DNA from: a virus
IMG/VR virus record: IMGVR_UViG_3300001472_000003
Location: 15,475-79,474 of that record
Strand: one strand, 5' to 3'
Length of the DNA stretch: 64,000 nucleotides
Positions 1 to 64,000 of this stretch are shown here, piece by piece. Under the pieces are notes generated by a model, which saw only the letters and a list, made by a program, of their open reading frames with translations, was not told where the DNA came from and searched no databases. Positions within the stretch are counted from its first letter, which is position 1; every line of letters begins with the position of its first letter. The translations under genes were made by a program, and so were the position numbers.

Positions 1-332
1 CCATCTTTTAATGATCCTGCAGTATGCATCTCCAGATCTTTCTTTTCAACAAATCTATCAAATATCTCAAATGCTTCAGCATTCTGGCAAGGATTCCAAG
101 ATTTAGATACGGTGGTAAGGAACTTATTATCTGTATCCCTTACAAGACCAAATTTGCCTGTCTCTACTTTTTTACCATCTACTTCAAAGAAGGTAGGAAG
201 CTTAGACACTGTCCAATCTATTTGTGCTGCTTTTAACATCTCTGCAGTAGTAAGATTATTATCTACTTTAGTACCTAATCCGTGCCACGGAACTTCACCG
301 GCATATGCCATTGTTTCTACTTCATGACTCAT
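1..332 (-). CDS. DUF932 phage/plasmid-like protein, 5' part only
   Basis: The visible 110 residues open with MSHEVETMAYAGEVPWHGLG, the typical start of DUF932 (phage/plasmid-like, TIGR03299) proteins. These are mostly 250-350 aa and have no settled function. The gene runs off the left edge of the window, so the C-terminal part is missing. A strong sigma70-type promoter lies about 37 bp upstream, suggesting early expression. Family call from N-terminal motif memory; function unknown. Confidence 0.85.
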   Translation of the reverse strand, partial: MSHEVETMAYAGEVPWHGLGTKVDNNLTTAEMLKAAQIDWTVSKLPTFFEVDGKKVETGKFGLVRDTDNKFLTTVSKSWNPCQNAEAFEIFDRFVEKKDLEMHTAGSLKD

Positions 333-368
333 AATATATTCTCCACTTTAATTTTCATTTTATAATTT

Positions 369-397
369 ATTATATCACAAAAATAAACTAATGTCAA
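369..397 (-). promoter_or_regulatory. sigma70-type early promoter
   Basis: On the minus strand the -35 TTGACA (392-397) and -10 TATAAT (369-374) are both perfect consensus, with a 17-bp spacer and an A-tract just upstream. The same 29 bp recurs exactly at 1081-1109 and 11866-11894. It would drive the DUF932 gene. Confidence 0.9.
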
Positions 398-416
398 CCT
401 TTTTTTTGATAAAAGT

Positions 417-617
417 TTATTTAAATTCATCAGGTCCTAATAAACCTTCTTCAACACTTTTAATATGTTTACACTTACGATATGCTGCACAGTTACAATC
501 AAATCCATAATTAGTCATTGTAACACTATACTTATCACCCTTAGAACCAATCACCGGCCATACTACATCTACCAGGTGATGATTCTTAGTATTAATATAT
601 TCAGATCTATGTGACAT
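417..617 (-). CDS. Small SWIM-type zinc-finger protein
   Basis: 66 aa. The segment from residue 40 on reads CNCAAYRKCKHI, matching the SWIM signature CxC...CxH, which binds zinc and mediates DNA or protein contacts. The finger takes up most of the second half. It lies between the DUF932 promoter and a run of small early genes. A role in host takeover is possible but is inference. Confidence 0.7.
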   Translation of the reverse strand: MSHRSEYINTKNHHLVDVVWPVIGSKGDKYSVTMTNYGFDCNCAAYRKCKHIKSVEEGLLGPDEFK

Positions 618-629
618 TACTTATTAATC

Positions 630-839
630 CTAATAAGGGTTATAATCAATATCTAAACCATATTCAAAATGACCATTGTCCATATCAAATATGCATTTAT
701 GTACTAAATTACAAAATACTTCCTTCATAGGGATTCCTTCTTTATCACCTATCTCTTCACATAATTCAATACGTTTAATTTTAGCATAACCAAACTTGCC
801 ATAAACTTCTTGACCGACTTTTAACTTTGCACCAGACAT
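630..839 (-). CDS. Hypothetical early protein (69 aa)
   Basis: I place the start at 839 (MSGAKLKVGQ) because the reading frame further upstream overlaps the next gene and a GGGAG ribosome site sits just before 839. The product begins with a short beta-rich stretch (KVGQEVYGKFGYAKIKRIEL), like small phage proteins of SH3/KOW-like fold, and ends acidic. Function not recognised. Confidence 0.75.
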   Translation of the reverse strand: MSGAKLKVGQEVYGKFGYAKIKRIELCEEIGDKEGIPMKEVFCNLVHKCIFDMDNGHFEYGLDIDYNPY

Positions 840-840
840 A

Positions 841-1047
841 TTATAATACTCCCTTATTAACATCATTCCATACTTCAGTAACAGCTTCCTGCACATCACT
901 TGCATCCATCCATGGATACTCGAGTTGTCTTATAATCTCAACCTTTGTTATAGCTTGTTGAAGAACTTCAGATTCTTTAATAAGCTTTTCTGCTATATCA
1001 AAGAATTTTTCTTCTAGATCTAATACCCATTTACTTGTCTTACTCAT
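841..1047 (-). CDS. Hypothetical early protein (68 aa)
   Basis: Acidic, probably mostly helical protein with no family I recognise. It is the first gene after the promoter at 1081-1109, with an AAGGAG ribosome site, and it ends 1 nt before the next start. Confidence 0.75.
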   Translation of the reverse strand: MSKTSKWVLDLEEKFFDIAEKLIKESEVLQQAITKVEIIRQLEYPWMDASDVQEAVTEVWNDVNKGVL

Positions 1048-1080
1048 AAAATATCTCCTTATTTCTTTATTTTATAATTA

Positions 1081-1109
1081 ATTATATCACAAAAATAAAC
1101 TAATGTCAA
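1081..1109 (-). promoter_or_regulatory. sigma70-type early promoter
   Basis: TTGACA (1104-1109), 17-bp spacer and TATAAT (1081-1086) on the minus strand, identical over 29 bp to the promoters at 369 and 11866. It drives the genes at 1047 and below. Confidence 0.9.
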
Positions 1110-1134
1110 CAGTTTTTTTCAGAAAAATACATTT

Positions 1135-1767
1135 TTATTTAATTAATTTTCTCATATCAGCCATCTTATTATAATCAATAAGCCATTGCTTAGGAGTTTT
1201 AATTGGAATATTCTTAATAATCATTTTAAGACCTGCTTTTTTAATTTCACTCTTTAAAAGTTTAGCAGCATCAACACCCATAAATCTGGATACTAGTCTT
1301 AATAATACTTTACGGTAGGAGACATCATGATGCATGTAGCCAGCCGAATGAGCTAACTCGTGTAATAAGACATATTGATCAAATCCACATGTCTGATCTA
1401 ATTGTATCTTATATCCCCATGATGTGCCAGCGGTTGCTGGATCTTTAACTAATTTTTTAGCTACAACAATTACATTTTTATAACCACGAGACTGTGTGAG
1501 CTCAACCCATAATTTGGATTTACATACTCTCTTTGCATATTTTTGAGCTTCATTTATAGAATTAAATTTAATAGTACAAGGCCATTTTTTTTCAAATCTT
1601 CTTTCAGCATCATAAAATTTTGATTTAGTGGAATCTTTATATGCAACTCTACCTTGATTCTTTAATCTATTTTTTTTCTTATAATATGTTGCATACTTAA
1701 TAGCCAAATCATCATCCATAATTATCCTTGCCGACTTAAATGGATCATCATATACTTTTAATTTCAT
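1135..1767 (-). CDS. Putative zinc metallopeptidase (HExxH)
   Basis: 210 aa with start at 1767 (MKLKVYDD), chosen because a promoter at 1801-1829 lies just upstream and excludes the longer frame. The motif HELAHSAGYMHHD is an HExxH zinc site with a further His/Asp as third ligand, as in SprT-like or gluzincin peptidases. The N-terminal half is basic and of unknown fold. It is the first of two HExxH proteins in the window (the other is at 50041). A role in the early host takeover phase is inferred from its promoter. Substrate unknown. Confidence 0.75.
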   Translation of the reverse strand: MKLKVYDDPFKSARIIMDDDLAIKYATYYKKKNRLKNQGRVAYKDSTKSKFYDAERRFEKKWPCTIKFNSINEAQKYAKRVCKSKLWVELTQSRGYKNVIVVAKKLVKDPATAGTSWGYKIQLDQTCGFDQYVLLHELAHSAGYMHHDVSYRKVLLRLVSRFMGVDAAKLLKSEIKKAGLKMIIKNIPIKTPKQWLIDYNKMADMRKLIK

Positions 1768-1800
1768 ATTTTTACCCTTTAATTTTTTATCTATATTATT

Positions 1801-1829
1801 ATTATAGTGTAAGTTTAAATTAAAGTCAA
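1801..1829 (-). promoter_or_regulatory. sigma70-type early promoter
   Basis: TTGACT (1824-1829), 17 bp, TATAAT (1801-1806). It lies between two genes, about 34 bp upstream of the metallopeptidase start, and helps fix that start. Confidence 0.85.
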
Positions 1830-1849
1830 CAGTTTTGTGATAAAAATTA

Positions 1850-2068
1850 TTAATTAGTTTTGTTGAAAAAAGATTCGACGTTGTCTTTAGCAAGCTGTAA
1901 GGATTTGTGGAGTGTGTCTTTAACTTTATCAGTAGTCCAATCGACATTCCAACTCTTACCTTTTTTAGTAATGATGGCAATACATATTCTCATATTACCA
2001 CGATCTATAAATGCTTCGTGTGTTATAGATTTAGAATTTTTATTTTGTTTCCAAATAAATTTATACAT
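1850..2068 (-). CDS. Hypothetical protein (72 aa)
   Basis: Basic beta-alpha protein. It lacks a recognisable domain. It follows the 102-aa gene by 15 bp and precedes a promoter. Confidence 0.7.
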   Translation of the reverse strand: MYKFIWKQNKNSKSITHEAFIDRGNMRICIAIITKKGKSWNVDWTTDKVKDTLHKSLQLAKDNVESFFNKTN

Positions 2069-2083
2069 CTATTTATTAATCCT

Positions 2084-2392
2084 TTACTTTATCATACGAT
2101 TATCTTGATGTTTTGCTCTTATTGCCTTAGGCCATGATACTTTTTTCTTAGGCCTATCATTAGTGGGAACTGAACCAAACATATTACTATCAACCATTTT
2201 AGGTTTTAACTTAGATTTTAAATTATTTAATTCATTATTATCTACTGATTTATTATAATGTTTTTTAATCTCTTCAGCTTTTTCTTTAAGAGCATCAAGA
2301 GATATTTCTTTAGAGAGTTTTTTTCTCTCTTGAATATTAAAATCTAATTTATCTCTAATATTTTTTATTCTTTTTTCGAAATCATCATCCAT
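2084..2392 (-). CDS. Hypothetical charged coiled-coil protein (102 aa)
   Basis: Residues 1-65 are rich in Lys/Glu with heptad-like spacing, suggesting a coiled coil. The C-terminal third is basic and proline-containing (NDRPKKKVSWPKAIRAKHQD), possibly a nucleic-acid-binding tail. Family not recognised. Confidence 0.7.
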   Translation of the reverse strand: MDDDFEKRIKNIRDKLDFNIQERKKLSKEISLDALKEKAEEIKKHYNKSVDNNELNNLKSKLKPKMVDSNMFGSVPTNDRPKKKVSWPKAIRAKHQDNRMIK

Positions 2393-2409
2393 AATATTTA
2401 TCTCCCTAA

Positions 2410-2562
2410 TTAATATTTAAAATTTGTTCTGTGTAAACAATAAAAATCCCATACCCAGAATATAATAATAGACATAATAATATCACCTGCTGCTGCACAT
2501 TGTGTAATACTCCAACTAGTTAGTATTATTGCAATCCAATCAATGATAGTAAATTTATTCAT
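2410..2562 (-). CDS. Small membrane protein (50 aa)
   Basis: The frame encodes MNKFTIIDWIAIILTSWS followed by a second hydrophobic segment (DIIMSIIIFWVWDFY), so two short membrane helices are likely. The start overlaps the end of the upstream 73-aa gene by 8 nt, typical of this operon. Function unknown. Confidence 0.6.
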   Translation of the reverse strand: MNKFTIIDWIAIILTSWSITQCAAAGDIIMSIIIFWVWDFYCLHRTNFKY

Positions 2563-2776
2563 CTATTTTATGAACCACTAATGGCGAACTTGAATATGAA
2601 TCCATATAATCATTGCCCATAAATCTTCTAACATTAACTCTCTTATACAATGTTCCTTCTTTCATAACATACGTAACTAATTCTTGCTGAACTAATTCAC
2701 CATCAGGCTGATCAAATACATTATCTAAATTATATAATGATTTTTCTTCTTCATTCATAACACTATTCTCTATCAT
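2555..2776 (-). CDS. Hypothetical protein (73 aa)
   Basis: Acidic soluble protein overlapping the preceding gene by an ATGA-type junction. Family not recognised. Confidence 0.65.
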   Translation of the reverse strand: MIENSVMNEEEKSLYNLDNVFDQPDGELVQQELVTYVMKEGTLYKRVNVRRFMGNDYMDSYSSSPLVVHKIDE

Positions 2777-3000
2777 TTTACACTTCCTATCATTATTAAT
2801 ATTGCAACATAAAAAAAGGCAAAGATTAAAACCGGTGTTGCATTAGATAAATGTTTATTATCTTTCGGTTCATAATCTTCTTTTAAATAATAATAACCCA
2901 TATAATCCCTATCCCAAGCATCTCTTCTTGTATCTTTTTTAGTTTGATCTATTTTAATAGATAGTGGATCTACCTTGTAATCAATTCTTGTTCTACTCAT
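2773..3000 (-). CDS. Small protein with C-terminal membrane anchor (75 aa)
   Basis: Start at 3000 (MSRTRIDYKV) is preferred because the upstream extension lies inside the glycine-zipper gene. A charged N-terminal domain is followed by one membrane helix (VLIFAFFYVAILIMIG) at the C-terminus. Tail-anchored topology is inferred. Confidence 0.65.
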   Translation of the reverse strand: MSRTRIDYKVDPLSIKIDQTKKDTRRDAWDRDYMGYYYLKEDYEPKDNKHLSNATPVLIFAFFYVAILIMIGSVK

Positions 3001-3424
3001 TAGAATATCTCTTCTTTTTAAATCTAAGGGTGTAAGTATGGCCTTCATATCTAAATGTAATTTTTGAAGAGTCATAAACATGTTCTGTGTGTTCTCTATA
3101 TCTGGTTTCATTTCCACATATTGTTTTTGTATCATTTGATGCATCGGAATTAGAATGACCTAACATACCTCCTATAATAGCGCCCAACGCACCATTATTT
3201 TTAGCATCTCCAACATTGTTACCTATTATACCACCAATGATAGCACCCTTTAAAGTATCACCAGTCTTATCGCCACCTGTAGTTATATCTTTACATATTT
3301 GCAACTGGTATGGCATTCTTTTTATTACCATTTTATAATCATCTACTATAGTAGCATCTTGAGCTAATGCATTACTTGTTATGGCTATACCTACTAACAA
3401 TATATAATAATTTTTAAAAAACAT
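2993..3424 (-). CDS. Exported glycine-zipper protein (17-kDa antigen-like)
   Basis: 143 aa. An N-terminal signal peptide (MFFKNYYILLVGIAITSNALA, cleavage near residue 21) is followed by two glycine-rich hydrophobic repeats (GAIIGGIIGNNVGD and GAIIGGMLGHS), the 2TM glycine-zipper pattern of the 17-kDa surface antigen family. The C-terminal part contains Cys and His residues. It should act in the periplasm or outer membrane of a Gram-negative host, perhaps altering the envelope or excluding other phages (inference). The start is supported by the signal peptide. Confidence 0.75.
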   Translation of the reverse strand: MFFKNYYILLVGIAITSNALAQDATIVDDYKMVIKRMPYQLQICKDITTGGDKTGDTLKGAIIGGIIGNNVGDAKNNGALGAIIGGMLGHSNSDASNDTKTICGNETRYREHTEHVYDSSKITFRYEGHTYTLRFKKKRYSNE

Positions 3425-3613
3425 TTAAAACTCCTCAGCTATGCCTAATAGTTCGGCTACAATAAATAGGCAGGCTGCTAATTGTATTTGCGAAGCAAAA
3501 AGCGCTACGCCTCCTCCTATTCTAATTACACTCTTAACCATAGATATATAAAAGTGTTTCTTACTAGGATCTTTTCCAACGGTATTATTCAACATTTTCC
3601 TTATACCTAACAT
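3425..3613 (-). CDS. Small membrane protein (62 aa)
   Basis: A basic N-terminus is followed by a hydrophobic stretch (GGGVALFASQIQLAACLFIVAE is the core). Directly upstream of the glycine-zipper gene with no gap. Function unknown. Confidence 0.65.
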   Translation of the reverse strand: MLGIRKMLNNTVGKDPSKKHFYISMVKSVIRIGGGVALFASQIQLAACLFIVAELLGIAEEF

Positions 3614-4149
3614 CCTTGTTCTCCATCAGGCATACTATTTGCTTTCTCTGTTTTATTATTAAAAGAGAAAAGTGGAAGGATGTTATTAACAGATGTATGA
3701 TCGCCTGTTCTGTGAACATAATCATCTAACTCTGTCTCAATCCATTTCTCTTCTTTATTATCAAATATTTTTTCCATAGCAAACATTCTATCTTCATAGT
3801 ATGTTACTGTCCATACCTTATCTTCAGAAGATAACTCTGCTTCCGCCATTCGATTACCATGGTGGTACATATGGTTAGCATTTGGATTAAACGACCATAT
3901 CTCGCCATCATCACCATGAAAGGTAAAGTCATCTTTATTTTTTACTACTACCTTATCTTCTTTAGGTTCAGGGAAGCCAGATTGAATAACTTTATTATAT
4001 TCATCCATACATACTACTTCATCTATATAAGTAAAGCCAGCTGCCCATAACGAGGATCTAATAGTTCTCATTACTTCATTTAAATGATCGGTTTCTATTT
4101 CATGTGAATTAATAAGACCGTCATCATCTATAGTTATCTTAATCTTCAT
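3607..4149 (-). CDS. Hypothetical acidic protein (180 aa)
   Basis: Acidic, beta-rich and aromatic, with a region GDDGEIWSFNPNANHMYHH around residues 79-97. No family recognised. It overlaps the next gene by 7 nt and has an AGGAG ribosome site. Confidence 0.75.
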   Translation of the reverse strand: MKIKITIDDDGLINSHEIETDHLNEVMRTIRSSLWAAGFTYIDEVVCMDEYNKVIQSGFPEPKEDKVVVKNKDDFTFHGDDGEIWSFNPNANHMYHHGNRMAEAELSSEDKVWTVTYYEDRMFAMEKIFDNKEEKWIETELDDYVHRTGDHTSVNNILPLFSFNNKTEKANSMPDGEQGC

Positions 4150-4151
4150 TT

Positions 4152-4490
4152 TTATCTCCTCATGCTAGCTAGCTCTTTAGCTGCGTTACTATCTTTTCTA
4201 ATTGGAATAAGATTACTTTTATGCAATGTACCAATACCTATTATCTCATCACCCGTATAAGTATTTTCTTTACGAGCTGAGCAAACACCTATTATATTAT
4301 TAGAACAAGAATAAGATCCTTGATGTATAGTATAATCTGGAACTTTATATATACCTAACCTTTTACCTTTCGCGGAATGAGGTAATTTAGCTTTAAGCTG
4401 ATCGGGCGCGAGCCCACGCTTCCGAAGCCAGGTATCATGTTCATGCCTTGATTGTAATTCACGTGAACTTATTTTCTTTTTTCTTTTCAT
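4152..4490 (-). CDS. Hypothetical basic phage protein (112 aa)
   Basis: Lys/Arg-rich N-terminus, then KLPHSAKGKRLGIYKVPDY and a two-cysteine segment (SYSCSNNIIGVCSARK). It resembles small conserved proteins of marine T4-like phages, from memory only. AGGAG ribosome site present. Confidence 0.75.
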   Translation of the reverse strand: MKRKKKISSRELQSRHEHDTWLRKRGLAPDQLKAKLPHSAKGKRLGIYKVPDYTIHQGSYSCSNNIIGVCSARKENTYTGDEIIGIGTLHKSNLIPIRKDSNAAKELASMRR

Positions 4491-4498
4491 AATATCTC

Positions 4499-4603
4499 CT
4501 ATATAACAATAGCTAGTAATAAGACTATAGCTAATACACTATAGAACAATACTACAAATACACCAAGCTTTAGTATGAGACTTATTAACCCAAACATACC
4601 CAT
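4499..4603 (-). CDS. 34-aa hydrophobic peptide
   Basis: MGMFGLISLILKLGVFVVLF plus a second hydrophobic run make a nearly pure membrane peptide. It ends just before the ribosome site of the next gene and overlaps the 24-aa peptide gene upstream. Low to moderate confidence because of size. Confidence 0.45.
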   Translation of the reverse strand: MGMFGLISLILKLGVFVVLFYSVLAIVLLLAIVI

Positions 4604-4659
4604 ACCGTAGCTAAGAACATAAAGAACACAACATAATTTAAAAATTCCGTAATCAACAT
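4585..4659 (-). CDS. 24-aa hydrophobic peptide
   Basis: A short frame (MLITEFLNYVVFFMFLATVW...) with an AAGGA ribosome site, starting about 28 bp downstream of a sigma70 promoter and overlapping the next peptide gene. Likely a membrane peptide or a leader. Confidence 0.4.
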   Translation of the reverse strand: MLITEFLNYVVFFMFLATVWVCLG

Positions 4660-4686
4660 TTTTATTCCTTCTCTATTATATACTTT

Positions 4687-4715
4687 ATTATATTACAAAA
4701 ATAAATTAAAAGCAA
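4687..4715 (-). promoter_or_regulatory. sigma70-type promoter, weaker -35
   Basis: TTGCTT (4710-4715), 17 bp, TATAAT (4687-4692). The spacer resembles that of the strong early promoters. It lies just after the stop of the 66-aa gene. Confidence 0.75.
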
Positions 4716-4718
4716 CCG

Positions 4719-4919
4719 TTAATACTCTTTAGATTCTATAGATAGAATCTGATGAGGAAAATATCCAAAGTCACTATAATTCTTTAATGCATCATTAATA
4801 GAGTCTTGCTCACTCTTATCACTAAGACCATAGACTATAGCTTTATCTCCGCTAGGTGCGTCACCTGCGTCTTTAAAGATTTGTAAAGGATCATATTTTA
4901 TTTTAGTTTCATAAGTCAT
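4719..4919 (-). CDS. Hypothetical protein (66 aa)
   Basis: Soluble acidic protein (MTYETKIKYDPLQIFKDAGD...). The second half (DSINDALKNYSDFGYFPHQILSIESKEY) resembles small phage proteins that handle variable signal inputs, but no family is claimed. It lies behind the promoter at 4959. Confidence 0.65.
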   Translation of the reverse strand: MTYETKIKYDPLQIFKDAGDAPSGDKAIVYGLSDKSEQDSINDALKNYSDFGYFPHQILSIESKEY

Positions 4920-4958
4920 TTAAATTTCCACTTCTATTATTTCATTACTACAATAATT

Positions 4959-4987
4959 AGTATACTATATTTTTTTAATTAAGTCAA
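4959..4987 (-). promoter_or_regulatory. sigma70-type early promoter
   Basis: TTGACT (4982-4987), 17 bp, TATACT (4959-4964). It drives the gene starting at 4919. Confidence 0.8.
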
Positions 4988-4997
4988 CAGAAAAAGG

Positions 4998-5066
4998 TTA
5001 TAATCGAAATTTTTTTTTAATTTTTTTTTTATATCGAATATTTGGAAAACCTTTTGCTCTTTTCAT
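4998..5066 (-). CDS. Possible 22-aa lysine-rich peptide
   Basis: The frame MKRAKGFPNIRYKKKIKKKF ends just before the promoter at 4959-4987. Ten of 22 residues are Lys or Arg. The poly-A codons may instead just be the A-tract (UP-element-like) upstream of the promoter. The 69 bp further upstream (5067-5135) hold a GC-richer stretch with no gene that I can identify. Confidence 0.3.
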   Translation of the reverse strand: MKRAKGFPNIRYKKKIKKKFRL

Positions 5067-5135
5067 AGGTCGCTCATTAAGGGCAATTCGCTTTACCCAC
5101 CCCCCGGCTAGCTATGTGCCACCCTGAATAATCGC

Positions 5136-5474
5136 CTAGTGCTTTATATCCATACCTCCCATATCATCAGGCCACCTTACATTATAGCCGCCAGGGCCTA
5201 CATCAGGACATACAGCCAGGAACATACCCCACTCACCCTTACTAACATAAGCCCATACATCATTAAGTCCCATATACTCAAAACCATAAAGAATTCTATC
5301 TACGATACTCTTTACTTTTATACTAGTGGGATTGAGGTAAGGGTAGGTAATGTGTATCACATCCCCTTGTATAGACTGAGGCGCGCCGGCGGTTATCTTT
5401 ACTCTTAAAGAAGAATCAACCTCTCTTATCATTCTATTAATAAGATCCTTCTGAGTATCATTAAAATGTTTCAT
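5136..5474 (-). CDS. Hypothetical protein (112 aa)
   Basis: Soluble alpha/beta protein whose middle part (INRMIREVDSSLRVKITAGA... YLNPTSIKVKSIVDRIL) looks like a small enzyme or binding fold, but no family is recognised. First of three genes transcribed together with those up to 5969. Confidence 0.7.
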   Translation of the reverse strand: MKHFNDTQKDLINRMIREVDSSLRVKITAGAPQSIQGDVIHITYPYLNPTSIKVKSIVDRILYGFEYMGLNDVWAYVSKGEWGMFLAVCPDVGPGGYNVRWPDDMGGMDIKH

Positions 5475-5660
5475 TTAAACCCTCTCAATTGTATTCGGTG
5501 AAGAATAATACGTGTAACTAGGACCTAAGTCTAATCTATAAAGTTTTACTCGCTTAGCAGTAAAACCAATTATCTTAGCAGCTTTCATATGATCCGGGTT
5601 GCCAATGATGTTAACTACATCATTAACTTTAAGATTAAACTTTTCAGTTACATTTTTCAT
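5475..5660 (-). CDS. Small SH3/KOW-like protein (61 aa)
   Basis: The centre reads LKVNDVVNIIGNPDHMKAAK followed by a beta strand and a basic stretch, in the style of small beta-barrel proteins. Abuts neighbours on both sides. Fold is inferred; function unknown. Confidence 0.65.
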   Translation of the reverse strand: MKNVTEKFNLKVNDVVNIIGNPDHMKAAKIIGFTAKRVKLYRLDLGPSYTYYSSPNTIERV

Positions 5661-5969
5661 TTAAGCACCAAAGCTTTGTTCGAATACTGGACGAGTCTCT
5701 AAAGGAGCAACACCCATCAATTCGTGAGTATTAAGCTCTTCTATTATACCTACCTGGACATCCTTAGTAACTAGGATAATAGTACTATCACTATTGATAA
5801 ATCTTTCAATAGCTAAACCACTATTCCAAGCGTCATGAGTCTCAGACATAAGAAACGAAGCAAACTCATTAACCTTATTAGTATCCGTAGTAGAGATCTC
5901 AACCTCTAACTCTTCTAACTTATTAACTTTACTTGAAACGATGATGTCTTTAAAATTTGCGAAGTCCAT
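5661..5969 (-). CDS. Hypothetical early protein (102 aa)
   Basis: Acidic protein without a recognised family. First gene after the promoter at 5999-6027, with a start about 30 bp from the -10 box, the usual spacing in this genome. Confidence 0.7.
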   Translation of the reverse strand: MDFANFKDIIVSSKVNKLEELEVEISTTDTNKVNEFASFLMSETHDAWNSGLAIERFINSDSTIILVTKDVQVGIIEELNTHELMGVAPLETRPVFEQSFGA

Positions 5970-5998
5970 TTTATTTCCTTTTCTCTATTATATAATTT

Positions 5999-6027
5999 AT
6001 TATACCATAGAAAAAAACATAAGTCAA
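5999..6027 (-). promoter_or_regulatory. sigma70-type early promoter
   Basis: TTGACT (6022-6027), 17 bp, TATAAT (5999-6004) with an A-tract upstream. Drives the 5969-5136 gene group. Confidence 0.85.
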
Positions 6028-6039
6028 CAGTTTTTTTCA

Positions 6040-6359
6040 CAAAAACTCACTTTTTTTTAACTTTCTTTTAACCGCTTTCTCTCTCTCATATCTCTCAGGG
6101 TCTCTACTCTCTACCTCACTACAAACCCCCGCATATATGCGCAGTATATCGCTTCTATCATAGCCGCATAGAGAGCTCCCGTATATCCCCTCGAGAGAAT
6201 GGATTAATGCGGCTTAACGAGCTCATTATTATTTTTATTTCTATTTAAAATGAATTAAAAAAGGAAAACACTGTGATATACTGTGGTTCACTGTGTATTT
6301 TAGGGCGCTTTCCAGCGTAAGACTACGTCTATTTAATATATACCGCGCGGCCAGATATG
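6040..6359. other. 320-bp noncoding, GC-richer region
   Basis: No credible gene on either strand; only frames below about 25 codons. It is locally richer in GC than the rest of the window and contains short palindromes (GCATATATGC near 6131), pyrimidine-rich CTCT runs on the plus strand (6068-6120), and the phased ACTGTG repeat at 6270-6295. It separates two divergently composed but co-directional gene groups. A regulatory or replication-origin role is possible. Confidence 0.5.
6270..6295. repeat. Three ACTGTG repeats at exact 10-bp period
   Basis: ACTGTG occurs at 6270-6275, 6280-6285 and 6290-6295 (plus strand), so each copy lies on the same face of the helix. This arrangement suits a protein binding array (operator or iteron). 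Confidence 0.7.
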
Positions 6360-6560
6360 CTATTTATAGACAGACTTAATCATGTTAGATTTATCTCTAG
6401 ATTCTACCATATTAGAGACTAATTTATCTATTTCTTCTATATGTTGTGGGTGTTCTCCTATGGCTACAGGATTGTTTAAATAGATCTCTAATGTAGCTTT
6501 ATTAGTTAAATAATCACCTTCATACTTAGCCAACATAGCTTGTAGTATTTCTTCTTTCAT
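6360..6560 (-). CDS. Hypothetical protein (66 aa)
   Basis: Short, helical, acidic protein (MKEEILQAMLAKYEGDYLTNKATLEIYLNNP...), like many small conserved phage proteins. It ends the long operon that begins near 12.9 kb. Function unknown. Confidence 0.65.
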   Translation of the reverse strand: MKEEILQAMLAKYEGDYLTNKATLEIYLNNPVAIGEHPQHIEEIDKLVSNMVESRDKSNMIKSVYK

Positions 6561-6572
6561 ATTGTATCTCCC

Positions 6573-6800
6573 TCAATATAATGTTTTTATATGTGTTTTA
6601 AATTTATTAACGTCTTCTATATTATTAAATAATACTGTGTGTTCATACGAATCAGTATAGTAATCTTTAATATATTCTTTGTGTTTTATATTCTCTTTAA
6701 GCCAGTTATTAATTCTTAGTGTATAGTCGCTATGAAATGTAATCTTAATAGCTTTAGATTTCCAAGCTAATTTATATTCAAATATCTCTTGTGGTGTCAA
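6573..6800 (-). CDS. Hypothetical protein (75 aa)
   Basis: MTPQEIFEYKLAWK start and a C-terminal HTVLFNNIEDVNKFKT segment, a pattern I associate with small proteins of marine T4-like phages. It directly follows the radical SAM gene. Function unknown. Confidence 0.65.
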   Translation of the reverse strand: MTPQEIFEYKLAWKSKAIKITFHSDYTLRINNWLKENIKHKEYIKDYYTDSYEHTVLFNNIEDVNKFKTHIKTLY

Positions 6801-6805
6801 TGTGT

Positions 6806-7507
6806 TTATCCTTTAAATTTAGATTCATACGCACAATATGAGTGTTTTTGTATTTCTGAAAAAGATGTTTTCAATGGTGTAAGTGAATCATCCAAAGTAA
6901 TATTTTTTCTTAAGGGTACCGCCTTTAAAGCTGCTCTATGTCTATCGGACTTTACAAATATTAATGTGAAATCTTCATGCTTAGCTATATTAACAGCTTC
7001 TTCCATATCGTCCTCATTGTATCCAAATATGATATATTGCCATACTATATCATGCCCTAAAGCTCTACCTTGTTGCATACGTGCCCAAGTGTCTTTAAAA
7101 TTAGATCCTACTCTATATATCTCAGACTTCTCGTCTATGCCATCAACTCCAAAAACCCAGCTATTTTTACCTCTATTATAACTATAAGCTTCATTCCAAA
7201 AACTATCTGTCTTACCACTACCAACAGTAGATATACGCACATACTTTCCTATTGCGAGTTTTAATAGATTTAAAAAATTAGGATGATATATAGGATCAGA
7301 AATCTGCCCACAGAAATTAATTTGATCATAATAGTCTAATATTTTATGCATCTCCTTTTCTTGTAAATCTCTACCTCTTTTTATCATAGGTTGTGTATGA
7401 AGTCTTTGTCTTTGACACATCGGGCATCTAAATACGCACCTAGAAGAAGCATCTATATTTAGACTTTTGTATTTTTGATAATGGGCATATTTTTCTGAGA
7501 ACATCAT
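6806..7507 (-). CDS. Radical SAM protein
   Basis: 233 aa. The cluster motif CVFRCPMC (CxxxCxxC, about residues 24-31) binds a 4Fe-4S cluster that cleaves S-adenosylmethionine. Downstream FCGQISDPIYHP fits the GGEP-like SAM site region and VFGVDGIDE the next strand of the partial TIM barrel. No C-terminal SPASM domain is present in this chain, but a SPASM-like protein is encoded by the gene just upstream, overlapping it by an ATGA junction. The family modifies peptides, tRNA or small molecules; here the substrate is unknown. See the cassette finding. Confidence 0.85.
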   Translation of the reverse strand: MMFSEKYAHYQKYKSLNIDASSRCVFRCPMCQRQRLHTQPMIKRGRDLQEKEMHKILDYYDQINFCGQISDPIYHPNFLNLLKLAIGKYVRISTVGSGKTDSFWNEAYSYNRGKNSWVFGVDGIDEKSEIYRVGSNFKDTWARMQQGRALGHDIVWQYIIFGYNEDDMEEAVNIAKHEDFTLIFVKSDRHRAALKAVPLRKNITLDDSLTPLKTSFSEIQKHSYCAYESKFKG

Positions 7508-7788
7508 TTTTTACTACATTTTTTCACACAACAGTAAAATAATTTAGACTTATCATCACAATTAGATATTAATTGAAAGAATTCTTCCCATTGCTTGGAT
7601 GTATATATATCTTCTACATCATCTACATTAGACAATAAAAGCTCTTTATCTTTCAATCCAAGAGATACTAATCGTTCATGATTTGGTTGATTATCTATCC
7701 AACAACAAGGCAATATATAACCATCTGATGTATAAGCAGCAGGCACTATATCGGGGAAATCAAGACATTTCGGCTTTAGAATACTCAA
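7504..7788 (-). CDS. SPASM-like Fe-S domain protein
   Basis: 94 aa with Cys at residue 8, then GYILPCCWID and finally YCCVKKC. This matches the layout of a SPASM domain (C...dG.v.PC...C..C), which normally follows a radical SAM core and carries auxiliary clusters. Here it stands alone, translationally coupled (ATGA overlaps on both sides) to a radical SAM gene and an oxygenase gene. It may act in trans with the radical SAM protein or be the remnant of a larger one. Confidence 0.7.
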   Translation of the reverse strand: MSILKPKCLDFPDIVPAAYTSDGYILPCCWIDNQPNHERLVSLGLKDKELLLSNVDDVEDIYTSKQWEEFFQLISNCDDKSKLFYCCVKKCSKK

Positions 7789-8483
7789 TATACTGTTCTT
7801 TCTGTAAAGATACTTAATCCTAATTTACTAGTTATATTCTGCTTTATAAAGTTACTAGCACAATGTAATCTACAACAATCAAAGACAATAGCATCAGTAG
7901 GATGCCATCTACATGCTTTATTAAATGACAAAAACTCTAACCAATTATCCTTTAAATGGCTTAGATATTCTTCTTTTATATTATTAGGAAATTGCCTATT
8001 AGATTTGTTATATACATCTTTATAATCATATATGATAGTATTATACCAGGTTTTTATATCTGTCTCACCATTAAAGAATTTACTAGGACCATCTAAATAT
8101 AATTGATCAAAGAAGCATAGGTATGGGTCCTCCGGTCCTGTATATGTAATTGGTATGTTAAAGGCTTTATATAACTTAGGCCATCTCTTACGACTATCAT
8201 CATTGTGTATTATATGTGGTTTCTCTACATAAAATAATTGGGTTGACCAAATATTGCAATCCGGATAGATATTATGTATTTTATCTATCATCCTTGATAT
8301 AATAGGAATATTATAGTTTTTGATAGTTAGTGTTATAGGTCCTGTAGACTTATATACCTTATCATTAGAATTATTAAATAAATCTTCTAATTCATATAAC
8401 TCATCTTGTGTGGCAAAATTACTTATACTATAGGGATCAGATACATTAGATATTATATAATCTTTATCTTGTTGAGATCTCAA
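7785..8483 (-). CDS. 2OG-Fe(II) oxygenase-like protein (232 aa)
   Basis: Contains HIIHNDD (candidate HxD iron ligands, near residues 108-114) and a C-terminal stretch DCCRLHCASNF...KLGLSIFTER with the distal His and the 2-oxoglutarate-binding Arg spacing. The double-stranded beta-helix oxygenase call is by motif only. It sits between a second oxygenase-like gene and the SPASM-like gene without gaps. Confidence 0.6.
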   Translation of the reverse strand: MRSQQDKDYIISNVSDPYSISNFATQDELYELEDLFNNSNDKVYKSTGPITLTIKNYNIPIISRMIDKIHNIYPDCNIWSTQLFYVEKPHIIHNDDSRKRWPKLYKAFNIPITYTGPEDPYLCFFDQLYLDGPSKFFNGETDIKTWYNTIIYDYKDVYNKSNRQFPNNIKEEYLSHLKDNWLEFLSFNKACRWHPTDAIVFDCCRLHCASNFIKQNITSKLGLSIFTERTVY

Positions 8484-8978
8484 TTAGGTCTCCAAATTTA
8501 TTGATATATTACATCTCTGAGAACTAATTCCTGTAACCGAGTGTATTGTTTGATGATTAAATAAATATAACTTATTTTGTTCTAATATTGTAGATTTAAC
8601 TAATACTATTTCGTTATCATCATAAAATCTATTATTATTATCTTTCTTAGGATAGTAATGATTTGTTGTTGATTTATCATCTGTTTTAATATACATTATA
8701 GATAATTCTCTTTGTTTATCTCTATGCGCTTTAAATATGCCATTGCTGCCATCTATAATAGAGCACAAATAACTTGTAGGATATATGCTCTGCTCATGTA
8801 ATAATTGTGTCAAATATTTATTATCGTCTATATTATAATGATATGACCTATAAACACCTTCATAATTTGTAGCCATTTTATCATTGCCAGATAATGCACT
8901 ATCACACAATTTACTTAATTCATATGATATAATCCTTTGATTATTAATATTAATCTCTCTTGTTGTATATGTGTACAT
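8484..8978 (-). CDS. 2OG-Fe(II) oxygenase-like protein (164 aa)
   Basis: FKAHRDKQRELSIMYI gives a HxD pair, and LYLFNHQTIHSVTGISSQRC gives the distal His and Arg, the normal order for 2OG-Fe(II) oxygenases. The length fits a minimal jelly-roll. It starts 3 nt after the stop of a 25-codon frame and is directly followed by the second oxygenase-like gene. Substrate unknown; hydroxylation of a protein, peptide or nucleotide is possible. Confidence 0.65.
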   Translation of the reverse strand: MYTYTTREININNQRIISYELSKLCDSALSGNDKMATNYEGVYRSYHYNIDDNKYLTQLLHEQSIYPTSYLCSIIDGSNGIFKAHRDKQRELSIMYIKTDDKSTTNHYYPKKDNNNRFYDDNEIVLVKSTILEQNKLYLFNHQTIHSVTGISSQRCNISINLET

Positions 8979-8980
8979 TT

Positions 8981-9058
8981 TTAAACAACATTGGCTATAG
9001 GTCTTTTAATAAATTTTGTCGAACCTAGGCTATTAATAGCCTCAAATGGCTTAATCAT
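8981..9058 (-). CDS. 25-aa peptide before the oxygenase/radical SAM genes
   Basis: The frame MIKPFEAINSLGSTKFIKRP ends in IANVV. Its ATG overlaps the stop of the 49-aa gene (ATGA), and its stop lies 3 nt before the first oxygenase-like gene. The tight coupling suggests it is translated. Position alone makes it a candidate substrate peptide for the downstream modifying genes; it has no leader/core motif that I recognise. Confidence 0.45.
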   Translation of the reverse strand: MIKPFEAINSLGSTKFIKRPIANVV

Positions 9059-9204
9059 TTGCCTTGTCTATTATATGGCTTATAGTCTCTTCTTTTAACT
9101 TTACCTAACATAGAAGGACTAATACGCCCCTTATTACCACCTATACTTGTTTTCTTTTTAATAGTGCGTCTCTCTACTTGAGATGTTTTAAATCTAGTTG
9201 CCAT
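9055..9204 (-). CDS. 49-aa strongly basic protein
   Basis: MATRFKTSQVERRTIKKKTS and a continued Lys/Arg/Gly-rich stretch. Start overlaps the upstream stop (TAATG). It resembles small basic proteins widespread in marine T4-like phages, from memory; nucleic-acid binding is plausible. Confidence 0.65.
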   Translation of the reverse strand: MATRFKTSQVERRTIKKKTSIGGNKGRISPSMLGKVKRRDYKPYNRQGK

Positions 9205-9557
9205 TATAATTTCTTTCCTAATCTTTCAAATTTATCTCCATATGCAATGACACATATACTATCATAAGAAGGATGATACTCTAACATACTCCAGGTTTTA
9301 GTTGTAAAATTAACGTATAATTGTGTACCTATATGAACAGGAGCAGCAGCCAATCCATCACCACTATGAACTTTAGCGCTCTGTATACCATTAGCTATAG
9401 GTATTTCTCCTTTAGCTTTTACTGCTTGTAATGCAATTTCTTTTTTCTCACACATTATTGGTTTGTCATTCCATTCACCTGCAGAAGATTGATGTATAAA
9501 CATAAAGAACAATGCCATAATTGACATAATTAATAATAATCCATAATTATCTTTCAT
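9204..9557 (-). CDS. Exported small protein, family shared with 23976
   Basis: 117 aa with an N-terminal hydrophobic signal (LLLIMSIMALFFMFI...SSA). The mature part has W..KPIMC near the start and ICVIAYGDKF near the end, the same layout as the 116-aa protein at 23976-24326, so the two look like distant paralogs. The two Cys could form a disulfide in the periplasm. Function unknown. Confidence 0.7.
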   Translation of the reverse strand: MKDNYGLLLIMSIMALFFMFIHQSSAGEWNDKPIMCEKKEIALQAVKAKGEIPIANGIQSAKVHSGDGLAAAPVHIGTQLYVNFTTKTWSMLEYHPSYDSICVIAYGDKFERLGKKL

Positions 9558-9558
9558 A

Positions 9559-9717
9559 CTATTTCTCTTGCATTTTTCTAACTGTGCTCATTATAGATAA
9601 CAGCTCCATTTTATACTCAAGAGATTTTTTCTCTTTTGCCTTTAATCTTGTCGACATTAATGCTTTCATTTTTAATTTCTGAAATACATTCAATTTTTCT
9701 TTTAATTCCATAACCAT
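9559..9717 (-). CDS. 52-aa charged helical protein
   Basis: Starts at 9717 behind a very good GGAGG ribosome site 7 nt upstream. The product (MVMELKEKLNVFQKLKMKAL...) is Lys/Met/Glu-rich and helical. Its stop lies 1 nt before the next gene. A competing 64-codon frame in this stretch lacks a ribosome site and is not accepted. Confidence 0.65.
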   Translation of the reverse strand: MVMELKEKLNVFQKLKMKALMSTRLKAKEKKSLEYKMELLSIMSTVRKMQEK

Positions 9718-9803
9718 TATTTTTCCTCCAAAAGTGTGGTATTATTTTACCTTCATGATTAAAACAACTATTCATAGCTTTTATCCAAAGCCTTTGATAT
9801 ATC

Positions 9804-10343
9804 TTATCCACTTATTATCTGCTTTAATTTCCAAAGCATCCAATCATAATATCTTTCTGGTTCATGATCAGGATTATCAATCACATATTCAAAATTCTGA
9901 CAACCTTTAACTTCTACATTATTAATTATATATCCCTTTTTCATACCTAATAATTTAGCACCATTCTTAGTATGGAAATCTGAAGCCATTTGATTAATTG
10001 GACTTAGTGTTATAAATCTTTTTAAATGTGGTTTCTTTTGTTGTAGTAATTTTAAGCCATCTAATATCATTTTACGGCCCATACCGCGCTTATTAGACCA
10101 CACTGTGTAGAAAACGGCTATATTACCCCCTGATTGTGTCACAGAGAATTTTTTTAGATCTTCTTCATCTTTAGGGACCTCGTTGGTATATGATACACAT
10201 AACACAGCATCAATTGTATTATCATTAACCATCACATATATCTCACTACCATTTTCAATTCTTTGATTTAATGGAATATATGGACGAACAGGATCATTTT
10301 TAATTATATTATATTCTTTCTTTTTTATAAGTCTAATTGCCAT
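9804..10343 (-). CDS. GNAT-type N-acetyltransferase-like protein
   Basis: 179 aa. The central NIAVFYTVWSNKRGMGRKMI shows the beta4 strand plus the R/QxxGxG/A acetyl-CoA loop (here RGMGRK). LSPINQMASDFHTKNGAKLLG matches the later helix and strand of the GNAT fold. Substrate unknown; it neighbours a cytidylyltransferase and a nuclease. Confidence 0.7.
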   Translation of the reverse strand: MAIRLIKKKEYNIIKNDPVRPYIPLNQRIENGSEIYVMVNDNTIDAVLCVSYTNEVPKDEEDLKKFSVTQSGGNIAVFYTVWSNKRGMGRKMILDGLKLLQQKKPHLKRFITLSPINQMASDFHTKNGAKLLGMKKGYIINNVEVKGCQNFEYVIDNPDHEPERYYDWMLWKLKQIISG

Positions 10344-10352
10344 GTTAATATC

Positions 10353-10760
10353 CTATGCTAATCGTATTATATTTCGTAATTCACTTGATGAAAACCTATG
10401 ATCTCTTTTATTAAAATGCAAATTAATACCTCTTTTTTTGCATATATCTTTACCTGTAAAATCTTTATCTCTATATTCTTCACCAAGTATTCTAATATTA
10501 ATATGATACATCTCAAGAATGTCTTCTAGATCTTCTTCTGTCTCATAAGGAATAATCTCATCAATATATTTAACAGCATTTAATTGTGTATATCTTTCTA
10601 CTATTGTTTGTACAGGAGCACTTTTATCCTGCCTATCTATAGAAGGATCTAATTGTAATCCACATATTAAATAATCACATTGGTCTTTAGCATCACGCAA
10701 CATTTGAATATGACCAGCATGTAGTAAATCAAATGTTGAGCATGTAAATCCTATTATCAT
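10353..10760 (-). CDS. Cytidylyltransferase, glycerol-3-phosphate type
   Basis: 135 aa, the length of TagD/TarD-type enzymes. FTCSTFDLLHAGHIQML carries the HxGH nucleotide-binding motif and RFSSSELRNII the matching ISTTxxR-like motif near the C-terminus. The family transfers CMP to a phosphorylated alcohol or sugar to make a CDP-activated precursor. In a phage this may help modify host surface sugars or virion glycans. Starts inside the end of the nuclease gene (4-nt overlap). Confidence 0.85.
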   Translation of the reverse strand: MIIGFTCSTFDLLHAGHIQMLRDAKDQCDYLICGLQLDPSIDRQDKSAPVQTIVERYTQLNAVKYIDEIIPYETEEDLEDILEMYHINIRILGEEYRDKDFTGKDICKKRGINLHFNKRDHRFSSSELRNIIRLA

Positions 10761-11188
10761 GGCAATTGACCTCCTGAATGGATTATTACATGTTTACGAT
10801 TTTCTATATGTTGTTCTGCAATATCTTCTTTAGATTGTCCGTGATAAGCCACTGCATGATATTTTTCTATAAGATACTCATTAACAGATTTATCTGCATA
10901 ATTAGTAGTTCGCCATATTTCACCTAGTATACGGCCAAATTTGCCTTTTGCATCATATACTTTTGTTTTTAATATTAAATCTTTATCATCTAAAAAATTT
11001 ACGACAAAATCCTTAGCTGCAATACCAAACATTTTCTCATCTTTATCTCTTGTTCTTGACTCAGGTGTATCAATTCCATATAATCTCACTCTTTGATTAT
11101 TTAACCAAACACCAAAACCCAAATCAATATCTATATCAACAGTATCACCATCAACAACCTTAACTAATTTACATCTATATTCAAACAT
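10757..11188 (-). CDS. Thermonuclease-like (SNase) protein
   Basis: 143 aa. VKVVDGDTVDIDIDLGFGVW and RVRLYGIDTPESR match staphylococcal nuclease strands 1-3 with catalytic Arg and Asp/Glu; KFGRILGEIW supplies the second catalytic Arg region. No signal peptide, so it should act in the cytoplasm, perhaps in host DNA or RNA breakdown. Confidence 0.85.
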   Translation of the reverse strand: MFEYRCKLVKVVDGDTVDIDIDLGFGVWLNNQRVRLYGIDTPESRTRDKDEKMFGIAAKDFVVNFLDDKDLILKTKVYDAKGKFGRILGEIWRTTNYADKSVNEYLIEKYHAVAYHGQSKEDIAEQHIENRKHVIIHSGGQLP

Positions 11189-11485
11189 TTATTGTTCCTT
11201 AATCTCTTTTTGCCAATCATCTAGCCATAGATTAGCCGCAGATATTATCATATTAGTATATTTAACCTTATAACCGGTACCTGCTGCTAACATTTCTTTA
11301 TCAACTAGTGGTTTATGTATATGCGTAATATTATCCCATTCCTTAATTATTCTTTTACACAATTTATCATAATCAATATCTGTAAGAACATTATCATTTC
11401 TCTCATAATATAGGTAACTACTCATAAGATAATATGGTACACATCTATTTATAGAGATTAATTCTATATTAGGATATAAAGACAT
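11189..11485 (-). CDS. Hypothetical protein (98 aa)
   Basis: Tyr-rich, mixed alpha/beta protein with no recognised family. Abuts the nuclease gene and overlaps the upstream stop by 1 nt. Confidence 0.7.
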   Translation of the reverse strand: MSLYPNIELISINRCVPYYLMSSYLYYERNDNVLTDIDYDKLCKRIIKEWDNITHIHKPLVDKEMLAAGTGYKVKYTNMIISAANLWLDDWQKEIKEQ

Positions 11486-11835
11486 TAATTGATATTTTGC
11501 TCAGCTGCAGCATCAAAGATTATCTCAATCATGTGTGCAGACATTTCATCCTCAACCTGAGACCATCTCTCAGTTGATATAGGATAACTATAACTACTAG
11601 TATTAATAGGAACAAAACCAAAAAATCTTTTAAACTCAGATCTTCTATTGCATAATGCATTATTAAAAAGATCATGTAATAAATTCTGAGCTCTTCTAAA
11701 TTTATCTAATTGCTTATTAGTAGATCTAGAATTTTCAACCTTACCCATAATAGGCAAGCGATCATTAAGCTGATCTACTAGGTGTTTGTAACCACTATTA
11801 ATTCCCCATGAATTTGTAAATAATTCTAATTGCAT
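11485..11835 (-). CDS. Hypothetical protein (116 aa)
   Basis: Start at 11835 (MQLELF) is favoured over 11847 because it has a GGAG ribosome site 6 nt upstream and fits the usual distance of about 30 bp from the -10 box. No family recognised. Confidence 0.7.
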   Translation of the reverse strand: MQLELFTNSWGINSGYKHLVDQLNDRLPIMGKVENSRSTNKQLDKFRRAQNLLHDLFNNALCNRRSEFKRFFGFVPINTSSYSYPISTERWSQVEDEMSAHMIEIIFDAAAEQNIN

Positions 11836-11865
11836 ATAAATCTCCATTTCTTTATTTTATAATTA

Positions 11866-11894
11866 ATTATATCACAAAAATAAACTAATGTCAA
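11866..11894 (-). promoter_or_regulatory. sigma70-type early promoter
   Basis: TTGACA (11889-11894), 17 bp, TATAAT (11866-11871), identical over 29 bp to the promoters at 369 and 1081. It drives the operon from 11835 down to 6360, including the nuclease and the radical SAM cassette. Confidence 0.9.
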
Positions 11895-11917
11895 CAGGTT
11901 TTTTCATAAAATACACT

Positions 11918-12109
11918 TTATTTTATTAATTTATATAAAATATATGGTTCGGTGGTTTGTGGTTTAATTAAGATAGATGGCGATCCATCAGGAATAGATG
12001 GGCCAATATAACTCCAATTATATCCGTCTTTAAGCTGTTTATTAGATGTTTCGATAAATTCACTATTATCACCACAAAATAATGCTATTACTAATACTAA
12101 CATTCCCAT
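11918..12109 (-). CDS. Small exported or membrane-anchored protein (63 aa)
   Basis: A short hydrophobic N-terminus (MGMLVLVIALFC) with a Cys at residue 12 suggests a signal peptide, perhaps a lipoprotein. The rest is polar with no recognised family. Confidence 0.6.
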   Translation of the reverse strand: MGMLVLVIALFCGDNSEFIETSNKQLKDGYNWSYIGPSIPDGSPSILIKPQTTEPYILYKLIK

Positions 12110-12119
12110 AATATACTCC

Positions 12120-12356
12120 TTATATCGCTATTTTCTTATATGTTTTATTTAATTGTATTATTGATTCTTTATTCATGCATGTTATACTCATTGATTTCAT
12201 TGATGGATACATCTCTTCAAGATCCTGTTTAATGAGTTTATTATAATTATATTCATTTTGGCATTGAATTTTTGTATTAAATGGGTTAGTCATTATACTT
12301 ATTTCTGGTTTATTAACACCATTTAAATATACTAATGCTACAATAAACCAGCTCAT
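12120..12356 (-). CDS. Small protein with hydrophobic N-terminus (78 aa)
   Basis: MSWFIVALVYLNG followed by two Cys about 28 residues apart (QC and TC). The two-Cys layout suggests a periplasmic disulfide. Overlaps the SleB-type hydrolase by 4 nt, so it may belong to a lysis or envelope unit. Confidence 0.6.
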   Translation of the reverse strand: MSWFIVALVYLNGVNKPEISIMTNPFNTKIQCQNEYNYNKLIKQDLEEMYPSMKSMSITCMNKESIIQLNKTYKKIAI

Positions 12357-12874
12357 TTTTTTAACTTGTTTTTAGATAAGTCGGGTCTATTCTTTTCCCA
12401 TCTATAAAAAATATGATCATCTATTTCTGTAGTCTTGGTCTTAGTAGATGCCCAACCAGGTGATACATAATCTGCATGATAATGTGTAGCACCTTTAGTT
12501 ATATCCCACACATTTTTATGCATAGTAACTCTAGCTATTTTAAGAGCTATATTATACGCGGTCATGTCAATTATTTTATCTGATTTACCATCACAATACC
12601 AACTAAATTGACATTTGTGTTTTATAGGATAAAATTTAGTAGGATCTTTCCATGAAGGTCTTGTAGGTCCTTGTTTTACAACACCACAATATGTATTAGG
12701 ATATCTACTATCTAACATTCTATTTTTAGTGACTTGGGATACTGCTACTTGTCCAGCAAAAGATTGATTTCTAGCTTCAAAATAAATGTTATCAGCTAAA
12801 CAATATAATTCTTCCGAGTCTGCGTATGCTAGAGTCGGAAGAATAAACATTAATGTTATTATTTTTTTAATCAT
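12353..12874 (-). CDS. Exported cell wall hydrolase, SleB/Hydrolase_2 type
   Basis: 173 aa. A signal peptide (MIKKIITLMFILPTLAYA) precedes LADNIYFEARNQSFAGQVAV, the classic Hydrolase_2 motif with catalytic Glu, followed by VTKNRM, FSWYCDG and THYHAD. It should cut peptidoglycan after Sec export. It is the second lytic enzyme besides the lysozyme at 56035. Its ATG lies only 5 nt past the -10 box of the promoter at 12880, implying a leaderless message. Confidence 0.85.
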   Translation of the reverse strand: MIKKIITLMFILPTLAYADSEELYCLADNIYFEARNQSFAGQVAVSQVTKNRMLDSRYPNTYCGVVKQGPTRPSWKDPTKFYPIKHKCQFSWYCDGKSDKIIDMTAYNIALKIARVTMHKNVWDITKGATHYHADYVSPGWASTKTKTTEIDDHIFYRWEKNRPDLSKNKLKK

Positions 12875-12879
12875 ACTTT

Positions 12880-12908
12880 ATTATAGTACAGAAATGATTA
12901 AATGTCAA
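12880..12908 (-). promoter_or_regulatory. sigma70-type promoter almost touching the hydrolase start
   Basis: TTGACA (12903-12908), 17 bp, TATAAT (12880-12885). The expected transcription start coincides with the ATG at 12874. Confidence 0.8.
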
Positions 12909-12914
12909 CAGTTA

Positions 12915-14885
12915 TTATGGTTTTTTGAATCCATATATACCGCCGTTATTACTTCGTGCACCTGGAGCTCCAGCAACAACAGCACCATATGTGTCTGCAG
13001 TTAATGCAACACTGTTACCAAAACTATCAAAAGTTGCATTACCATCAACAGGACTGTGTTGCAACTTTCCAGATTGAGACCAATTAGATCCAGATCTTTC
13101 AAAGATATATACTGCCCCTTTTAGATTATCAAGTTGGTTAGCACCGATAGCTAATGTATTGCCGTCAGGAGTTAATGATACAGAATGGCCAAATCTCATG
13201 AACAACTCTGGATCAGAAGGTTCTAATGTAGCCTGTAAAGACCAGGTGGTGCCACTTCTTGTATATACAAATACAGCACCAGCATCAAATGGGCTGGCTA
13301 AATTACTATTATGTGCTCCAGGAGCGCCAATTGCAATTGTCGTTGCATCGTTAGAATTTAATGTTATTGCGTGACCAAAATTCATATCTTGCACTAGAGC
13401 TGCGGCAGGTATATCAATTGTTGCTTGAGCAGCACCACCAGATGTATTAGGTCCAAAGCTACCCATGCCATTAGTTGCACCATTGCCTTGATATATGTAT
13501 ACTCTTCCACTAAAATTAGTACCATTACCGTTATAAGAAGAATCTGATATAGCGAAATAAACCACCTTACTGCCTACGTGAACCAATGATATGTCGCTTC
13601 CAAAATCTACTGCTCCAGTTCCTCCTTGCCAACTACCATCAGGTGATTGTATACTTGTTGTATGGCTCCATTGATTACTTGCAGAAGTCATTGTGCTTGC
13701 ATATTGCCTATACCAGAAATCAACTTCTCCTTGTCCACCAGCTGAAGTTCCTTTAGAAGACGCCATAATTAATCTATTATCACTACTACCAGCATTATTA
13801 TAATAATTAGCGTTTATCACCGCAACTTTTCTACCTAATTGATTTTGAGCTGCTGTGTTTCGAGTAATTTGTGAACTACCCGTAGAATTATGCCAAACAT
13901 ATAATGAACCATCATTACTATGATAATGGCCATGTTGTGGAGCTCCAGCAACAACTGTATCACTGTGTATAGCAACAGATTGTCCTAAACCAGAACCTGC
14001 GGCATTATGGACTTGAAAAACATGCATTGGTCCGGACCATGTGCTAGTGCCTGTATTAAAGTCAAATACTTCTATTGATCCTATTGTCAAAGACGAATTT
14101 TGAGGATGTTTAGTTGTTGTAGATCCAACAGCTATCATTTCATCTGTTGTAGATATATCTAAACTAAAACCTCTTTTATTAGCTGATGATGATTCATCTC
14201 TAAAAACCTGTGTTGCTTGCCCCCAAGGTGGTAAAATAATAGTCATTGTCAATGTATCTCCAACACTATTGACACCATCAGTAGCTGATACAGTAATCGT
14301 TTCATTTGAGACAGCACTTGAACCTGCTGCAAATGATATAGTATTATTTGATTGATGAACTGTTATTGTTGCATTAGAAGTTGCTGCAGCTGATATAGTA
14401 TATGGTGTATCTTCCGGTTCATTTACAGTATAATTAACATCGATCGATCCCCCAGGAGTCATTGATATACTAGAGACACCTAAGGAAAATGATGGAGAAA
14501 GGTTGACAGTTGCAATTTTAAACCATCCGGACCCATCAGTTATAAATAATGAGTCTGTATCTTCTACATATACTTGTGTACCTGATACAAGATTTGTTAA
14601 TGGCAGATTAGATGCACTTGCATAGTTAGTTAATATATTACCTGTAAAAGAGGCTAAGCTAACATTTGCAAAACCTAAGTTATCTTTTTGTATTACTAAT
14701 GTATTACCACTAATAGACATTGAAGATACGCCGATACTTCTGTTTTCAAGACTCGTTACTTGACCTTGAGTTAATGTTGTTACTTGTTTCCATTTATTCT
14801 TGTCACTGATATATCTCATTGCTTTACCCTGAGTAATGAATAACTCATTGTTACTTGGACTACTTGGGAAGTTAATTACTGGCAT
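12915..14885 (-). CDS. Tail-fibre or adhesin-like protein with FG-GAP repeats (656 aa)
   Basis: N-terminal attachment part (MPVINFPSSPSNNELFITQG), then an Ig/cadherin-like domain (about residues 145-225), then an FG-GAP/integrin-alpha-like beta-propeller: FGHAITLNSNDATTIAIGAP, FGHSVSLTPDGNTLAIGANQ and FGNSVALTADTYGAVVAGAP are clear repeats. Such propellers bind ligands at the virion tip. The first 225 residues are close to those of the next gene, and this gene lies at the 3' end of the adhesin cluster. Receptor binding is inferred. Confidence 0.75.
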   Translation of the reverse strand: MPVINFPSSPSNNELFITQGKAMRYISDKNKWKQVTTLTQGQVTSLENRSIGVSSMSISGNTLVIQKDNLGFANVSLASFTGNILTNYASASNLPLTNLVSGTQVYVEDTDSLFITDGSGWFKIATVNLSPSFSLGVSSISMTPGGSIDVNYTVNEPEDTPYTISAAATSNATITVHQSNNTISFAAGSSAVSNETITVSATDGVNSVGDTLTMTIILPPWGQATQVFRDESSSANKRGFSLDISTTDEMIAVGSTTTKHPQNSSLTIGSIEVFDFNTGTSTWSGPMHVFQVHNAAGSGLGQSVAIHSDTVVAGAPQHGHYHSNDGSLYVWHNSTGSSQITRNTAAQNQLGRKVAVINANYYNNAGSSDNRLIMASSKGTSAGGQGEVDFWYRQYASTMTSASNQWSHTTSIQSPDGSWQGGTGAVDFGSDISLVHVGSKVVYFAISDSSYNGNGTNFSGRVYIYQGNGATNGMGSFGPNTSGGAAQATIDIPAAALVQDMNFGHAITLNSNDATTIAIGAPGAHNSNLASPFDAGAVFVYTRSGTTWSLQATLEPSDPELFMRFGHSVSLTPDGNTLAIGANQLDNLKGAVYIFERSGSNWSQSGKLQHSPVDGNATFDSFGNSVALTADTYGAVVAGAPGARSNNGGIYGFKKP

Positions 14886-14916
14886 TTTGTTATCCTTTTT
14901 TTTTTAATTTTTTATA

Positions 14917-16986
14917 TTATGGTGCACCTGGTATGTTAAAAGCATACATATTACCAGTTGTTGTTCCACTGGTACCCCCAGTTTTATCATTTTCAGCCCC
15001 TGCTACTATAGTATCATAATTTGTAGAATCTAATCCATCATTAATTCCACCTTCGACTATACCAACAGCCATTCCAAAGAAATAACTATGACTGGCGTCT
15101 TGATTGTCTCTTTTCTTCAGAGCAGTCTGAGTCCATGATGTGCCAGATCTTGTAAAGACATAGAATGCACCTCCTGCATTAGGCTGAGTCATATCCTGAC
15201 CACCATGACCATTTGCTCCAATAACTATAACATCAGCATTCCTGTTAAAAGCTACACTTTGATTTCCAAAACCAAATCCATCATGCCCTTCAACAGTAGC
15301 TTGTAATGTGGCTTGCAAACTCCAAGTATTTAAATTACTACTAGGATTTGGATTATAATAAATTTTTACAAATCCAAACTCGTTTTCACCTCCATAATTA
15401 GCATTAAGGCTTTCTCCGCTGCTTGCAGCTATATATTTTCCATCATGTGACATAGCTACACCAAAACCTAATCTATCCATTTGGTTTGCACCATTTATTA
15501 TTTGCCTTTCAGTCCATGAAGTATGGTTATTTCTTCTGTATATATAAATAGCACCAGTCATATTGTTACCATTTACTTTTTTAGTATTTGCACCAACAAC
15601 TAGGTGCTCTCCTGTAGAATCAGAAGCGATTGATTCTCCAAAACTACCACCAGAATCGGTACCATATGAGTTATTGTAAATGTCTGAAGGAGTTAATACT
15701 TTTCTAAGTGTAAAAGTACCACTTGTACCTTCGTAATAATGTACTGCACCTCTATTTTTAGAAACTGAACCAGAATGTATTACAGAACCATTTTCATCTT
15801 TAGCTGAATTGTTACCACTTCCTACAAATAAATGAGGATCATTACGATTTTCATATGCCATACGAATACATACACCAAATTTATCTCCGGAAGAAGGATA
15901 TGGATGAGATATTTTATCTCTGTGTCCTTCGGTTGCTCCGTTTTTTACTGAGTTTCCATTAGTAAAAGTGTACACAGCACCTGCTGTAGTGGCACTTCCG
16001 TTAGGAGAATATGGAGCTCCTCCAGCAAAATATGCACCACTTGCACCACATGCTACTTGGTGGCCTAATCTACCATTTGCATATTCATCCCAACTTTCAA
16101 AAGTATGAGTGTGAGTCCACGTTGTTCCTCCAGTAGCCTGTTCATATTTATATAATCTTCCAGAATTAGCGTTACCATCTGTGCCCGTAGCGCTAGTTGC
16201 TCCAATTATTAATTGAGCGCCATTCATAAAATTGTCTTTATTAGCTGTTGCAAATCTAAATCCGAATCTTGCACTTTCATTAATACCCGAAGGGCCTTCA
16301 ATTCTAGATGTTTGTGTTGAATCAGCCCATGAAGGTAAAGTTATTACCATTGTCATAGTATCACCAACTGTATTAACTCCATCTGTCGCGGAAACAGTTA
16401 TTGTTTCAGATGTTGCATTAGAACCACCAACAATCGATAATGTATTATTAGATTGATGTACAGTAATTGTAGCGTTTGCAGTAGCTGAAGCAGATATAGT
16501 ATATGGAGTATCTTCTGGTTCATTTATTGTATAATTTACATCTATAGTTCCACTTGGACTAAGATTAATACTTGAAACACCTAATGAAAATGAAGGAGAT
16601 AAGTTGACTGTAGCTACTTTAAACCATCCACTGCCATCTGTTATAAACAATGAATCAGTATCAGTTACATATACTTGTGTGCCGGATACTAAATTAGTTA
16701 TAGGCAATTGTGAAGCACTTGCATAATTTGTTAATATATTGCCAGCAAAAGAAGCTAGACTAACATTAGCATGTGTACTATCATCTTTTTGTATTACTAA
16801 TGTATTACCGGAGATAGACATTGAAGATACACCAATAGATTTATTTTCTATTTCAGTTACTTGTGCCGCTGTCAATGTTCCAACCTGTTTCCACTTATTT
16901 TTAGCGGCATTGTATCTCATTGATTTACCTTGAGCAATAAATAACTCGTTGTTACTTGGATTGCTTGGGAAGTTAATTACTGGCAT
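14917..16986 (-). CDS. Tail-fibre or adhesin-like protein with FG-GAP repeats (689 aa)
   Basis: N-terminus (MPVINFPSNPSNNELFIAQG) and Ig-like domain nearly match the 656-aa neighbour; the C-terminal propeller has diverged (FGFGNQSVAFNRNADVIVIG, LGFGVAMSHDGKYIAASSG). The pattern of a conserved base with a variable tip suggests host-range diversification by duplication. Ends with MYAFNIPGAP. Confidence 0.75.
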   Translation of the reverse strand: MPVINFPSNPSNNELFIAQGKSMRYNAAKNKWKQVGTLTAAQVTEIENKSIGVSSMSISGNTLVIQKDDSTHANVSLASFAGNILTNYASASQLPITNLVSGTQVYVTDTDSLFITDGSGWFKVATVNLSPSFSLGVSSINLSPSGTIDVNYTINEPEDTPYTISASATANATITVHQSNNTLSIVGGSNATSETITVSATDGVNTVGDTMTMVITLPSWADSTQTSRIEGPSGINESARFGFRFATANKDNFMNGAQLIIGATSATGTDGNANSGRLYKYEQATGGTTWTHTHTFESWDEYANGRLGHQVACGASGAYFAGGAPYSPNGSATTAGAVYTFTNGNSVKNGATEGHRDKISHPYPSSGDKFGVCIRMAYENRNDPHLFVGSGNNSAKDENGSVIHSGSVSKNRGAVHYYEGTSGTFTLRKVLTPSDIYNNSYGTDSGGSFGESIASDSTGEHLVVGANTKKVNGNNMTGAIYIYRRNNHTSWTERQIINGANQMDRLGFGVAMSHDGKYIAASSGESLNANYGGENEFGFVKIYYNPNPSSNLNTWSLQATLQATVEGHDGFGFGNQSVAFNRNADVIVIGANGHGGQDMTQPNAGGAFYVFTRSGTSWTQTALKKRDNQDASHSYFFGMAVGIVEGGINDGLDSTNYDTIVAGAENDKTGGTSGTTTGNMYAFNIPGAP

Positions 16987-17003
16987 TTTATTATCCTTTT
17001 TTA

Positions 17004-19085
17004 TTATGCTTTAAATACTTGAACCTGACCATGGCCTGCACTAATCTTATTTGAAGCTGGAGCACCGTAAGCTAAAAATCCATTATTAGATATTGTTATT
17101 CTTCTGGCATCTGAACTATTAGCTCCACCACCATGAGCAGTGTTACCTGTATCTGCTTGAAGTTGATCAAACAAGCTATATGTATTGGAGCCATTTTTTT
17201 TGTATACATGTACAACACTTTCAATAGAATTGTCAAATGTAGTATCCATTACTGCAATGTAGCTAGCATCTCCACTTATAGCAATTGCTGCACCAAATCG
17301 TCTATATTTGCTAAGACTGTCTGTACCAATATTTGAACCCAACCCAGTTGTTGGAGCTTCTAATATTTGAATTTGACCCCAATTATTTCCACTTAACTTA
17401 TATACATATACTTGACCTACACCAGGTACTCCACTACTATGATCACCCCTAATTTGAGTAATAACACATGTATCTGTATCACTCATGCGTACAGCATCTC
17501 CAAATCTACCTTCACCATTCGTAGTAAGTGAACCTATGATGTATTGTTGTTGAGTAAAATCTTTTCTATTTATATTTGAAGATTTATAAAAATACACAGC
17601 ACCTCGATGAATTTGATCAGATCCATATTGAACACCATTATACGTAGTTGTTGTAAAAGATGTAGCCATTCCTATAGCTAACCATTCTGAATTAGCAGTC
17701 ATTGCGCATCTTGCAATATTTGACCTTGTTGATTTAAGAAGCCAACCATTATTTGGTTCAGTTGCAAAATCGATAACCTGAAAATTAGATGCTCTATTTT
17801 CAATTCTGCCTTGAGAATCATCTATCTTCATAATTTGAAATACCGGACCTCTTAGCGATGTTCCTTTATCATAACCAAATACAACACACTGGCCATTATT
17901 TGTTCCAGTACCAAGACCCATACATACTGATTCTCCAGCATACATATATGCTCGAGGATTTAGATTTGGCTCAATGAAATTATTTGTATTCTGTATTCCT
18001 TTACAAAATGTCCATGTACTACCTGATCTCTGTAGTATTGTCATTGTTCCTCTGCTTGCTTGGCCTCCAATATCGGCATATGGATCTGATATTAGCAATC
18101 TTGTACCATCAGCATTCATTTGCATTCCAAATCTACCAAATGTGTTGTTAGGACGAGCACTTGTTTGGCTAGGATGTGCATTGTCAAAGTCTATATGATC
18201 AACTGTTGTTTGATGTGTCCATGAATTTGTTGTACCATCACTAGTCCATATATCAATATGTCCACCACTACTGTTAGGAGTATTATAATACTCCTGAGAT
18301 GAAATTGCTAAATATTTTCCATCCATAGAAAGGACAGCATTCATACCATATCTAGCTTTATCCCCAGCTGCAGTACTGGTCCACTGATTTTGAAGAAATA
18401 CACCATTATCAAAACCTACATTAACATCTAAAGTTATCGCGGCTGTTCCTATATTAGTTCCATCAGTTACAGATATTGATAAAATACCACCTGACAATCC
18501 ACTTTGACCAGCTGTTACTGTGACTGTATTATTACCAGTATGATGAGATATTGAAACTTGATCAGTATTAGATATACCTGAGTTTGATGTTGTAACAGTT
18601 ACTGGTGTGCCTTCTGGCTCACTTGTTGTATATGTTATATCTATTGTTTCAGCTGGTGTAAACGATTTTGAACTTATACTTGCTGTTATTGTAGGACTGA
18701 GATTGATGCTGTCAATAACTCTCCAAGCACCAGATGATCTTATATATAAATTATCTGTCCCTGTAACAAATCCATGATCTCCATCTTGAATACCAGATGA
18801 AGGTAAATCTGATTCATTAGCATATACTGTAACAGCTCCTCCCGCTATTGCATTGAGACTAACATTTGATGTAGAACCATCGGCTGATGTAAATACAAGA
18901 TTACTTCCGGATATTGTTGTAGATGTTAGAGATGTATCAGTGGTTGGTATTAAATCATCTTCTACTTTAGATTGGAGTATTTCTCTTGTCCAAACATCTT
19001 TTAAAGACACATAAGTAAATGTAGTACCTTCATGTGTTACTTGATCTCCATTATTAGGATTTGCTGGTAATGCTAAATTTGCCAT
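17004..19085 (-). CDS. Tail-fibre or adhesin-like protein (693 aa)
   Basis: N-terminus MANLALPANPNNGDQVTHEG, shared with the 1107-aa protein, followed by an Ig/cadherin-like domain (SPTITASISSKSFTPAETID...) and a propeller with YGMNAVLSMDGKYLAIS, FGMQMNADGTRLLISDP and FGAAIAISGDASYIAVMD. It carries a 59-bp stretch identical to one in the neighbouring gene (18712-18770), a sign of recent duplication or recombination. Confidence 0.75.
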   Translation of the reverse strand: MANLALPANPNNGDQVTHEGTTFTYVSLKDVWTREILQSKVEDDLIPTTDTSLTSTTISGSNLVFTSADGSTSNVSLNAIAGGAVTVYANESDLPSSGIQDGDHGFVTGTDNLYIRSSGAWRVIDSINLSPTITASISSKSFTPAETIDITYTTSEPEGTPVTVTTSNSGISNTDQVSISHHTGNNTVTVTAGQSGLSGGILSISVTDGTNIGTAAITLDVNVGFDNGVFLQNQWTSTAAGDKARYGMNAVLSMDGKYLAISSQEYYNTPNSSGGHIDIWTSDGTTNSWTHQTTVDHIDFDNAHPSQTSARPNNTFGRFGMQMNADGTRLLISDPYADIGGQASRGTMTILQRSGSTWTFCKGIQNTNNFIEPNLNPRAYMYAGESVCMGLGTGTNNGQCVVFGYDKGTSLRGPVFQIMKIDDSQGRIENRASNFQVIDFATEPNNGWLLKSTRSNIARCAMTANSEWLAIGMATSFTTTTYNGVQYGSDQIHRGAVYFYKSSNINRKDFTQQQYIIGSLTTNGEGRFGDAVRMSDTDTCVITQIRGDHSSGVPGVGQVYVYKLSGNNWGQIQILEAPTTGLGSNIGTDSLSKYRRFGAAIAISGDASYIAVMDTTFDNSIESVVHVYKKNGSNTYSLFDQLQADTGNTAHGGGANSSDARRITISNNGFLAYGAPASNKISAGHGQVQVFKA
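18712..18770 (-). repeat. 59-bp exact repeat shared by two adhesin genes
   Basis: Identical to 22060-22118 in the same codon frame, encoding the segment around SGAWRVID in both proteins. The flanking DNA differs, so the identity looks recombinational. Confidence 0.8.
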
Positions 19086-19103
19086 CTTAATTATATTCCT
19101 TTA

Positions 19104-22100
19104 TTATTTTGTTGTAAAGTCGATTGGTGTAAAATTATTATCCCAATATTTATTTCCATGTTCAACTCTAAGATTTCTCATAATACCATGAAAATTATGA
19201 CGTGTTGCACCATTATTAGTAGGACTGTCCCAAGGAGCAGAACCACTTCTAGTCCAAGGACCTCCTAAAACAAAATTACCACTAGATCTTAATACTACAT
19301 ATTCATTATCAGGAATATATATAGACCTTGTTAAATCTCTTTGGCCATTAATGAATAATCTATATTCACCTGCTCTACCATTACTGGTATTGAGTCCAGG
19401 TGCTAAAAAGACCAATGCATAATGATACCATTGATTGAATTGATTGCCAGTTGCCATAGTTTTAGATTGTTGACTTTTTCTATCAACAATCCATTGAAAT
19501 CTATCTCCATTAGAGTCTGCTGTTCCGGGAGCAGAAGAATGTTGTTGCTCTAGCTTGAGACTTATAGCACCATTATTCTCATTTACTAATCCATATGACC
19601 ACACATATGAATTTGTGTGTCCATTTGTTAATTGCATAGGATAAATCCATCCCTCTACACAGAAACCATAACCATCATTTCTGCTGGCGCTTGCACCATT
19701 GCCAAATGCATCTAAAACAGCGGATTCTTTAGGGTTTTCTCCATAAGTATCAAAACTATAAGGATATATTAATTTTGATCCAAAATTTGCATTACTGGAA
19801 CCAGGATTAAAATATAGATAACTCTTACCTGTAGTAGAACCCCCACCCAATTCTGATGGTTCATTGCTCGGCCAGTTAGCTATATTATCAGAATCTGATT
19901 TAATTATATCTACAGGACCAAACGATGTATCTTTTGCATAATCAGGACTATAAGGTGTTTCAACTCCTGCTGTATCCATTAAAACATGATTCTTAAAATT
20001 TAATAATTGTTTAACATGTCCGGATGGTATTGCAGTATTTATATTAGTTGCAACTGGATATTCGCCACCTGTCAATGTTAGTGGGCCTGTTGGTGGTGTA
20101 AAATCTCCGGTATACACACATGTGCCTACTACAATTCTCATATCTGTCATATGCCCATTAAATGTTTCTCGTGTACCACTACCACCTTGAAAGTCTTTAG
20201 CAAAGGTACCCCAAAATGGTCTTCCATTTGATGCATTATAATTACGTGTCGCACTGCCCATATAAGTTGTACCTGAGGCACGACGACCATTTAAATAGAC
20301 TTGGGAATTATCACCATCTCTTGTTATAGCCATATGATACCACACTCCTGCGGCGATCTTATGATTATAAGTAGAAAAATTGGGGTTGTCTCCTTTTAAT
20401 TGATTTCCATCTAATGGTTTATCAATATAAAAATATGGTCCTGCATAATTGCCATTATTTGATCCGTTATTTCTAAAATCAACTAATGTCATTCTGGCTT
20501 GATTTGAGGTTCCTCCAGTATGATGCCTTGCCTTGAACCAAAATTCTATTGTCCATGGGCCTGTACCAAGTGCTATTCCAGATTCACTTCCATTGTTATT
20601 TGTGTCGACAGGTCCTGTAGTTATACCACCTCTTCCTGCTGTTACAAAGGGATGCATTGATACTGAACCTAAATTCTTGACTGCTTCTACGTTATAGTCA
20701 TATGGGCTCCTTCTAACTATTTCAAATTTTGAAGCACCTGCCATATTATTTTGAATATTACCATTATACTCTACTTTAGTAGAGTTTGAAAAGTCGCCAG
20801 TTCCTATATACGAAGTTGGTTGTCCTGTTGATATAATATTCATAGGTCCTGATGGCCATTGTGATTGAATATCACTATCCATAGTAGAAGTAGGATTTGA
20901 TGTCCCTATAGAAAAATCATAGAAAAATGGTGCTTGTGGTGGAGTAAAATTATTACTAGTGTATACTGCTCTATGTGTTAATCTATAATCATTTATCATC
21001 CCTTTAAAAGGAGCACCGTAGGATTTTAATCCATTCTCGCCCTGATATCCACCGAACCAAGCATATTTAGCACCTGAACCAGTATAATTCATATCATCAG
21101 GAAATATGTCGTGGTCATTTTGATCTAATTCAACACCATTTAGATAGCATTTATAATTGCCAACACTATCAGTTGATGATGCTCTTACTATAGCTAGATG
21201 ATGCCATTGTCCTCTTGGTATTGGAGTAGTACTATCTTCACCCACTTGATGCCATATTTTTTTATATCTTTGGTTGTTTTGGCGATAAAATAGATATACA
21301 CCAGTTGCTGTTACTGATGTTCCTCCATGGAGACCCATAGCCCATGAGCCATTTTGTTCAGCGCCTGCACTTTGATTGGTATCTCTGCCTGTTAGAGCAA
21401 CAGATCTTCTAGAACCATTGTTTTGATTCCTTGGAGCTTCTTTAGAAGTGACAAATATATTCATTTCCCAAGTACATGCTCCAGTTCCTGGCATGTTAGC
21501 ATATCCATCATTGTTTATAACACTATAAGAGCCATTAAATTGAGCAGAATATCCAGCAGGATGATACGGTGAGACATTTGAATGAAATACATTTCTTTCA
21601 GTTGCGTCTGCATTGTGTTTAGGTTGTGGATTTGTTAATCCGGTCTCATCTTTAAAAGTTGCAAATCTATTATTATTTACGAATTCACTATTATTATGAG
21701 TATTATCATAATTTGGATTAACTGAAAGATTTAATACAGCTGCTTTAGAGTTAGCAACCTGAAGACTAAAATCTAATGTAACACTATCAGACTGTATATT
21801 TGTTCCATCAGTGGCTCTAATAAGTAATGTTCCTCCAAATAATTCACTTGTTCCAGAGACAACAGTAATAGTATTATTTCCTGAATGATGTGTAATATTT
21901 ACTTGTGATGTGTTAGCAATACCTGTGTTAGAAGTTGTAACTGTTACTGGTGTTCCTTCAGGTTCTGTAACTGTGTATGTTATATCTATTGATTCTGCTG
22001 AATCTGCAAATGTATGAGATGATATACTTGCTGTTACTGTGGGTGCGAGATTGACAGCATCAATAACTCTCCAAGCACCAGATGATCTTATATATAAATT

Positions 22101-22427
22101 ATCTGTCCCTGTAACAAACCCATGAGATCCATCTTGTGCACTGGCCGGTAAATTTGATTCATTAGCATATACTGTAACAGCTCCTCCCTCTATTGCATTG
22201 AGACTAACATTTGATGTTGTTCCGTCTGCTGCTGTAAATACTAGATTGCTACCAGTAATGGATGTTGATGATATAGATGTATCAGTGGCTGGTATTACAT
22301 TTTCAAATCGGCCTACTAGTGATTCCCTATACCAAACATTTTTTGCTTGATTGTATATAAATTTAGTATTCTCATGAGTAACTACCTGTCCATCAGATGG
22401 ACTAGTTGGAAGATTTAGATTCGCCAT
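19104..22427 (-). CDS. Large adhesin with laminin-G/ConA-like domains (1107 aa)
   Basis: The N-terminal part (MANLNLPTSPSDGQVVTHEN) and Ig-like domain match the 693-aa protein. The rest contains three concanavalin/LamG-like modules: TWEMNIFVTSK...WHHLAIVR, WTIEFWFKARH...WYHMAITRDGDNSQVYLNG and VEGWIYPMQL...WYHYALVF. LamG-type domains bind sugars. Likely a receptor-binding tail protein. First gene of the cluster after the small membrane gene and late promoter. Confidence 0.75.
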   Translation of the reverse strand: MANLNLPTSPSDGQVVTHENTKFIYNQAKNVWYRESLVGRFENVIPATDTSISSTSITGSNLVFTAADGTTSNVSLNAIEGGAVTVYANESNLPASAQDGSHGFVTGTDNLYIRSSGAWRVIDAVNLAPTVTASISSHTFADSAESIDITYTVTEPEGTPVTVTTSNTGIANTSQVNITHHSGNNTITVVSGTSELFGGTLLIRATDGTNIQSDSVTLDFSLQVANSKAAVLNLSVNPNYDNTHNNSEFVNNNRFATFKDETGLTNPQPKHNADATERNVFHSNVSPYHPAGYSAQFNGSYSVINNDGYANMPGTGACTWEMNIFVTSKEAPRNQNNGSRRSVALTGRDTNQSAGAEQNGSWAMGLHGGTSVTATGVYLFYRQNNQRYKKIWHQVGEDSTTPIPRGQWHHLAIVRASSTDSVGNYKCYLNGVELDQNDHDIFPDDMNYTGSGAKYAWFGGYQGENGLKSYGAPFKGMINDYRLTHRAVYTSNNFTPPQAPFFYDFSIGTSNPTSTMDSDIQSQWPSGPMNIISTGQPTSYIGTGDFSNSTKVEYNGNIQNNMAGASKFEIVRRSPYDYNVEAVKNLGSVSMHPFVTAGRGGITTGPVDTNNNGSESGIALGTGPWTIEFWFKARHHTGGTSNQARMTLVDFRNNGSNNGNYAGPYFYIDKPLDGNQLKGDNPNFSTYNHKIAAGVWYHMAITRDGDNSQVYLNGRRASGTTYMGSATRNYNASNGRPFWGTFAKDFQGGSGTRETFNGHMTDMRIVVGTCVYTGDFTPPTGPLTLTGGEYPVATNINTAIPSGHVKQLLNFKNHVLMDTAGVETPYSPDYAKDTSFGPVDIIKSDSDNIANWPSNEPSELGGGSTTGKSYLYFNPGSSNANFGSKLIYPYSFDTYGENPKESAVLDAFGNGASASRNDGYGFCVEGWIYPMQLTNGHTNSYVWSYGLVNENNGAISLKLEQQHSSAPGTADSNGDRFQWIVDRKSQQSKTMATGNQFNQWYHYALVFLAPGLNTSNGRAGEYRLFINGQRDLTRSIYIPDNEYVVLRSSGNFVLGGPWTRSGSAPWDSPTNNGATRHNFHGIMRNLRVEHGNKYWDNNFTPIDFTTK
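22060..22118 (-). repeat. 59-bp exact repeat shared by two adhesin genes
   Basis: Second copy of the repeat at 18712-18770. Confidence 0.8.
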
Positions 22428-22441
22428 TTTTGAATTCCTTA

Positions 22442-22567
22442 TTATTTTGTGGTTATATTTTTAATTTTGGATATGACCCAATTTTGTATTGATTTAGCAT
22501 ACCATGGTTGTGGCATATTCCATCCTATAAAAGCACCAATTATTAACCAAAAGACGATATCCGTCAT
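22442..22567 (-). CDS. Small membrane protein before the adhesin genes (41 aa)
   Basis: MTDIVFWLIIGAFIGWNMPQ followed by PWYAK: one membrane helix and a short basic tail. A GGGAG ribosome site lies about 9 nt upstream of 22567; an ATG at 22573 is less well spaced. I recall similar small proteins in marine T4-like phages. It is first after the late promoter at 22613. Confidence 0.65.
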   Translation of the reverse strand: MTDIVFWLIIGAFIGWNMPQPWYAKSIQNWVISKIKNITTK

Positions 22568-22612
22568 AAGCATGATCTCCCTTTTAAAATTTGCATAGAT
22601 AAATTATACGAG

Positions 22613-22620
22613 TATTTATA
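22613..22620 (-). promoter_or_regulatory. T4-type late promoter TATAAATA
   Basis: Exact TATAAATA on the minus strand, about 45 bp before the small membrane gene and the adhesin cluster. T4 late promoters use this -10 element with gp55 and the sliding clamp. Confidence 0.75.
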
Positions 22621-22631
22621 ATAATTAAAGA

Positions 22632-23255
22632 CTATATCTGACCAATAATTGTAAATCTTTTATCTGTTTCTATATTATTATTTTTATGATTAATATCATT
22701 TACTGAAGCGCTAATTATTTCTAAATTAGAAGGCATTTGATCTCTAAATTCTGTTAGGGATTTAACACAATTTACATGATCACTTACCCCAATCATATCA
22801 TTTGATTGAAATGCTATAAATGTTCCTGGCATAATTTGGTTCCATTTATTCCAATATTTCATTGGTGGCATATGTTCACACGACGTATTTATTATAAGAT
22901 CTGCGTCCTTTAATTTAGGTAGATTATCAATCCATATATTTGCTGTTTTTATAATAGCATTACTAATTGGTCTAGCCCTACTAACACTAGCACAATTATT
23001 ATCCATATCATAGCCTGTTATTGAATTACAATGCTTAGACAATAATGGAAATAAAACCGTACCATACCAGCAGGCAAGTACTGTAATATTATCTATCTCG
23101 TCAAATATACCCAAAGATTCAATAGTAGACACTAGATGCATCTTAGAATTATATTGGTTTCTTCTATAACTATTCATTAGATTATTAATTATATGAGGTT
23201 TATTATTTACAACAAACGTTATTCTATCTAATATATCATGTATTTCTTCAGTCAT
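22632..23255 (-). CDS. Class I SAM-dependent methyltransferase-like protein
   Basis: 207 aa from MTEEIHDILDRI (start 23255, overlapping the upstream gene by 8 nt). NITVLACWYGTVLFPLL fits motif I (degenerate glycine loop), ITGYDMDNN has the acidic residue ending strand 2, and DADLIINTSCEHMPP fits motif IV. Target unknown. Paired with a glycosyltransferase. Confidence 0.65.
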   Translation of the reverse strand: MTEEIHDILDRITFVVNNKPHIINNLMNSYRRNQYNSKMHLVSTIESLGIFDEIDNITVLACWYGTVLFPLLSKHCNSITGYDMDNNCASVSRARPISNAIIKTANIWIDNLPKLKDADLIINTSCEHMPPMKYWNKWNQIMPGTFIAFQSNDMIGVSDHVNCVKSLTEFRDQMPSNLEIISASVNDINHKNNNIETDKRFTIIGQI

Positions 23256-23976
23256 ATGATTGCCAATATTCCTTAGCCCATCCTGATGCGTCATGAAGTT
23301 CAGTTCCATTATATTCATTATTATTAAACAAACAAACATTATATTCAGGCAAATATAATTGAGTTTTTTCTCTTTTTATGTCATGGCCTTTGTTATAACT
23401 ATATACTGTTTTATGGGGCAAATAATCAATTACTTTATTGCACACATTATATAATGTTTTATCTAATCCTTTATAACAATATGAATAATAGTTATAATTA
23501 TATTTATTATCAAATATTATATTATGGACATCTCTATATGATGAATATGTAAATATTATAGAGGAATTAACACCAGTATTAAAAGAGCCATAATTTGCAT
23601 GTAAATAATCTCTATTAACCCAAGGTGATTTTATTACAGTCAATTTAGAAGGAATTGTATTACTTAAGTATTCTGTCCAATCCTTAAGAATTAACATGTC
23701 TATATCCAACAATAATATTTTATCTTTAAATATGGGATCAGTTACAGCTTTTATTTTTTGGCTCGTCCAAACCTCACCTCCCCATAATCCTTTAGGTATA
23801 CCATACTTAATTATATCATGTATAATAATATTATCTTTAATTCCTTCTTTGTCATCAGTGATACAATGAAATTTAAAAGGTATCTTTATATAATCAATAC
23901 ATTGATTGTATAACCTATTTACATATTTGGCACTATATTTTGTGCCCCATTTCATACATAATATATTAATATTCAT
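23248..23976 (-). CDS. Glycosyltransferase-like protein (GT-A, GT8-like)
   Basis: 242 aa. KILLLDIDMLIL holds the DxD-type metal/nucleotide-sugar motif, and FNTGVNSSIIFTYSS matches the acceptor-side region of GT-A enzymes. One of three glycosyltransferase-like genes in the window. Probably glycosylates a virion or host surface component; the acceptor is unknown. Confidence 0.7.
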   Translation of the reverse strand: MNINILCMKWGTKYSAKYVNRLYNQCIDYIKIPFKFHCITDDKEGIKDNIIIHDIIKYGIPKGLWGGEVWTSQKIKAVTDPIFKDKILLLDIDMLILKDWTEYLSNTIPSKLTVIKSPWVNRDYLHANYGSFNTGVNSSIIFTYSSYRDVHNIIFDNKYNYNYYSYCYKGLDKTLYNVCNKVIDYLPHKTVYSYNKGHDIKREKTQLYLPEYNVCLFNNNEYNGTELHDASGWAKEYWQSYD

Positions 23977-24326
23977 TATTTCATAAAATTTTTATCAATA
24001 TCATCGGATATTTTTTTAGATTTAAATGATACTTCACCACCTGATGCAATTAAGCATGCTACATTAGAACTATGTAGTTCAATTATCTGAAATTCATTAG
24101 ATTCTGGATGATAATATACTATTAATGGTATTTCTGCATAATTAATGGCGTCTTGTGTTACTATTGTAATACCACCAAGTAGTGGTTTGCTGCCAACATT
24201 ATCCAATATTTGAATTAGCTCTTGTGGTGTTGAACATTGCACTGGTTTTTGTACCCAACGTGGTTCTGCTATAGCTATACTGCTAATAGCAATTAATATT
24301 AAAAACGAATATATTAATTTAAACAT
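23976..24326 (-). CDS. Exported small protein, paralog of 9204
   Basis: 116 aa with a signal peptide (FKLIYSFLILIAISSIAIA). The mature N-terminus WVQKPVQCSTPQE and the C-terminal ACLIASGGEVSF match the layout of the 9204-9557 product. Two conserved Cys may pair in the periplasm. Overlaps the exonuclease gene by 8 nt. Confidence 0.7.
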   Translation of the reverse strand: MFKLIYSFLILIAISSIAIAEPRWVQKPVQCSTPQELIQILDNVGSKPLLGGITIVTQDAINYAEIPLIVYYHPESNEFQIIELHSSNVACLIASGGEVSFKSKKISDDIDKNFMK

Positions 24327-24987
24327 TTCTTTCCTCGTAGTTTGTACGAACCTCTATAAATTTATATATCCATTTATCTCTATGTTGTATAAATATTTGT
24401 GGTTCATTAGAATCATTAGCGATTAATGTCACTAATTGTGTTATTGGCTCCCTTACTCTTTCCTCCCACATCACTGCATATGCAGCTTCTTGCATAAAAT
24501 AGTTTGTAACCCATTCTTCTTTTTTTACCTTTAATGATGTTTTAAAGTCAATAATAGATAATTTATTATCATACTCCGCAACACAATCAACCGTACCCGC
24601 ACTTTTTAGATAATGCGAATATAAAGGTGCTTCAAGGGCTCTGATATTATTTATTTTATTTTTAATTATATCTTTGAGTTGTATAAAAAGAAAATTGTCA
24701 GAAGGCATTATTTTTTCCTCTGACAATTTATTTTCTAAATAATCTTCACACATTTTATGTACTGATGTGCCTCTACGTGAAGCTTTGGTTGATATTTTTT
24801 GAGCTTCTTTGCTGCCAACTCTTCTACGCCATTCAACAATTGCCTTTTTATTTAACTGAGATAGTACCGTTGTCACTGACGGATATGCTTGTCCAGTCGG
24901 AGTCTGATAAACTCTGCCTTGATCCGTTGTAATGCGCTTTAGCTTCTCTAATTCCACTGTCAGCGGAATGTGGGTAAATTGTTTCAT
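24319..24987 (-). CDS. PD-(D/E)XK exonuclease (RecB/MGME1-like)
   Basis: 222 aa. AGTVDCVAEYDNKLSIIDFKTS shows the catalytic D...(D/E)xK core (D and DFK), FMQEAAYAVMWEE the following helix, and YPSVTTVLS the typical N-terminal segment of this exonuclease group. Likely processes DNA ends during recombination or packaging. Its first 140 nt overlap the 3' end of phoH in another frame. Confidence 0.8.
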   Translation of the reverse strand: MKQFTHIPLTVELEKLKRITTDQGRVYQTPTGQAYPSVTTVLSQLNKKAIVEWRRRVGSKEAQKISTKASRRGTSVHKMCEDYLENKLSEEKIMPSDNFLFIQLKDIIKNKINNIRALEAPLYSHYLKSAGTVDCVAEYDNKLSIIDFKTSLKVKKEEWVTNYFMQEAAYAVMWEERVREPITQLVTLIANDSNEPQIFIQHRDKWIYKFIEVRTNYEERNV

Positions 24988-25699
24988 ATTTTACATACTC
25001 TCTTGCTATAATATAATCGCGTACAAACCCAGATCTTACAATATCATCAATACCAAATTCTATCATAGCTACTGTTGACATATTTTTTAATATTTTTATT
25101 GTTTGTTTAAATCCTGTTTGCTCATTATTTAAATCTGATTGTCTAATATCACCACATAATATTAATTTAGAATTATTGCCTATTCTTGTTATTAATGAAT
25201 TAAGTTCATGGTCTGTCATATTTTGGAATTCATCAATTAATATTATTGAATTATCTAATGTTATACCACGAACAAATGATGTAGACATAAATTCTACTAT
25301 ATCTTTTTGTTTTAATATTTCATATGCATCACCTCTATTAAACATTTGATTAGTTATTTGTTTATAAGGTTCTTCATACACTTTCATCTTATCTTTTTGA
25401 CTTCCTGGAAGAAATCCCATATCTCTGGTGGGCACAACACTTCTAAATATATACATTTTGTTGTAACCCCCGCTTAATACATCGTTTAACGCATTGTATA
25501 TTGATATATAAGACTTACCCGTACCTGCATATCCATATAAGACTAGATGTTTATCTTGGTTATATTTGTTAAATGCTATTTCTTGATTGATTGTTTTTGG
25601 TTTTATTCTTCCTAATTTTAAATTGTTTTTAAGATTATTTTCACTTGATCCATTATGCTTATTCATTTGTCTTCGTTGTCTTTTAGATAATTTTGACAT
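24848..25699 (-). CDS. phoH: PhoH-like ATPase
   Basis: 283 aa. GYAGTGKSYIS is Walker A, IILIDEFQNMT Walker B, and LILCGDIRQSD the sensor region, all typical of PhoH proteins common in marine phages. The last 49 or so residues lie in the long overlap with the exonuclease gene and look atypical, so the C-terminus may be an extension. Function in phages is unsettled (ATPase/helicase-like, phosphate-linked in hosts). Confidence 0.85.
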   Translation of the reverse strand: MSKLSKRQRRQMNKHNGSSENNLKNNLKLGRIKPKTINQEIAFNKYNQDKHLVLYGYAGTGKSYISIYNALNDVLSGGYNKMYIFRSVVPTRDMGFLPGSQKDKMKVYEEPYKQITNQMFNRGDAYEILKQKDIVEFMSTSFVRGITLDNSIILIDEFQNMTDHELNSLITRIGNNSKLILCGDIRQSDLNNEQTGFKQTIKILKNMSTVAMIEFGIDDIVRSGFVRDYIIAREYVKYETIYPHSADSGIREAKAHYNGSRQSLSDSDWTSISVSDNGTISVK

Positions 25700-25725
25700 T
25701 AAGCAATCCTTGGTTAGAGTTAAAA

Positions 25726-25989
25726 TTAATCACCTACATTAACATTACCACTTCCAGTTGCTGTATGACCACATAATGTATTACCATCACCAGCATTGCA
25801 TACTGCAATGCCTCCTATAAATACTTTATTGGAGCCTGCAACAATATTTTGAGGAATATGAGGTAATGGCCCATGACCAGCTACCCCATCCATATGAACA
25901 ATAACTTTGTTACTATTAGCAAAGACACTAGATTGAGAAGGTATTAAATCTCCTCCAGATGTATCATTATCTCTTGATATACCAGGCAT
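25726..25989 (-). CDS. PAAR-domain spike tip protein
   Basis: 87 aa, MPGISRDNDTSGGDLIPSQS, then VHMDGVAGHGPLPH and CNAGDGNTLCGHTATGSGNV. The glycine-rich repeats with His and Cys placed for metal binding match PAAR proteins, which cap the contractile-tail spike. Supports myovirus morphology. Confidence 0.85.
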   Translation of the reverse strand: MPGISRDNDTSGGDLIPSQSSVFANSNKVIVHMDGVAGHGPLPHIPQNIVAGSNKVFIGGIAVCNAGDGNTLCGHTATGSGNVNVGD

Positions 25990-26297
25990 TATTGCAATCC
26001 TCCTCTATCTTTCCATTTTTTTGCAAAATTATTTAATTTAACCTCTTTAGTTGATCTGCCACCAACCCTATCCGCTAAAGCAGAAGTAGGATTTGCTTTA
26101 GCTATTCTTGATTGAAGTTCATTCCATCCACCATCTTTATTATTCATAGCACTTTTTTGTGACGATATAAAATTTGGTACAGATAAAACTTTTTTAATAT
26201 TGGGATTTAAATTGAGATACGATTCCATTTCGCCTATAGTCATAAATGTCTCTTCGTATTCATCAGTATCTATATTATGGAATTGATATGTTGGCAT
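25989..26297 (-). CDS. FmdB-like phage protein lacking the zinc cysteines
   Basis: 102 aa. The start MPTYQFHNIDTDEYEETFMT resembles the strands of an FmdB-type zinc ribbon, but no Cys pair is present. Similar proteins occur next to tail genes in marine T4-like phages, from memory. It shares one base with the PAAR gene, consistent with a tail or baseplate role. Confidence 0.65.
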   Translation of the reverse strand: MPTYQFHNIDTDEYEETFMTIGEMESYLNLNPNIKKVLSVPNFISSQKSAMNNKDGGWNELQSRIAKANPTSALADRVGGRSTKEVKLNNFAKKWKDRGGLQ

Positions 26298-26301
26298 GTT
26301 A

Positions 26302-26748
26302 TTATTTAGCTTTTTCTAGAGCTGGTAACATTCCAGGGAATGCTTCACTTACTAATTTATATGTAATATTTTTTATAGGACATTTTTTTTCTTTCATTCC
26401 TATTAATAATTTAGCATCATCTGGATGTACAAATTCAATCATCTGTAAAAACATTGTCTCTTTCTTAATGCGATGTAAATTAGGACTGCCACCAGATTCA
26501 GTTGTTAATAAGTGATTGGCTTTTCTAATTTCTTTATATATAAAAGTCTCAGCATTTATTGGTTCACCTGGTTTGTATGGTGGTTCTCCTTCTGGCAAAT
26601 CAAATACTGCTTTAGGATGAAATGTAAAATGTAAATAAGCTTGTAGATTAGGCACATGTTTTACATAATACTTTAATGCATCTGCTCTTTGTGTTTGGGG
26701 TTTTTTAGAGATGTCTTTTAACATCTGTGTAAATGTTGGTTTTGCCAT
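26302..26748 (-). CDS. DUF6433-like conserved phage protein
   Basis: 148 aa. PEGEPPYKPGEPINAE, LHRIKKETMFLQMIEFVHPD, DAKLLIGMKEKK and EAFPGMLP fit the pattern I recall for DUF6433, a family of T4-like marine phages. Function unknown. It lies between RNase H and tail genes, close to where T4 places helicase-loading functions. Confidence 0.7.
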   Translation of the reverse strand: MAKPTFTQMLKDISKKPQTQRADALKYYVKHVPNLQAYLHFTFHPKAVFDLPEGEPPYKPGEPINAETFIYKEIRKANHLLTTESGGSPNLHRIKKETMFLQMIEFVHPDDAKLLIGMKEKKCPIKNITYKLVSEAFPGMLPALEKAK

Positions 26749-27611
26749 TAGAATTCACCTATATTTTCCATTAAATTTTTTAGCTTATACTCAACAAAAT
26801 AATTAAATAATTTATCTCTTTTATTGATACTACTATTTATATAGGTATCAATGACCGATTTTTTAATATTTTGTGGTACATAATTTAAATCAATTAAGGT
26901 TTTATTTCTTACCCAATTGCGTGTAATCTCTTCATTAATTTTAATATCATCAACACAATTTAATATCTCCTCAAGCATCTTTTTTCTAAGAGGTCTTTGT
27001 CTGCTATTAATAAAGCAATCATCTTTAGATAATACATTCGGAATACCATCGCCACGATCACCTCTAGCTATATGTTCTAACAAGTAACCTTGAGGAGAAT
27101 CAGATTTAATCCATCTATTTCTTATAGGATCATATTGTTCAACGTTGGCATTTACTTGTAATTGTATAAAGTCTTTATCTGCAGATAATATAAGGATATA
27201 TTCTGTTGTACTATTCATAAGCTCAACACCATATTCCTGGCATAATGTGCCTATTATATCATCGGCTTCTGCACCAGCTATTTGCATAATCTTATATGGA
27301 AAATTATCAATAAGTTCTTGTTTTATTTTATCCATCTTTGCAAATAAAGCTGTCCAGTCTAATTCAGATTTCTGTCTAGCTACTTTTCTATGTGCTTTAT
27401 AATAAGGATAAAATTCTTTTCTCCAATATTTTTTATCATCACAGGCAAATACTAAATCACCATACTTACTGCCAAATTTATTTTTAAATCCACGTATTGT
27501 ATTAAGAACCATATGGCGCAACAGGTTCTCGGATATTTCTATATTAGTATGATTACCTATTTGCGCCATTAGATTCGCAATCATTACTTGATTCATATCT
27601 ACTATTATCAT
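26748..27611 (-). CDS. rnh: RNase H / 5'-3' exonuclease (T4 Rnh-like)
   Basis: 287 aa, close to T4 RNase H (305). MIIVDMNQ, LVFACDDKKYWRKEFYPYYK, AEADDIIGTLCQEYG and LILSADKDFIQLQ are the acidic metal-binding motifs of the FEN/T4 RNase H family. Removes RNA primers from Okazaki fragments. A promoter lies about 26 bp upstream. Confidence 0.9.
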   Translation of the reverse strand: MIIVDMNQVMIANLMAQIGNHTNIEISENLLRHMVLNTIRGFKNKFGSKYGDLVFACDDKKYWRKEFYPYYKAHRKVARQKSELDWTALFAKMDKIKQELIDNFPYKIMQIAGAEADDIIGTLCQEYGVELMNSTTEYILILSADKDFIQLQVNANVEQYDPIRNRWIKSDSPQGYLLEHIARGDRGDGIPNVLSKDDCFINSRQRPLRKKMLEEILNCVDDIKINEEITRNWVRNKTLIDLNYVPQNIKKSVIDTYINSSINKRDKLFNYFVEYKLKNLMENIGEF

Positions 27612-27636
27612 TTATCTCTCCGTTATAATATATTTT

Positions 27637-27665
27637 ATTATAACATATTAATGATAATAAATCAA
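27637..27665 (-). promoter_or_regulatory. sigma70-type promoter for rnh
   Basis: TTGATT (27660-27665), 17 bp, TATAAT (27637-27642), between the 34-aa peptide gene and rnh. Confidence 0.75.
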
Positions 27666-27670
27666 GTTAT

Positions 27671-27775
27671 TTAATTGGTTATTTTATGAATGCGATAATT
27701 TAGAACTTTATTTAATATCTCACGTTGATGATTACTAATCATTTTTTTAAATTGATATAGTGTGAAATAGTTCAT
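27671..27775 (-). CDS. 34-aa peptide downstream of a glutamine-riboswitch-like RNA
   Basis: MNYFTLYQFKKMISNHQREI, continuing basic to ITN. A strong GGGAGG ribosome site precedes the ATG. Known Downstream-peptide RNAs of marine cyanobacteria and phages likewise sit just before a short reading frame, which supports expression. The basic helical peptide is of unknown function; it could target nitrogen metabolism (inference). Confidence 0.65.
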   Translation of the reverse strand: MNYFTLYQFKKMISNHQREILNKVLNYRIHKITN

Positions 27776-27804
27776 AGCCACCCTCCCTTGTTAAAGTTTG
27801 AGTG

Positions 27805-27847
27805 CGTTCCTTCAGCGAATGCCTACTTCCGCCCTTTCGGGTGAACG
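27805..27847 (-). promoter_or_regulatory. Glutamine riboswitch (glnA / Downstream-peptide type)
   Basis: Minus strand: P1 CGTTC (27843-27847) pairs with GAACG (27805-27809). P2 is CCC/GGG closed by a GAAA loop (27832-27841). The conserved core CGGAAGTAGG (27822-27831) and CTGAAGGAACG (27805-27815) follow, with a short P3 (27821-27823 with 27814-27816). These match the consensus I recall for glutamine riboswitches. The CACCC at 27839-27843 can alternatively pair with GGGTG (27779-27783) beside the peptide's ribosome site, a possible switch. Confidence 0.8.
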
Positions 27848-27856
27848 TATACTTAT

Positions 27857-28087
27857 TTATGTATCATTGTTATTAGATATTTGTTTTATGGTGGTAAGAC
27901 TTTTTTTCACATCAACAATATTTTCATTCCCTATAAGATCAATTATTAATGATGTTACTCCAATATCATGATCTAATATTGCCATTTGCTCATTAAGTTT
28001 TATTAATTGTTTTTTGTAATAAGCCAATTCTTGTTGTTTTCTTAGTCTTGATTCAATTAAATCTGCTAATGATATTATTTTACTCAT
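27857..28087 (-). CDS. Small coiled-coil protein (76 aa)
   Basis: Helical with heptads (LRKQQELAYYKKQLIKLNEQ). Overlaps the HesB gene by an ATGA junction. Its stop overlaps a CATAAATA element that resembles a late promoter, possibly that of the riboswitch RNA. Confidence 0.65.
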   Translation of the reverse strand: MSKIISLADLIESRLRKQQELAYYKKQLIKLNEQMAILDHDIGVTSLIIDLIGNENIVDVKKSLTTIKQISNNNDT

Positions 28088-28392
28088 ACCGCGAAGCTTT
28101 CACCACATCCACATGATGCAACAGAATTTGGATTTATTACTTTTAGATAGGATCCCCCCAATTCATTAACATAATCAATAGTACAACCTATAACAAACAT
28201 TTCACAAACGGGATCTAAAACAAGTATATCATCTATAGGATCACTCCATTTAACATCCGGCCATTTGGATTTAAAATCCCAAACATATGTCCATCCGCTA
28301 CATCCACCACCTTTAACTCCTAATGTAACATAGTCTCCAGGTGTTGCAACTTCTTTTAAATATTTTTTTGCGTTTTCAGTTAACTTAATCAT
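28084..28392 (-). CDS. HesB/IscA-type A-type Fe-S carrier
   Basis: 102 aa. GVKGGGCSGWTYVWDF and the C-terminal CGCGESF give the three conserved Cys (Cx~60CxC). The family delivers Fe-S clusters to target enzymes. In this genome it could serve the radical SAM protein or NrdAB partner proteins; that link is inference. HesB genes occur in many marine T4-like phages. Confidence 0.9.
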   Translation of the reverse strand: MIKLTENAKKYLKEVATPGDYVTLGVKGGGCSGWTYVWDFKSKWPDVKWSDPIDDILVLDPVCEMFVIGCTIDYVNELGGSYLKVINPNSVASCGCGESFAV

Positions 28393-29009
28393 CTTACTTT
28401 AGCTACAGATCCGTCTTTTTTAGCATGAAATGCTTCAAAATCAACATTAGGATATTCTTTCTTTAAGGATAATAATGCATTTAAATTACCTTTATCATCA
28501 TCAAATAATCTTACTCTTTTATATATCTTTTGGTTAAGGTATTTTTTAAATACTACTACTTTATTATCTTTTGCTGGTCCTGGACCTAAATTGCCTGATC
28601 TTTCAACATATATCTTATCAATATCTATACCTTGTTTTCGAAATGTATCTAAAAATAAATCTCTGTCATCAAAATCGGCTCGTGCGGTAACTATAATAAC
28701 TTTTGAACCAGAACGGGTAGCATGGTTTAATATAACTTTAACCTTATTAATCATTTTAGCTATTGGTGTAGATGTTTTATTAAAAATCTCTGCATTTTTA
28801 AATTCACCAAAGTCAAATTTTTCACCTGATTTTATTTTATAATTATTAAATTGTTTATTTGATAATTTTTTAATTGTTTTGCCATCTTTAACAACACCAA
28901 CTTTTGCTTTAGTAATAAACATTGTCTCATCAACGTCAAATATGGTTAATCCTTTTCCGGCAGCTTCTTCTAAAAATGATTTATAACGAAGCATCATAAT
29001 ATTCGCCAT
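28389..29009 (-). CDS. HAD-superfamily phosphatase-like protein
   Basis: 206 aa. IFDVDETMF carries the DxDET nucleophile motif (about residues 23-31), VIIVTARADFDDRDLFLD motif II, and VRLFDDDKGNLNALL the DD of motif IV. Such domains act on nucleotide or polynucleotide 3'-phosphates in T4-like phages. Substrate not proven. Confidence 0.8.
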   Translation of the reverse strand: MANIMMLRYKSFLEEAAGKGLTIFDVDETMFITKAKVGVVKDGKTIKKLSNKQFNNYKIKSGEKFDFGEFKNAEIFNKTSTPIAKMINKVKVILNHATRSGSKVIIVTARADFDDRDLFLDTFRKQGIDIDKIYVERSGNLGPGPAKDNKVVVFKKYLNQKIYKRVRLFDDDKGNLNALLSLKKEYPNVDFEAFHAKKDGSVAKVR

Positions 29010-29012
29010 AAT

Positions 29013-29345
29013 TTATTCCTCTCCAAAATCAAATGCAAATGTAATATCAGAATTCTCTATTTTCATTTTAGATGCATATTCTTGTAGAGTGTGGGATAAA
29101 CCAACTCTTCTAGCTAAGGTTGATTTAATTGCTTCATGAATTAAAAGCATATCTTGTTTATAAGCTTTATCTTCATCAATATTGACACCCATAACTTCTA
29201 ATTCAGTAAATATCTTCATTGAGATATCTATAGACATATTTCTTACAAATGATAATCTTGTTTTAGCTATAGATAATCTCATATCATCTATAGATTGAGG
29301 CGGTGATGATTTTTTATATATTGGAAATTCTATTATATTAGACAT
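29013..29345 (-). CDS. Hypothetical helical protein (110 aa)
   Basis: Mostly helical; LLIHEAIKSTLARRVGLSHT near the middle and an acidic C-terminus. I associate similar proteins with marine T4-like phages but claim no function. Confidence 0.7.
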   Translation of the reverse strand: MSNIIEFPIYKKSSPPQSIDDMRLSIAKTRLSFVRNMSIDISMKIFTELEVMGVNIDEDKAYKQDMLLIHEAIKSTLARRVGLSHTLQEYASKMKIENSDITFAFDFGEE

Positions 29346-29366
29346 TAATATCTCCTAACATATTAT

Positions 29367-29897
29367 TTATCTCATCTTGCTTTTTGTTTTCTTTTGTTTA
29401 GTTTTTGTATAAAGTGCACTAAGTGGAGATCTATCTTCCTCAGCCATTTCTTTTGTGTATAATCCAATATCATCATATACCGTATTTATTGATCTTTTTA
29501 CTGTACCATCGGGATTGTATGCTTTTGCTACACATATATACTTCATTTTATTTTGTTGGTCAACACCATACATAGGATCTATCCAATCTCCTCTTTTGAG
29601 ATAAGCCTCCATATGTCGGATATAACCATCTACATCAGCTAATTTGGATATAGATCCTTTTATATTTCTTCTTATTGCTGATCTTAATTCTGCACGCATA
29701 TCTTTGTTAATTTTAATCCAACTTCTAACATTCTTTAAAGATAATGGATTGTCTTCTGGAATTGCAACAACATTAGGATGTATACCATAATAGCCACTAT
29801 TAGGATTTTTATTTTTCTTGGCTTCTCTTGCCTTTTCTAATCTAGCTATTAATATATCTTTTTGTTCTTGCGTCATTGACTGTTTCTTTTTATACAT
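29367..29897 (-). CDS. Conserved basic phage protein (176 aa)
   Basis: Lys-rich ends flank a central segment (MEAYLKRGDWIDPMYGVDQQ). No domain recognised. It overlaps the upstream gene by 1 nt. Confidence 0.7.
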   Translation of the reverse strand: MYKKKQSMTQEQKDILIARLEKAREAKKNKNPNSGYYGIHPNVVAIPEDNPLSLKNVRSWIKINKDMRAELRSAIRRNIKGSISKLADVDGYIRHMEAYLKRGDWIDPMYGVDQQNKMKYICVAKAYNPDGTVKRSINTVYDDIGLYTKEMAEEDRSPLSALYTKTKQKKTKSKMR

Positions 29898-30118
29898 TAA
29901 TCTCCTCCTTCAAATTCAGGATATGGCATTGGTTTTTCTAAACCAAATTCATCATCCATATAAGCCATAACAATTTCTAGTTCAAATTCTATATTGTCAC
30001 TTAAATAAATAATGAAAGCATTTAGACCTTCTTCACCATCATATATAAGATATTGTTTATCGAGAGTCTTCCAATATTTTCGTATAGCAGCTTTATATAC
30101 TTCTTTTGTAAAATACAT
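29897..30118 (-). CDS. Hypothetical acidic protein (73 aa)
   Basis: MYFTKEVYKAAIRKYWKTLD, then acidic. First gene after the promoter at 30146. Family not recognised. Confidence 0.7.
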   Translation of the reverse strand: MYFTKEVYKAAIRKYWKTLDKQYLIYDGEEGLNAFIIYLSDNIEFELEIVMAYMDDEFGLEKPMPYPEFEGGD

Positions 30119-30145
30119 ATCAATTCCTTTTTTATTTTATAATTT

Positions 30146-30174
30146 ATTATATCACAAAAATAATTAAAGGTCAA
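30146..30174 (-). promoter_or_regulatory. sigma70-type early promoter
   Basis: TTGACC (30169-30174), 17 bp, TATAAT (30146-30151); spacer close to the strong early set. Confidence 0.85.
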
Positions 30175-30186
30175 CAAGTAATTTAC

Positions 30187-30309
30187 TTATTTTGCATATT
30201 TTTTAATAACATCATAATAATTTTTTGTAAGTTCAGCATGATCTAATTTTAAAAGTTCATTCTCTGCTTGTAATTTTTTTATTAATCTTAATGCTTCAAT
30301 TAGGTTCAT
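30187..30309 (-). CDS. 40-aa coiled-coil peptide
   Basis: MNLIEALRLIKKLQAENELL with a clear heptad, then a basic tail. Start overlaps the end of the glycosyltransferase gene. Moderate confidence because of size. Confidence 0.55.
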   Translation of the reverse strand: MNLIEALRLIKKLQAENELLKLDHAELTKNYYDVIKKYAK

Positions 30310-31276
30310 TTAATACTCCTTTTAACATTTGTTCCCATTGCATTTTTCTTACTTCCCATGTATAGAATGAGTCAGCATATGTTTTTGTCATTTGTACTCT
30401 GTGTTGAGCTTGTTCGGAATTTATAATTTTTATAGCTTGTATTAAATTAGCCGCAAATTTATTAGCATGTCGTGGTGCATCCTCATCCCACTGATACATA
30501 TGAGTCCAGTTAGCAGCAGTCTCGGGAAGAGCCGCTAAATTAGGATGAACACAATATAATCCTGCTGACATTGCTTCCATTAAACACATACACGATGTCT
30601 CATGCCAAATAGATGGATATGCCCATATATGATTTGTTTGTAATGCAGAGCGTATTTCTTCATTAGATACTGATCCATGATAATTAATTTTAGGATGGGA
30701 TTTACATATATCAAATAATTTTTGATAAGGTTTATCTCTTTCTTCCCAACCATATATAGCAAATGATGAGAATACATCCAATTCAATATTATCAAACATC
30801 TCACATAATTTCTGGAATACCGCCACTAATAAATCCAAACCTCTATGAGGAGTAGAATGATACATAAGCTTTATTTTTGTTGAGAAATCTTTTGTGTGTG
30901 TTGGTATAGGATCTATAGCATTTTGTAATACTACACATTTTGAATAAGGTATATTATAATATTTTGCATATCCTTCTAGTTGCCAATTAGAGACAAATAC
31001 TAATTTATCAAATTTCTTCCATCCTTCATTCTTTAAATGTTCCGACTCAGGATCTCCGGGTAAATCATGCAACCAATAGATAGTCTTTTTATTTGGGTCT
31101 ATATTTCTTACCCTAGAACAAATTATCTGAAAATTATTAAGTAATTCTTTATCTAATCTGTTGTGTAGCCCAAATTTCATTATTTCAGTGCCACCCATTG
31201 CATTTCTATCTGTCTCATTTGTCTCTGGAGTATTTTCTTTAATAGCACTATCATATATATTTAATGTAACCGCCAT
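30296..31276 (-). CDS. Glycosyltransferase family 4-like protein
   Basis: 326 aa. IKLMYHSTPHRGLDLLVAVF and ETSCMCLMEAMSAGLYCV (the EX7E-type donor site) are typical GT4 (GT-B) features, as is GSVSNEEIRSALQTNHIWAY. Likely transfers a sugar to a phage or host acceptor. Acceptor unknown. Confidence 0.8.
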   Translation of the reverse strand: MAVTLNIYDSAIKENTPETNETDRNAMGGTEIMKFGLHNRLDKELLNNFQIICSRVRNIDPNKKTIYWLHDLPGDPESEHLKNEGWKKFDKLVFVSNWQLEGYAKYYNIPYSKCVVLQNAIDPIPTHTKDFSTKIKLMYHSTPHRGLDLLVAVFQKLCEMFDNIELDVFSSFAIYGWEERDKPYQKLFDICKSHPKINYHGSVSNEEIRSALQTNHIWAYPSIWHETSCMCLMEAMSAGLYCVHPNLAALPETAANWTHMYQWDEDAPRHANKFAANLIQAIKIINSEQAQHRVQMTKTYADSFYTWEVRKMQWEQMLKGVLNEPN

Positions 31277-31290
31277 AATAATCTCACCTT

Positions 31291-31521
31291 CTATTTAATA
31301 TTATATCTTTCTTGTAATTCTTTATATCCACCAATATGTTTATTATCAATAAAAATTTGTGGTAATGTTCTTACTGATGCGGCTCTTTCTAATAACTCAG
31401 CCTTATGATGAGGATGATATCCTATATTATATTCAATATAAGTATGGTTATTACTTTCAATAAGATCTTTAGCCATATCACAAAATGAACAACCTTCACG
31501 TGTATATATCTCAATGTTCAT
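31291..31521 (-). CDS. grx: Glutaredoxin
   Basis: 76 aa, MNIEIYTREGCSFCDMA with the CxxC active site (CSFC), TLPQIFIDNKHIGGYKEL with the cis-Pro and GG of the thioredoxin fold. It can reduce the phage ribonucleotide reductase, whose C-terminal CESC tail is encoded nearby. Confidence 0.9.
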   Translation of the reverse strand: MNIEIYTREGCSFCDMAKDLIESNNHTYIEYNIGYHPHHKAELLERAASVRTLPQIFIDNKHIGGYKELQERYNIK

Positions 31522-31793
31522 TAATTAGATGTCTTTCCAGTTGATACTGGTTTGTTTGGATTGCCCCATGATATATTTGATTTAATTTTAATATATCTTT
31601 TATTAGTTTCTTTTTTATTGGGATTATTTATTGTAATCCATGGATTTAATCCTTTTCTCCATGCAGTTATAATATGATTCATTTTAATTGTTGGATCTAG
31701 ATCTCTCTTAACTGCTTTTAAAGTATTTTTAGATACATTGTTATGGAGACCTTTTGATGTATAGCCATCACTTTTACTTTTTCTACGCGGCAT
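31521..31793 (-). CDS. Conserved basic protein (90 aa)
   Basis: Lys-rich with WRKGLNPWITINNPNKKETN, a motif I recall from small proteins of T4-like marine phages. Overlaps glutaredoxin by 1 nt. Nucleic-acid binding is plausible. Confidence 0.7.
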   Translation of the reverse strand: MPRRKSKSDGYTSKGLHNNVSKNTLKAVKRDLDPTIKMNHIITAWRKGLNPWITINNPNKKETNKRYIKIKSNISWGNPNKPVSTGKTSN

Positions 31794-31806
31794 AATATAA
31801 TTACTC

Positions 31807-32178
31807 CTAATTCACCTCTGTTATTGATATAATTTTTGATATATATTTGTCTTCATTAAAACTCACTTCCGCCGACAACAAATCACTTTTAAATATTACA
31901 TCATTAATATTTGCATCCAGTCCAAAATATTGCCATTGTGTTCTAAAATAAGATAACATTTTTGTATTATCAGAAAATAAAAGAGTATATATTGCCTTAT
32001 TATTAGCAGCATCCCATGTTCTATCTCTTCTAACAAGGGAATAACTATCTTTTGCAGATATAAGATGAGCATCTATAAATTGTTGAAAATCCGGATTATC
32101 ACTATTATGGTCTGTATGAAAATCGTCAAATGTTGCATACACTGATGTGCAAGTAATTTCTATTATTATTTCATACAT
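31807..32178 (-). CDS. Hypothetical protein (123 aa)
   Basis: Alpha/beta protein without a recognised family. Directly follows the RuvC-like gene, with which it may be co-translated. Confidence 0.65.
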   Translation of the reverse strand: MYEIIIEITCTSVYATFDDFHTDHNSDNPDFQQFIDAHLISAKDSYSLVRRDRTWDAANNKAIYTLLFSDNTKMLSYFRTQWQYFGLDANINDVIFKSDLLSAEVSFNEDKYISKIISITEVN

Positions 32179-32745
32179 TTATTTATCCTCTGCTTTATAT
32201 ATGAGATCGGTATAATTATGGTAGCCATATTTGCATATCCAATAACTATCTATAATATCACTTGTAGGTGTAATATTATTTTCTTTGAGTGATAATTCTT
32301 CTCTAATATTTATATTCTCAATTTCTGTAAATTTATCTATCATCATATATTTATTAGCATTACCTTTACCAGTAGCATACTTTTTAATAACTGTAGGCGG
32401 TATAGATTGATAATTTATTTTATTATTAAATAATTTGTGTTTTAATAGTCCTACATTTTCACCTATATGAAAAACCATTCCTGTTGACCCAAATGAATAA
32501 TTTTCTATAATAACTAAATCACTTTCTTTACATTTATCTATAGCCCAAGAAGATATATTATCAAATCTTTCTTCTTGTGTGTTATATACCGGATGAGGAA
32601 ACCCTATAATATTATTATATTTGTTATGCAATTTTTTACGGTCCGATAAAAAATAAAATTTACAGTCTTGATAATTAAAATTATCTCCTTCAAAAATGCA
32701 TATACAAGGAGATGATATAGAATAATCTATTCCTGTTATAATCAT
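32179..32745 (-). CDS. RuvC-like Holliday junction resolvase (RNase H fold)
   Basis: 188 aa. TGIDYSISSP provides the first catalytic Asp, VIIENYSFGSTG the Glu on the fourth strand, and TSDIIDSYWI the C-terminal Asp, the RNase H-fold resolvase pattern. Would resolve branched DNA before packaging, in place of T4 gp49 (endonuclease VII). Confidence 0.7.
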   Translation of the reverse strand: MIITGIDYSISSPCICIFEGDNFNYQDCKFYFLSDRKKLHNKYNNIIGFPHPVYNTQEERFDNISSWAIDKCKESDLVIIENYSFGSTGMVFHIGENVGLLKHKLFNNKINYQSIPPTVIKKYATGKGNANKYMMIDKFTEIENINIREELSLKENNITPTSDIIDSYWICKYGYHNYTDLIYKAEDK

Positions 32746-32930
32746 ATTATTGATAAAGCAACATCACAAATATTAACTATACGTCTGATTGCAATTTCAT
32801 CACCAGCTAATTCTTCAGCTGTTCTTACTTCTTTTATTTCTTTTATTATATACTCAAATTCTTCTTTAGTCAACTCTTTTTTTTCAAAACCTTCTTTGGC
32901 TTCTTGAATTTCTTTTTCTAAAGTATCCAT
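32742..32930 (-). CDS. Small acidic helical protein (62 aa)
   Basis: Start at 32930 (MDTLEKEIQEAKEGF) avoids overlap with the lipoprotein gene. Glu/Lys-rich helix. Unknown function. Confidence 0.65.
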   Translation of the reverse strand: MDTLEKEIQEAKEGFEKKELTKEEFEYIIKEIKEVRTAEELAGDEIAIRRIVNICDVALSII

Positions 32931-33310
32931 TATCTTCCACTCCATGCTTTCTTAGCCGCATTTAATCTACCATTTGCTGTTTTAACACCTAGCTCACAAA
33001 ATTTCTGGCTTCCGCCTTTTAACATTTTATTAGCATGTTTATTTAGACCTTGCATATTTTTCGCTTGTGGGTCATCTCTAAATGAGGTATAGACAGCTAA
33101 TGCTTCTGTTTGTTCTACCACATATATCCATCCCCTGCTACCAACTTCATAACTACAATCAACCCTATCTAGTGATAACTTTGCATATGTCCAATGTCCT
33201 ACCATATAGGAATCATGATCTCTTGGTAGTAGGTTTGTTATTGATGATAGACTACATGAGGATAACATTATTGCTAATATCATTATATATATTTTATTCA
33301 TCGTATTCAT
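32930..33310 (-). CDS. Putative lipoprotein (126 aa)
   Basis: N-terminus MNTMNKIYIMILAIMLSSCS contains a lipobox (LSSC), so lipidation at Cys 19 is predicted. A GGGAG ribosome site 6 nt before 33310 supports that start. The mature part has two more Cys. Could be a lysis (spanin-like) or exclusion protein. Confidence 0.65.
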   Translation of the reverse strand: MNTMNKIYIMILAIMLSSCSLSSITNLLPRDHDSYMVGHWTYAKLSLDRVDCSYEVGSRGWIYVVEQTEALAVYTSFRDDPQAKNMQGLNKHANKMLKGGSQKFCELGVKTANGRLNAAKKAWSGR

Positions 33311-33470
33311 TATATTCTCCCATATCTACTGGTTCTTCTTCATTCATGTTTTCACTACTTATATATCCCCCACAATAACAACAATATTCTATTGTTTCAG
33401 AGTTCTCTGATATAACTTTATATTCTTCTAAACAGTCACTGCACTTTACTTTTATAATTTTTTGGCTCAT
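33294..33470 (-). CDS. Small zinc-ribbon protein (58 aa)
   Basis: Two CxxC pairs, KCSDC at about residues 9-13 and YCCYCGG near residue 30, form a zinc ribbon, followed by an acidic tail. Overlaps the lipoprotein gene by 17 nt. Confidence 0.65.
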   Translation of the reverse strand: MSQKIIKVKCSDCLEEYKVISENSETIEYCCYCGGYISSENMNEEEPVDMGEYNEYDE

Positions 33471-33474
33471 AATA

Positions 33475-34638
33475 TTACTTCTTTATAAATTGTTTAAAGT
33501 CAACAAATGTATTTGTTTTTCCTTGAGCATTTTTTCCACCAGTGTCAGTAAAGGTAATATTTCCTTTAATAAACACTTTACCATCAGGTCCTGTAAAATT
33601 AATAAATGCGTTATTTGTTGTTCCATTTCTGGTTATAGATAAATCAAACCCTTTTTGGAATTGTGTTATCAGATTTTGTAATTCTTTACTCTCTCTTGAT
33701 GATATAATCTTCATCTTATTAGAATCACCTATAGCTGCATAAAAATCATCTTCACCATCGAAACCAAGCATTTTTAACATACGGCTATTAATTTGTTCTT
33801 TTTGAGATTTATAATTTTTTTTAAATATTAATGATAAAATTTCTATTACTTCACCATGAGATGCTTTAGCTGTTTTACGTGCTGTAGCTTTATCCGCACC
33901 TGACTTCATTTCTGAACCAATAATATTCTGCAAATCTAGTAATCGATTTATTTCTTTAGATGAACCATAATCTTTAGTAAATTTAACCACAAATTCTGCA
34001 GAGGTTCTTGGTAATGATGACACGTCATCGTAGAATATAGTTTTAATTAATGATATAAATGTTGAATTTGATAAATTAATTGATGATGATTTATATGCCT
34101 TTAATGATGCCATTATACTATCTATAACTACTTTTTTAGAGTCTTTAGTTGTTGTAAGAATAATATCAGCCTTAGTATCTCCCTTGCCTGTATCTCCCGT
34201 CATTTCTATATCAAATGTTAAAAAATTTAAATCTTCTCCATTAGTTTGGATATCTTTAAAAATTTGGTCACCCATTATTTTTCCAGCAGCTTCTTGTCTT
34301 TTAATTTCATTACTTGGTGCTTTAAGTTTTATTAATTCTTGTTTTTTTTGATTATATATCTTAGTGCATGTAGTGGGTGTTGATCTTGGAGTAACTCTTA
34401 ACCCTGCTTTTTCTAAAGCTTGTGATAAACTAACTGCTGTTGCAAATTCTGAAAGATATCCTAATCTTGATTTTAAATCAATTTGTTCATTTAATTTATA
34501 ATCAGATATTTTAATAGATTGTTTGCGACCAAATTTAATTTTTTTAAACAAATCTTTTAATTTTATAGCAATAGAATTTAATATTGATTTAATATTAAAT
34601 TTTTCTTCTAACTCAGTATATTGTAAAAATTGTAACAT
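33475..34638 (-). CDS. Late protein with possible PD-(D/E)XK core (387 aa)
   Basis: DTKADIILTTTKDSKKVVIDS...SLKAYKSS resembles a restriction-endonuclease-like D...(S/E)xK site near residues 156-185. The C-terminal part contains TFDIEMTGDT and glycine-rich strands. A late TATAAATA promoter is 23 bp upstream, so it is expressed late, as a virion or packaging-stage protein. The nuclease reading is tentative. Confidence 0.5.
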   Translation of the reverse strand: MLQFLQYTELEEKFNIKSILNSIAIKLKDLFKKIKFGRKQSIKISDYKLNEQIDLKSRLGYLSEFATAVSLSQALEKAGLRVTPRSTPTTCTKIYNQKKQELIKLKAPSNEIKRQEAAGKIMGDQIFKDIQTNGEDLNFLTFDIEMTGDTGKGDTKADIILTTTKDSKKVVIDSIMASLKAYKSSSINLSNSTFISLIKTIFYDDVSSLPRTSAEFVVKFTKDYGSSKEINRLLDLQNIIGSEMKSGADKATARKTAKASHGEVIEILSLIFKKNYKSQKEQINSRMLKMLGFDGEDDFYAAIGDSNKMKIISSRESKELQNLITQFQKGFDLSITRNGTTNNAFINFTGPDGKVFIKGNITFTDTGGKNAQGKTNTFVDFKQFIKK

Positions 34639-34660
34639 TTATTTGGTTTCCTCTATTATC

Positions 34661-34668
34661 TATTTATA
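34661..34668 (-). promoter_or_regulatory. T4-type late promoter TATAAATA
   Basis: Exact TATAAATA on the minus strand, 23 bp before the 387-aa gene. Confidence 0.75.
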
Positions 34669-34672
34669 ATCC

Positions 34673-34861
34673 TCAATACATGACATGTTGTTGCCATATA
34701 AATTGACAATATAATATAATTCCGAGATAAAACCAGCCTGCTTCTTTATATTTTGTACTTATCATAAGAGGTATTGATAAAAAAGATAGTATCATCGCAT
34801 ATAATACTATTGCGGGTATTACTATCAATCTCATAATATTGTTTATTATAATAGGTATCAT
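34673..34861 (-). CDS. Small membrane protein after nrdB (62 aa)
   Basis: Two hydrophobic segments (IVIPAIVLYAMILSFLSIPL and GWFYLGIILYCQFIW). Overlaps the nrdB stop by 4 nt. Function unknown. Confidence 0.65.
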   Translation of the reverse strand: MIPIIINNIMRLIVIPAIVLYAMILSFLSIPLMISTKYKEAGWFYLGIILYCQFIWQQHVMY

Positions 34862-35904
34862 AATGATAACCCTGAAAATGTATTTTCTTCAATATCTTTT
34901 TTTACTCCCCCAATTACATAAGAGGTTATTTCAGTCTCTTGTGGTGCTACTTGCACCTCACCACCACTAATCCATTTTTGTGTCCAAGGAAGTGGATTGC
35001 TTCCGGTTTTATTTTGTATGGGCATGCCTATTGCAGTGCGTCTTTTATTTGCTATCCAATCAACATAGGTTTTTAATACATCTGCATTAAGTCCTATCAT
35101 TGATCCATCTTTAAATAAATAATCTGCCCATTCTTTTTCTTGATTAACTACATCATTAAACATTTTTGTAACTTCATCTTCATATTCTTTTTTAATAGTA
35201 GCAAATTCTGGATCATCTTGTGGCAATAATTTTAATAATTGTTGTGTAGATCCTAGATGTATATTTTCATCTCTACATATTAATTTAATTATTTTAGCAT
35301 TGCCTTCCATTTTCTTTAATTCTGCAAATGCCCAACTACAAGCAAAAGACACATAAAATCTTATTCCTTCTAAAGCGTTAACCGAATTTAATGCTAACCA
35401 TAAATTGGATTTAGTTGGAAATTCTATTAATCTATCATAATATTTGCCTATATCTCTAGCGCAATCAACAATTGGTTTAATATTCATAATTGAATCAAAA
35501 ACATCACCAGGATTAGAGTAAATATTTCTAATAATATGTGTATATGATCTTGAATGTATTGTTTCTGAAAAACTCCATGTCTCTATCCACGTCTCTAGTT
35601 CTGGCAAAGATACTATCGGCAAGAATGCTAGGTTAGGTGCTCTTCCTTGCACACTATCTAATAATATTTGTCTTTTTAAATTTGATGTAAATATATGTGC
35701 TTCCTGATCAGTTAATGATCTAAAATCTTTAGAATCCCTCACTATATCAACCTCTTCAGGCCTCCAAAAAAAACCTAATTGTTTGTTTGTTAGCTTTTCG
35801 AATTGTGGATACTTAACTTGATCATATCTTGCTATTTCTACTTCACCATCAAAAAACATATTTCGTTCTAGATGAGACTTTGTTGCTTTACTTATAACAC
35901 GCAT
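34858..35904 (-). CDS. nrdB: Ribonucleotide reductase class Ia beta subunit
   Basis: 348 aa. The di-iron site is intact: Asp83 in LLDSVQGR, Glu114 and His117 in SETIHSRSYTHI, with the radical Tyr121. Makes the tyrosyl radical used by NrdA to reduce ribonucleotides. Overlaps nrdA by 13 nt. Together with thyX it supplies dNTPs for phage replication. Confidence 0.95.
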   Translation of the reverse strand: MRVISKATKSHLERNMFFDGEVEIARYDQVKYPQFEKLTNKQLGFFWRPEEVDIVRDSKDFRSLTDQEAHIFTSNLKRQILLDSVQGRAPNLAFLPIVSLPELETWIETWSFSETIHSRSYTHIIRNIYSNPGDVFDSIMNIKPIVDCARDIGKYYDRLIEFPTKSNLWLALNSVNALEGIRFYVSFACSWAFAELKKMEGNAKIIKLICRDENIHLGSTQQLLKLLPQDDPEFATIKKEYEDEVTKMFNDVVNQEKEWADYLFKDGSMIGLNADVLKTYVDWIANKRRTAIGMPIQNKTGSNPLPWTQKWISGGEVQVAPQETEITSYVIGGVKKDIEENTFSGLSL

Positions 35905-38192
35905 GATTCACATTCCTCTTGAGTTTGTTGTTGTTGTGGTAAGTTATAATCTTCCATAGAATGTTGTGGTTCTTCAATTTCATCTGTGGCGCCATCAAAT
36001 GTATTAAAATAATATAATTGTTTACCACCATACTTATAAAACATAATAATGTGTTTTAACATTATACTCATTGGTATTTTTTCATCATCAAAAAATTGTG
36101 GATTATATGATGTATTAACCGAAATACCTTGATCTATCCATTTTTGCAATACAGATACTATTTTTAAATATCCTTCTGGTGATTTTTGATCCCATAATAA
36201 TTCATATTTATTTTTTAACTTTCTATATTCTGGTACAACCTGCTTGAGTATTCCATCTTTTGATTGTTTTACTGATACAAATGCTCTAGGCGGTTCTATA
36301 CCATTAGTTGCATTAGATATTTGAGATGATGTCTCTGATGGCATTAATGCCATTAATGTTGAATTTCTAATACCATATATTTTAACATCCGTGCATAATT
36401 TAGTCCAATTAAGAGTTGGTTTTCTATCAACTAACTCATCTACTTCTTTTTTATATGTATCGATAGGGAATATTCCTTGAGAATATTTAGTCTCGTCATT
36501 TAATAAACACGGTGCTTTTTCTCTCGCTAATTTAATAGATGCTTTAATTAAATAATATGACCAGGCTTCTGCATATTCATCTATTAAAGCAAGATTTGGA
36601 TTACTGTACGTCATATTATTTTTAGCCATCCAATATGCAAAATTTATTATACCAATACCTAATGGTCTTCTATTCATGGTGCTGGTCTCTGCTGCTTGGA
36701 CAGGATATTCCTGATATGTAAGAAGAGCATCTAATGCTCTTACAGCCATTTCACATGGTTTTTTAAAGTCCTCAGGAGATTTAATATTGCCCCAATTAAT
36801 TGCAGCTAGTGTACAAAGGCTTATCTCTCCACTATTGTCATTAATATCTTTTAATGGTTTAGTGGGCAAATTAATTTCGCAACATAGATTAGATTGTTTA
36901 ATTGGTGCTTTTGATGATATAAATGATCCATGCTCATTTGCATGATCAACATTCATTAAATATATTCTACCGGTATCTTTTCTTTCTGTGACAAAAGAAG
37001 AAAATAGGTCTATAGCTTTTATTACTTTTTTCTTTATCTTATATGATCTCTCAGCTTTTTCATATAACTCTTGAAATTTATCTTGATCATTATAGAAAGC
37101 ATCATAGAGGCCGGGCACATCCGATGGTGAAAATAAAGTAATATTGCCATTATTTAATAGCCTTTGATACATTAGTTTATTAAATTGAACTCCATAATCT
37201 AAATGCCTTATCCTATTATCTTCAGTTCCTTTATTATTTTTAAGAACTAATAAATCTTCAACCTCAAGATGCCAGCATGGATAATATAATGTCGCAGCAC
37301 CACCTCTAACACCACCTTGAGAACAAGATTTAACTGCAGATTGAAATAGTTTATAAAATGGAATTACTCCAGTATGTGTGGCATATCCTCCATTAATAGG
37401 TGATCCTAATGATCTGATATTGCCTGCACCTATACCTATACCTGCCTTTTTAGATACGTATTTAACTATAGCACTCGATGTTGCATTAATAGAATCTAAT
37501 GTATCGTCTGTCTCAATAAGAACACATGAACTAAATTGTCTGACAGATGTTCGAACACCTGACATTATTGGTGTTGGTAATGATACATCAAAATTCGATA
37601 TAGCATTATAAAAATCAACAATTTTTAACAATCTATCATGCTGTTCATCTTTAAATAAAGTCATGGCTATTAACATATAAGCAATTTGTGGAGTCTCATA
37701 TATTTTATCCGAAGATCTATTTTTAACTAGATATTTGCCTCTAAATTGTTCCATTGCAGCGTATGTAAGAATATCATCTCTATCATGATCTATACTCTTT
37801 TCAAGAATATCATACTCCTCTTGTGTGTACCACTCTAATAGCTGTGGTTCGTAAAACCCCTCGTCTATCACGCGTATAACGTGATTAAATAGTGTATTAG
37901 GAGCATATTTACCATATACTTCTTTACGCAATTGATAATTTATTAGCCTGCCTGCTACATATTGATAGTTAGGTGTATCTTCACTAATTAGATCCGCAGC
38001 TGCTTTAATTAAGGTTTCTTGCACATCAGTAGATCTCATTTTATTGAAAAATTGTATATGGGATTTTAACTCTACTTCAGAAGCGGATACTCCTGTAAGA
38101 TTATCACAAGCCCATGAGACTACCTTGTGAAATTTGTTTAGATTGAGAGGTTCTATATTTCCATCTCTTTTGGTTATTAGTATTTGCGACAT
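35892..38192 (-). CDS. nrdA: Ribonucleotide reductase class Ia alpha subunit
   Basis: 766 aa. N-terminal ATP-cone-like segment (ITKRDGNIEPLNLNKFHKVV), ten-stranded barrel with SNLCCEINLPTKPL and MALMPSETSSQISNATNGIEP, and C-terminal redox pair CESC. Reduces NDPs to dNDPs with NrdB and glutaredoxin. Confidence 0.95.
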   Translation of the reverse strand: MSQILITKRDGNIEPLNLNKFHKVVSWACDNLTGVSASEVELKSHIQFFNKMRSTDVQETLIKAAADLISEDTPNYQYVAGRLINYQLRKEVYGKYAPNTLFNHVIRVIDEGFYEPQLLEWYTQEEYDILEKSIDHDRDDILTYAAMEQFRGKYLVKNRSSDKIYETPQIAYMLIAMTLFKDEQHDRLLKIVDFYNAISNFDVSLPTPIMSGVRTSVRQFSSCVLIETDDTLDSINATSSAIVKYVSKKAGIGIGAGNIRSLGSPINGGYATHTGVIPFYKLFQSAVKSCSQGGVRGGAATLYYPCWHLEVEDLLVLKNNKGTEDNRIRHLDYGVQFNKLMYQRLLNNGNITLFSPSDVPGLYDAFYNDQDKFQELYEKAERSYKIKKKVIKAIDLFSSFVTERKDTGRIYLMNVDHANEHGSFISSKAPIKQSNLCCEINLPTKPLKDINDNSGEISLCTLAAINWGNIKSPEDFKKPCEMAVRALDALLTYQEYPVQAAETSTMNRRPLGIGIINFAYWMAKNNMTYSNPNLALIDEYAEAWSYYLIKASIKLAREKAPCLLNDETKYSQGIFPIDTYKKEVDELVDRKPTLNWTKLCTDVKIYGIRNSTLMALMPSETSSQISNATNGIEPPRAFVSVKQSKDGILKQVVPEYRKLKNKYELLWDQKSPEGYLKIVSVLQKWIDQGISVNTSYNPQFFDDEKIPMSIMLKHIIMFYKYGGKQLYYFNTFDGATDEIEEPQHSMEDYNLPQQQQTQEECESCVL

Positions 38193-38193
38193 C

Positions 38194-38898
38194 TTATTCC
38201 CCGTATTTACTTATTAATGGAAATATATTTGTTATAGCTGCAGCACATTCTTTGGCTATTAATATATGTTCTTTTTGTGTACCGTTATTCGATCTTAACT
38301 CAATATAATGTATCCATGACCTAATGGTGCCATTTACATACATTCTACTCATAATAAGACCTTCTGGCAACACAGCTCTTGCTTGTTCTTTTGCTATGCC
38401 TTTTTCTATAGCCCAATTATATGCTTTAGCTGCAGCTATAGTAACTTTATCTTGTTCTATAATCCAATCTTCTTGTAATTGTTTATCATACTCTAATGTG
38501 TAATCCAAATCAATTGAATTTTGTCTATTATTTGGATCTTGTATTCTTGCTTCACGTCTAACCCATTTTAATGATTCAAGAGGGTTTGCATATCTTTGAC
38601 TAAATTCTTGGAAGGAAAATGATCTATGTCTTAAAATTTGTCTTGCAATATCTCTTGGTGCATTAATTTCTAAGCAAGCAGATACCATTTCAAACGGAGA
38701 CCAGTGTTTGTGTGTTGCAAGATAGGATAACAGCTTTTCTGATGTCTCCTTGTTAATTTGATTTGATGGATTGGATACACGGGCGCAATACGCAATAAGT
38801 TCCTGGATACTATCACTTTTTAATTCCTTCTCAAATTCTAAATATGGTTTAGAATAGCTTAATAATTTAACACTTATATTTTTTTCCATGATATACAT
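38194..38898 (-). CDS. thyX: Flavin-dependent thymidylate synthase
   Basis: 234 aa. RHRSFSFQEFSQRY is the ThyX signature (RHRxxSxxExSxRY) that binds FAD and dUMP. Converts dUMP to dTMP using folate and FAD. Overlaps primase by 25 nt. SAR11-type hosts also rely on ThyX (known for several marine groups). Confidence 0.95.
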   Translation of the reverse strand: MYIMEKNISVKLLSYSKPYLEFEKELKSDSIQELIAYCARVSNPSNQINKETSEKLLSYLATHKHWSPFEMVSACLEINAPRDIARQILRHRSFSFQEFSQRYANPLESLKWVRREARIQDPNNRQNSIDLDYTLEYDKQLQEDWIIEQDKVTIAAAKAYNWAIEKGIAKEQARAVLPEGLIMSRMYVNGTIRSWIHYIELRSNNGTQKEHILIAKECAAAITNIFPLISKYGE

Positions 38899-39887
38899 CG
38901 CACCTTTGCTTCTAAATCTTTATAATTATTTTGATCTATTAATAATTTTATATCAGCAATTCTCTTACCCGACATCACCATATCATTAATATCTTTATGT
39001 TGAATACTTTCTGGCCATAGACAAACATTATATCCTTTATCTATAGTCTTTTGTACCTTCGATACAATTTCCTTACTTCTTGGTTCATTATCATAACATA
39101 TTATTGCTTTATTTTTATCTATATTTAATTTTTCTAATACACTTATTATATCAGACCCGGCAACAGCAATTGAATTATCTATAAACATTGAATCAATCGG
39201 CCCTTCGAAAACATAAAACTTTTTATTTAAATCCGCGTTATTTAATCCAAAGACTTTAGGTGCTGTTGTATCTAACATAATAGTAATATATCTCATACTA
39301 TTATTATTACTTGTTGCTCTACCTTGAAATCCAAACATTACTCCGTGTTTATCTATAAATGGAATAATTATTCTTTTATCATTTTTAGGTAGATTATAAA
39401 CCCCTGGCATAATAAAATCAACCCAAGCCGCAAAGTCAGGACAATAATATAATTGTGCATGATATGGATTTGGTATTTTCCTGTGTAATATATATGATTT
39501 TACAGAATGATCCCATTGCAGCTGTGAGATTTTTTTAAGTTTATTTAAAGGTTTTTTGCTACTATCAAATACAGGTTTAGTAAAGCATTCAATTGTCTTT
39601 GGTTTCTTATCTTTACTTTTATCATTTAAAGATTCTAGTGCATAATCTTTAAATAAAATTGGATTAATCTTTTGTATAAAATTACTAAAATTCGATCCAT
39701 GATGGCAATTATGGCAATAGTATAAAAGATTATTGTCTTTATTTAAAAGATATCCTCTAGCTTTAAATTTATTTTTTTGAGAATCACCACATATAGGACA
39801 ACGAAAATTATATCCATTGTTTACTCTTTTAAATCTCTCTAATTGTGATGATAATAATGTAGCGTATTTGTTTTCAATCCATGTCAT
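38874..39887 (-). CDS. 61: DNA primase (gp61-like)
   Basis: 337 aa. Zinc-binding domain with FRCPICGDS and YYCHNCHHGS (CxxC...CxxC), then a Toprim-type region (FYVFEGPIDSMFIDNSIAVAG and IICYDNEPRSKEI). Makes RNA primers at the fork with the gp41 helicase encoded at 50.8-52.2 kb. Confidence 0.9.
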   Translation of the reverse strand: MTWIENKYATLLSSQLERFKRVNNGYNFRCPICGDSQKNKFKARGYLLNKDNNLLYYCHNCHHGSNFSNFIQKINPILFKDYALESLNDKSKDKKPKTIECFTKPVFDSSKKPLNKLKKISQLQWDHSVKSYILHRKIPNPYHAQLYYCPDFAAWVDFIMPGVYNLPKNDKRIIIPFIDKHGVMFGFQGRATSNNNSMRYITIMLDTTAPKVFGLNNADLNKKFYVFEGPIDSMFIDNSIAVAGSDIISVLEKLNIDKNKAIICYDNEPRSKEIVSKVQKTIDKGYNVCLWPESIQHKDINDMVMSGKRIADIKLLIDQNNYKDLEAKVRCISWKKI

Positions 39888-39922
39888 TATTTAAATATAT
39901 AGCAATTATCTATAAAAATCAA

Positions 39923-40318
39923 CTAGAAAATATTTTTATATGGGATAATCGAAATAACAAATCCTATTACTGCAGCGCCACCAATAACCATCCATCTCCA
40001 CGTCTCAAGACGTTCTAATCTTTTGTCCATTGATTCTATTTTATTAATTACTCTACGTTCTGTTTCGGTTATACGCGCATGTAATTTTTCGTATTGCTCA
40101 ATTCTATCTCGGTCTTTATTATGAGAATCTTTATGCATATGTGCTATCTCCTCTAGCGCAGTTGCTAATCTTTCTTCCATAATATCTTGTCTTGATTTTA
40201 ATTCATTGGTAACTTCTAAAAGTTGTTCTTGGTGTTGTTCTACACGCAATAGTAATGATTCAGTAAATGATACTTCTTTTTTCAATTCTGCAATTTGAAC
40301 TTTTGTATCTACATCCAT
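39923..40318 (-). CDS. Coiled-coil membrane-anchored protein beside the holin (131 aa)
   Basis: A long charged coiled coil (residues about 5-105) ends in one membrane helix (WRWMVIGGAAVIGFVISIIP). Similar layouts are seen in phage hemolysin/XhlA- or spanin-like lysis accessories. Abuts the holin gene, so a lysis role is likely. Confidence 0.65.
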   Translation of the reverse strand: MDVDTKVQIAELKKEVSFTESLLLRVEQHQEQLLEVTNELKSRQDIMEERLATALEEIAHMHKDSHNKDRDRIEQYEKLHARITETERRVINKIESMDKRLERLETWRWMVIGGAAVIGFVISIIPYKNIF

Positions 40319-40773
40319 TATTTTCTAGCCTTTTCGATAGCTCGTGATCCAAACCAAAAAGAGATTACTGCTGCAAATATTGCTTTAGTATCTTCATCCC
40401 ATAATAAATTTATTGCTTCAGTAAAGTTTGTACCAGTATTTATAGCTTCAACAAGTAAAGTTATCTCTATTGTGCAAAATAAAATAAAAAAAGCATATGT
40501 AATAACCGGTCTTACTGATCTTTGTAATGCGGATATCCAGCCTGTATTATTAGCCATTGCTGTATCATGCGCTATAAGCCTAGCATGTTCTTCTGATGAT
40601 GCTTTAATTTCAAATGATTTTAAATCAAATTTTTGATCTAATTTACTCATGTGAGCAACCATTTTCATTTTTTCTAATTCATGCCTTCTTTCATTTTTAG
40701 CAGCAAACATATCTGTTATCGCAGGCACGGTCGAACTCGCAAAACCAATTAATGATCCTATAACTGTTAACAT
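40318..40773 (-). CDS. 3TM-type phage holin
   Basis: 151 aa. Small N-terminal hydrophobic segment (VIGSLIGFASSTVPAITDMF), a central helical charged region and two C-terminal helices (VITYAFFILFCTIEITLLVE; IFAAVISFWFGSRAI), as in the 3TM holin family. It would control the timing of lysis, releasing the T4-type lysozyme. Confidence 0.75.
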   Translation of the reverse strand: MLTVIGSLIGFASSTVPAITDMFAAKNERRHELEKMKMVAHMSKLDQKFDLKSFEIKASSEEHARLIAHDTAMANNTGWISALQRSVRPVITYAFFILFCTIEITLLVEAINTGTNFTEAINLLWDEDTKAIFAAVISFWFGSRAIEKARK

Positions 40774-41486
40774 TAGTTAATTCCTAGTTTTTTAATTCTT
40801 CTTAGTAACCCAGAAGTCTCTTTTTTATTTTTATCAGTATATTTTTTTTGTTTCTTTTTAGATACTCCAGGCTCTCCATCTGGACCTACACCTATACCCG
40901 CAATAGCACCATCACCTACTTGGTTTGCAATATCTTCATTAAAGTAATCTGTTTTGTTACTTTTACCTGTTTTTTTAATAATTGCTAGTTTTGCTGGAAT
41001 ATGTTTTTGAATACTATTCATGTGATCTCTAGCATTTTTCTCACTACTGTGATAACTCATAATATAACGAGTTTTAGGTGCTTCTGTGTTAATTACTGCA
41101 TGAGTGTATGACTTTACCTTATCTCCTTTGGCTCTACCACCTACTCGCATTTCATTAGCTACTGCACTTTCTACAAGAGATACTACTTGATCTTCATTCA
41201 TATCTTCTTTATATTCTTTAATCAAAAATAAAGCAGCAGCATATGATGCTAATTTAGATTTGCCTCCAGGAACTTTTTCTAATAATCTTTTAAGACGTAA
41301 CACCATTAGATCAAATATACGAAATGAATTGCGTTCTTCTATTGTTGATAATGTAGATCTTTTTTTAAGTATATTGCCTCTTTCATCAATTATACCCAAC
41401 TCAAATGCTTTCCATTCTTTAAATGGTGTTGTGAGTCTTCGTATGAATTGATATACTAGAAATAAATCTACTGCTACTCCGGCCAT
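40773..41486 (-). CDS. Conserved virion-module protein (237 aa)
   Basis: Helical N-terminus (VDLFLVYQFIRRLTTPFKEW), LRLKRLLEKVPGGKSKLASY in the middle and a Lys-rich C-terminus. I recall orthologs in the structural module of marine T4-like phages. Exact role unknown. Confidence 0.7.
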   Translation of the reverse strand: MAGVAVDLFLVYQFIRRLTTPFKEWKAFELGIIDERGNILKKRSTLSTIEERNSFRIFDLMVLRLKRLLEKVPGGKSKLASYAAALFLIKEYKEDMNEDQVVSLVESAVANEMRVGGRAKGDKVKSYTHAVINTEAPKTRYIMSYHSSEKNARDHMNSIQKHIPAKLAIIKKTGKSNKTDYFNEDIANQVGDGAIAGIGVGPDGEPGVSKKKQKKYTDKNKKETSGLLRRIKKLGIN

Positions 41487-41875
41487 TTATACTTCCTTAA
41501 AACCTTTATTATTGCTTCATTTGGTTGTACATCACTGCAGATAATAGTTCTATTAGGTAAATTAATACTTTCTATTTTTTCTGGAAGTCTTTGCATGAAT
41601 ATTAAAAATGGTATCAAATATTCATGTAATCCATCCAATTTTAAAAATAACATTCTATTAGTAGGCACATGGCCAAATACATTATATAAAACTACTAAGT
41701 GATTAATAATTAATCTATCTTTTATTTCATTATTTAATTTTATTTTATTCAATAATCTTTTAATATATTTAAATCTTTTTATATCATCATAAAATTCAAC
41801 TATATCATGGCACTGACTATTATCATAATGTTTTGCTGCGTATAGCATAAAGTTCGCGTTATTTAAATTATCCAT
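41474..41875 (-). CDS. Conserved phage protein (133 aa)
   Basis: Helical, containing VVLYNVFGHVPTNRMLFLKL, which I recall from a family of small proteins in T4-like marine phages. Overlaps the virion-module gene by 13 nt. Confidence 0.7.
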   Translation of the reverse strand: MDNLNNANFMLYAAKHYDNSQCHDIVEFYDDIKRFKYIKRLLNKIKLNNEIKDRLIINHLVVLYNVFGHVPTNRMLFLKLDGLHEYLIPFLIFMQRLPEKIESINLPNRTIICSDVQPNEAIIKVLRKYKWPE

Positions 41876-41893
41876 AATACCAATTTCAATTTA

Positions 41894-42613
41894 TTAATGT
41901 AGGTTAGCCCAAGTTCCATTACATCTTACTTGTGCTTTATAATCTTCTATATTATATATCATCATTCCATCAGCTGCAGATAAAGCATCTCTTACTGATG
42001 TATTTACATTAGGCAATATTGGAATAGAATTAAACGTAGTAATATTATCAGAATCCGTTCCTAATGTAGTATTGCCAGTTATTGATGGGTTCGAAACCAA
42101 GCCGACTATTTCATGAGAACCATTACTTGACGCGTAAAGGTTATCACCATTTGCAACTTCTCTTGTTGCTAAGGTAATAGTATTATTAGCATCTATATCA
42201 AAACCAATATTTCTACCTGATTGTAATAATATTGTATTATTGGAAATAACATTTTGTGTATGTGTGGCTGCACTTTCTGGATCAGTAATTGTAAATGATT
42301 CAAGAAACGGCATAGCGGTTGTATTAATTGATAATGCTATATTATCAGTATTAGTAGTTGTATCAACTATGAGATCACTACTACCAGATACATTAATGGC
42401 CAATGCAATTATATTGGCATCTGCTGTTGTATCAACCGTAAGACCTCCACTACCAGCAATATTTAATATTCCAGGTAATGAATTTGCTAGACCTTGAAAT
42501 GTTATCTTTTTTGATTCTATTAATGCTGCATTTGCTGCATCAGTAACAGTTATAAACAAATCATTTGCAACGGCGGTAACGGATGTGTTTAATTCACTTA
42601 TTTTCGTTGCCAT
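41894..42613 (-). CDS. Tail/neck fibre-like protein (239 aa)
   Basis: Begins MATKISELNTSVTAVANDLF, a start common in phage structural and fibre proteins, followed by repeated Ser/Thr/Asn/Val beta strands (LTVDTTADANIIALAINVSG and LIVDTTTNTDNIALSIN). Likely a fibrous virion component. Confidence 0.65.
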   Translation of the reverse strand: MATKISELNTSVTAVANDLFITVTDAANAALIESKKITFQGLANSLPGILNIAGSGGLTVDTTADANIIALAINVSGSSDLIVDTTTNTDNIALSINTTAMPFLESFTITDPESAATHTQNVISNNTILLQSGRNIGFDIDANNTITLATREVANGDNLYASSNGSHEIVGLVSNPSITGNTTLGTDSDNITTFNSIPILPNVNTSVRDALSAADGMMIYNIEDYKAQVRCNGTWANLH

Positions 42614-42627
42614 TTATATATTCCCTA

Positions 42628-42945
42628 TTAGCTATCAGCTAAAATTGAATCATCAGCTGTACCAGTTGAATTAGCAGTAGCATCAGTATTAGCATAATCT
42701 GTTGCATCACCTTCAATATGTCCAGCTACAAGAACCTCAAAATGTTCTCTGCCAGATCTTTGTCCAGAACCAACAGTTCTTTTAACCCATCCAGTATGTG
42801 CAATTCCTCCATCAGCAGCTACTTCGTCAGCTGATGCTCCCATTACGGTATTGCCGAATTGTGCTTGGCCAGTCTCACCTGTATCAGTTCTAACAATAAA
42901 CTTAGGTGCATCACTGTGCTGGTCATTTTTACCATATAATGCCAT
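42628..42945 (-). CDS. Conserved structural-module protein (105 aa)
   Basis: Start at 42945 (MALYGKNDQHSDAPKF) has an AAGGAG ribosome site. The sequence GWVKRTVGSGQRSGREHFEV is a pattern I recall as widely conserved in marine T4-like phages. Probably a virion protein. Confidence 0.75.
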   Translation of the reverse strand: MALYGKNDQHSDAPKFIVRTDTGETGQAQFGNTVMGASADEVAADGGIAHTGWVKRTVGSGQRSGREHFEVLVAGHIEGDATDYANTDATANSTGTADDSILADS

Positions 42946-42955
42946 TCTTTTCTCC

Positions 42956-43369
42956 TTATTTAATAGCTTGTGAAAAAGAGTTATAACCTTTTTCATATTG
43001 TTTTTGTAATTTAATTTTATCTGCTGGACTAGATCTATTATACTTTGTTAAGGCTGCTTGTGCGTCCTTAAATGATACTTTTTTCTTTTTTCCATCACCA
43101 AATTGTATATCTTTTTGGCCTCTTAAAGAAACTGATTTGCGCAGTTGCATAACAATATGTTCTACACCATCATCTTCTTCTTGGGATTTTTTAGATTCGC
43201 CCATTTTAGTATTTGCCATAGTTTTTAACCTATCTTTTTCAGTCTCATCAATTTTGCGTAGATAATTTATTTTATTAAGCGCGCTCACCATCTGATCTTT
43301 AGTTGTAGCATTTCTTTTCAACTTATCAGCTTCTTTCATTTTTCTTACTGTTTTTTGGTCACAAGCCAT
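42956..43369 (-). CDS. Hypothetical structural-module protein (137 aa)
   Basis: Very Lys/Asp/Glu-rich and helical, with ACDQKTVRKMKEADKLKRNA at the start. Function unknown. Confidence 0.65.
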   Translation of the reverse strand: MACDQKTVRKMKEADKLKRNATTKDQMVSALNKINYLRKIDETEKDRLKTMANTKMGESKKSQEEDDGVEHIVMQLRKSVSLRGQKDIQFGDGKKKKVSFKDAQAALTKYNRSSPADKIKLQKQYEKGYNSFSQAIK

Positions 43370-43389
43370 TGTTTTATCTTTCTTACTTA

Positions 43390-43959
43390 TTATTTTGCAT
43401 TTAAAGCTTTAGTCATTTGAGCAATAACTCTTTTCATATCTTCTTTAGGTATTTGAATATATTTTCGCTTACCATAATTAATTTGAAACCCTATACCACT
43501 CTTCATTGCAAACCTATCAATTTGAAATCCAACACGATCATCAGTAAACATATTAGTAGCTTCAGCAATACTTTCTTTTACACTATTACAATCACATGTC
43601 TTACATCCTGGTGGGCATGTACAATCATCTGCTTTAACATCTGCACCGCAACAGTCATCTGAACAATATCCAGCTTTAGCCTCACCTACTGTTTTAGTTT
43701 TTTTTTTACTGTCTTTCATATTAGCAGCAATTGCATCTCTACGTTTTTGTAGATATTCATCTGATGAATCTTTATCACCATCATTATCTACATCACCATC
43801 TTTTTTACCAACAGGATCCATTTTTGGTTTGTCGCCGTTTTTACCAGCTTCTTTTTCTTTTTTCTTTTCTATAGCTTTTTTTAAAGCTGGTGGTAATTCA
43901 CCCTCAAGTATAGCTCTAGCTGCAGCTAATAAATCTGGTGAAAGTCCGTGCTTGTTCAT
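43390..43959 (-). CDS. Structural-module protein with EF-hand-like loop and Cys cluster
   Basis: 189 aa. Contains DVDNDGDKDSSDEY, an EF-hand/dockerin-like calcium loop (DxDxDGD), and a Cys-rich segment (CSDDCCGADVKADDCTCPPG plus CKTCDC). The C-terminal part (VGFQIDRFAMKSGIGFQINYG) is beta-rich. Calcium binding may stabilise the virion. Confidence 0.7.
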   Translation of the reverse strand: MNKHGLSPDLLAAARAILEGELPPALKKAIEKKKEKEAGKNGDKPKMDPVGKKDGDVDNDGDKDSSDEYLQKRRDAIAANMKDSKKKTKTVGEAKAGYCSDDCCGADVKADDCTCPPGCKTCDCNSVKESIAEATNMFTDDRVGFQIDRFAMKSGIGFQINYGKRKYIQIPKEDMKRVIAQMTKALNAK

Positions 43960-44017
43960 TATAGTCTCCTTAACATTTTATCTATATTCTATTATTTATC
44001 ATCATAAAGTATTGAAG

Positions 44018-44365
44018 TTAACTATCAACCTTAGATCCAGATCTCCACTGATAACAGCTCCAATATCTAGCACTTGTTTTAGGGCCCGGATTATCACACT
44101 TATGTCTTGCTCGAAATGATTTTCTTCTTTCAGGATCATCTCGCTTAATTTCCATATTAGGATCACCAAAATTAACCTTGACAACATTGCCTTTCTCGTT
44201 TTTTACATATACTGAGAATTTTTTAGGCCCACCTGATGTTCTAAATGGATCATTTAATTTAACTTTTTTTCCTTGGTATTCTGATTCTTCTATTACTAAA
44301 TCATCATACAAGTCTGTGCCTTCACACACTAAATCTATTTTTTCATATTGTTTAAATCTACGCAT
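44018..44365 (-). CDS. Highly conserved marine T4-like protein (115 aa)
   Basis: GGPKKFSVYVKNEKGNVVKV and KRDDPERRKSFRARHKCDNP form a signature I recall from a strongly conserved structural-region protein. Candidate head or neck component; function unknown. Confidence 0.8.
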   Translation of the reverse strand: MRRFKQYEKIDLVCEGTDLYDDLVIEESEYQGKKVKLNDPFRTSGGPKKFSVYVKNEKGNVVKVNFGDPNMEIKRDDPERRKSFRARHKCDNPGPKTSARYWSCYQWRSGSKVDS

Positions 44366-44371
44366 TTTTTT

Positions 44372-44494
44372 CTACCAAAATTTTAATTTTTTAATTTGTA
44401 TTACAATCTTTTTAATTGCATCTCTGATTATTGAAGTTATATTAATATATATCTGAATAATCATATCTTTAATTTGATTGATTAAATCTTTCAT
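44372..44494 (-). CDS. 40-aa amphipathic basic peptide
   Basis: MKDLINQIKDMIIQIYINIT continuing as a basic amphipathic helix to KLKFW. Starts 2 nt after the large gene's stop. Might be membrane-active; low to moderate confidence. Confidence 0.5.
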   Translation of the reverse strand: MKDLINQIKDMIIQIYINITSIIRDAIKKIVIQIKKLKFW

Positions 44495-44495
44495 T

Positions 44496-46748
44496 TTATT
44501 TTTTCCTTTTAATAAAATTGATGAAATTTGAATTTATTTGTTCTTTAATAGTTTTATTATTAAATGCTAGAAAGGAATTGACATTAGCATAACCTGCTTG
44601 TTGCTCTGTCATATCCATTGTATTATCCCATTTACTAACACCTTCATTATATAACGATATTATTTTATCAGAGTCAATATATGCCTTACATTTATCATTC
44701 AAATTATTTTTTGCTCTTTCATCCAATTTATCATAATGTGAATTGGACACACTACCAATCATTCTATCAACTACCATCAATAACTGTTCATCTGTCATTT
44801 CTACAGTCGGTCTTTTAAATCCATGTTTAGCTAAAACATCTTTATGTTTATCATATGATGATTGTGCTTTTTTAATATGTTTTTTTTGTATTGCTCTTTT
44901 AGTAATTTTATTAAAACTAGGCTTAGAGGGTTTAATTGCATCTTCTTGTTTATTTTGTTTTTGAAGGTATGCAGCTATTGCCATATCTTTTTTCTTTTCA
45001 TCAGATTTACCTTTAAATTGTGGCTTATCAGATTTTTTAAAATCATCTATAAAATCCCCTGCTGTAGATTTTTTAGTTAACTTTTCTTTATGTGTTTGTG
45101 GCTTAGTTGGTTTAGTTGGTTTACTTGTACTTGATGCATAAGGACTTTTAGGTGGACCTACTTTCCATTTTTTTGGATTCTTTAATAGTTTTAAATATTT
45201 TCTAGAAACATAAATTTCCTTAAAAGCTTTATTTAATTCTTCTTTTGGTATACAATTAGGAACTGTTTTACCATTTTTCTTTTTTACACCTAATTGTCTA
45301 TAATCTTTCCAACATGGATCTTTATCTTCTTTAAGACCCAACATTTTTCTAACTGCTGCATTAACTAAATCTTTAGCATCTGTTCTTGATAATTTCATTT
45401 TAGAAGCTATTTTTCTCTCTGCATCTGCTGGTGTTCTAGCCATTGCAGATATTGCATTTGCTTTTTTAATCTCATCATTAGTAAATTTTCTTTTAGCTTC
45501 ATCCATATTTTCTGTATCTTCTTTACCTTGCATTCTCAATTTAAATGCTTTTCTTAAATCCGATGGTAAAACTCTTTCTATATTCGTAATATTTTCTTCT
45601 GGTTTTTTAATTAATTTTCTTAATTCTGTTTTTACTTTACCAGCTGAATTACTTTGTACATAAATTGATGGTAGACCTTCTATATCTACTTTAAAGTTAG
45701 CTTCGTTTAAATAATTTGTAAAATATTGATCAATAGATTCATTAGCTTTTCTACTTCTCATTCTAGATAATCTTTCCATTTCACCCTTCCTTACACGAGG
45801 CATTAACCTTTTAGATATTTTTTTAATCATTGTTTTCTTTGTTGCTACACGCTTATCAATAGCTTGCTTTGCAGCTGGGGATAAATTTCTATAATTAACT
45901 CCTCTTTTACCTGCTAATTTTTTTCTCATAAAACCTATAGCTTTTCTTGCTGCTCTTTTCTTTAATTTAGCAGTACTTGCGGTTTTCTTTGATGCTATTT
46001 TACGCCCTCTTTGAAGTTTAGTTCTATATCTTCTCATCATAATACCGCGAGCTCTTCTTTGTTGGGTATTTAATACTTCTGTGAGAAGTCCTTCTGATTC
46101 TAATTGTTCTGCTAATTCCATACCTGATCTTACCATGTTGAATACTTTATCTGATATTGATGATAATTTAGAAGCGATACCTTTCTTAAAGGAAGCTTTA
46201 TCATCGTCTTTTACTGCTGCTCTTAATTTAGATGCGGACATTGATGCAGTTCCTTCTGCATCAGGATCTCGAGTACCAGCACTTACAACTTTATACGATT
46301 TAAATTTAAAATCTTTACCGTTATACATTGCTAATCTTTCATATTCTGATACTCGATCAGATCCAGCAACTATTACAACATTATCATATTGCCCTGTTAA
46401 TTCTTTAAGCAAGCTTATAACGTTGTTAGCTTTTGATCGGCGCAACAAATCATTACCAAAAGCTTTTGCTGCTAATTTAAATTTATCAGCGTAAGGTAGT
46501 GGATTTTTTTGTGCGTCGAATGTTTGGGAGAGAAATAGAAGAGGTATGCCTTTTTCCTTGCGGGCTATATCGCGTAGTTTGCTAACTAAAACTTCGTGTC
46601 CTTTTGTAGGGGGATTATATCTACCAAAGCTGAATACAGCTGTTGTTTCTTTAGCTTCTTTAATAGCTGGTGATATAATAATTTTATCACTTTGTGATTT
46701 TGAATCAGATTTACTGTTCTTAATTTTTTTAGTTTTGCTTTTATCCAT
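44496..46748 (-). CDS. Large virion-module protein with N-terminal nucleotidylyltransferase domain (750 aa)
   Basis: Residues 37-180 form a cytidylyltransferase/NadM-like domain: FGRYNPPTKGHEVL (TxGH at 48-51) and SMSASKLRAAV (170-180, the SxSKxR motif). The remaining 550 residues are Lys/Arg-rich and unrecognised (EKDKDPCWKDYRQLG...). Late promoter at 46825. Fusion of an adenylyl/cytidylyltransferase to a structural-region protein is known in marine T4-like phages, from memory; substrate unknown. Confidence 0.8.
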   Translation of the reverse strand: MDKSKTKKIKNSKSDSKSQSDKIIISPAIKEAKETTAVFSFGRYNPPTKGHEVLVSKLRDIARKEKGIPLLFLSQTFDAQKNPLPYADKFKLAAKAFGNDLLRRSKANNVISLLKELTGQYDNVVIVAGSDRVSEYERLAMYNGKDFKFKSYKVVSAGTRDPDAEGTASMSASKLRAAVKDDDKASFKKGIASKLSSISDKVFNMVRSGMELAEQLESEGLLTEVLNTQQRRARGIMMRRYRTKLQRGRKIASKKTASTAKLKKRAARKAIGFMRKKLAGKRGVNYRNLSPAAKQAIDKRVATKKTMIKKISKRLMPRVRKGEMERLSRMRSRKANESIDQYFTNYLNEANFKVDIEGLPSIYVQSNSAGKVKTELRKLIKKPEENITNIERVLPSDLRKAFKLRMQGKEDTENMDEAKRKFTNDEIKKANAISAMARTPADAERKIASKMKLSRTDAKDLVNAAVRKMLGLKEDKDPCWKDYRQLGVKKKNGKTVPNCIPKEELNKAFKEIYVSRKYLKLLKNPKKWKVGPPKSPYASSTSKPTKPTKPQTHKEKLTKKSTAGDFIDDFKKSDKPQFKGKSDEKKKDMAIAAYLQKQNKQEDAIKPSKPSFNKITKRAIQKKHIKKAQSSYDKHKDVLAKHGFKRPTVEMTDEQLLMVVDRMIGSVSNSHYDKLDERAKNNLNDKCKAYIDSDKIISLYNEGVSKWDNTMDMTEQQAGYANVNSFLAFNNKTIKEQINSNFINFIKRKK

Positions 46749-46763
46749 TTTATTATCCTCGCC

Positions 46764-46816
46764 AGGTTTTCCTGAGACTTACTGGTTCTTCATGTGTAGG
46801 TTTTCCTAAGACTAAC
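46764..46816 (-). repeat. Imperfect 19-bp direct repeat in a late leader
   Basis: AGGTTTTCCTGAGACTTAC (46764-46782) and AGGTTTTCCTAAGACTAAC (46798-46816), plus-strand orientation, 34 bp apart, match at 17 of 19 bases. Both lie between the late promoter and the 750-aa gene. Confidence 0.7.
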
Positions 46817-46824
46817 TACACTCT

Positions 46825-46832
46825 TATTTATA
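46825..46832 (-). promoter_or_regulatory. T4-type late promoter TATAAATA
   Basis: Exact TATAAATA overlapping the stop of the FkbM methyltransferase gene; drives the 750-aa gene. Confidence 0.75.
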
Positions 46833-47562
46833 CATTATCGTTATGCAAGAATAAGTAATCAGCATTAGAACTTAATATAAATGAATATCCAAGATTTTTT
46901 AATAATTCATGACCTCTTCCGAGTTCTGTGATGATAGCTGGTTTTAATAATCTTATAGTTGCTTGGGCACCCATAATTACAGCTTCTTCATGTCCTTCGA
47001 CATCAAGATGTATTAAATCTATATCTGGTAATTGTAATGAATCTATAGTTGTTTGCATAACCTCAATATCATGATTTAAATCAATATCTCTAGGATTAAT
47101 AGAAAATGTGCCTCTATTGGCATAATTTCTTCTTTTTAAATTTACTAATTTTTGAGTATCACCTAAAGCCATTTGTAGTTTGGTGCATCTATCACTTTGT
47201 GTGTTATTTACAAGATAATAAAAATTAACTGGATCTGGTTCTATTGATACTACCTTATCAAAATGATTCAAGTAAAATCTTGCATACATGCCAAGATTAC
47301 CACCAGCTTGTAATACTTTATGGAATCCCCAACCTCTTTTAATTAATTCATTTTTAAATTTAGGCCAGTTTACAATCCAATCTCTAAGTGGACCATCATC
47401 TAATGATCCAAATGATCCTGTATCATCTTTATGCCAGAATAAACAAGCTGTTTGTTCTATATTGCCATTTGGTAGATCTTTTAAAATTAAATTTTTATAA
47501 AAATTAAATTCTTCATCTTTAATATATTCTGGTCTCTTTATAGGGACCATTATCTTTGCCAT
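46828..47562 (-). CDS. FkbM-family methyltransferase
   Basis: 244 aa. LQAGGNLGMYARFYLNHF (motif I), VVSIEPDPVNFYYL (acidic loop) and IDLIHLDVEGHEEAVIMGAQ followed by KPAIITEL are the FkbM pattern. The family methylates hydroxyls of sugars or natural products. In marine phages it probably modifies a glycan. Confidence 0.9.
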   Translation of the reverse strand: MAKIMVPIKRPEYIKDEEFNFYKNLILKDLPNGNIEQTACLFWHKDDTGSFGSLDDGPLRDWIVNWPKFKNELIKRGWGFHKVLQAGGNLGMYARFYLNHFDKVVSIEPDPVNFYYLVNNTQSDRCTKLQMALGDTQKLVNLKRRNYANRGTFSINPRDIDLNHDIEVMQTTIDSLQLPDIDLIHLDVEGHEEAVIMGAQATIRLLKPAIITELGRGHELLKNLGYSFILSSNADYLFLHNDNV

Positions 47563-48776
47563 CCTTTAAGTATATCAGGTGAAAAGTTTGCATAACTAAA
47601 TTCAAGCCTATCTACTAACTTGACTGCATTATTTCCTATACGATCAATTGCAACAAATCCTTCTTGTCCTGTAACTTTATAACCATTTTTTGTTTTAAGA
47701 AATGTTCTTAAAGAACCTGCTTCATTCATTTTTCCAATAATATAATGTTTACAAACAACTATTTTTTGCATTAAATTAAATACATTAGCAAGAGAAATAG
47801 GATCAGCTAATACCTTCATAAATTCTTTCTTTTTTTCTTCGACACCTGCTTTGCCTTTAGGTGTTTTTCTTTTAGCAATTTCTTTATTATAATATTCAGT
47901 AATATAATTAAGAAATGCTTGCGATAGAGCCATTCCTGTTGGCCAGCTTTGGCCTTCACGTATATAAGAATTTAAAAAGGTTTTAATTTTTTTCTTTACT
48001 TCTTCACTATCTTTAATATTATTTAAATATTTTGCTTTAATTTTTCTAAATATTTGCCCAGCTATTCTTAACTCAGCAGTTATTTGACTGGTCTCTTCAA
48101 ATGTCATAGTAGCTCTACCAGACACATCTTGATACACTGCATCTACAGACCAGACACTTGGTGATTTTTTTAATCTCGAGGCTATAGTTTTACCGAATGA
48201 TGCCTTCATTGTTTGAAAAGAATCCCCAGTATATGTTGTATGCCATACAATACCTATTTCACTCTTTTTAATAGTTTTACCGAGAGGAGTATTTGCGGGT
48301 ACTGCATATAAAATGGTATTAGGATGAAATGTAATAAATTTATTTTTTTCTATATCTTGATACTCGAGATCCGATTTATCATACAAAAAGTCACCTTGAA
48401 CACATATATCTGTTATACCCAATTTAGGTAATTGTTGTAAAGCTTTAAGCATTTTTTTTTGTAAATCACCTGTTGTATCTTTTTTCACATCTTTAGGTGT
48501 TTTATATACTTTAGGAGTTGTGTTGAAAATAGATTTCTTTGCTACATAAAATTTACCATCTGATGGATCTACGCCCGCAAATACTGCAGGTGATCCATCC
48601 CATTTTACAGATACATTTACTCTATTATCACTTTTGCCCGCCAGCATATCTCTTAATGATTGGATAAAATTAATCGCTTCTCTGGCGCCATCAACACCTC
48701 TATTTAGAACATTATCTTCCAAATGTTCCATATGAGAATTGTTTGACTCTATAATAAAATTATTAAATTTTTTCAT
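47550..48776 (-). CDS. Late protein with ligase-like nucleotidyltransferase motifs (408 aa)
   Basis: VSVKWDGSPAVFAG (residues 56-69) fits motif I of covalent nucleotidyltransferases (KxDG, Lys58). ICVQGDFLYDKS may be motif III and IGIVWHTTYTG motif IV, so an RNA/DNA ligase or capping-type fold is plausible. I recall this as the DUF6267-type protein of marine T4-like phages. Late promoter at 48799, so it acts late or is packaged. Motif-based; activity untested. Confidence 0.6.
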   Translation of the reverse strand: MKKFNNFIIESNNSHMEHLEDNVLNRGVDGAREAINFIQSLRDMLAGKSDNRVNVSVKWDGSPAVFAGVDPSDGKFYVAKKSIFNTTPKVYKTPKDVKKDTTGDLQKKMLKALQQLPKLGITDICVQGDFLYDKSDLEYQDIEKNKFITFHPNTILYAVPANTPLGKTIKKSEIGIVWHTTYTGDSFQTMKASFGKTIASRLKKSPSVWSVDAVYQDVSGRATMTFEETSQITAELRIAGQIFRKIKAKYLNNIKDSEEVKKKIKTFLNSYIREGQSWPTGMALSQAFLNYITEYYNKEIAKRKTPKGKAGVEEKKKEFMKVLADPISLANVFNLMQKIVVCKHYIIGKMNEAGSLRTFLKTKNGYKVTGQEGFVAIDRIGNNAVKLVDRLEFSYANFSPDILKGWQR

Positions 48777-48798
48777 TATGACCTCGTGTTTATAGATA

Positions 48799-48806
48799 TA
48801 TTTATA
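48799..48806 (-). promoter_or_regulatory. T4-type late promoter TATAAATA within a palindrome
   Basis: TATAAATA on the minus strand overlaps a perfect 16-bp palindrome (48801-48816, TTTATAATATTATAAA). It lies 23 bp before the 408-aa gene. Confidence 0.75.
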
Positions 48807-48809
48807 ATA

Positions 48810-49028
48810 TTATAAACCAAGGACTTTCATAATAGATCTAGGCTCAGTAGGCAACCCTTTACCGTCTCTTAAATGGTCTTCTATCTGACCAAAATAAAAA
48901 GCCGCTTCAGCTTGTTCTGCTGATTCACATTCTAATCTAGCATTTTTAAAAAATTGCAATAACTTCATTGATTGGCCGTTATCAAAACCACTAGCATTAA
49001 AAGTCTTAGCTTTTCTTTGATTACTCAT
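48810..49028 (-). CDS. Hypothetical protein (72 aa)
   Basis: MSNQRKAKTFNASGFDNGQS then helical. Overlaps the upstream small gene. Function unknown. Confidence 0.65.
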   Translation of the reverse strand: MSNQRKAKTFNASGFDNGQSMKLLQFFKNARLECESAEQAEAAFYFGQIEDHLRDGKGLPTEPRSIMKVLGL

Positions 49029-49182
49029 TTATAACTCCCTTATTATTTTTATATACTTCATCAACCCAAGATGTAGGCACATTAGCTAATCTTGACGCAT
49101 TCTCTATAATATTATCTTTATTATCTGGACACATTAATGTAGCTTCTTTCAATGCGTAGACAATATCTTCTTTAATTGTCAA
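49021..49182 (-). CDS. 53-aa protein with a TTG start
   Basis: No ATG precedes the well-formed frame (TIKEDIVYALKEATL...NVPTSWVDEVYKNN), but a TTG at 49182 lies 8 nt after a GAGGG ribosome site. The frame overlaps genes on both sides by about 10 nt, like its neighbours. Confidence 0.5.
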   Translation of the reverse strand: MTIKEDIVYALKEATLMCPDNKDNIIENASRLANVPTSWVDEVYKNNKGVINE

Positions 49183-49327
49183 ATTTTGTCCCTCTTCTCA
49201 ATTGTCTTATTAATACACCTAATACATTAGACCAATATTGTATGCCCCATGCAGACTTATTATCTCTACAAAATTGTAAGGCGGTTAATGTATTATCTAT
49301 TCTTTTTTCTAAATGTTTATTCACCAT
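49172..49327 (-). CDS. 51-aa helical protein
   Basis: MVNKHLEKRIDNTLTALQFC continuing RDNKSAWGIQYWSNVLGVLI. Overlaps the upstream gene by 11 nt. Family not recognised. Confidence 0.55.
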   Translation of the reverse strand: MVNKHLEKRIDNTLTALQFCRDNKSAWGIQYWSNVLGVLIRQLRRGTKFDN

Positions 49328-49502
49328 TATAGGTGGCCTCTACTGAATCAGTATAAAATTTATCCTGATGAGCAATATTAATTTTAGTAGCTATAGCTAC
49401 TGCTAAACTAGCATTACTATCTATTATACGAGCAGCAAATATATCCTGCTGTACAGCTGTCATCTTTTCTAAATCTGCTATTACCTTATTAATATTAAGC
49501 AT
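49317..49502 (-). CDS. Small early protein (61 aa)
   Basis: Start at 49502 (MLNINKVIADLEKMTAVQQD) fits the promoter at 49533. Helical. Function unknown. Confidence 0.7.
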   Translation of the reverse strand: MLNINKVIADLEKMTAVQQDIFAARIIDSNASLAVAIATKINIAHQDKFYTDSVEATYNGE

Positions 49503-49532
49503 TTTATTTCCTTTTTTATTATTATATAATTT

Positions 49533-49561
49533 ATTATACTGACAAAACAAATAAAAATCAA
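49533..49561 (-). promoter_or_regulatory. sigma70-type early promoter
   Basis: TTGATT (49556-49561), 17 bp, TATAAT (49533-49538). Confidence 0.8.
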
Positions 49562-49564
49562 CAC

Positions 49565-49870
49565 TTATTTTGGATAATTTACTAACTTATCAAAACCGAA
49601 AGATGCAACAATATATTTTTCTTTATTTAATTCTAAAATATCACCAACAGATAGAGAATGAAATTTTAAACTAAATCTATCTATTTTACCTATAGGACCA
49701 ATATTACCTATCTCAAAAGCTTCATCTAAATCATTAGTATCTATAGTAGCAGTATGCTCATAATTATCTATATGCTTATCAAGGTTAAATAACTTTTTAT
49801 CATTCATACCATAGAAAGTAGGTGACTCTGGCATAATTTTATAACTATCTAATTGAAATACTTTAATCAT
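49565..49870 (-). CDS. Hypothetical early protein (101 aa)
   Basis: Start at 49870 (MIKVFQLDSYKIMPESPTFY), overlapping the upstream stop (TAATG), with GGGAGG about 8 nt upstream. Beta-rich with an acidic middle. Unknown function. Confidence 0.7.
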   Translation of the reverse strand: MIKVFQLDSYKIMPESPTFYGMNDKKLFNLDKHIDNYEHTATIDTNDLDEAFEIGNIGPIGKIDRFSLKFHSLSVGDILELNKEKYIVASFGFDKLVNYPK

Positions 49871-49986
49871 TATATGGAACCTCCCATTCTTAACAACGCT
49901 ACAGCAATACAAATGTATGCACAAATACAACAAATAATTTTAAATCTAAATTTCTCTGCTAAATGCTTTCTTTTATATTCTTCCAT
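49870..49986 (-). CDS. 38-aa small membrane protein
   Basis: MEEYKRKHLAEKFRFKIICC then a Cys-rich hydrophobic helix (ICAYICIAVALL). First frame after the promoter at 50016. Confidence 0.5.
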   Translation of the reverse strand: MEEYKRKHLAEKFRFKIICCICAYICIAVALLRMGGSI

Positions 49987-50015
49987 TTTAATCCTTATTC
50001 TTTATTATATAATTT

Positions 50016-50044
50016 ATTATCACATCAAATAATATAAAAGTCAA
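50016..50044 (-). promoter_or_regulatory. sigma70-type early promoter
   Basis: TTGACT (50039-50044), 17 bp, GATAAT (50016-50021). Overlaps the stop of the SprT-like gene by 4 bp. Confidence 0.75.
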
Positions 50045-50469
50045 CAGTTTTTTTCATAAAAATAACTTTTTTTTGCCGATTGTATAAATTTTTTTTGTAG
50101 AGGTTCTTCTAGATTATATGCCTGTATTTCCCATGGTCTATCTTTATATTCTGATTCAGTATAATCAATATTATACCAATGATCACAATATAATTTACCT
50201 GTAGCATGTTGCCACACATGAACCATTTCATGGCATATAGTTTTAATTAAATTTTGAGGGGTTTGTTTAGAATGAATTTCGAGTTCAAATTCTCTAGATG
50301 TTATAGCCATACAATAACCAACGGCACCATCTTTAGATATATCGTTTAAATTGACAGATATATCTAAGGTTTTAAATCGAGACATCAAATTAGATATACA
50401 AAAATTAACAACTGATTCAGCTAATTCTCTTTGTGATTTTAATCCACCTATACACTCTACATAATTCAT
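50041..50469 (-). CDS. SprT-like zinc metallopeptidase
   Basis: 142 aa. TICHEMVHVWQHATGKLYCD contains the HExxH zinc site with HxxH-like follow-up, and FELEIHSKQTPQN precedes it, as in SprT-like proteins. Second HExxH gene of the window. It could act on host or DNA-bound proteins (known for the SprT/Spartan family); the substrate here is unknown. Confidence 0.75.
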   Translation of the reverse strand: MNYVECIGGLKSQRELAESVVNFCISNLMSRFKTLDISVNLNDISKDGAVGYCMAITSREFELEIHSKQTPQNLIKTICHEMVHVWQHATGKLYCDHWYNIDYTESEYKDRPWEIQAYNLEEPLQKKFIQSAKKSYFYEKNC

Positions 50470-50501
50470 TATAATTAATTCCTTATTCTATATTATAATT
50501 A

Positions 50502-50530
50502 ATTATAGAACATAAATTAATAAATATCAA
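50502..50530 (-). promoter_or_regulatory. sigma70-type promoter
   Basis: TTGATA (50525-50530), 17 bp, TATAAT (50502-50507), before the SprT-like gene. Confidence 0.8.
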
Positions 50531-50550
50531 CAGTTTTTTTGATAAAAATA

Positions 50551-50781
50551 TTATTTAAATGTATCTGTAAAGGCTTCATTTATATTGATGGGGGATATTG
50601 ATGAATTGTTAGATATAATAAAAAGTGGAGTATGGCCATCAAAACCTCCACCTGAATTTAAATGATAACAAGCTGTAGTAGCATTATTTCTTTTATTATG
50701 CCTACTAATTATAAAATTTGTATATATTTCAAGTACGCAGTATTGTTTTTTTCTTCTTACTATTTTATAGTTTGTTGTCAT
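50551..50781 (-). CDS. Hypothetical protein (76 aa)
   Basis: Starts MTTNYKIVRRKKQYCVLEIY, basic then polar. Overlaps the gp41 stop by 4 nt. Unknown. Confidence 0.65.
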   Translation of the reverse strand: MTTNYKIVRRKKQYCVLEIYTNFIISRHNKRNNATTACYHLNSGGGFDGHTPLFIISNNSSISPININEAFTDTFK

Positions 50782-52160
50782 GTAAAATCCTTAAATAGTT
50801 CTACTGGTTTATCCATAGCTTTGCCCATTTGTGTATTATCAAAAACAGGGCCTTCTATAATATCATTTTGAGCGTCTTGTTCTACATCATATAATCTCAT
50901 CTTAGATTTATCAATACCTATTACGAATCTTTTATTTATGTTGGGATCAGCATATCTATTTTTTAATTGTTTACACATTATTTGATTTAGATCTTGTAGT
51001 TCTTCGGTGCTAATAAGCGCAAACATAAAGTCAGCAGTGGCAGGAAGACCGAAGCTCTCCGAGGTGTCTTCAAGGCCCACGTCACTAGCGCCAAAACCCG
51101 ATCTTGTTGTTTGTGTCGCAGAGAAGATCGGCACGTTGAATTCCACCGCCAGACCTCTAAGCTCTTCTGCAATCGCTTTAATATAAGTATACGAATTGAC
51201 ATTTGCTCCTGCTCTTAACCTTGACGACATACAAATATTAAGATAATCAATATATATCACATCAGGTATAAAGTTACGTTTTAATTTAAGTTCGTTTAAT
51301 AAATGTCTAAAATGTCCGGCACCTGCAGAAGCAGTTGGATATTCTTTTATAACGAGCTTACCTTTAGTTTTACTAGCCACCCTATCAATCTTTTTATCAA
51401 AAGCATCCTTTGGTAACATGTAAAGTTCTTCCATTGTGACATTCAATAAATTAGCATCTATTCTCTCTGCTATTTTTTCTTCTGCCATTTCTAAAGTAAT
51501 ATACAATACATTCTTACTTCCTAGAAGATTAGCAGATGCGCAGTGACACATGAATAATGATTTTCCAACACCTGTACCTGCTAATGCAATATTTAATGTT
51601 TTATTTGGTATGCCACCTCTTGTTATTTTATTAAGATATTCTATATCAAATGGCAGTCTCGATTCCTTTTTTTGATAAAAATCAAATCTCTCTGAAGCAT
51701 CATCAATAAAATCGTGTCCTACATGATTATCAAATGATACACCTAATGCATCACTTAGTAATTGTGGTATAGACCCTTTATCCTTACCATCATTTGCTTT
51801 ACCGTCAATAATTTGAATAGAATCCATGATAGCGTTATATATAGCTTTCTCCTGAACCCACTTTTCTGTATTATCAAGTAGCCATTCAAAATTTGTATTT
51901 TCGTCGACGTCGAGTTTATTGATGTATTCAACAGCTTCTGAATGAAGCGTATCGTTAACATCTGTTCTATTACCCAAATCGATAACGAGAGCCTCATTAG
52001 ACGGAAGTGCGTTGAAAGTCTTGATATGATTGTCAATAATCTCATATACTAACCTTTCTGTATTATCACTAAATAAAGTCTTTTCAAGATAAGGAATAAC
52101 CTTTCTTGAAAATTCCTCATTCTTCGTTAGATTCGATATTATCGTCTGTTCTATATTCAT
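50778..52160 (-). CDS. 41: Replicative DNA helicase (gp41, DnaB-type)
   Basis: 460 aa. Start at 52160 (MNIEQTIISNL) fits the usual T4-like gp41 N-terminus. RecA-like core with Walker A AGTGVGKS, Walker B DVIYIDYLNI, and FSATQTTRSGF as the sensor/H4 region. Unwinds the fork and partners with gp61. The start overlaps uvsX by 44 nt in another frame. Confidence 0.9.
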   Translation of the reverse strand: MNIEQTIISNLTKNEEFSRKVIPYLEKTLFSDNTERLVYEIIDNHIKTFNALPSNEALVIDLGNRTDVNDTLHSEAVEYINKLDVDENTNFEWLLDNTEKWVQEKAIYNAIMDSIQIIDGKANDGKDKGSIPQLLSDALGVSFDNHVGHDFIDDASERFDFYQKKESRLPFDIEYLNKITRGGIPNKTLNIALAGTGVGKSLFMCHCASANLLGSKNVLYITLEMAEEKIAERIDANLLNVTMEELYMLPKDAFDKKIDRVASKTKGKLVIKEYPTASAGAGHFRHLLNELKLKRNFIPDVIYIDYLNICMSSRLRAGANVNSYTYIKAIAEELRGLAVEFNVPIFSATQTTRSGFGASDVGLEDTSESFGLPATADFMFALISTEELQDLNQIMCKQLKNRYADPNINKRFVIGIDKSKMRLYDVEQDAQNDIIEGPVFDNTQMGKAMDKPVELFKDFT

Positions 52161-53181
52161 CTGTTTCAACACCATATAAAAATTCTTTTCTTGCTGCTTC
52201 TTCTAATTTAACCATTATATCTTCGGTAAAATACTTTTCAGGTTCTTTATTAATAGTTTTACCAAATACCTTAGTGCCATCTGGCATCTCAAATCGTGTT
52301 GATACTTTTTTAATAATATCATATTTTTCTGCTAATTGTAGAAGACCATAATATCTATCAAGCCCTCTCTCATAGTGTAATAGCACTTCAACACCTTTAT
52401 TTTCTTTTGATATTCTTGATTTGTGCATTTTACATTTTATTATATTACCAATAATGTCTGTACCATCACGTTCTTTCTTTTTTGAAAGATAGCATATTGA
52501 AGATGCCGCATATTTTAATCCAGAGCCACCACCCATTTCTTTTACTGGAATATAAGAACCTATTAATTCATATACATGATTTGTAACAATCATTGGTATT
52601 TTAACCTTAGCAAGCTTTAATGTTAATACTCTAAATGTAGCTTTGATTATTTGTGATTTGGTCATATCTCGTGTTTCTTTACCATCATTAGTGTCTTCTA
52701 ATTCTTTAGTAGTTGACATTAAACCTAATGAGTCTAAAACCATCATCATTGGTGGGCGATCTTTAATAGGAGCTTTATCATAAGATTCAATAACCTTTAG
52801 TGCATGGTGTCTAAATTTTTGTATTGTATCCGGTTCTGCAATAATAACTCTTTTAGTATCAATACCTCTTGATTCCATCATCTCTTTAGTAACAGCAGCC
52901 TCAGTATCATAATATACAATACCGCCTGTTGTATTATTTTCTAAAAAAGACTTAACACAGCTTAATACAAAAAATGTTTTTCCTGTAGCTGACTCACCAG
53001 CAAAGGCTGTTATTTTATTATTAGGAATACCGCCGTAAAGACTACCACTTAAAGCAGCATTTAATATATAACTACCTGTGTCTACGGTTCCAGAAAACTC
53101 AGCGGATTGTGTACCATCCGCAGCTATTGAAGTATCTTCATCCTTCATATCTGCTACTAAATCACGAAAAAAATCACTCAT
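52117..53181 (-). CDS. uvsX: UvsX RecA-like recombinase
   Basis: 354 aa. Walker A GESATGKT, MMMVLDSLGLM Walker B region and MIVTNHVYELIGSYIPVKEM L2-type loop are RecA/UvsX features. Drives recombination-dependent replication. Overlaps the 85-aa gene by 8 nt. Confidence 0.95.
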   Translation of the reverse strand: MSDFFRDLVADMKDEDTSIAADGTQSAEFSGTVDTGSYILNAALSGSLYGGIPNNKITAFAGESATGKTFFVLSCVKSFLENNTTGGIVYYDTEAAVTKEMMESRGIDTKRVIIAEPDTIQKFRHHALKVIESYDKAPIKDRPPMMMVLDSLGLMSTTKELEDTNDGKETRDMTKSQIIKATFRVLTLKLAKVKIPMIVTNHVYELIGSYIPVKEMGGGSGLKYAASSICYLSKKKERDGTDIIGNIIKCKMHKSRISKENKGVEVLLHYERGLDRYYGLLQLAEKYDIIKKVSTRFEMPDGTKVFGKTINKEPEKYFTEDIMVKLEEAARKEFLYGVETDEYRTDDNIESNEE

Positions 53182-53431
53182 CTATAGAACTCCTTAATTC
53201 TTGCACTCTTGCTTCGAGTACACTTATTGTTGTATATAAATGCCCTGTATCTTCAGGCATAATTCTAGATTTTTGAATTGCTATCTCATCCATTAAAAAA
53301 ATAATCCTATCAACTATCTTTCCGTGTTCTGAGTTCTTGTGCATTAATACTCCTTTATCAATATTAGCTTGTTGTTCCATATACTGTGCAGTATAATATT
53401 TTGACATATCTGTGTTATCTGTCATACTCAT
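53174..53431 (-). CDS. Hypothetical protein upstream of uvsX (85 aa)
   Basis: MSMTDNTDMSKYYTAQYMEQ then helical. The -10 box of its promoter ends 8 bp before the ATG, implying an almost leaderless message. Function unknown. Confidence 0.7.
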   Translation of the reverse strand: MSMTDNTDMSKYYTAQYMEQQANIDKGVLMHKNSEHGKIVDRIIFLMDEIAIQKSRIMPEDTGHLYTTISVLEARVQELRSSIDE

Positions 53432-53438
53432 TATCCTT

Positions 53439-53467
53439 ATAATATATTAGTTTTGATTAAATGTCAA
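53439..53467 (-). promoter_or_regulatory. sigma70-type promoter for the uvsX group
   Basis: TTGACA (53462-53467), 17 bp, TATTAT (53439-53444). Confidence 0.75.
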
Positions 53468-53473
53468 TAGTTA

Positions 53474-55996
53474 TTATATAAAAAAACTATCTAATGTCAT
53501 TTGCTTTTCAACATTCCAACCAATAGCATTCATAATAGTTTTAATTGGTTCAAGAAAAGATTTTTCGAATTGTGTATTAAAATCAATATATTTGTGTATA
53601 CCAAATTGATCTGGCAATACATTCGATGCAGCTATAACATGCTCTAATGTTGGATTAGGAACCTTGAGATAACAAAATTTTACTTTATCACCATTATTAA
53701 TAGATTCAAATTTATTACCTAATCCATGTTCTATTAATAATTTATTATATACTAGAGCACCTCTTACATGAATTGGTACTCCTTTGCCGCCAAGGACATA
53801 TTCGTGTTTTATTCTACCACCTTGACCATTTGCTCTACTACCAATAAGCCTTACTGATCTAGGAAAGGCTATATCTTCAAATGGTAGTGTTTTAAATTCT
53901 TCTCTAAAGTTATCTATAAATTTTATAACAGCTTCTTCATCTTCGTTCATTATAACTGTTATACAATCTTTAATTTTAGTTCTACAAGCTGAAGGAGTAG
54001 AGGAGCGGACAGCCTCAATGCCCATTATCTTTAATTTGGGCGTAGTATATCTAACACCCTCACTATCAAATACATTCATAATATAACGCTTCTTGGCTGT
54101 CCAAATAGCTTTATTAGCTATATTCTCTCTCTTCATAACCATCTTTTGGTCATATGCATTAACATACTCTGCTAATTCTTTATAACATTTATCAATATAA
54201 GGTTCTAATTGTGTTGTGCAAACTTTGTCTAACCAATTGACAGTCTCTTCATTTGTGTGATCCGGATAAGCTAATTCAACAAGCTTATCTAATTTTAAAT
54301 ACATAGAATCGGTATCTACCGCAAGAACATAATCTTTATCTTCTGTATTTAATAATTTATTTAAATATACATTTATTTTAGCTTCCATCCATTTAATAGA
54401 GAGCTGGCCCCCTTTAGTAATTGACTCAGCATATTTTGGATCAAACCATCTAAAATATTCATTACCTAAAGCACCATAAACACTATTTAATTGGATTTTC
54501 TTAGCCATCTGCATATTATTACATTGTGCTATTGTCTTTTCTAAATCATATGATGGACTCCTCTCATACTCTTGTTTAGCCTTAATCATTCTATCTTTCC
54601 AGACAGTACGATCATTATACATTTTAAACATTAAATTAGGTAAAAACCCAACTTGATCCTTCGTATAAACATCCCCGGTTGCAGCAATAGTAGCATTTAT
54701 ATCTTTAAGATGTTTATTGTGCTTCTTCCAACTTCCATCAATAATCTCATCAATAGAAGGTGTGAATCCTATATGTTTAATATGTGTTTCTGGAGAAATA
54801 TTATATTGCATAATCAGGTGAGGATACAAAGAATTTAAATCAAATGATACAACCCAGTTATGCATATCAACCTGGGGCTCTTTAACATATGCACCTTCAA
54901 TTTTATTATTTTTATGGTTTCTATGAAATTGTGGTATTGCAATATTATTATCTAATAAATAATTATGTATTATCACATCCCATAATCTAACAGAACCAAA
55001 TACATCCGCATAATTAACTTTGCCATCATAAGCAATAGCATATGCTTGTTCGATTAATTTTAATTTATCTTCTAGTCTATCAACTAACTCCACATCTTTA
55101 ATATTATAGTCTATAAACTTTGAATAATCTTTTTTATATAATTCTAATAATGATGAAAATTCAGAATAATCTATTTTACGTTCGCCCAACTCAACAGTAG
55201 CTATATGATCTAATCTATAAGATTCTTGAACTACAAACATAAATTTTTTATATAATTGCATATAATCAAATACGGCTACACCAAGAGGAATATAAGTATT
55301 ATTCTCTTTACCTTGTATTTGTATTGATTTCTCTTTAAGAATGCCCCAAGGAGATAATTTATTAGCAAATTCTCTATCTATTATACGCGTCATTCTATTG
55401 ATAAGATAAGGAACATCAAAAAATTCTACATTCCATCCTGTAATAACATCAGGATCAATTGCATTCCAAACATCCATAAATTTTATTAATAGGTGTTGTT
55501 CATTATCACATTTTATATATTCAACATTATCATTCTTATTATCATACTCACCAACACCGAAGACATAAAATTTCTTCTTATACGACATTGTAATAGCTGT
55601 AACAGGTTTAGTCGCATCATCTATAGATGGGAAACCTTCATCAGCTGCTACCTCTATATCAACATTAACGACACGTATTAACTCAACATCATATTTTATT
55701 TGGCCATCATATGTATCATTAATATATGGATACTCATAATTAGTCGTGCCATAAAAAGATCTGTTACTTACATCTTTATTCTTAAAGACATATTCTTTAG
55801 CTTTGGAAACAGATTCAAATACTTTTTTATCAACTTTCTTACCAGCCAATGTTCTATACTTAGTATTACCGAATGTTGATGGAAGAAAAAGATAAGGCTT
55901 ACAATGTTCTTTAAATTGTACTCTCTTACCGTTGTGATAGCCTCTTACTAAGACATCATTACGTTCAATATAAACACTTGTATAAAATTTCATCAT
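53474..55996 (-). CDS. 43: DNA polymerase (gp43, family B)
   Basis: 840 aa. Exonuclease motifs VNVDIEVAADEG and ITGWNVEFFDVP; polymerase motifs SFDLNSLYPHLI, NSVYGALGNEYF and VLAVDTDSMY. Length is near T4 gp43 (898). Start at 55996 or 55993 (adjacent Met codons) cannot be decided. Replicates the genome with the gp45 clamp. Confidence 0.95.
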   Translation of the reverse strand: MMKFYTSVYIERNDVLVRGYHNGKRVQFKEHCKPYLFLPSTFGNTKYRTLAGKKVDKKVFESVSKAKEYVFKNKDVSNRSFYGTTNYEYPYINDTYDGQIKYDVELIRVVNVDIEVAADEGFPSIDDATKPVTAITMSYKKKFYVFGVGEYDNKNDNVEYIKCDNEQHLLIKFMDVWNAIDPDVITGWNVEFFDVPYLINRMTRIIDREFANKLSPWGILKEKSIQIQGKENNTYIPLGVAVFDYMQLYKKFMFVVQESYRLDHIATVELGERKIDYSEFSSLLELYKKDYSKFIDYNIKDVELVDRLEDKLKLIEQAYAIAYDGKVNYADVFGSVRLWDVIIHNYLLDNNIAIPQFHRNHKNNKIEGAYVKEPQVDMHNWVVSFDLNSLYPHLIMQYNISPETHIKHIGFTPSIDEIIDGSWKKHNKHLKDINATIAATGDVYTKDQVGFLPNLMFKMYNDRTVWKDRMIKAKQEYERSPSYDLEKTIAQCNNMQMAKKIQLNSVYGALGNEYFRWFDPKYAESITKGGQLSIKWMEAKINVYLNKLLNTEDKDYVLAVDTDSMYLKLDKLVELAYPDHTNEETVNWLDKVCTTQLEPYIDKCYKELAEYVNAYDQKMVMKRENIANKAIWTAKKRYIMNVFDSEGVRYTTPKLKIMGIEAVRSSTPSACRTKIKDCITVIMNEDEEAVIKFIDNFREEFKTLPFEDIAFPRSVRLIGSRANGQGGRIKHEYVLGGKGVPIHVRGALVYNKLLIEHGLGNKFESINNGDKVKFCYLKVPNPTLEHVIAASNVLPDQFGIHKYIDFNTQFEKSFLEPIKTIMNAIGWNVEKQMTLDSFFI

Positions 55997-56034
55997 ATAA
56001 TTATATTACTATATTATTACTGAAAAAGCAACAA

Positions 56035-56481
56035 CTAATTGCTTACTGCGCGCATTCTTTTTACAAGACGGCCAGCTCTATTGGGAACTTGTTTATACCA
56101 TCGACTGTCAATCATTTCATTTGCTGCGGCATTCCAATCAGACGCCATTACACCAGCTTTCATGCCTTTAAATTTAGATAATCTAGGTCTTCCCATATTA
56201 AACATCATATTAGCAATAATTAATTGAACTTCATCTGGCAGTTCTTCAAAATTTTTATATAATTTATTGCAATCAGCTACAACTATCAATACATCATTAT
56301 TGAAACACTCAACAATTCTCGCATCAGATACAGGTGTATCTACTGGCATTTTATATTCTGGATCTTTTTTTGTTATAAGGTGGCCTATACCAAAAGTAGG
56401 TAAACCAAGGTGGTCTAAGTATATTTGATCAACTCTACCCTCGTCAACTTCTAATTCTCTTCTCAATTGATTAATATTCAT
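56035..56481 (-). CDS. e: T4-type lysozyme (endolysin, GH24)
   Basis: 148 aa. DEGRVDQIYLDHLGLPTFGI aligns with T4 lysozyme: Glu14, Asp23 and Thr29 correspond to the catalytic E11/D20/T26. SRWYKQVPNRAGRLVKRMRA matches the C-terminal helix. No signal peptide, so it needs the holin at 40318. Confidence 0.9.
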   Translation of the reverse strand: MNINQLRRELEVDEGRVDQIYLDHLGLPTFGIGHLITKKDPEYKMPVDTPVSDARIVECFNNDVLIVVADCNKLYKNFEELPDEVQLIIANMMFNMGRPRLSKFKGMKAGVMASDWNAAANEMIDSRWYKQVPNRAGRLVKRMRAVSN

Positions 56482-56506
56482 TTAATAATCTCCATAATTA
56501 GTATTG

Positions 56507-56536
56507 AAAAAATAGAGAGCGATAAACTCGCTCTCT
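56507..56536 (-). terminator. Rho-independent terminator
   Basis: Minus strand: AGAGAGCGA, loop of 5 (GTTTA), TCGCTCTCT as a perfect 9-bp stem, followed by ATTTTTTC. It separates the replication genes upstream from the lysozyme/gp43 block. Confidence 0.9.
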
Positions 56537-56548
56537 ATATATAGGTGT

Positions 56549-56686
56549 TTAATAACCTCTTTTTTTTAGGTTCTTTTCTCTACGAGCTAAATCAGCAAAG
56601 TCCACTGATCTTCCTAGATATCTTTCAATTTCATTTTGTTGATATCTACGTAGCATATTATTTAAGAATGATAATAAATTGCTCAT
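56549..56686 (-). CDS. DUF3563/DUF1127-like small protein (45 aa)
   Basis: MSNLLSFLNNMLRRYQQNEI, ending SVDFADLARREKNLKKRGY, the layout of DUF3563-type small basic proteins. ATGA overlap with the 75-aa gene, terminator just after. Confidence 0.65.
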   Translation of the reverse strand: MSNLLSFLNNMLRRYQQNEIERYLGRSVDFADLARREKNLKKRGY

Positions 56687-56910
56687 TTAAAATTATTCTT
56701 TCTCATTTGCTCATTTAGTTTATGAGTTAAGCTTGTAACTGTGTGGTCTGGATAATCATGTATTAATAATTGTGCTACATGTCTATTAACAGACATTTGA
56801 CGTCCAATTATAAATGCTACGATTATACTTTTTAATCCAGCTTTAAACCTATCAAAAAAAGTATTAAGAGTTTTCCCGCAATAATTCGCGGTTAGTGTTA
56901 GTGTTGTCAT
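56683..56910 (-). CDS. Hypothetical protein (75 aa)
   Basis: MTTLTLTANYCGKTLNTFFD then FKAGLKSIIVAFIIGRQMSV. Helical, with a short hydrophobic stretch. Overlaps Hsp20 by 47 nt. Function unknown. Confidence 0.65.
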   Translation of the reverse strand: MTTLTLTANYCGKTLNTFFDRFKAGLKSIIVAFIIGRQMSVNRHVAQLLIHDYPDHTVTSLTHKLNEQMRKNNFK

Positions 56911-57340
56911 TATGACCCCCGAGTTGATTAATTTTAATTTTACGGGGACGCATTTCTTCTGGTATACGACGCTCTAAATGAATTACGAGCATACCATCCT
57001 GAAGATCAGCTCCTTTGACTTCTACAAACTCTGACAGCCTAAAAGATCTCTCAAATTGTCTACCGGAGATTCCTTTATGAACATAAAGATCTTGGTCTCT
57101 CCTTTGGGATCTATTGCCTTTAACAGTCAATATACCATCATGAGTGGATATATCAATATCTTCTTCTTTAAAGCCGACTACAGCTAATTCGATAAGATAT
57201 TCATCATCTGAATGTTTAATAATATTGTGAGGTGGATAATGGTCTTTCTGGTGATGTGCAGCTAATCGCTCAATGTCTCCAAAAATGTGATCAAATCCAA
57301 CAAACGCGGAACGTGGAAATTTAAAAGTAGTGCCTGTCAT
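56864..57340 (-). CDS. hsp20: Small heat-shock protein (Hsp20 family)
   Basis: 158 aa from MTGTTFKFPRSAFVGF; a near-perfect AAGGAGGT lies just upstream of 57340. The alpha-crystallin core runs from KHSDDEYLIELAVVGFKEED to the DGMLVIHLERRIPEE segment. Common in marine T4-like phages; prevents aggregation of virion or host proteins. Confidence 0.9.
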   Translation of the reverse strand: MTGTTFKFPRSAFVGFDHIFGDIERLAAHHQKDHYPPHNIIKHSDDEYLIELAVVGFKEEDIDISTHDGILTVKGNRSQRRDQDLYVHKGISGRQFERSFRLSEFVEVKGADLQDGMLVIHLERRIPEEMRPRKIKINQLGGHNDNTNTNRELLRENS

Positions 57341-57372
57341 ATGTACCTCCTTATGCAAGCAAGGTTAAAATA

Positions 57373-57396
57373 AACGGCTCACCATGTGACACCGTT
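57373..57396 (-). terminator. Leader hairpin before hsp20
   Basis: Minus strand AACGG ... CCGTT with an inner TCAC/GTGA stem around an ATG loop, followed by TTATTTTAACC. It could terminate upstream transcription or fold in the hsp20 5' leader. Confidence 0.5.
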
Positions 57397-57439
57397 ATTA
57401 TATATATGGGTATTATATCTTATAATACAAGGTATATAA

Positions 57440-57814
57440 TTATTTTTTTATTATTTCTTCTAGTCTAGGTTCAAAGAATTTAGGACCTTTTAAAACTTTA
57501 CCATCTTCTCTATAAATTGGTTTACCATCTTCACCTAGCTTAGACATATTCGATAAATGAACTTCTTTAAATGTTTTATCTAGATTTATTCCATATGTGT
57601 GCCCTGCACCATATATAACATATAATAAATCTGTTAAAGCATCTGCAATTTCTATAGTATTTTTTGTATTTACTGCATCTTTTAATTCTTGTAATTCTTC
57701 CTCAATTAATTCTATTCTCAATCGTCTTGTTTTATGATCTGGCCAAAATAATTTTTTATTAGTTTGTTGACCAAATGATGTCATAAATTTACCTACATCA
57801 CTAAAATTACTCAT
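57440..57814 (-). CDS. MazG-like nucleotide pyrophosphohydrolase
   Basis: 124 aa. EEELQELKDAVNTKNTIEIA and DALTDLLYVIYGAGHTYG provide the ExxExK/ExxD metal-binding helices of the all-alpha NTP-PPase superfamily. In marine phages MazG-like enzymes are thought to hydrolyse (d)NTPs or alarmones. Follows regA with 2-nt spacing. Confidence 0.8.
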   Translation of the reverse strand: MSNFSDVGKFMTSFGQQTNKKLFWPDHKTRRLRIELIEEELQELKDAVNTKNTIEIADALTDLLYVIYGAGHTYGINLDKTFKEVHLSNMSKLGEDGKPIYREDGKVLKGPKFFEPRLEEIIKK

Positions 57815-57816
57815 TA

Positions 57817-58218
57817 TTACACTTTCTTTTTTCCAATATTATATTTTGGAATTAGTTCCCATTGATCTTTAAATTTGTGAGGTATTATTTTTATTTTACT
57901 TATTGGCAATTTAATTGCAAAATTATCACTATCTTTTTTTAATATTTTAACTAGGTCCCATTCTGCAAGTAATTGTATAATAGAATTTCTTCTGCCAATA
58001 TCCTCATCAGTTATTGTAGATTCTTTTCCATCTAGTGCGAAGAGCTCCTTAAAGTGCACAATATAATATTTACCTTGTTTATGTAATATATGGCAACTTT
58101 GAAATAAAGTATTAGTTCGTCTGGAAGCAACGCCTATTCTTGTAAGAGTCTCTCTTACTTTTAGAAAATCATCTTGTTTTTCTAAAGATATTTCTATCAT
58201 GTTTTCGATTAAATGCAT
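57817..58218 (-). CDS. regA: RegA translational repressor
   Basis: 133 aa. RETLTRIGVASRRTNTLFQS, CHILHKQGKYYIVHFKELFA and RRNSIIQLLAEWDLV match T4 RegA closely. Binds mRNA start regions to repress early gene translation. Clustered with 62, 44 and 45 as in T4. Confidence 0.95.
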   Translation of the reverse strand: MHLIENMIEISLEKQDDFLKVRETLTRIGVASRRTNTLFQSCHILHKQGKYYIVHFKELFALDGKESTITDEDIGRRNSIIQLLAEWDLVKILKKDSDNFAIKLPISKIKIIPHKFKDQWELIPKYNIGKKKV

Positions 58219-58220
58219 TT

Positions 58221-58604
58221 TTAGCCACCTTTGTCTAATTTCTTTCTTATTTCTAAAATATCTTGTTTAGAAAGTGCAGACAAAGCCTGGTATGCCTTAG
58301 TATACGAATAATTATAATATTCGCAAATAATATCAATGTCATCACTTTCATCTCTTTTGGCCCATTTTGTAAATCTTTTTTGGGCTCTGATACTATTTAG
58401 GAAATATTCGTATTGGAGTTTATTGTCTATTTCATGCCTGGCATTCATTTCATTTGCATATAATACTGTATCAACAAATTGAGATAATGCTCTATTTGTT
58501 ATATATGGTTCATATAATTTTTCTGCTAAATCATCATTCTCAGTATCTCTCATCATGTTATTCTTTTTATGATGAATACTATTTACATAATCAAATACAC
58601 CCAT
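58221..58604 (-). CDS. 62: Clamp loader small subunit (gp62)
   Basis: 127 aa. FDYVNSIHHKKNNMMRDTEN, NRALSQFVDTVLYANEMNAR and NSIRAQKRFTKWAKR follow the gp62 pattern. Works with gp44 to load gp45. Confidence 0.9.
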   Translation of the reverse strand: MGVFDYVNSIHHKKNNMMRDTENDDLAEKLYEPYITNRALSQFVDTVLYANEMNARHEIDNKLQYEYFLNSIRAQKRFTKWAKRDESDDIDIICEYYNYSYTKAYQALSALSKQDILEIRKKLDKGG

Positions 58605-59551
58605 TATTCAAACTCACACTGTACCATTATTTCAGTTAAGCAGGCAACAACATTAATTTCAGGATCAGCAACAAAGGCTGCTTTGTATTGATAGTCTGCA
58701 ATAATTAAAACTAATTTAGGTATACTACTTTGTTTAACATACTCACTAGATTTGTCATATAATTTGCGGAATAATGCTGTAGATTCTTGATCCATATTCT
58801 GGGCAACCCATTTTCTCATATCAGAAAATTTCTTATCTTTCATATGCTTGACCACATTATCAATAGATATTTCTTCAAGCTTACTTAATAATCCAGAGTC
58901 AATTTTACCAGTAGAACTATATCGTTGTAATTCATTTAATACTCTTCGCCAGTCTGGAAAATGTTTATTAATAAATTGAGCTACTACCTTTGTGTCGTGT
59001 TCTACATTTTCTTTGGTTAATATCTCACAAGACCTTTCCCAGAAATTTTTAGCCATTAATGGTCTATCTGAACTAGGTATATTAAAATCAACTATACTGC
59101 ATCTTGATTGTAGTGGGGCAATAATTCTATTTTTAAAATTACAAGTTAAAATAAAACCACAATTCTTAGAAAACTCTTCCATAAAATTTCTGAGAGCAGG
59201 TTGGGTAGAATTTGCATTTAAATAGTCTGCTTCATCTAATATTACATATTTGCGGCCACCAGTAAAAGATACAGCTGATGCAAAATTTCTAATCTCAAAA
59301 CGCAATGTGTCTATGTTGCCGTTCATACTACCGTTAATTATAATATAATCACATTTTAATTCTTCAAGTATAGCTTTAGCAATTGTAGTTTTACCAACAC
59401 CAGGACCTCCGGATAATAGTAAATTGGGTATATTGCCTTGTATAACAAATTGCTTGAATGTATTCTTAAGATCAGATGGTAATATACAGTCTTCTATATT
59501 TCTAGGTCTATATTTTTCAACCCAGAGAAAATCCTTTTCATTTGTCTGCAT
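58604..59551 (-). CDS. 44: Clamp loader AAA+ ATPase (gp44)
   Basis: 315 aa from MQTNEKDFLWVEKYRP (start 59551, GGAG inside the gp45 end). Walker A GGPGVGKTTIAK, Walker B VILDEADYL, sensor LQSRCSIVDF. Loads the gp45 clamp. Confidence 0.95.
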   Translation of the reverse strand: MQTNEKDFLWVEKYRPRNIEDCILPSDLKNTFKQFVIQGNIPNLLLSGGPGVGKTTIAKAILEELKCDYIIINGSMNGNIDTLRFEIRNFASAVSFTGGRKYVILDEADYLNANSTQPALRNFMEEFSKNCGFILTCNFKNRIIAPLQSRCSIVDFNIPSSDRPLMAKNFWERSCEILTKENVEHDTKVVAQFINKHFPDWRRVLNELQRYSSTGKIDSGLLSKLEEISIDNVVKHMKDKKFSDMRKWVAQNMDQESTALFRKLYDKSSEYVKQSSIPKLVLIIADYQYKAAFVADPEINVVACLTEIMVQCEFE

Positions 59552-59552
59552 A

Positions 59553-60227
59553 TTAAACTCCAAATGAAGAATTGGCTTCAGTTGCAACCCAATATATCAT
59601 CTTAGCACCTTCTGTGTTTAAGCTGCTAAATTTAGCTATTCCTCTTGTGGATATTTCTATTTTATAGTCTTTGTCTATTAATTTTAGATTTTCTACTTTA
59701 AATATAAATTTAAATGTGTTTGTAGTAGTTCCTACATTTTGATTATATATGTCAGCTGTAGGATTTTTAGAATCCATAGCACCTATCGCAATATTAGAGC
59801 CATCACCCATAATAACTATCTCAGGCAATTGCATAACACCAGATGCTCTCAATGCATTATTAATATCATTCCATTCAATATTAATTGATACCTCTGGATT
59901 AGGAAAACTTATTTCTTTTTCAGGTGGTGTAACAATCATAGACTGATCCGCAAATGTATAATTAACAGATCTCTTGGAATCTTTTATTTCCATATGAGTT
60001 GATTCAAAACTTATTACAGGTTCCTGAAATAAGGATAATACTCCTAGGAATCTTGATACTTCATATATCCCACCAATTGAATCAAAATGTTCATCAGTAT
60101 TTGCTATCGCCATAATTGTCTTATTGGGTGACACAGTAGAAATGGCTTTACCTGGTTTAATTAGTAATGATGGATTAATAGTTGAAAAGTTCTTAAGAAC
60201 ATTTAATGTATCTTCACTTAATTTCAT
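59553..60227 (-). CDS. 45: Sliding clamp (gp45)
   Basis: 224 aa, matching T4 gp45 (228). MKLSEDTLNVLKNFSTINPS and YKIEISTRGIAKFSSL fit the family. Also activates late transcription at TATAAATA promoters in T4-like phages. Confidence 0.95.
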   Translation of the reverse strand: MKLSEDTLNVLKNFSTINPSLLIKPGKAISTVSPNKTIMAIANTDEHFDSIGGIYEVSRFLGVLSLFQEPVISFESTHMEIKDSKRSVNYTFADQSMIVTPPEKEISFPNPEVSINIEWNDINNALRASGVMQLPEIVIMGDGSNIAIGAMDSKNPTADIYNQNVGTTTNTFKFIFKVENLKLIDKDYKIEISTRGIAKFSSLNTEGAKMIYWVATEANSSFGV

Positions 60228-60254
60228 AATTTATATCTTTCATAATGTTATAAT

Positions 60255-61133
60255 TTACTTGTTTGCAATGTCTTTTTTCTTGCCTAACTTACTTTTATCT
60301 GCTGTAGCAGCGACATCTATTTGAGCTAGGTCTGCTAATGATCCTCCAAATATATAACTGCCTACGTGTTGGAGCTTCATCCACGGGCATAACCAAATCT
60401 TTAATTCAGCTTTTCTAGCCCATTGACAAAACATATAATCTTCAGATAAATATCTTTTTGTATCCGGATCAATTAATGCTTGGAAATACATCATAATTTC
60501 TCTACTTCCATCAAAGTGTTCTGTCCTAACATGATCGGGCAAATACATTAATTCTGGATACTTCTTAGCAAATACATCAAATGTATTTCTTCTAATAAGC
60601 ATAAAACCAGTTCCTCCCTCTAACACTTCTGTTGGCGTATCAATTCTTATCCTTCCTCCACCACTGGCTGGATTGAACACATAATCACCTACAAACTTTT
60701 CTAGATCATTAGGATTTTCATCTGCTATACCTTTATCAACTGCTGCTTTAACCTTTTCCCATGAAATACATTTTTTAGGATATGGTCCACACAATATATC
60801 TAATGGTTTACCGTCTTCTATTTCCGGATGGCCTTCAGATAAAGCTAATAATGTTATTACATCTTTTGCATCAAATCCAATATCAGAATCAATGAAAATC
60901 ATATGAGAACAATCAGATCTTAAAAATTCATCCACGCAATAATTTCTAGCTCTAGTAATAAGCGATTCATTAAATAAATAATAGAATCTAATCTCTATAC
61001 CATGTTGTGCGCACATTGCAGATAAATCATTTGTAGACTTACAAAACATACCTGCACATTGACCACCATACATTGGAGCCGCTATAAATAATTTTCTTTT
61101 TCTTAATTCATTAATGTCTATTTTAATTTCCAT
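60255..61133 (-). CDS. Glycosyltransferase-like protein (GT-A)
   Basis: 292 aa from 61133 (MEIKIDINELRKRKLFIAAP), with an AGGA site upstream. HMIFIDSDIGFDA provides the DxD motif; GGTGFMLIRRNTFDVF and YLSEDYMFCQWARKAEL match the acceptor half. Common next to gp45 in marine T4-like phages. Acceptor unknown; could modify virion proteins or DNA. Confidence 0.75.
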   Translation of the reverse strand: MEIKIDINELRKRKLFIAAPMYGGQCAGMFCKSTNDLSAMCAQHGIEIRFYYLFNESLITRARNYCVDEFLRSDCSHMIFIDSDIGFDAKDVITLLALSEGHPEIEDGKPLDILCGPYPKKCISWEKVKAAVDKGIADENPNDLEKFVGDYVFNPASGGGRIRIDTPTEVLEGGTGFMLIRRNTFDVFAKKYPELMYLPDHVRTEHFDGSREIMMYFQALIDPDTKRYLSEDYMFCQWARKAELKIWLCPWMKLQHVGSYIFGGSLADLAQIDVAATADKSKLGKKKDIANK

Positions 61134-61608
61134 TATTTCCATCCTGATATTGACCATTATATTGATGATTAGTTTCTGCTTTTACAGTTATAAACTGTGC
61201 TATTCTAGTATTAGGGGATAAAAATACCTCACCTGATGATATATGCATAGTGCCTCCTATAAAGTTCTTAAACCCACTATCATATAATCCACTTGTAATA
61301 AACACCCCATTTCTATTTAATGTAGACCTTGGTATAATCCAACCAGCAATTCCTTCGGGTAATTCAACGTAGTGTTCTGTCTCAAATTCATATGATCCTG
61401 GATATAGATGCCATATAAGCTTATCTTTATCTTTAGGGTCTGGGAAGAGAGGGAGTTCAGATTTGTGTCTATCCTGTCGATGCATTTCGGTTAATACAAA
61501 AGGCTCATTTGTAATCATCTTTAGGTTTGATATTTTTAGATCTACTGCATTTGGTTGTATACAGTCATCTGCCACTTGCGTGACGAATTGTTGTGAGTGT
61601 ATCATCAT
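61123..61608 (-). CDS. dcd: dCTP deaminase/dUTPase-fold protein
   Basis: 161 aa. PRSTLNRNGVFITSGLYDSG and the C-terminal SPNTRIAQFITVKAETNHQY match the DCD/dUTPase trimer family (RSS-like motif and DxG strand). Helps make dUMP for ThyX. Whether it is a deaminase or a diphosphatase cannot be told here. Confidence 0.75.
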   Translation of the reverse strand: MMIHSQQFVTQVADDCIQPNAVDLKISNLKMITNEPFVLTEMHRQDRHKSELPLFPDPKDKDKLIWHLYPGSYEFETEHYVELPEGIAGWIIPRSTLNRNGVFITSGLYDSGFKNFIGGTMHISSGEVFLSPNTRIAQFITVKAETNHQYNGQYQDGNNGN

Positions 61609-62402
61609 ATATTAGCGCCTTCTTTCATTATATAATATTCTTCAATTAAATTATCAATATACTCAATATTATCACTAGCTTGTGCTATGGATTCTGTATT
61701 TTCTGTTGAGATATTAATATCATATTTATCATTTATATATTCATTATTTATAGATTTATTTTCTATACCTAATTGGATAGCTATAGAAGAATCCCAACTA
61801 TTTATATACTTTTTAAATTGCTTCATGGATATTATTTCATTATATCCATAGTTAAGTCCATGCAAATGTATTTTTTTATCTCTATCAATTAACTTTCTGA
61901 GTATACCTTTAGATTCTAATTCATACATTAATTTGATTCTAGTATTGTGTTTTAATTTATCATTATCATTTATATTATAAGCCAATTCAGCAGTCTGTGC
62001 AGAAATCATAACATAGTCTATCCAATCTGCACTTATGGCATGATGGAAGCCATAAATTAAATCATCAAGATCACCTACCATACATTGAGGTGCATACATA
62101 ATTTTAAATCCCATTCCTTTAAAAACCTTACCTAATTTCATAGATGCTTCTATTGTTTCCATTGTGTCATATGAAGGGTAGTTAGGCAATATTATACAAT
62201 TGGCTTTTAATTTATTACATAACGTAATTAAATTGCCAAAGTCATCTACACCTTCAGAATTTAAAATAATCTCATAATTATTTTTATCAATAAAATAATT
62301 TAAATATTTTTCATTTGATAAATGATTGGCATACACCATTTGTATTTTATTTTCATCAATAATAGGTAAAAGGTGTAATGGGGCTGTATGTATGAATTTC
62401 AT
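61605..62402 (-). CDS. dpdA: DpdA-like DNA guanine transglycosylase
   Basis: 265 aa from MKFIHTAPLHLLP (start 62402, 1 nt past the gat stop). The TIM-barrel pattern of TGT/DpdA is visible: ILNSEGVDDFG (46-56), ILPNYPSYDT (71-80), IMYAPQCMVGD (101-111), IHLHGL (178-183) and SWDSSIA (202-208), where an Asp near 204 would be catalytic. DpdA inserts preQ0-type bases into DNA. Remote similarity only; strong support comes from the adjacent gat and queC. Confidence 0.7.
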   Translation of the reverse strand: MKFIHTAPLHLLPIIDENKIQMVYANHLSNEKYLNYFIDKNNYEIILNSEGVDDFGNLITLCNKLKANCIILPNYPSYDTMETIEASMKLGKVFKGMGFKIMYAPQCMVGDLDDLIYGFHHAISADWIDYVMISAQTAELAYNINDNDKLKHNTRIKLMYELESKGILRKLIDRDKKIHLHGLNYGYNEIISMKQFKKYINSWDSSIAIQLGIENKSINNEYINDKYDINISTENTESIAQASDNIEYIDNLIEEYYIMKEGANI

Positions 62403-62403
62403 T

Positions 62404-63030
62404 TTACTCACCAAAATAATATGGATTCTCAACTGTATTAAAATCAGAATCTTCTTTGTTAATTACGTTTTTATTTTCTATATCTAATTTAAAAATACGA
62501 TTAGCATCAATAGAATAACAATTTTTAAACATAGTAGAGGATATATTCATATCGCCATCAATAAATAATGGACTTATTTCATTTCTAAATATATTGATAT
62601 TATGTTTATAATACCATACACAACTAAAAGATCCATCGATATTATTAGGTGTTTTTAATTCAATTAATTGCTTTAATAATAATTTAGTATCCCATGAATA
62701 ATCAACATTATATAATGATTGTAATCTTTTAATTTCATATTCTTTTATTATACCATTATGCCATAACAATTGTCCTCCTATATCAGCAGGATGAATATTA
62801 TCATTATAATTGTCAGCTGTAGGTGCTTGTTGATGTACAATACAATAATGATTATCTGGTATTGTTATGCAATCATAGGGTAATGGGCCTAATCCTGTCT
62901 TAACCTCTCTTAGTAATGATGATGTATTATTAATATAAGTTATACTATGAGAGTAAGTACCTCTATATTCATTTAATTTAGCCAATTCAATTATTTTATC
63001 TGAGGAATATGATCCTACAATACTACACAT
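62404..63030 (-). CDS. gat: Class II glutamine amidotransferase (Gat)
   Basis: 208 aa. MCSIVGSYSSDK places the nucleophile Cys at position 2 after Met removal. LNEYRGTYSHSITY, HQQAPTADNYNDNIHPADIG and LLWHNGIIKEYE match the Ntn-type glutaminase domain. In phages such as 9g, a Gat domain fused to QueC makes deoxyarchaeosine; here the two are separate overlapping genes. Confidence 0.8.
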   Translation of the reverse strand: MCSIVGSYSSDKIIELAKLNEYRGTYSHSITYINNTSSLLREVKTGLGPLPYDCITIPDNHYCIVHQQAPTADNYNDNIHPADIGGQLLWHNGIIKEYEIKRLQSLYNVDYSWDTKLLLKQLIELKTPNNIDGSFSCVWYYKHNINIFRNEISPLFIDGDMNISSTMFKNCYSIDANRIFKLDIENKNVINKEDSDFNTVENPYYFGE

Positions 63031-63778
63031 TAATCATTTTCTCCCATGGTATATGTATTTGATATGGTATTGGGTCCTTCATACCTGCTTTTGCAAAACC
63101 AGCTATTCTTTCAGCACATGAAGGACATACACTACATGATGACCCGAATTCATTCGGATTATAACATGTAAGTGTAGATTCAAGTAAATATGTACTATTC
63201 ATTTCTTTACATATTTCTATTTCTTGTGCTTTAGATAAAAGGCTAAACGGTGCCATTATTTCTACTTTATGTGTTCTATTTTGAATAGCTACAGCATTCA
63301 ATGAGTCAACAAATTTTTGTGATGTATCCCAATATCCATATTCATCATGTACTTGAAGGCCAGTAAAAAGGTATGAAGCATTAGAAGCTTCTGCTTGTGC
63401 CATAGTAAGACTTAGTAATATTAAATTACGAAATGGCACATAAGTCTTTGGTTGTGGATCTCCTAACACATCTTTAATAGTCGGCATTGCTACATTGCTA
63501 CCTGATATATTAGCTGATATAGGTTCAGCAATTTCTCCTAGTATACTGAGATCTAGAATCTTATGTCCTATGCCTAGTAACTCACAAAGTTTAGAAGCTT
63601 TAGTAAGTTCTATACTTTGTTTTTGTCCATAATTATATGATAATGCATATACATTTTCTTTACCATATCTTTCAACAAGCATCATAGTCATAATAGAAGA
63701 ATCTAATCCGCCTGATAATACAGCCAATACATTTTTATTTGTATCCGGCAACTTACTGAGTGCTTCTTTTAAATTCAT
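63023..63778 (-). CDS. queC: 7-cyano-7-deazaguanine synthase (QueC)
   Basis: 251 aa. The ATP loop LSGGLDSS (21-28), YVPFRNLILLSL, FTGLQVHDEYGYWDT and the zinc site CSVCPSCAERIAGF are diagnostic QueC features. Makes preQ0 from CDG with ammonia and ATP. Overlaps gat by 8 nt. FolE, QueD and QueE are not in the window. Confidence 0.95.
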   Translation of the reverse strand: MNLKEALSKLPDTNKNVLAVLSGGLDSSIMTMMLVERYGKENVYALSYNYGQKQSIELTKASKLCELLGIGHKILDLSILGEIAEPISANISGSNVAMPTIKDVLGDPQPKTYVPFRNLILLSLTMAQAEASNASYLFTGLQVHDEYGYWDTSQKFVDSLNAVAIQNRTHKVEIMAPFSLLSKAQEIEICKEMNSTYLLESTLTCYNPNEFGSSCSVCPSCAERIAGFAKAGMKDPIPYQIHIPWEKMINV

Positions 63779-64000
63779 TTTGATTCCTTAAGCTTAATTA
63801 ATCTTTCTTTTTCTCTTTGACAATACCATGCTGCTTTGTCTAGATCTTCTATTTCTTTATCAATTAAATCATATCCAATTTCTTCTTTACGTCCAGATCT
63901 TAACAAATACTTAATTGCATTACCTTTAGAAAAATTTAAATTAAAATACTCAATAATATCTATTACCTCATATCCAGCAATAGACTTATAATGATTAGGA
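63775..64000 (-). CDS. DUF3310-family protein, C-terminal part
   Basis: The visible 74 residues (PNHYKSIAGYEVIDIIEYFN, then GNAIKYLLRSGRKE and DLDKAAWYCQRE) match DUF3310. The 5' end is outside the window. Overlaps queC by an ATGA junction. Function unsettled. Confidence 0.85.
   Translation of the reverse strand, partial: PNHYKSIAGYEVIDIIEYFNLNFSKGNAIKYLLRSGRKEEIGYDLIDKEIEDLDKAAWYCQREKERLIKLKESK

Follow-up and report, generated by a model that had tools for sequence, protein, structure and literature searches.

The 64 kb stretch of phage DNA analyzed here (the window) carries on its minus strand a glutamine riboswitch aptamer set between a T4-type late promoter box and a short basic ORF (Table 1). 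We consider it likely that together these form a self-contained unit for late regulation in a T4-like phage of probably marine origin, in which a hairpin (P4) running from the equivalent of C60 of the solved aptamer to the edge of the Shine-Dalgarno (SD) sequence would act as a translational ON switch for the encoded peptide. A glutamine riboswitch in a non-cyanobacterial phage is not new; what appears to be new is the unit itself, comprised of late promoter, aptamer, C60 hairpin, and tiny basic peptide, which is widespread among phages. We found no description of such a late promoter-aptamer-peptide unit in the open-access literature.

Table 1. Features of the riboswitch-peptide locus, with positions numbered from the first letter of the window
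Feature	Position	Strand	Basis or remark
T4-type late promoter -10 box CATAAATA	27854..27861	(-)	Sequence; one mismatch to consensus
Glutamine riboswitch aptamer RF01739	27801..27849	(-)	cmscan; comprises P1, P2, P3
Aptamer P1, CGTTC / GAACG	27847-27843 / 27809-27805	(-)	Sequence
P4 5' arm CACTC	27800..27804	(-)	Covariation, permutation tests; 27804 = C60 of the solved aptamer
Shine-Dalgarno GGGAGG	27782..27787	(-)	Sequence
P4 3' arm GGGTG	27779..27783	(-)	Overlaps the start-codon-side edge of the SD
34-aa basic peptide MNYFTLYQFKKMISNHQREILNKVLNYRIHKITN	27671..27775	(-)	dN/dS, conservation at site
Sigma70-like promoter TTGATT-17-TATAAT	27637..27665	(-)	Scan, 10/12 match; between peptide and exonuclease
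5'-3' exonuclease/RNase H-like gene (phrog_107)	26748..27611	(-)	Downstream of peptide

A cmscan search of the window with all 4227 Rfam families recovered a single match, to RF01739 (Glutamine), which spans the full model (1-53) with 53.9 bits against a gathering cut-off of 35 (E 4.5e-9); the 149.5 kb virus record contains one copy. The covariance model of RF01704 (Downstream-peptide), run on the local 401 nt, had no match even at E<=1, and the aptamer is therefore of type 1 (glnA) rather than type 2. The first-pass annotation had recognized a glnA/Downstream-peptide pattern from the letters of P1, a GAAA-capped P2, the junctions, P3, the SD, and the ORF, all of which lie on the minus strand as described; the Infernal runs with both Rfam models uphold the glnA assignment and lead us to reject membership in the Downstream-peptide class. 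In minus-strand letters, the aptamer further displays a P2 of the form CCC-GAAA-GGG, CGGAAGTAGG, a short P3, and CTGAAGGAACG, and the model alignment places in it the conserved RF01739 junctions CGGAAGUA and GAAG along with the C following P1. For the wider set of elements considered below, the junctions were prescribed by the pattern used for searching, whereas the C that follows P1 does not vary among the aligned elements. By its sequence, the window element is thus a real member of the known glutamine riboswitch class, with ligand binding predicted from the family.

The upstream box is TATAAATA-like and the record encodes a gp55-type late sigma factor (phrog_234, E 4e-57); the related NATAAATA precedes the genes for the portal, the major head protein, and other structural-region or late genes of this phage. 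Transcription is predicted to start at about position 27848, i.e., at about the first base of the aptamer. Among the matches listed, TAAATA occurs within 40 nt upstream in 56 of 94 phage elements, compared with 3.3% of random windows. Its distance to the aptamer is mostly 11-15 nt, and it is present in 39 of the 46 listed elements that combine P4 with a peptide lacking the YRG motif (see below).

The ORF begins 29 nt after the aptamer, in agreement with the earlier reading of a 34-codon basic ORF with a GGGAGG ribosome-binding site about 30 nt beyond it. Using the downstream exonuclease gene (phrog_107) as a marker, we located the same site in other contigs: one (L127) has an element identical to that of the window, and in three further ones the exonuclease is 92% (L128 and L129) or 75% (L130) identical to that of the window. 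The late box, aptamer, SD, and peptide are all retained in these four, with late boxes of the same kind in L128 and L130 and compensatory changes in P2 and P3, and the set is missing from contigs whose exonuclease is at most 65% identical. The dN/dS ratio is 0.33 for the window/L128 pair and 0.28 for window/L130; among the matches listed, the pooled value for the phage peptide families is 0.34 over 16 pairs. The persistence of riboswitch and peptide at the same site in related contigs, together with the dN/dS of 0.33, identifies the 34-codon ORF as a real gene under purifying selection. AlphaFold2, given a 21-sequence alignment, models the peptide as one helix across residues 3-33 (pLDDT 93), whose amphipathicity is not above that of shuffled peptides. 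Searches of PHROG, Pfam, and NCBIfam gave no match to it, and DNA and tblastn searches of the annotated phage collection gave no meaningful relatives of the element or peptide. A terminator was looked for 3' of the peptide gene and not found.

The hairpin P4 directly adjoins P1 with no linker. In 34 aligned elements among the matches listed, P4 is paired in 97% of cells and three of its five pairs have substitutions in both partners, and sliding the partner by 1-3 columns lowers whole-structure pairing from that 97% to 32-51%. Swapping arms between loci in a permutation test reduced 4-bp Watson-Crick matches from 51 to 21±3 among the matches listed; in a set whose peptides are less than 50% identical, 20 of 39 retain four Watson-Crick pairs as against 7.9±2.2 upon swapping, with the signal peaking at offset 0 and showing no excess from offset 2 onward. 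MAFFT had offset the 3' arm in three alignment rows, including that of the window, by two columns, and the window pairing was therefore read by hand: CACTC/GGGTG forms five pairs, one of them G-U, consistent with the aptamer-constrained fold. Ensemble folding of 96 elements among the matches listed likewise pairs the SD with the post-aptamer spacer (mean 0.51) rather than with the aptamer (0.05). The same hairpin (CGCCTC...GAGGCG) recurs in 44 of 49 bacterial, mostly cyanobacterial, elements. The first-pass annotation had proposed a translational switch in which a CACCC within the aptamer pairs with the GGGTG beside the SD. That complementarity exists, and the covarying P4 at the SD favors a translational platform in general outline; the aptamer CACCC is nonetheless rejected as the anti-SD, since the ensembles disfavor this pairing and the covarying partner of GGGTG is the CACTC arm.

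In crystal structures of the aptamer, the G23-C60 pair forms only when glutamine is bound (PMC11477058; PMC5393176). Given that C60 is also the first base of P4, we propose that the two pairings compete and that the element is an ON switch. Late transcription by the phage machinery (gp55/gp33/clamp) would begin at the late box, placing the RNA 5' end at about the aptamer. Without glutamine, the CACUC following P1, whose first base is the C60 equivalent, would form a helix with the GGGUG at the SD edge and restrict initiation; with glutamine, C60 would be recruited by the aptamer to form the G23-C60 pair, the closing pair of P4 would be lost, and its opening would permit translation of the 34-aa basic helical peptide. 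Glutamine binding by the window aptamer, as well as the C60 competition and the ON direction, are what we infer from these considerations. The accessibility model does not confirm the sign of the switch: with the aptamer forced and C60/A61 blocked, SD accessibility rises in 19 and falls in 18 of 96 elements among the matches listed, a sample drawn by one strict sequence pattern and containing related sequences.

The opposite polarity is a distinctly less probable reading, in which glutamine would stabilize P1, stacked flush on P4, thereby locking the SD so that the peptide is made only at low glutamine. The abutting of P1 and P4 accords with it, as does the near-equal SD accessibility in unconstrained and aptamer-folded ensembles (0.38 versus 0.39), but a C60 that is engaged with G23, as when ligand is bound, is not available to the P4 3' arm. 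Moreover, the type 1 switches of gifB/IF17 in Synechocystis are ON switches (PMC6316151), and the hairpin is shared with cyanobacterial elements. Family membership is read from sequence, which leaves some room for a degenerate or captured aptamer that has lost glutamine binding or recognizes a related ligand; this is very improbable in view of the intact consensus positions of P1, J2-3, and J3-1, and because the relatives differ at paired and loop positions only, and compensatorily so.

It might also be argued that the small ORF is a mere regulatory leader peptide and that the real target is the exonuclease gene, which is next on the same strand in an order maintained in the four related contigs. 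We regard this as improbable: a sigma70-like promoter separates the two genes, and boxes resembling it lie upstream of the exonuclease in riboswitch-lacking relatives (L131, L136), which suggests that the exonuclease has a predicted promoter of its own, although such sites are no more numerous in the region than in shuffles. Other phages also carry the same kind of unit at unrelated positions, and the peptide families are conserved as proteins.

A strict pattern (CGTTCA..CGGAAGTA..GAAGGAACG) retrieved at least 120 viral stretches from IMG/VR; one (L114) was discarded as a chance hit in GC-rich DNA. Among the matches listed, 96 of 97 distinct spacers have an ATG and SD after the aptamer with a short ORF, L114 being the exception, and the aptamer-to-ATG distance in about 95 phage elements is usually 20-35 nt. 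Of the peptides of the listed matches, 71 lack a YRG motif, with a median length of 35 aa, a net charge of +7, and a pI of 10.4. The other 25 contain it; some of those tested were DUF4278-like, one above the Pfam cut-off. Many of the short non-YRG peptides, the window and Melnitz types included, share a near-gapless core at low identity, which suggests a single ancestry. The gene psbA was found in 5 of 37 tested records among the matches listed, and the elements of psbA-bearing records (L007, L028, L033, L055, L063) have a GTAAAGGAG spacer in place of P4. A TTTAC...GTAAAGGAG spacer, apparently a second expression platform, likewise replaces P4 in cyanophage-like L007, L028, L033, L050, L063, and their relatives.

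Several variations on this organization were seen. Tandem pairs of glutamine aptamers precede one small peptide in L015, L020, L037, L059, L073, and L087, as well as in L097, L104, L110, L113, L118, and L120. The unit lies directly after a tRNA-like 3' end (L069, L076) or a tmRNA (L326, the Melnitz phage), and in other contigs after terminator-like hairpins, suggesting preferred insertion spots. The glutamine motif is also present in SAR11, SAR86, SAR116, and other proteobacterial contigs, some of which may be phage DNA. Phage-type riboswitch-peptide units occur in contigs of the bacterial collection (L212, L221, L227, L244, L265, L291, L306, L307), several of them labeled SAR86, Pelagibacteraceae, or other proteobacteria; these could be either viral contigs placed in bacterial bins or genuine copies in the hosts.

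The gene content of the record (DnaB-like helicase, UvsX, DNA polymerase, clamp loader, clamp, RegA-type repressor, terminase, gp20-type portal, gp23-type head protein, and the gp55-type sigma factor) identifies the carrier, as judged from these similarities, as a T4-like phage; a phrog_385 regulator is also present. Its portal is closest to those of Sinorhizobium phages phiN3/phiM12 (57%), followed by Stenotrophomonas phage DLP_6 and cyanophages (53-54%), and its DnaB is about equally close to cyanophages and DLP_6 (~61%). Neither psbA (PF00124), sought in the record, which may be incomplete, nor clear cyanophage relatives were found, although not all cyanophages carry psbA; going by these genes, no feature marks the host as a cyanobacterium. 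The marine origin is probable from the company of the element rather than from the record label. A glutamine synthetase gene was sought in the phage and not found. We also noted a 7-deazaguanine (queuosine-type) pathway with QueC-, QueD-, and QueE-like proteins and GTP cyclohydrolase (window 63023-63778 (-), L123 4270-6306 (-)).

RF01739 switches govern the glutamine synthetase inactivating factors in cyanobacteria, and several cyanobacterial RF01739 loci encode IF7A-like small basic proteins (NCBIfam E 1e-10, below the cut-off). The phage peptides have no sequence or profile similarity to IF7 (hhalign probability of 0.1% for the window peptide against the IF7-like set), and homology of the window peptide to IF7/IF17 or DUF4278 was rejected, there being no sequence or profile match. 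As a guess, the peptide would act on a host nitrogen-metabolism protein, as the cyanobacterial glutamine synthetase inactivating factors do. By this analogy, we advance as a tentative idea, less likely to be right than wrong, that many marine T4-like phages use a late glutamine-gated basic helical peptide to bind and retune a host nitrogen enzyme such as glutamine synthetase; if true, such peptides would be the phage counterpart of the inactivating-factor system. Dozens of other such viruses carry the unit, and they probably tune one small protein to the host nitrogen supply. The unit brings the scattered reports of phage glutamine riboswitches, including that in the cultured Melnitz, into one architecture with a defined gene product and, if confirmed, would mean that phages read the nitrogen status of their host during late infection and respond by making just one small protein. 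The C60/P4 competition offers a simple candidate for translational control by this riboswitch class.

A 2018 review restricted the glutamine riboswitch class to cyanobacteria, and the earlier annotation held that a non-cyanobacterial host would widen the known range. That extension had already been published for phages Melnitz (OM43) and Mosig (SAR11) (PMC9004378). The same paper describes glutamine riboswitches in pelagimyophage assemblies and in one phage of Prochlorococcus; T4-like cyanophages also carry glutamine riboswitches (PMC9602691, PMC9964418). The present unit shares with Melnitz, Mosig, and S-CREM1 the presence of RF01739 in a T4-like marine phage. In Melnitz, the riboswitch (L326 1485-1533, 52.8 bits) lies just after the tmRNA, which it was published as controlling (PMC9004378). 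However, 26 nt past this aptamer, an unannotated 32-aa basic ORF, MTLYQQWCYLKAQKEYRRRQKILMYFRIRLKG (L326 1556-1651 (+), MZ577097.1 46469-46564), starts with an SD and P4 where the annotation has an antisense CDS. The P4 and peptide are of the same general form as those of the window, and the published link to the tmRNA may be wrong. In cyanophage S-CREM1, a 48-aa ORF similarly follows the annotated glnA element at a distance of 26 nt, but this peptide begins with a YRG motif joined to a basic helix-like tail. The peptides of L327 (728-874 (+)) and L033 have a YRG (DUF4278-like) start and a basic helix-like tail, a layout that recalls IF17 with its DUF4278 start and second domain.

In cyanobacteria, type 2 (Downstream-peptide) riboswitches govern short ORFs that encode 17-100 aa (PMC2864571). 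They resemble the window unit in the short downstream ORF, but differ in the RF01704 aptamer, which the window element does not match. The inactivating factors IF7/IF17 are also small basic proteins, some encoded behind RF01739 with the same hairpin, but without detectable homology to the phage peptides. With respect to the cyanobacterial type 1 systems (glnA RNA, e.g., gifB/IF17 of Synechocystis), the window unit differs in its phage context, its T4-type late promoter, and a peptide matching neither DUF4278 nor IF7, while sharing the aptamer sequence and structure, the small-protein target, and, in the cyanobacterial loci examined, the hairpin from C60 to the Shine-Dalgarno.
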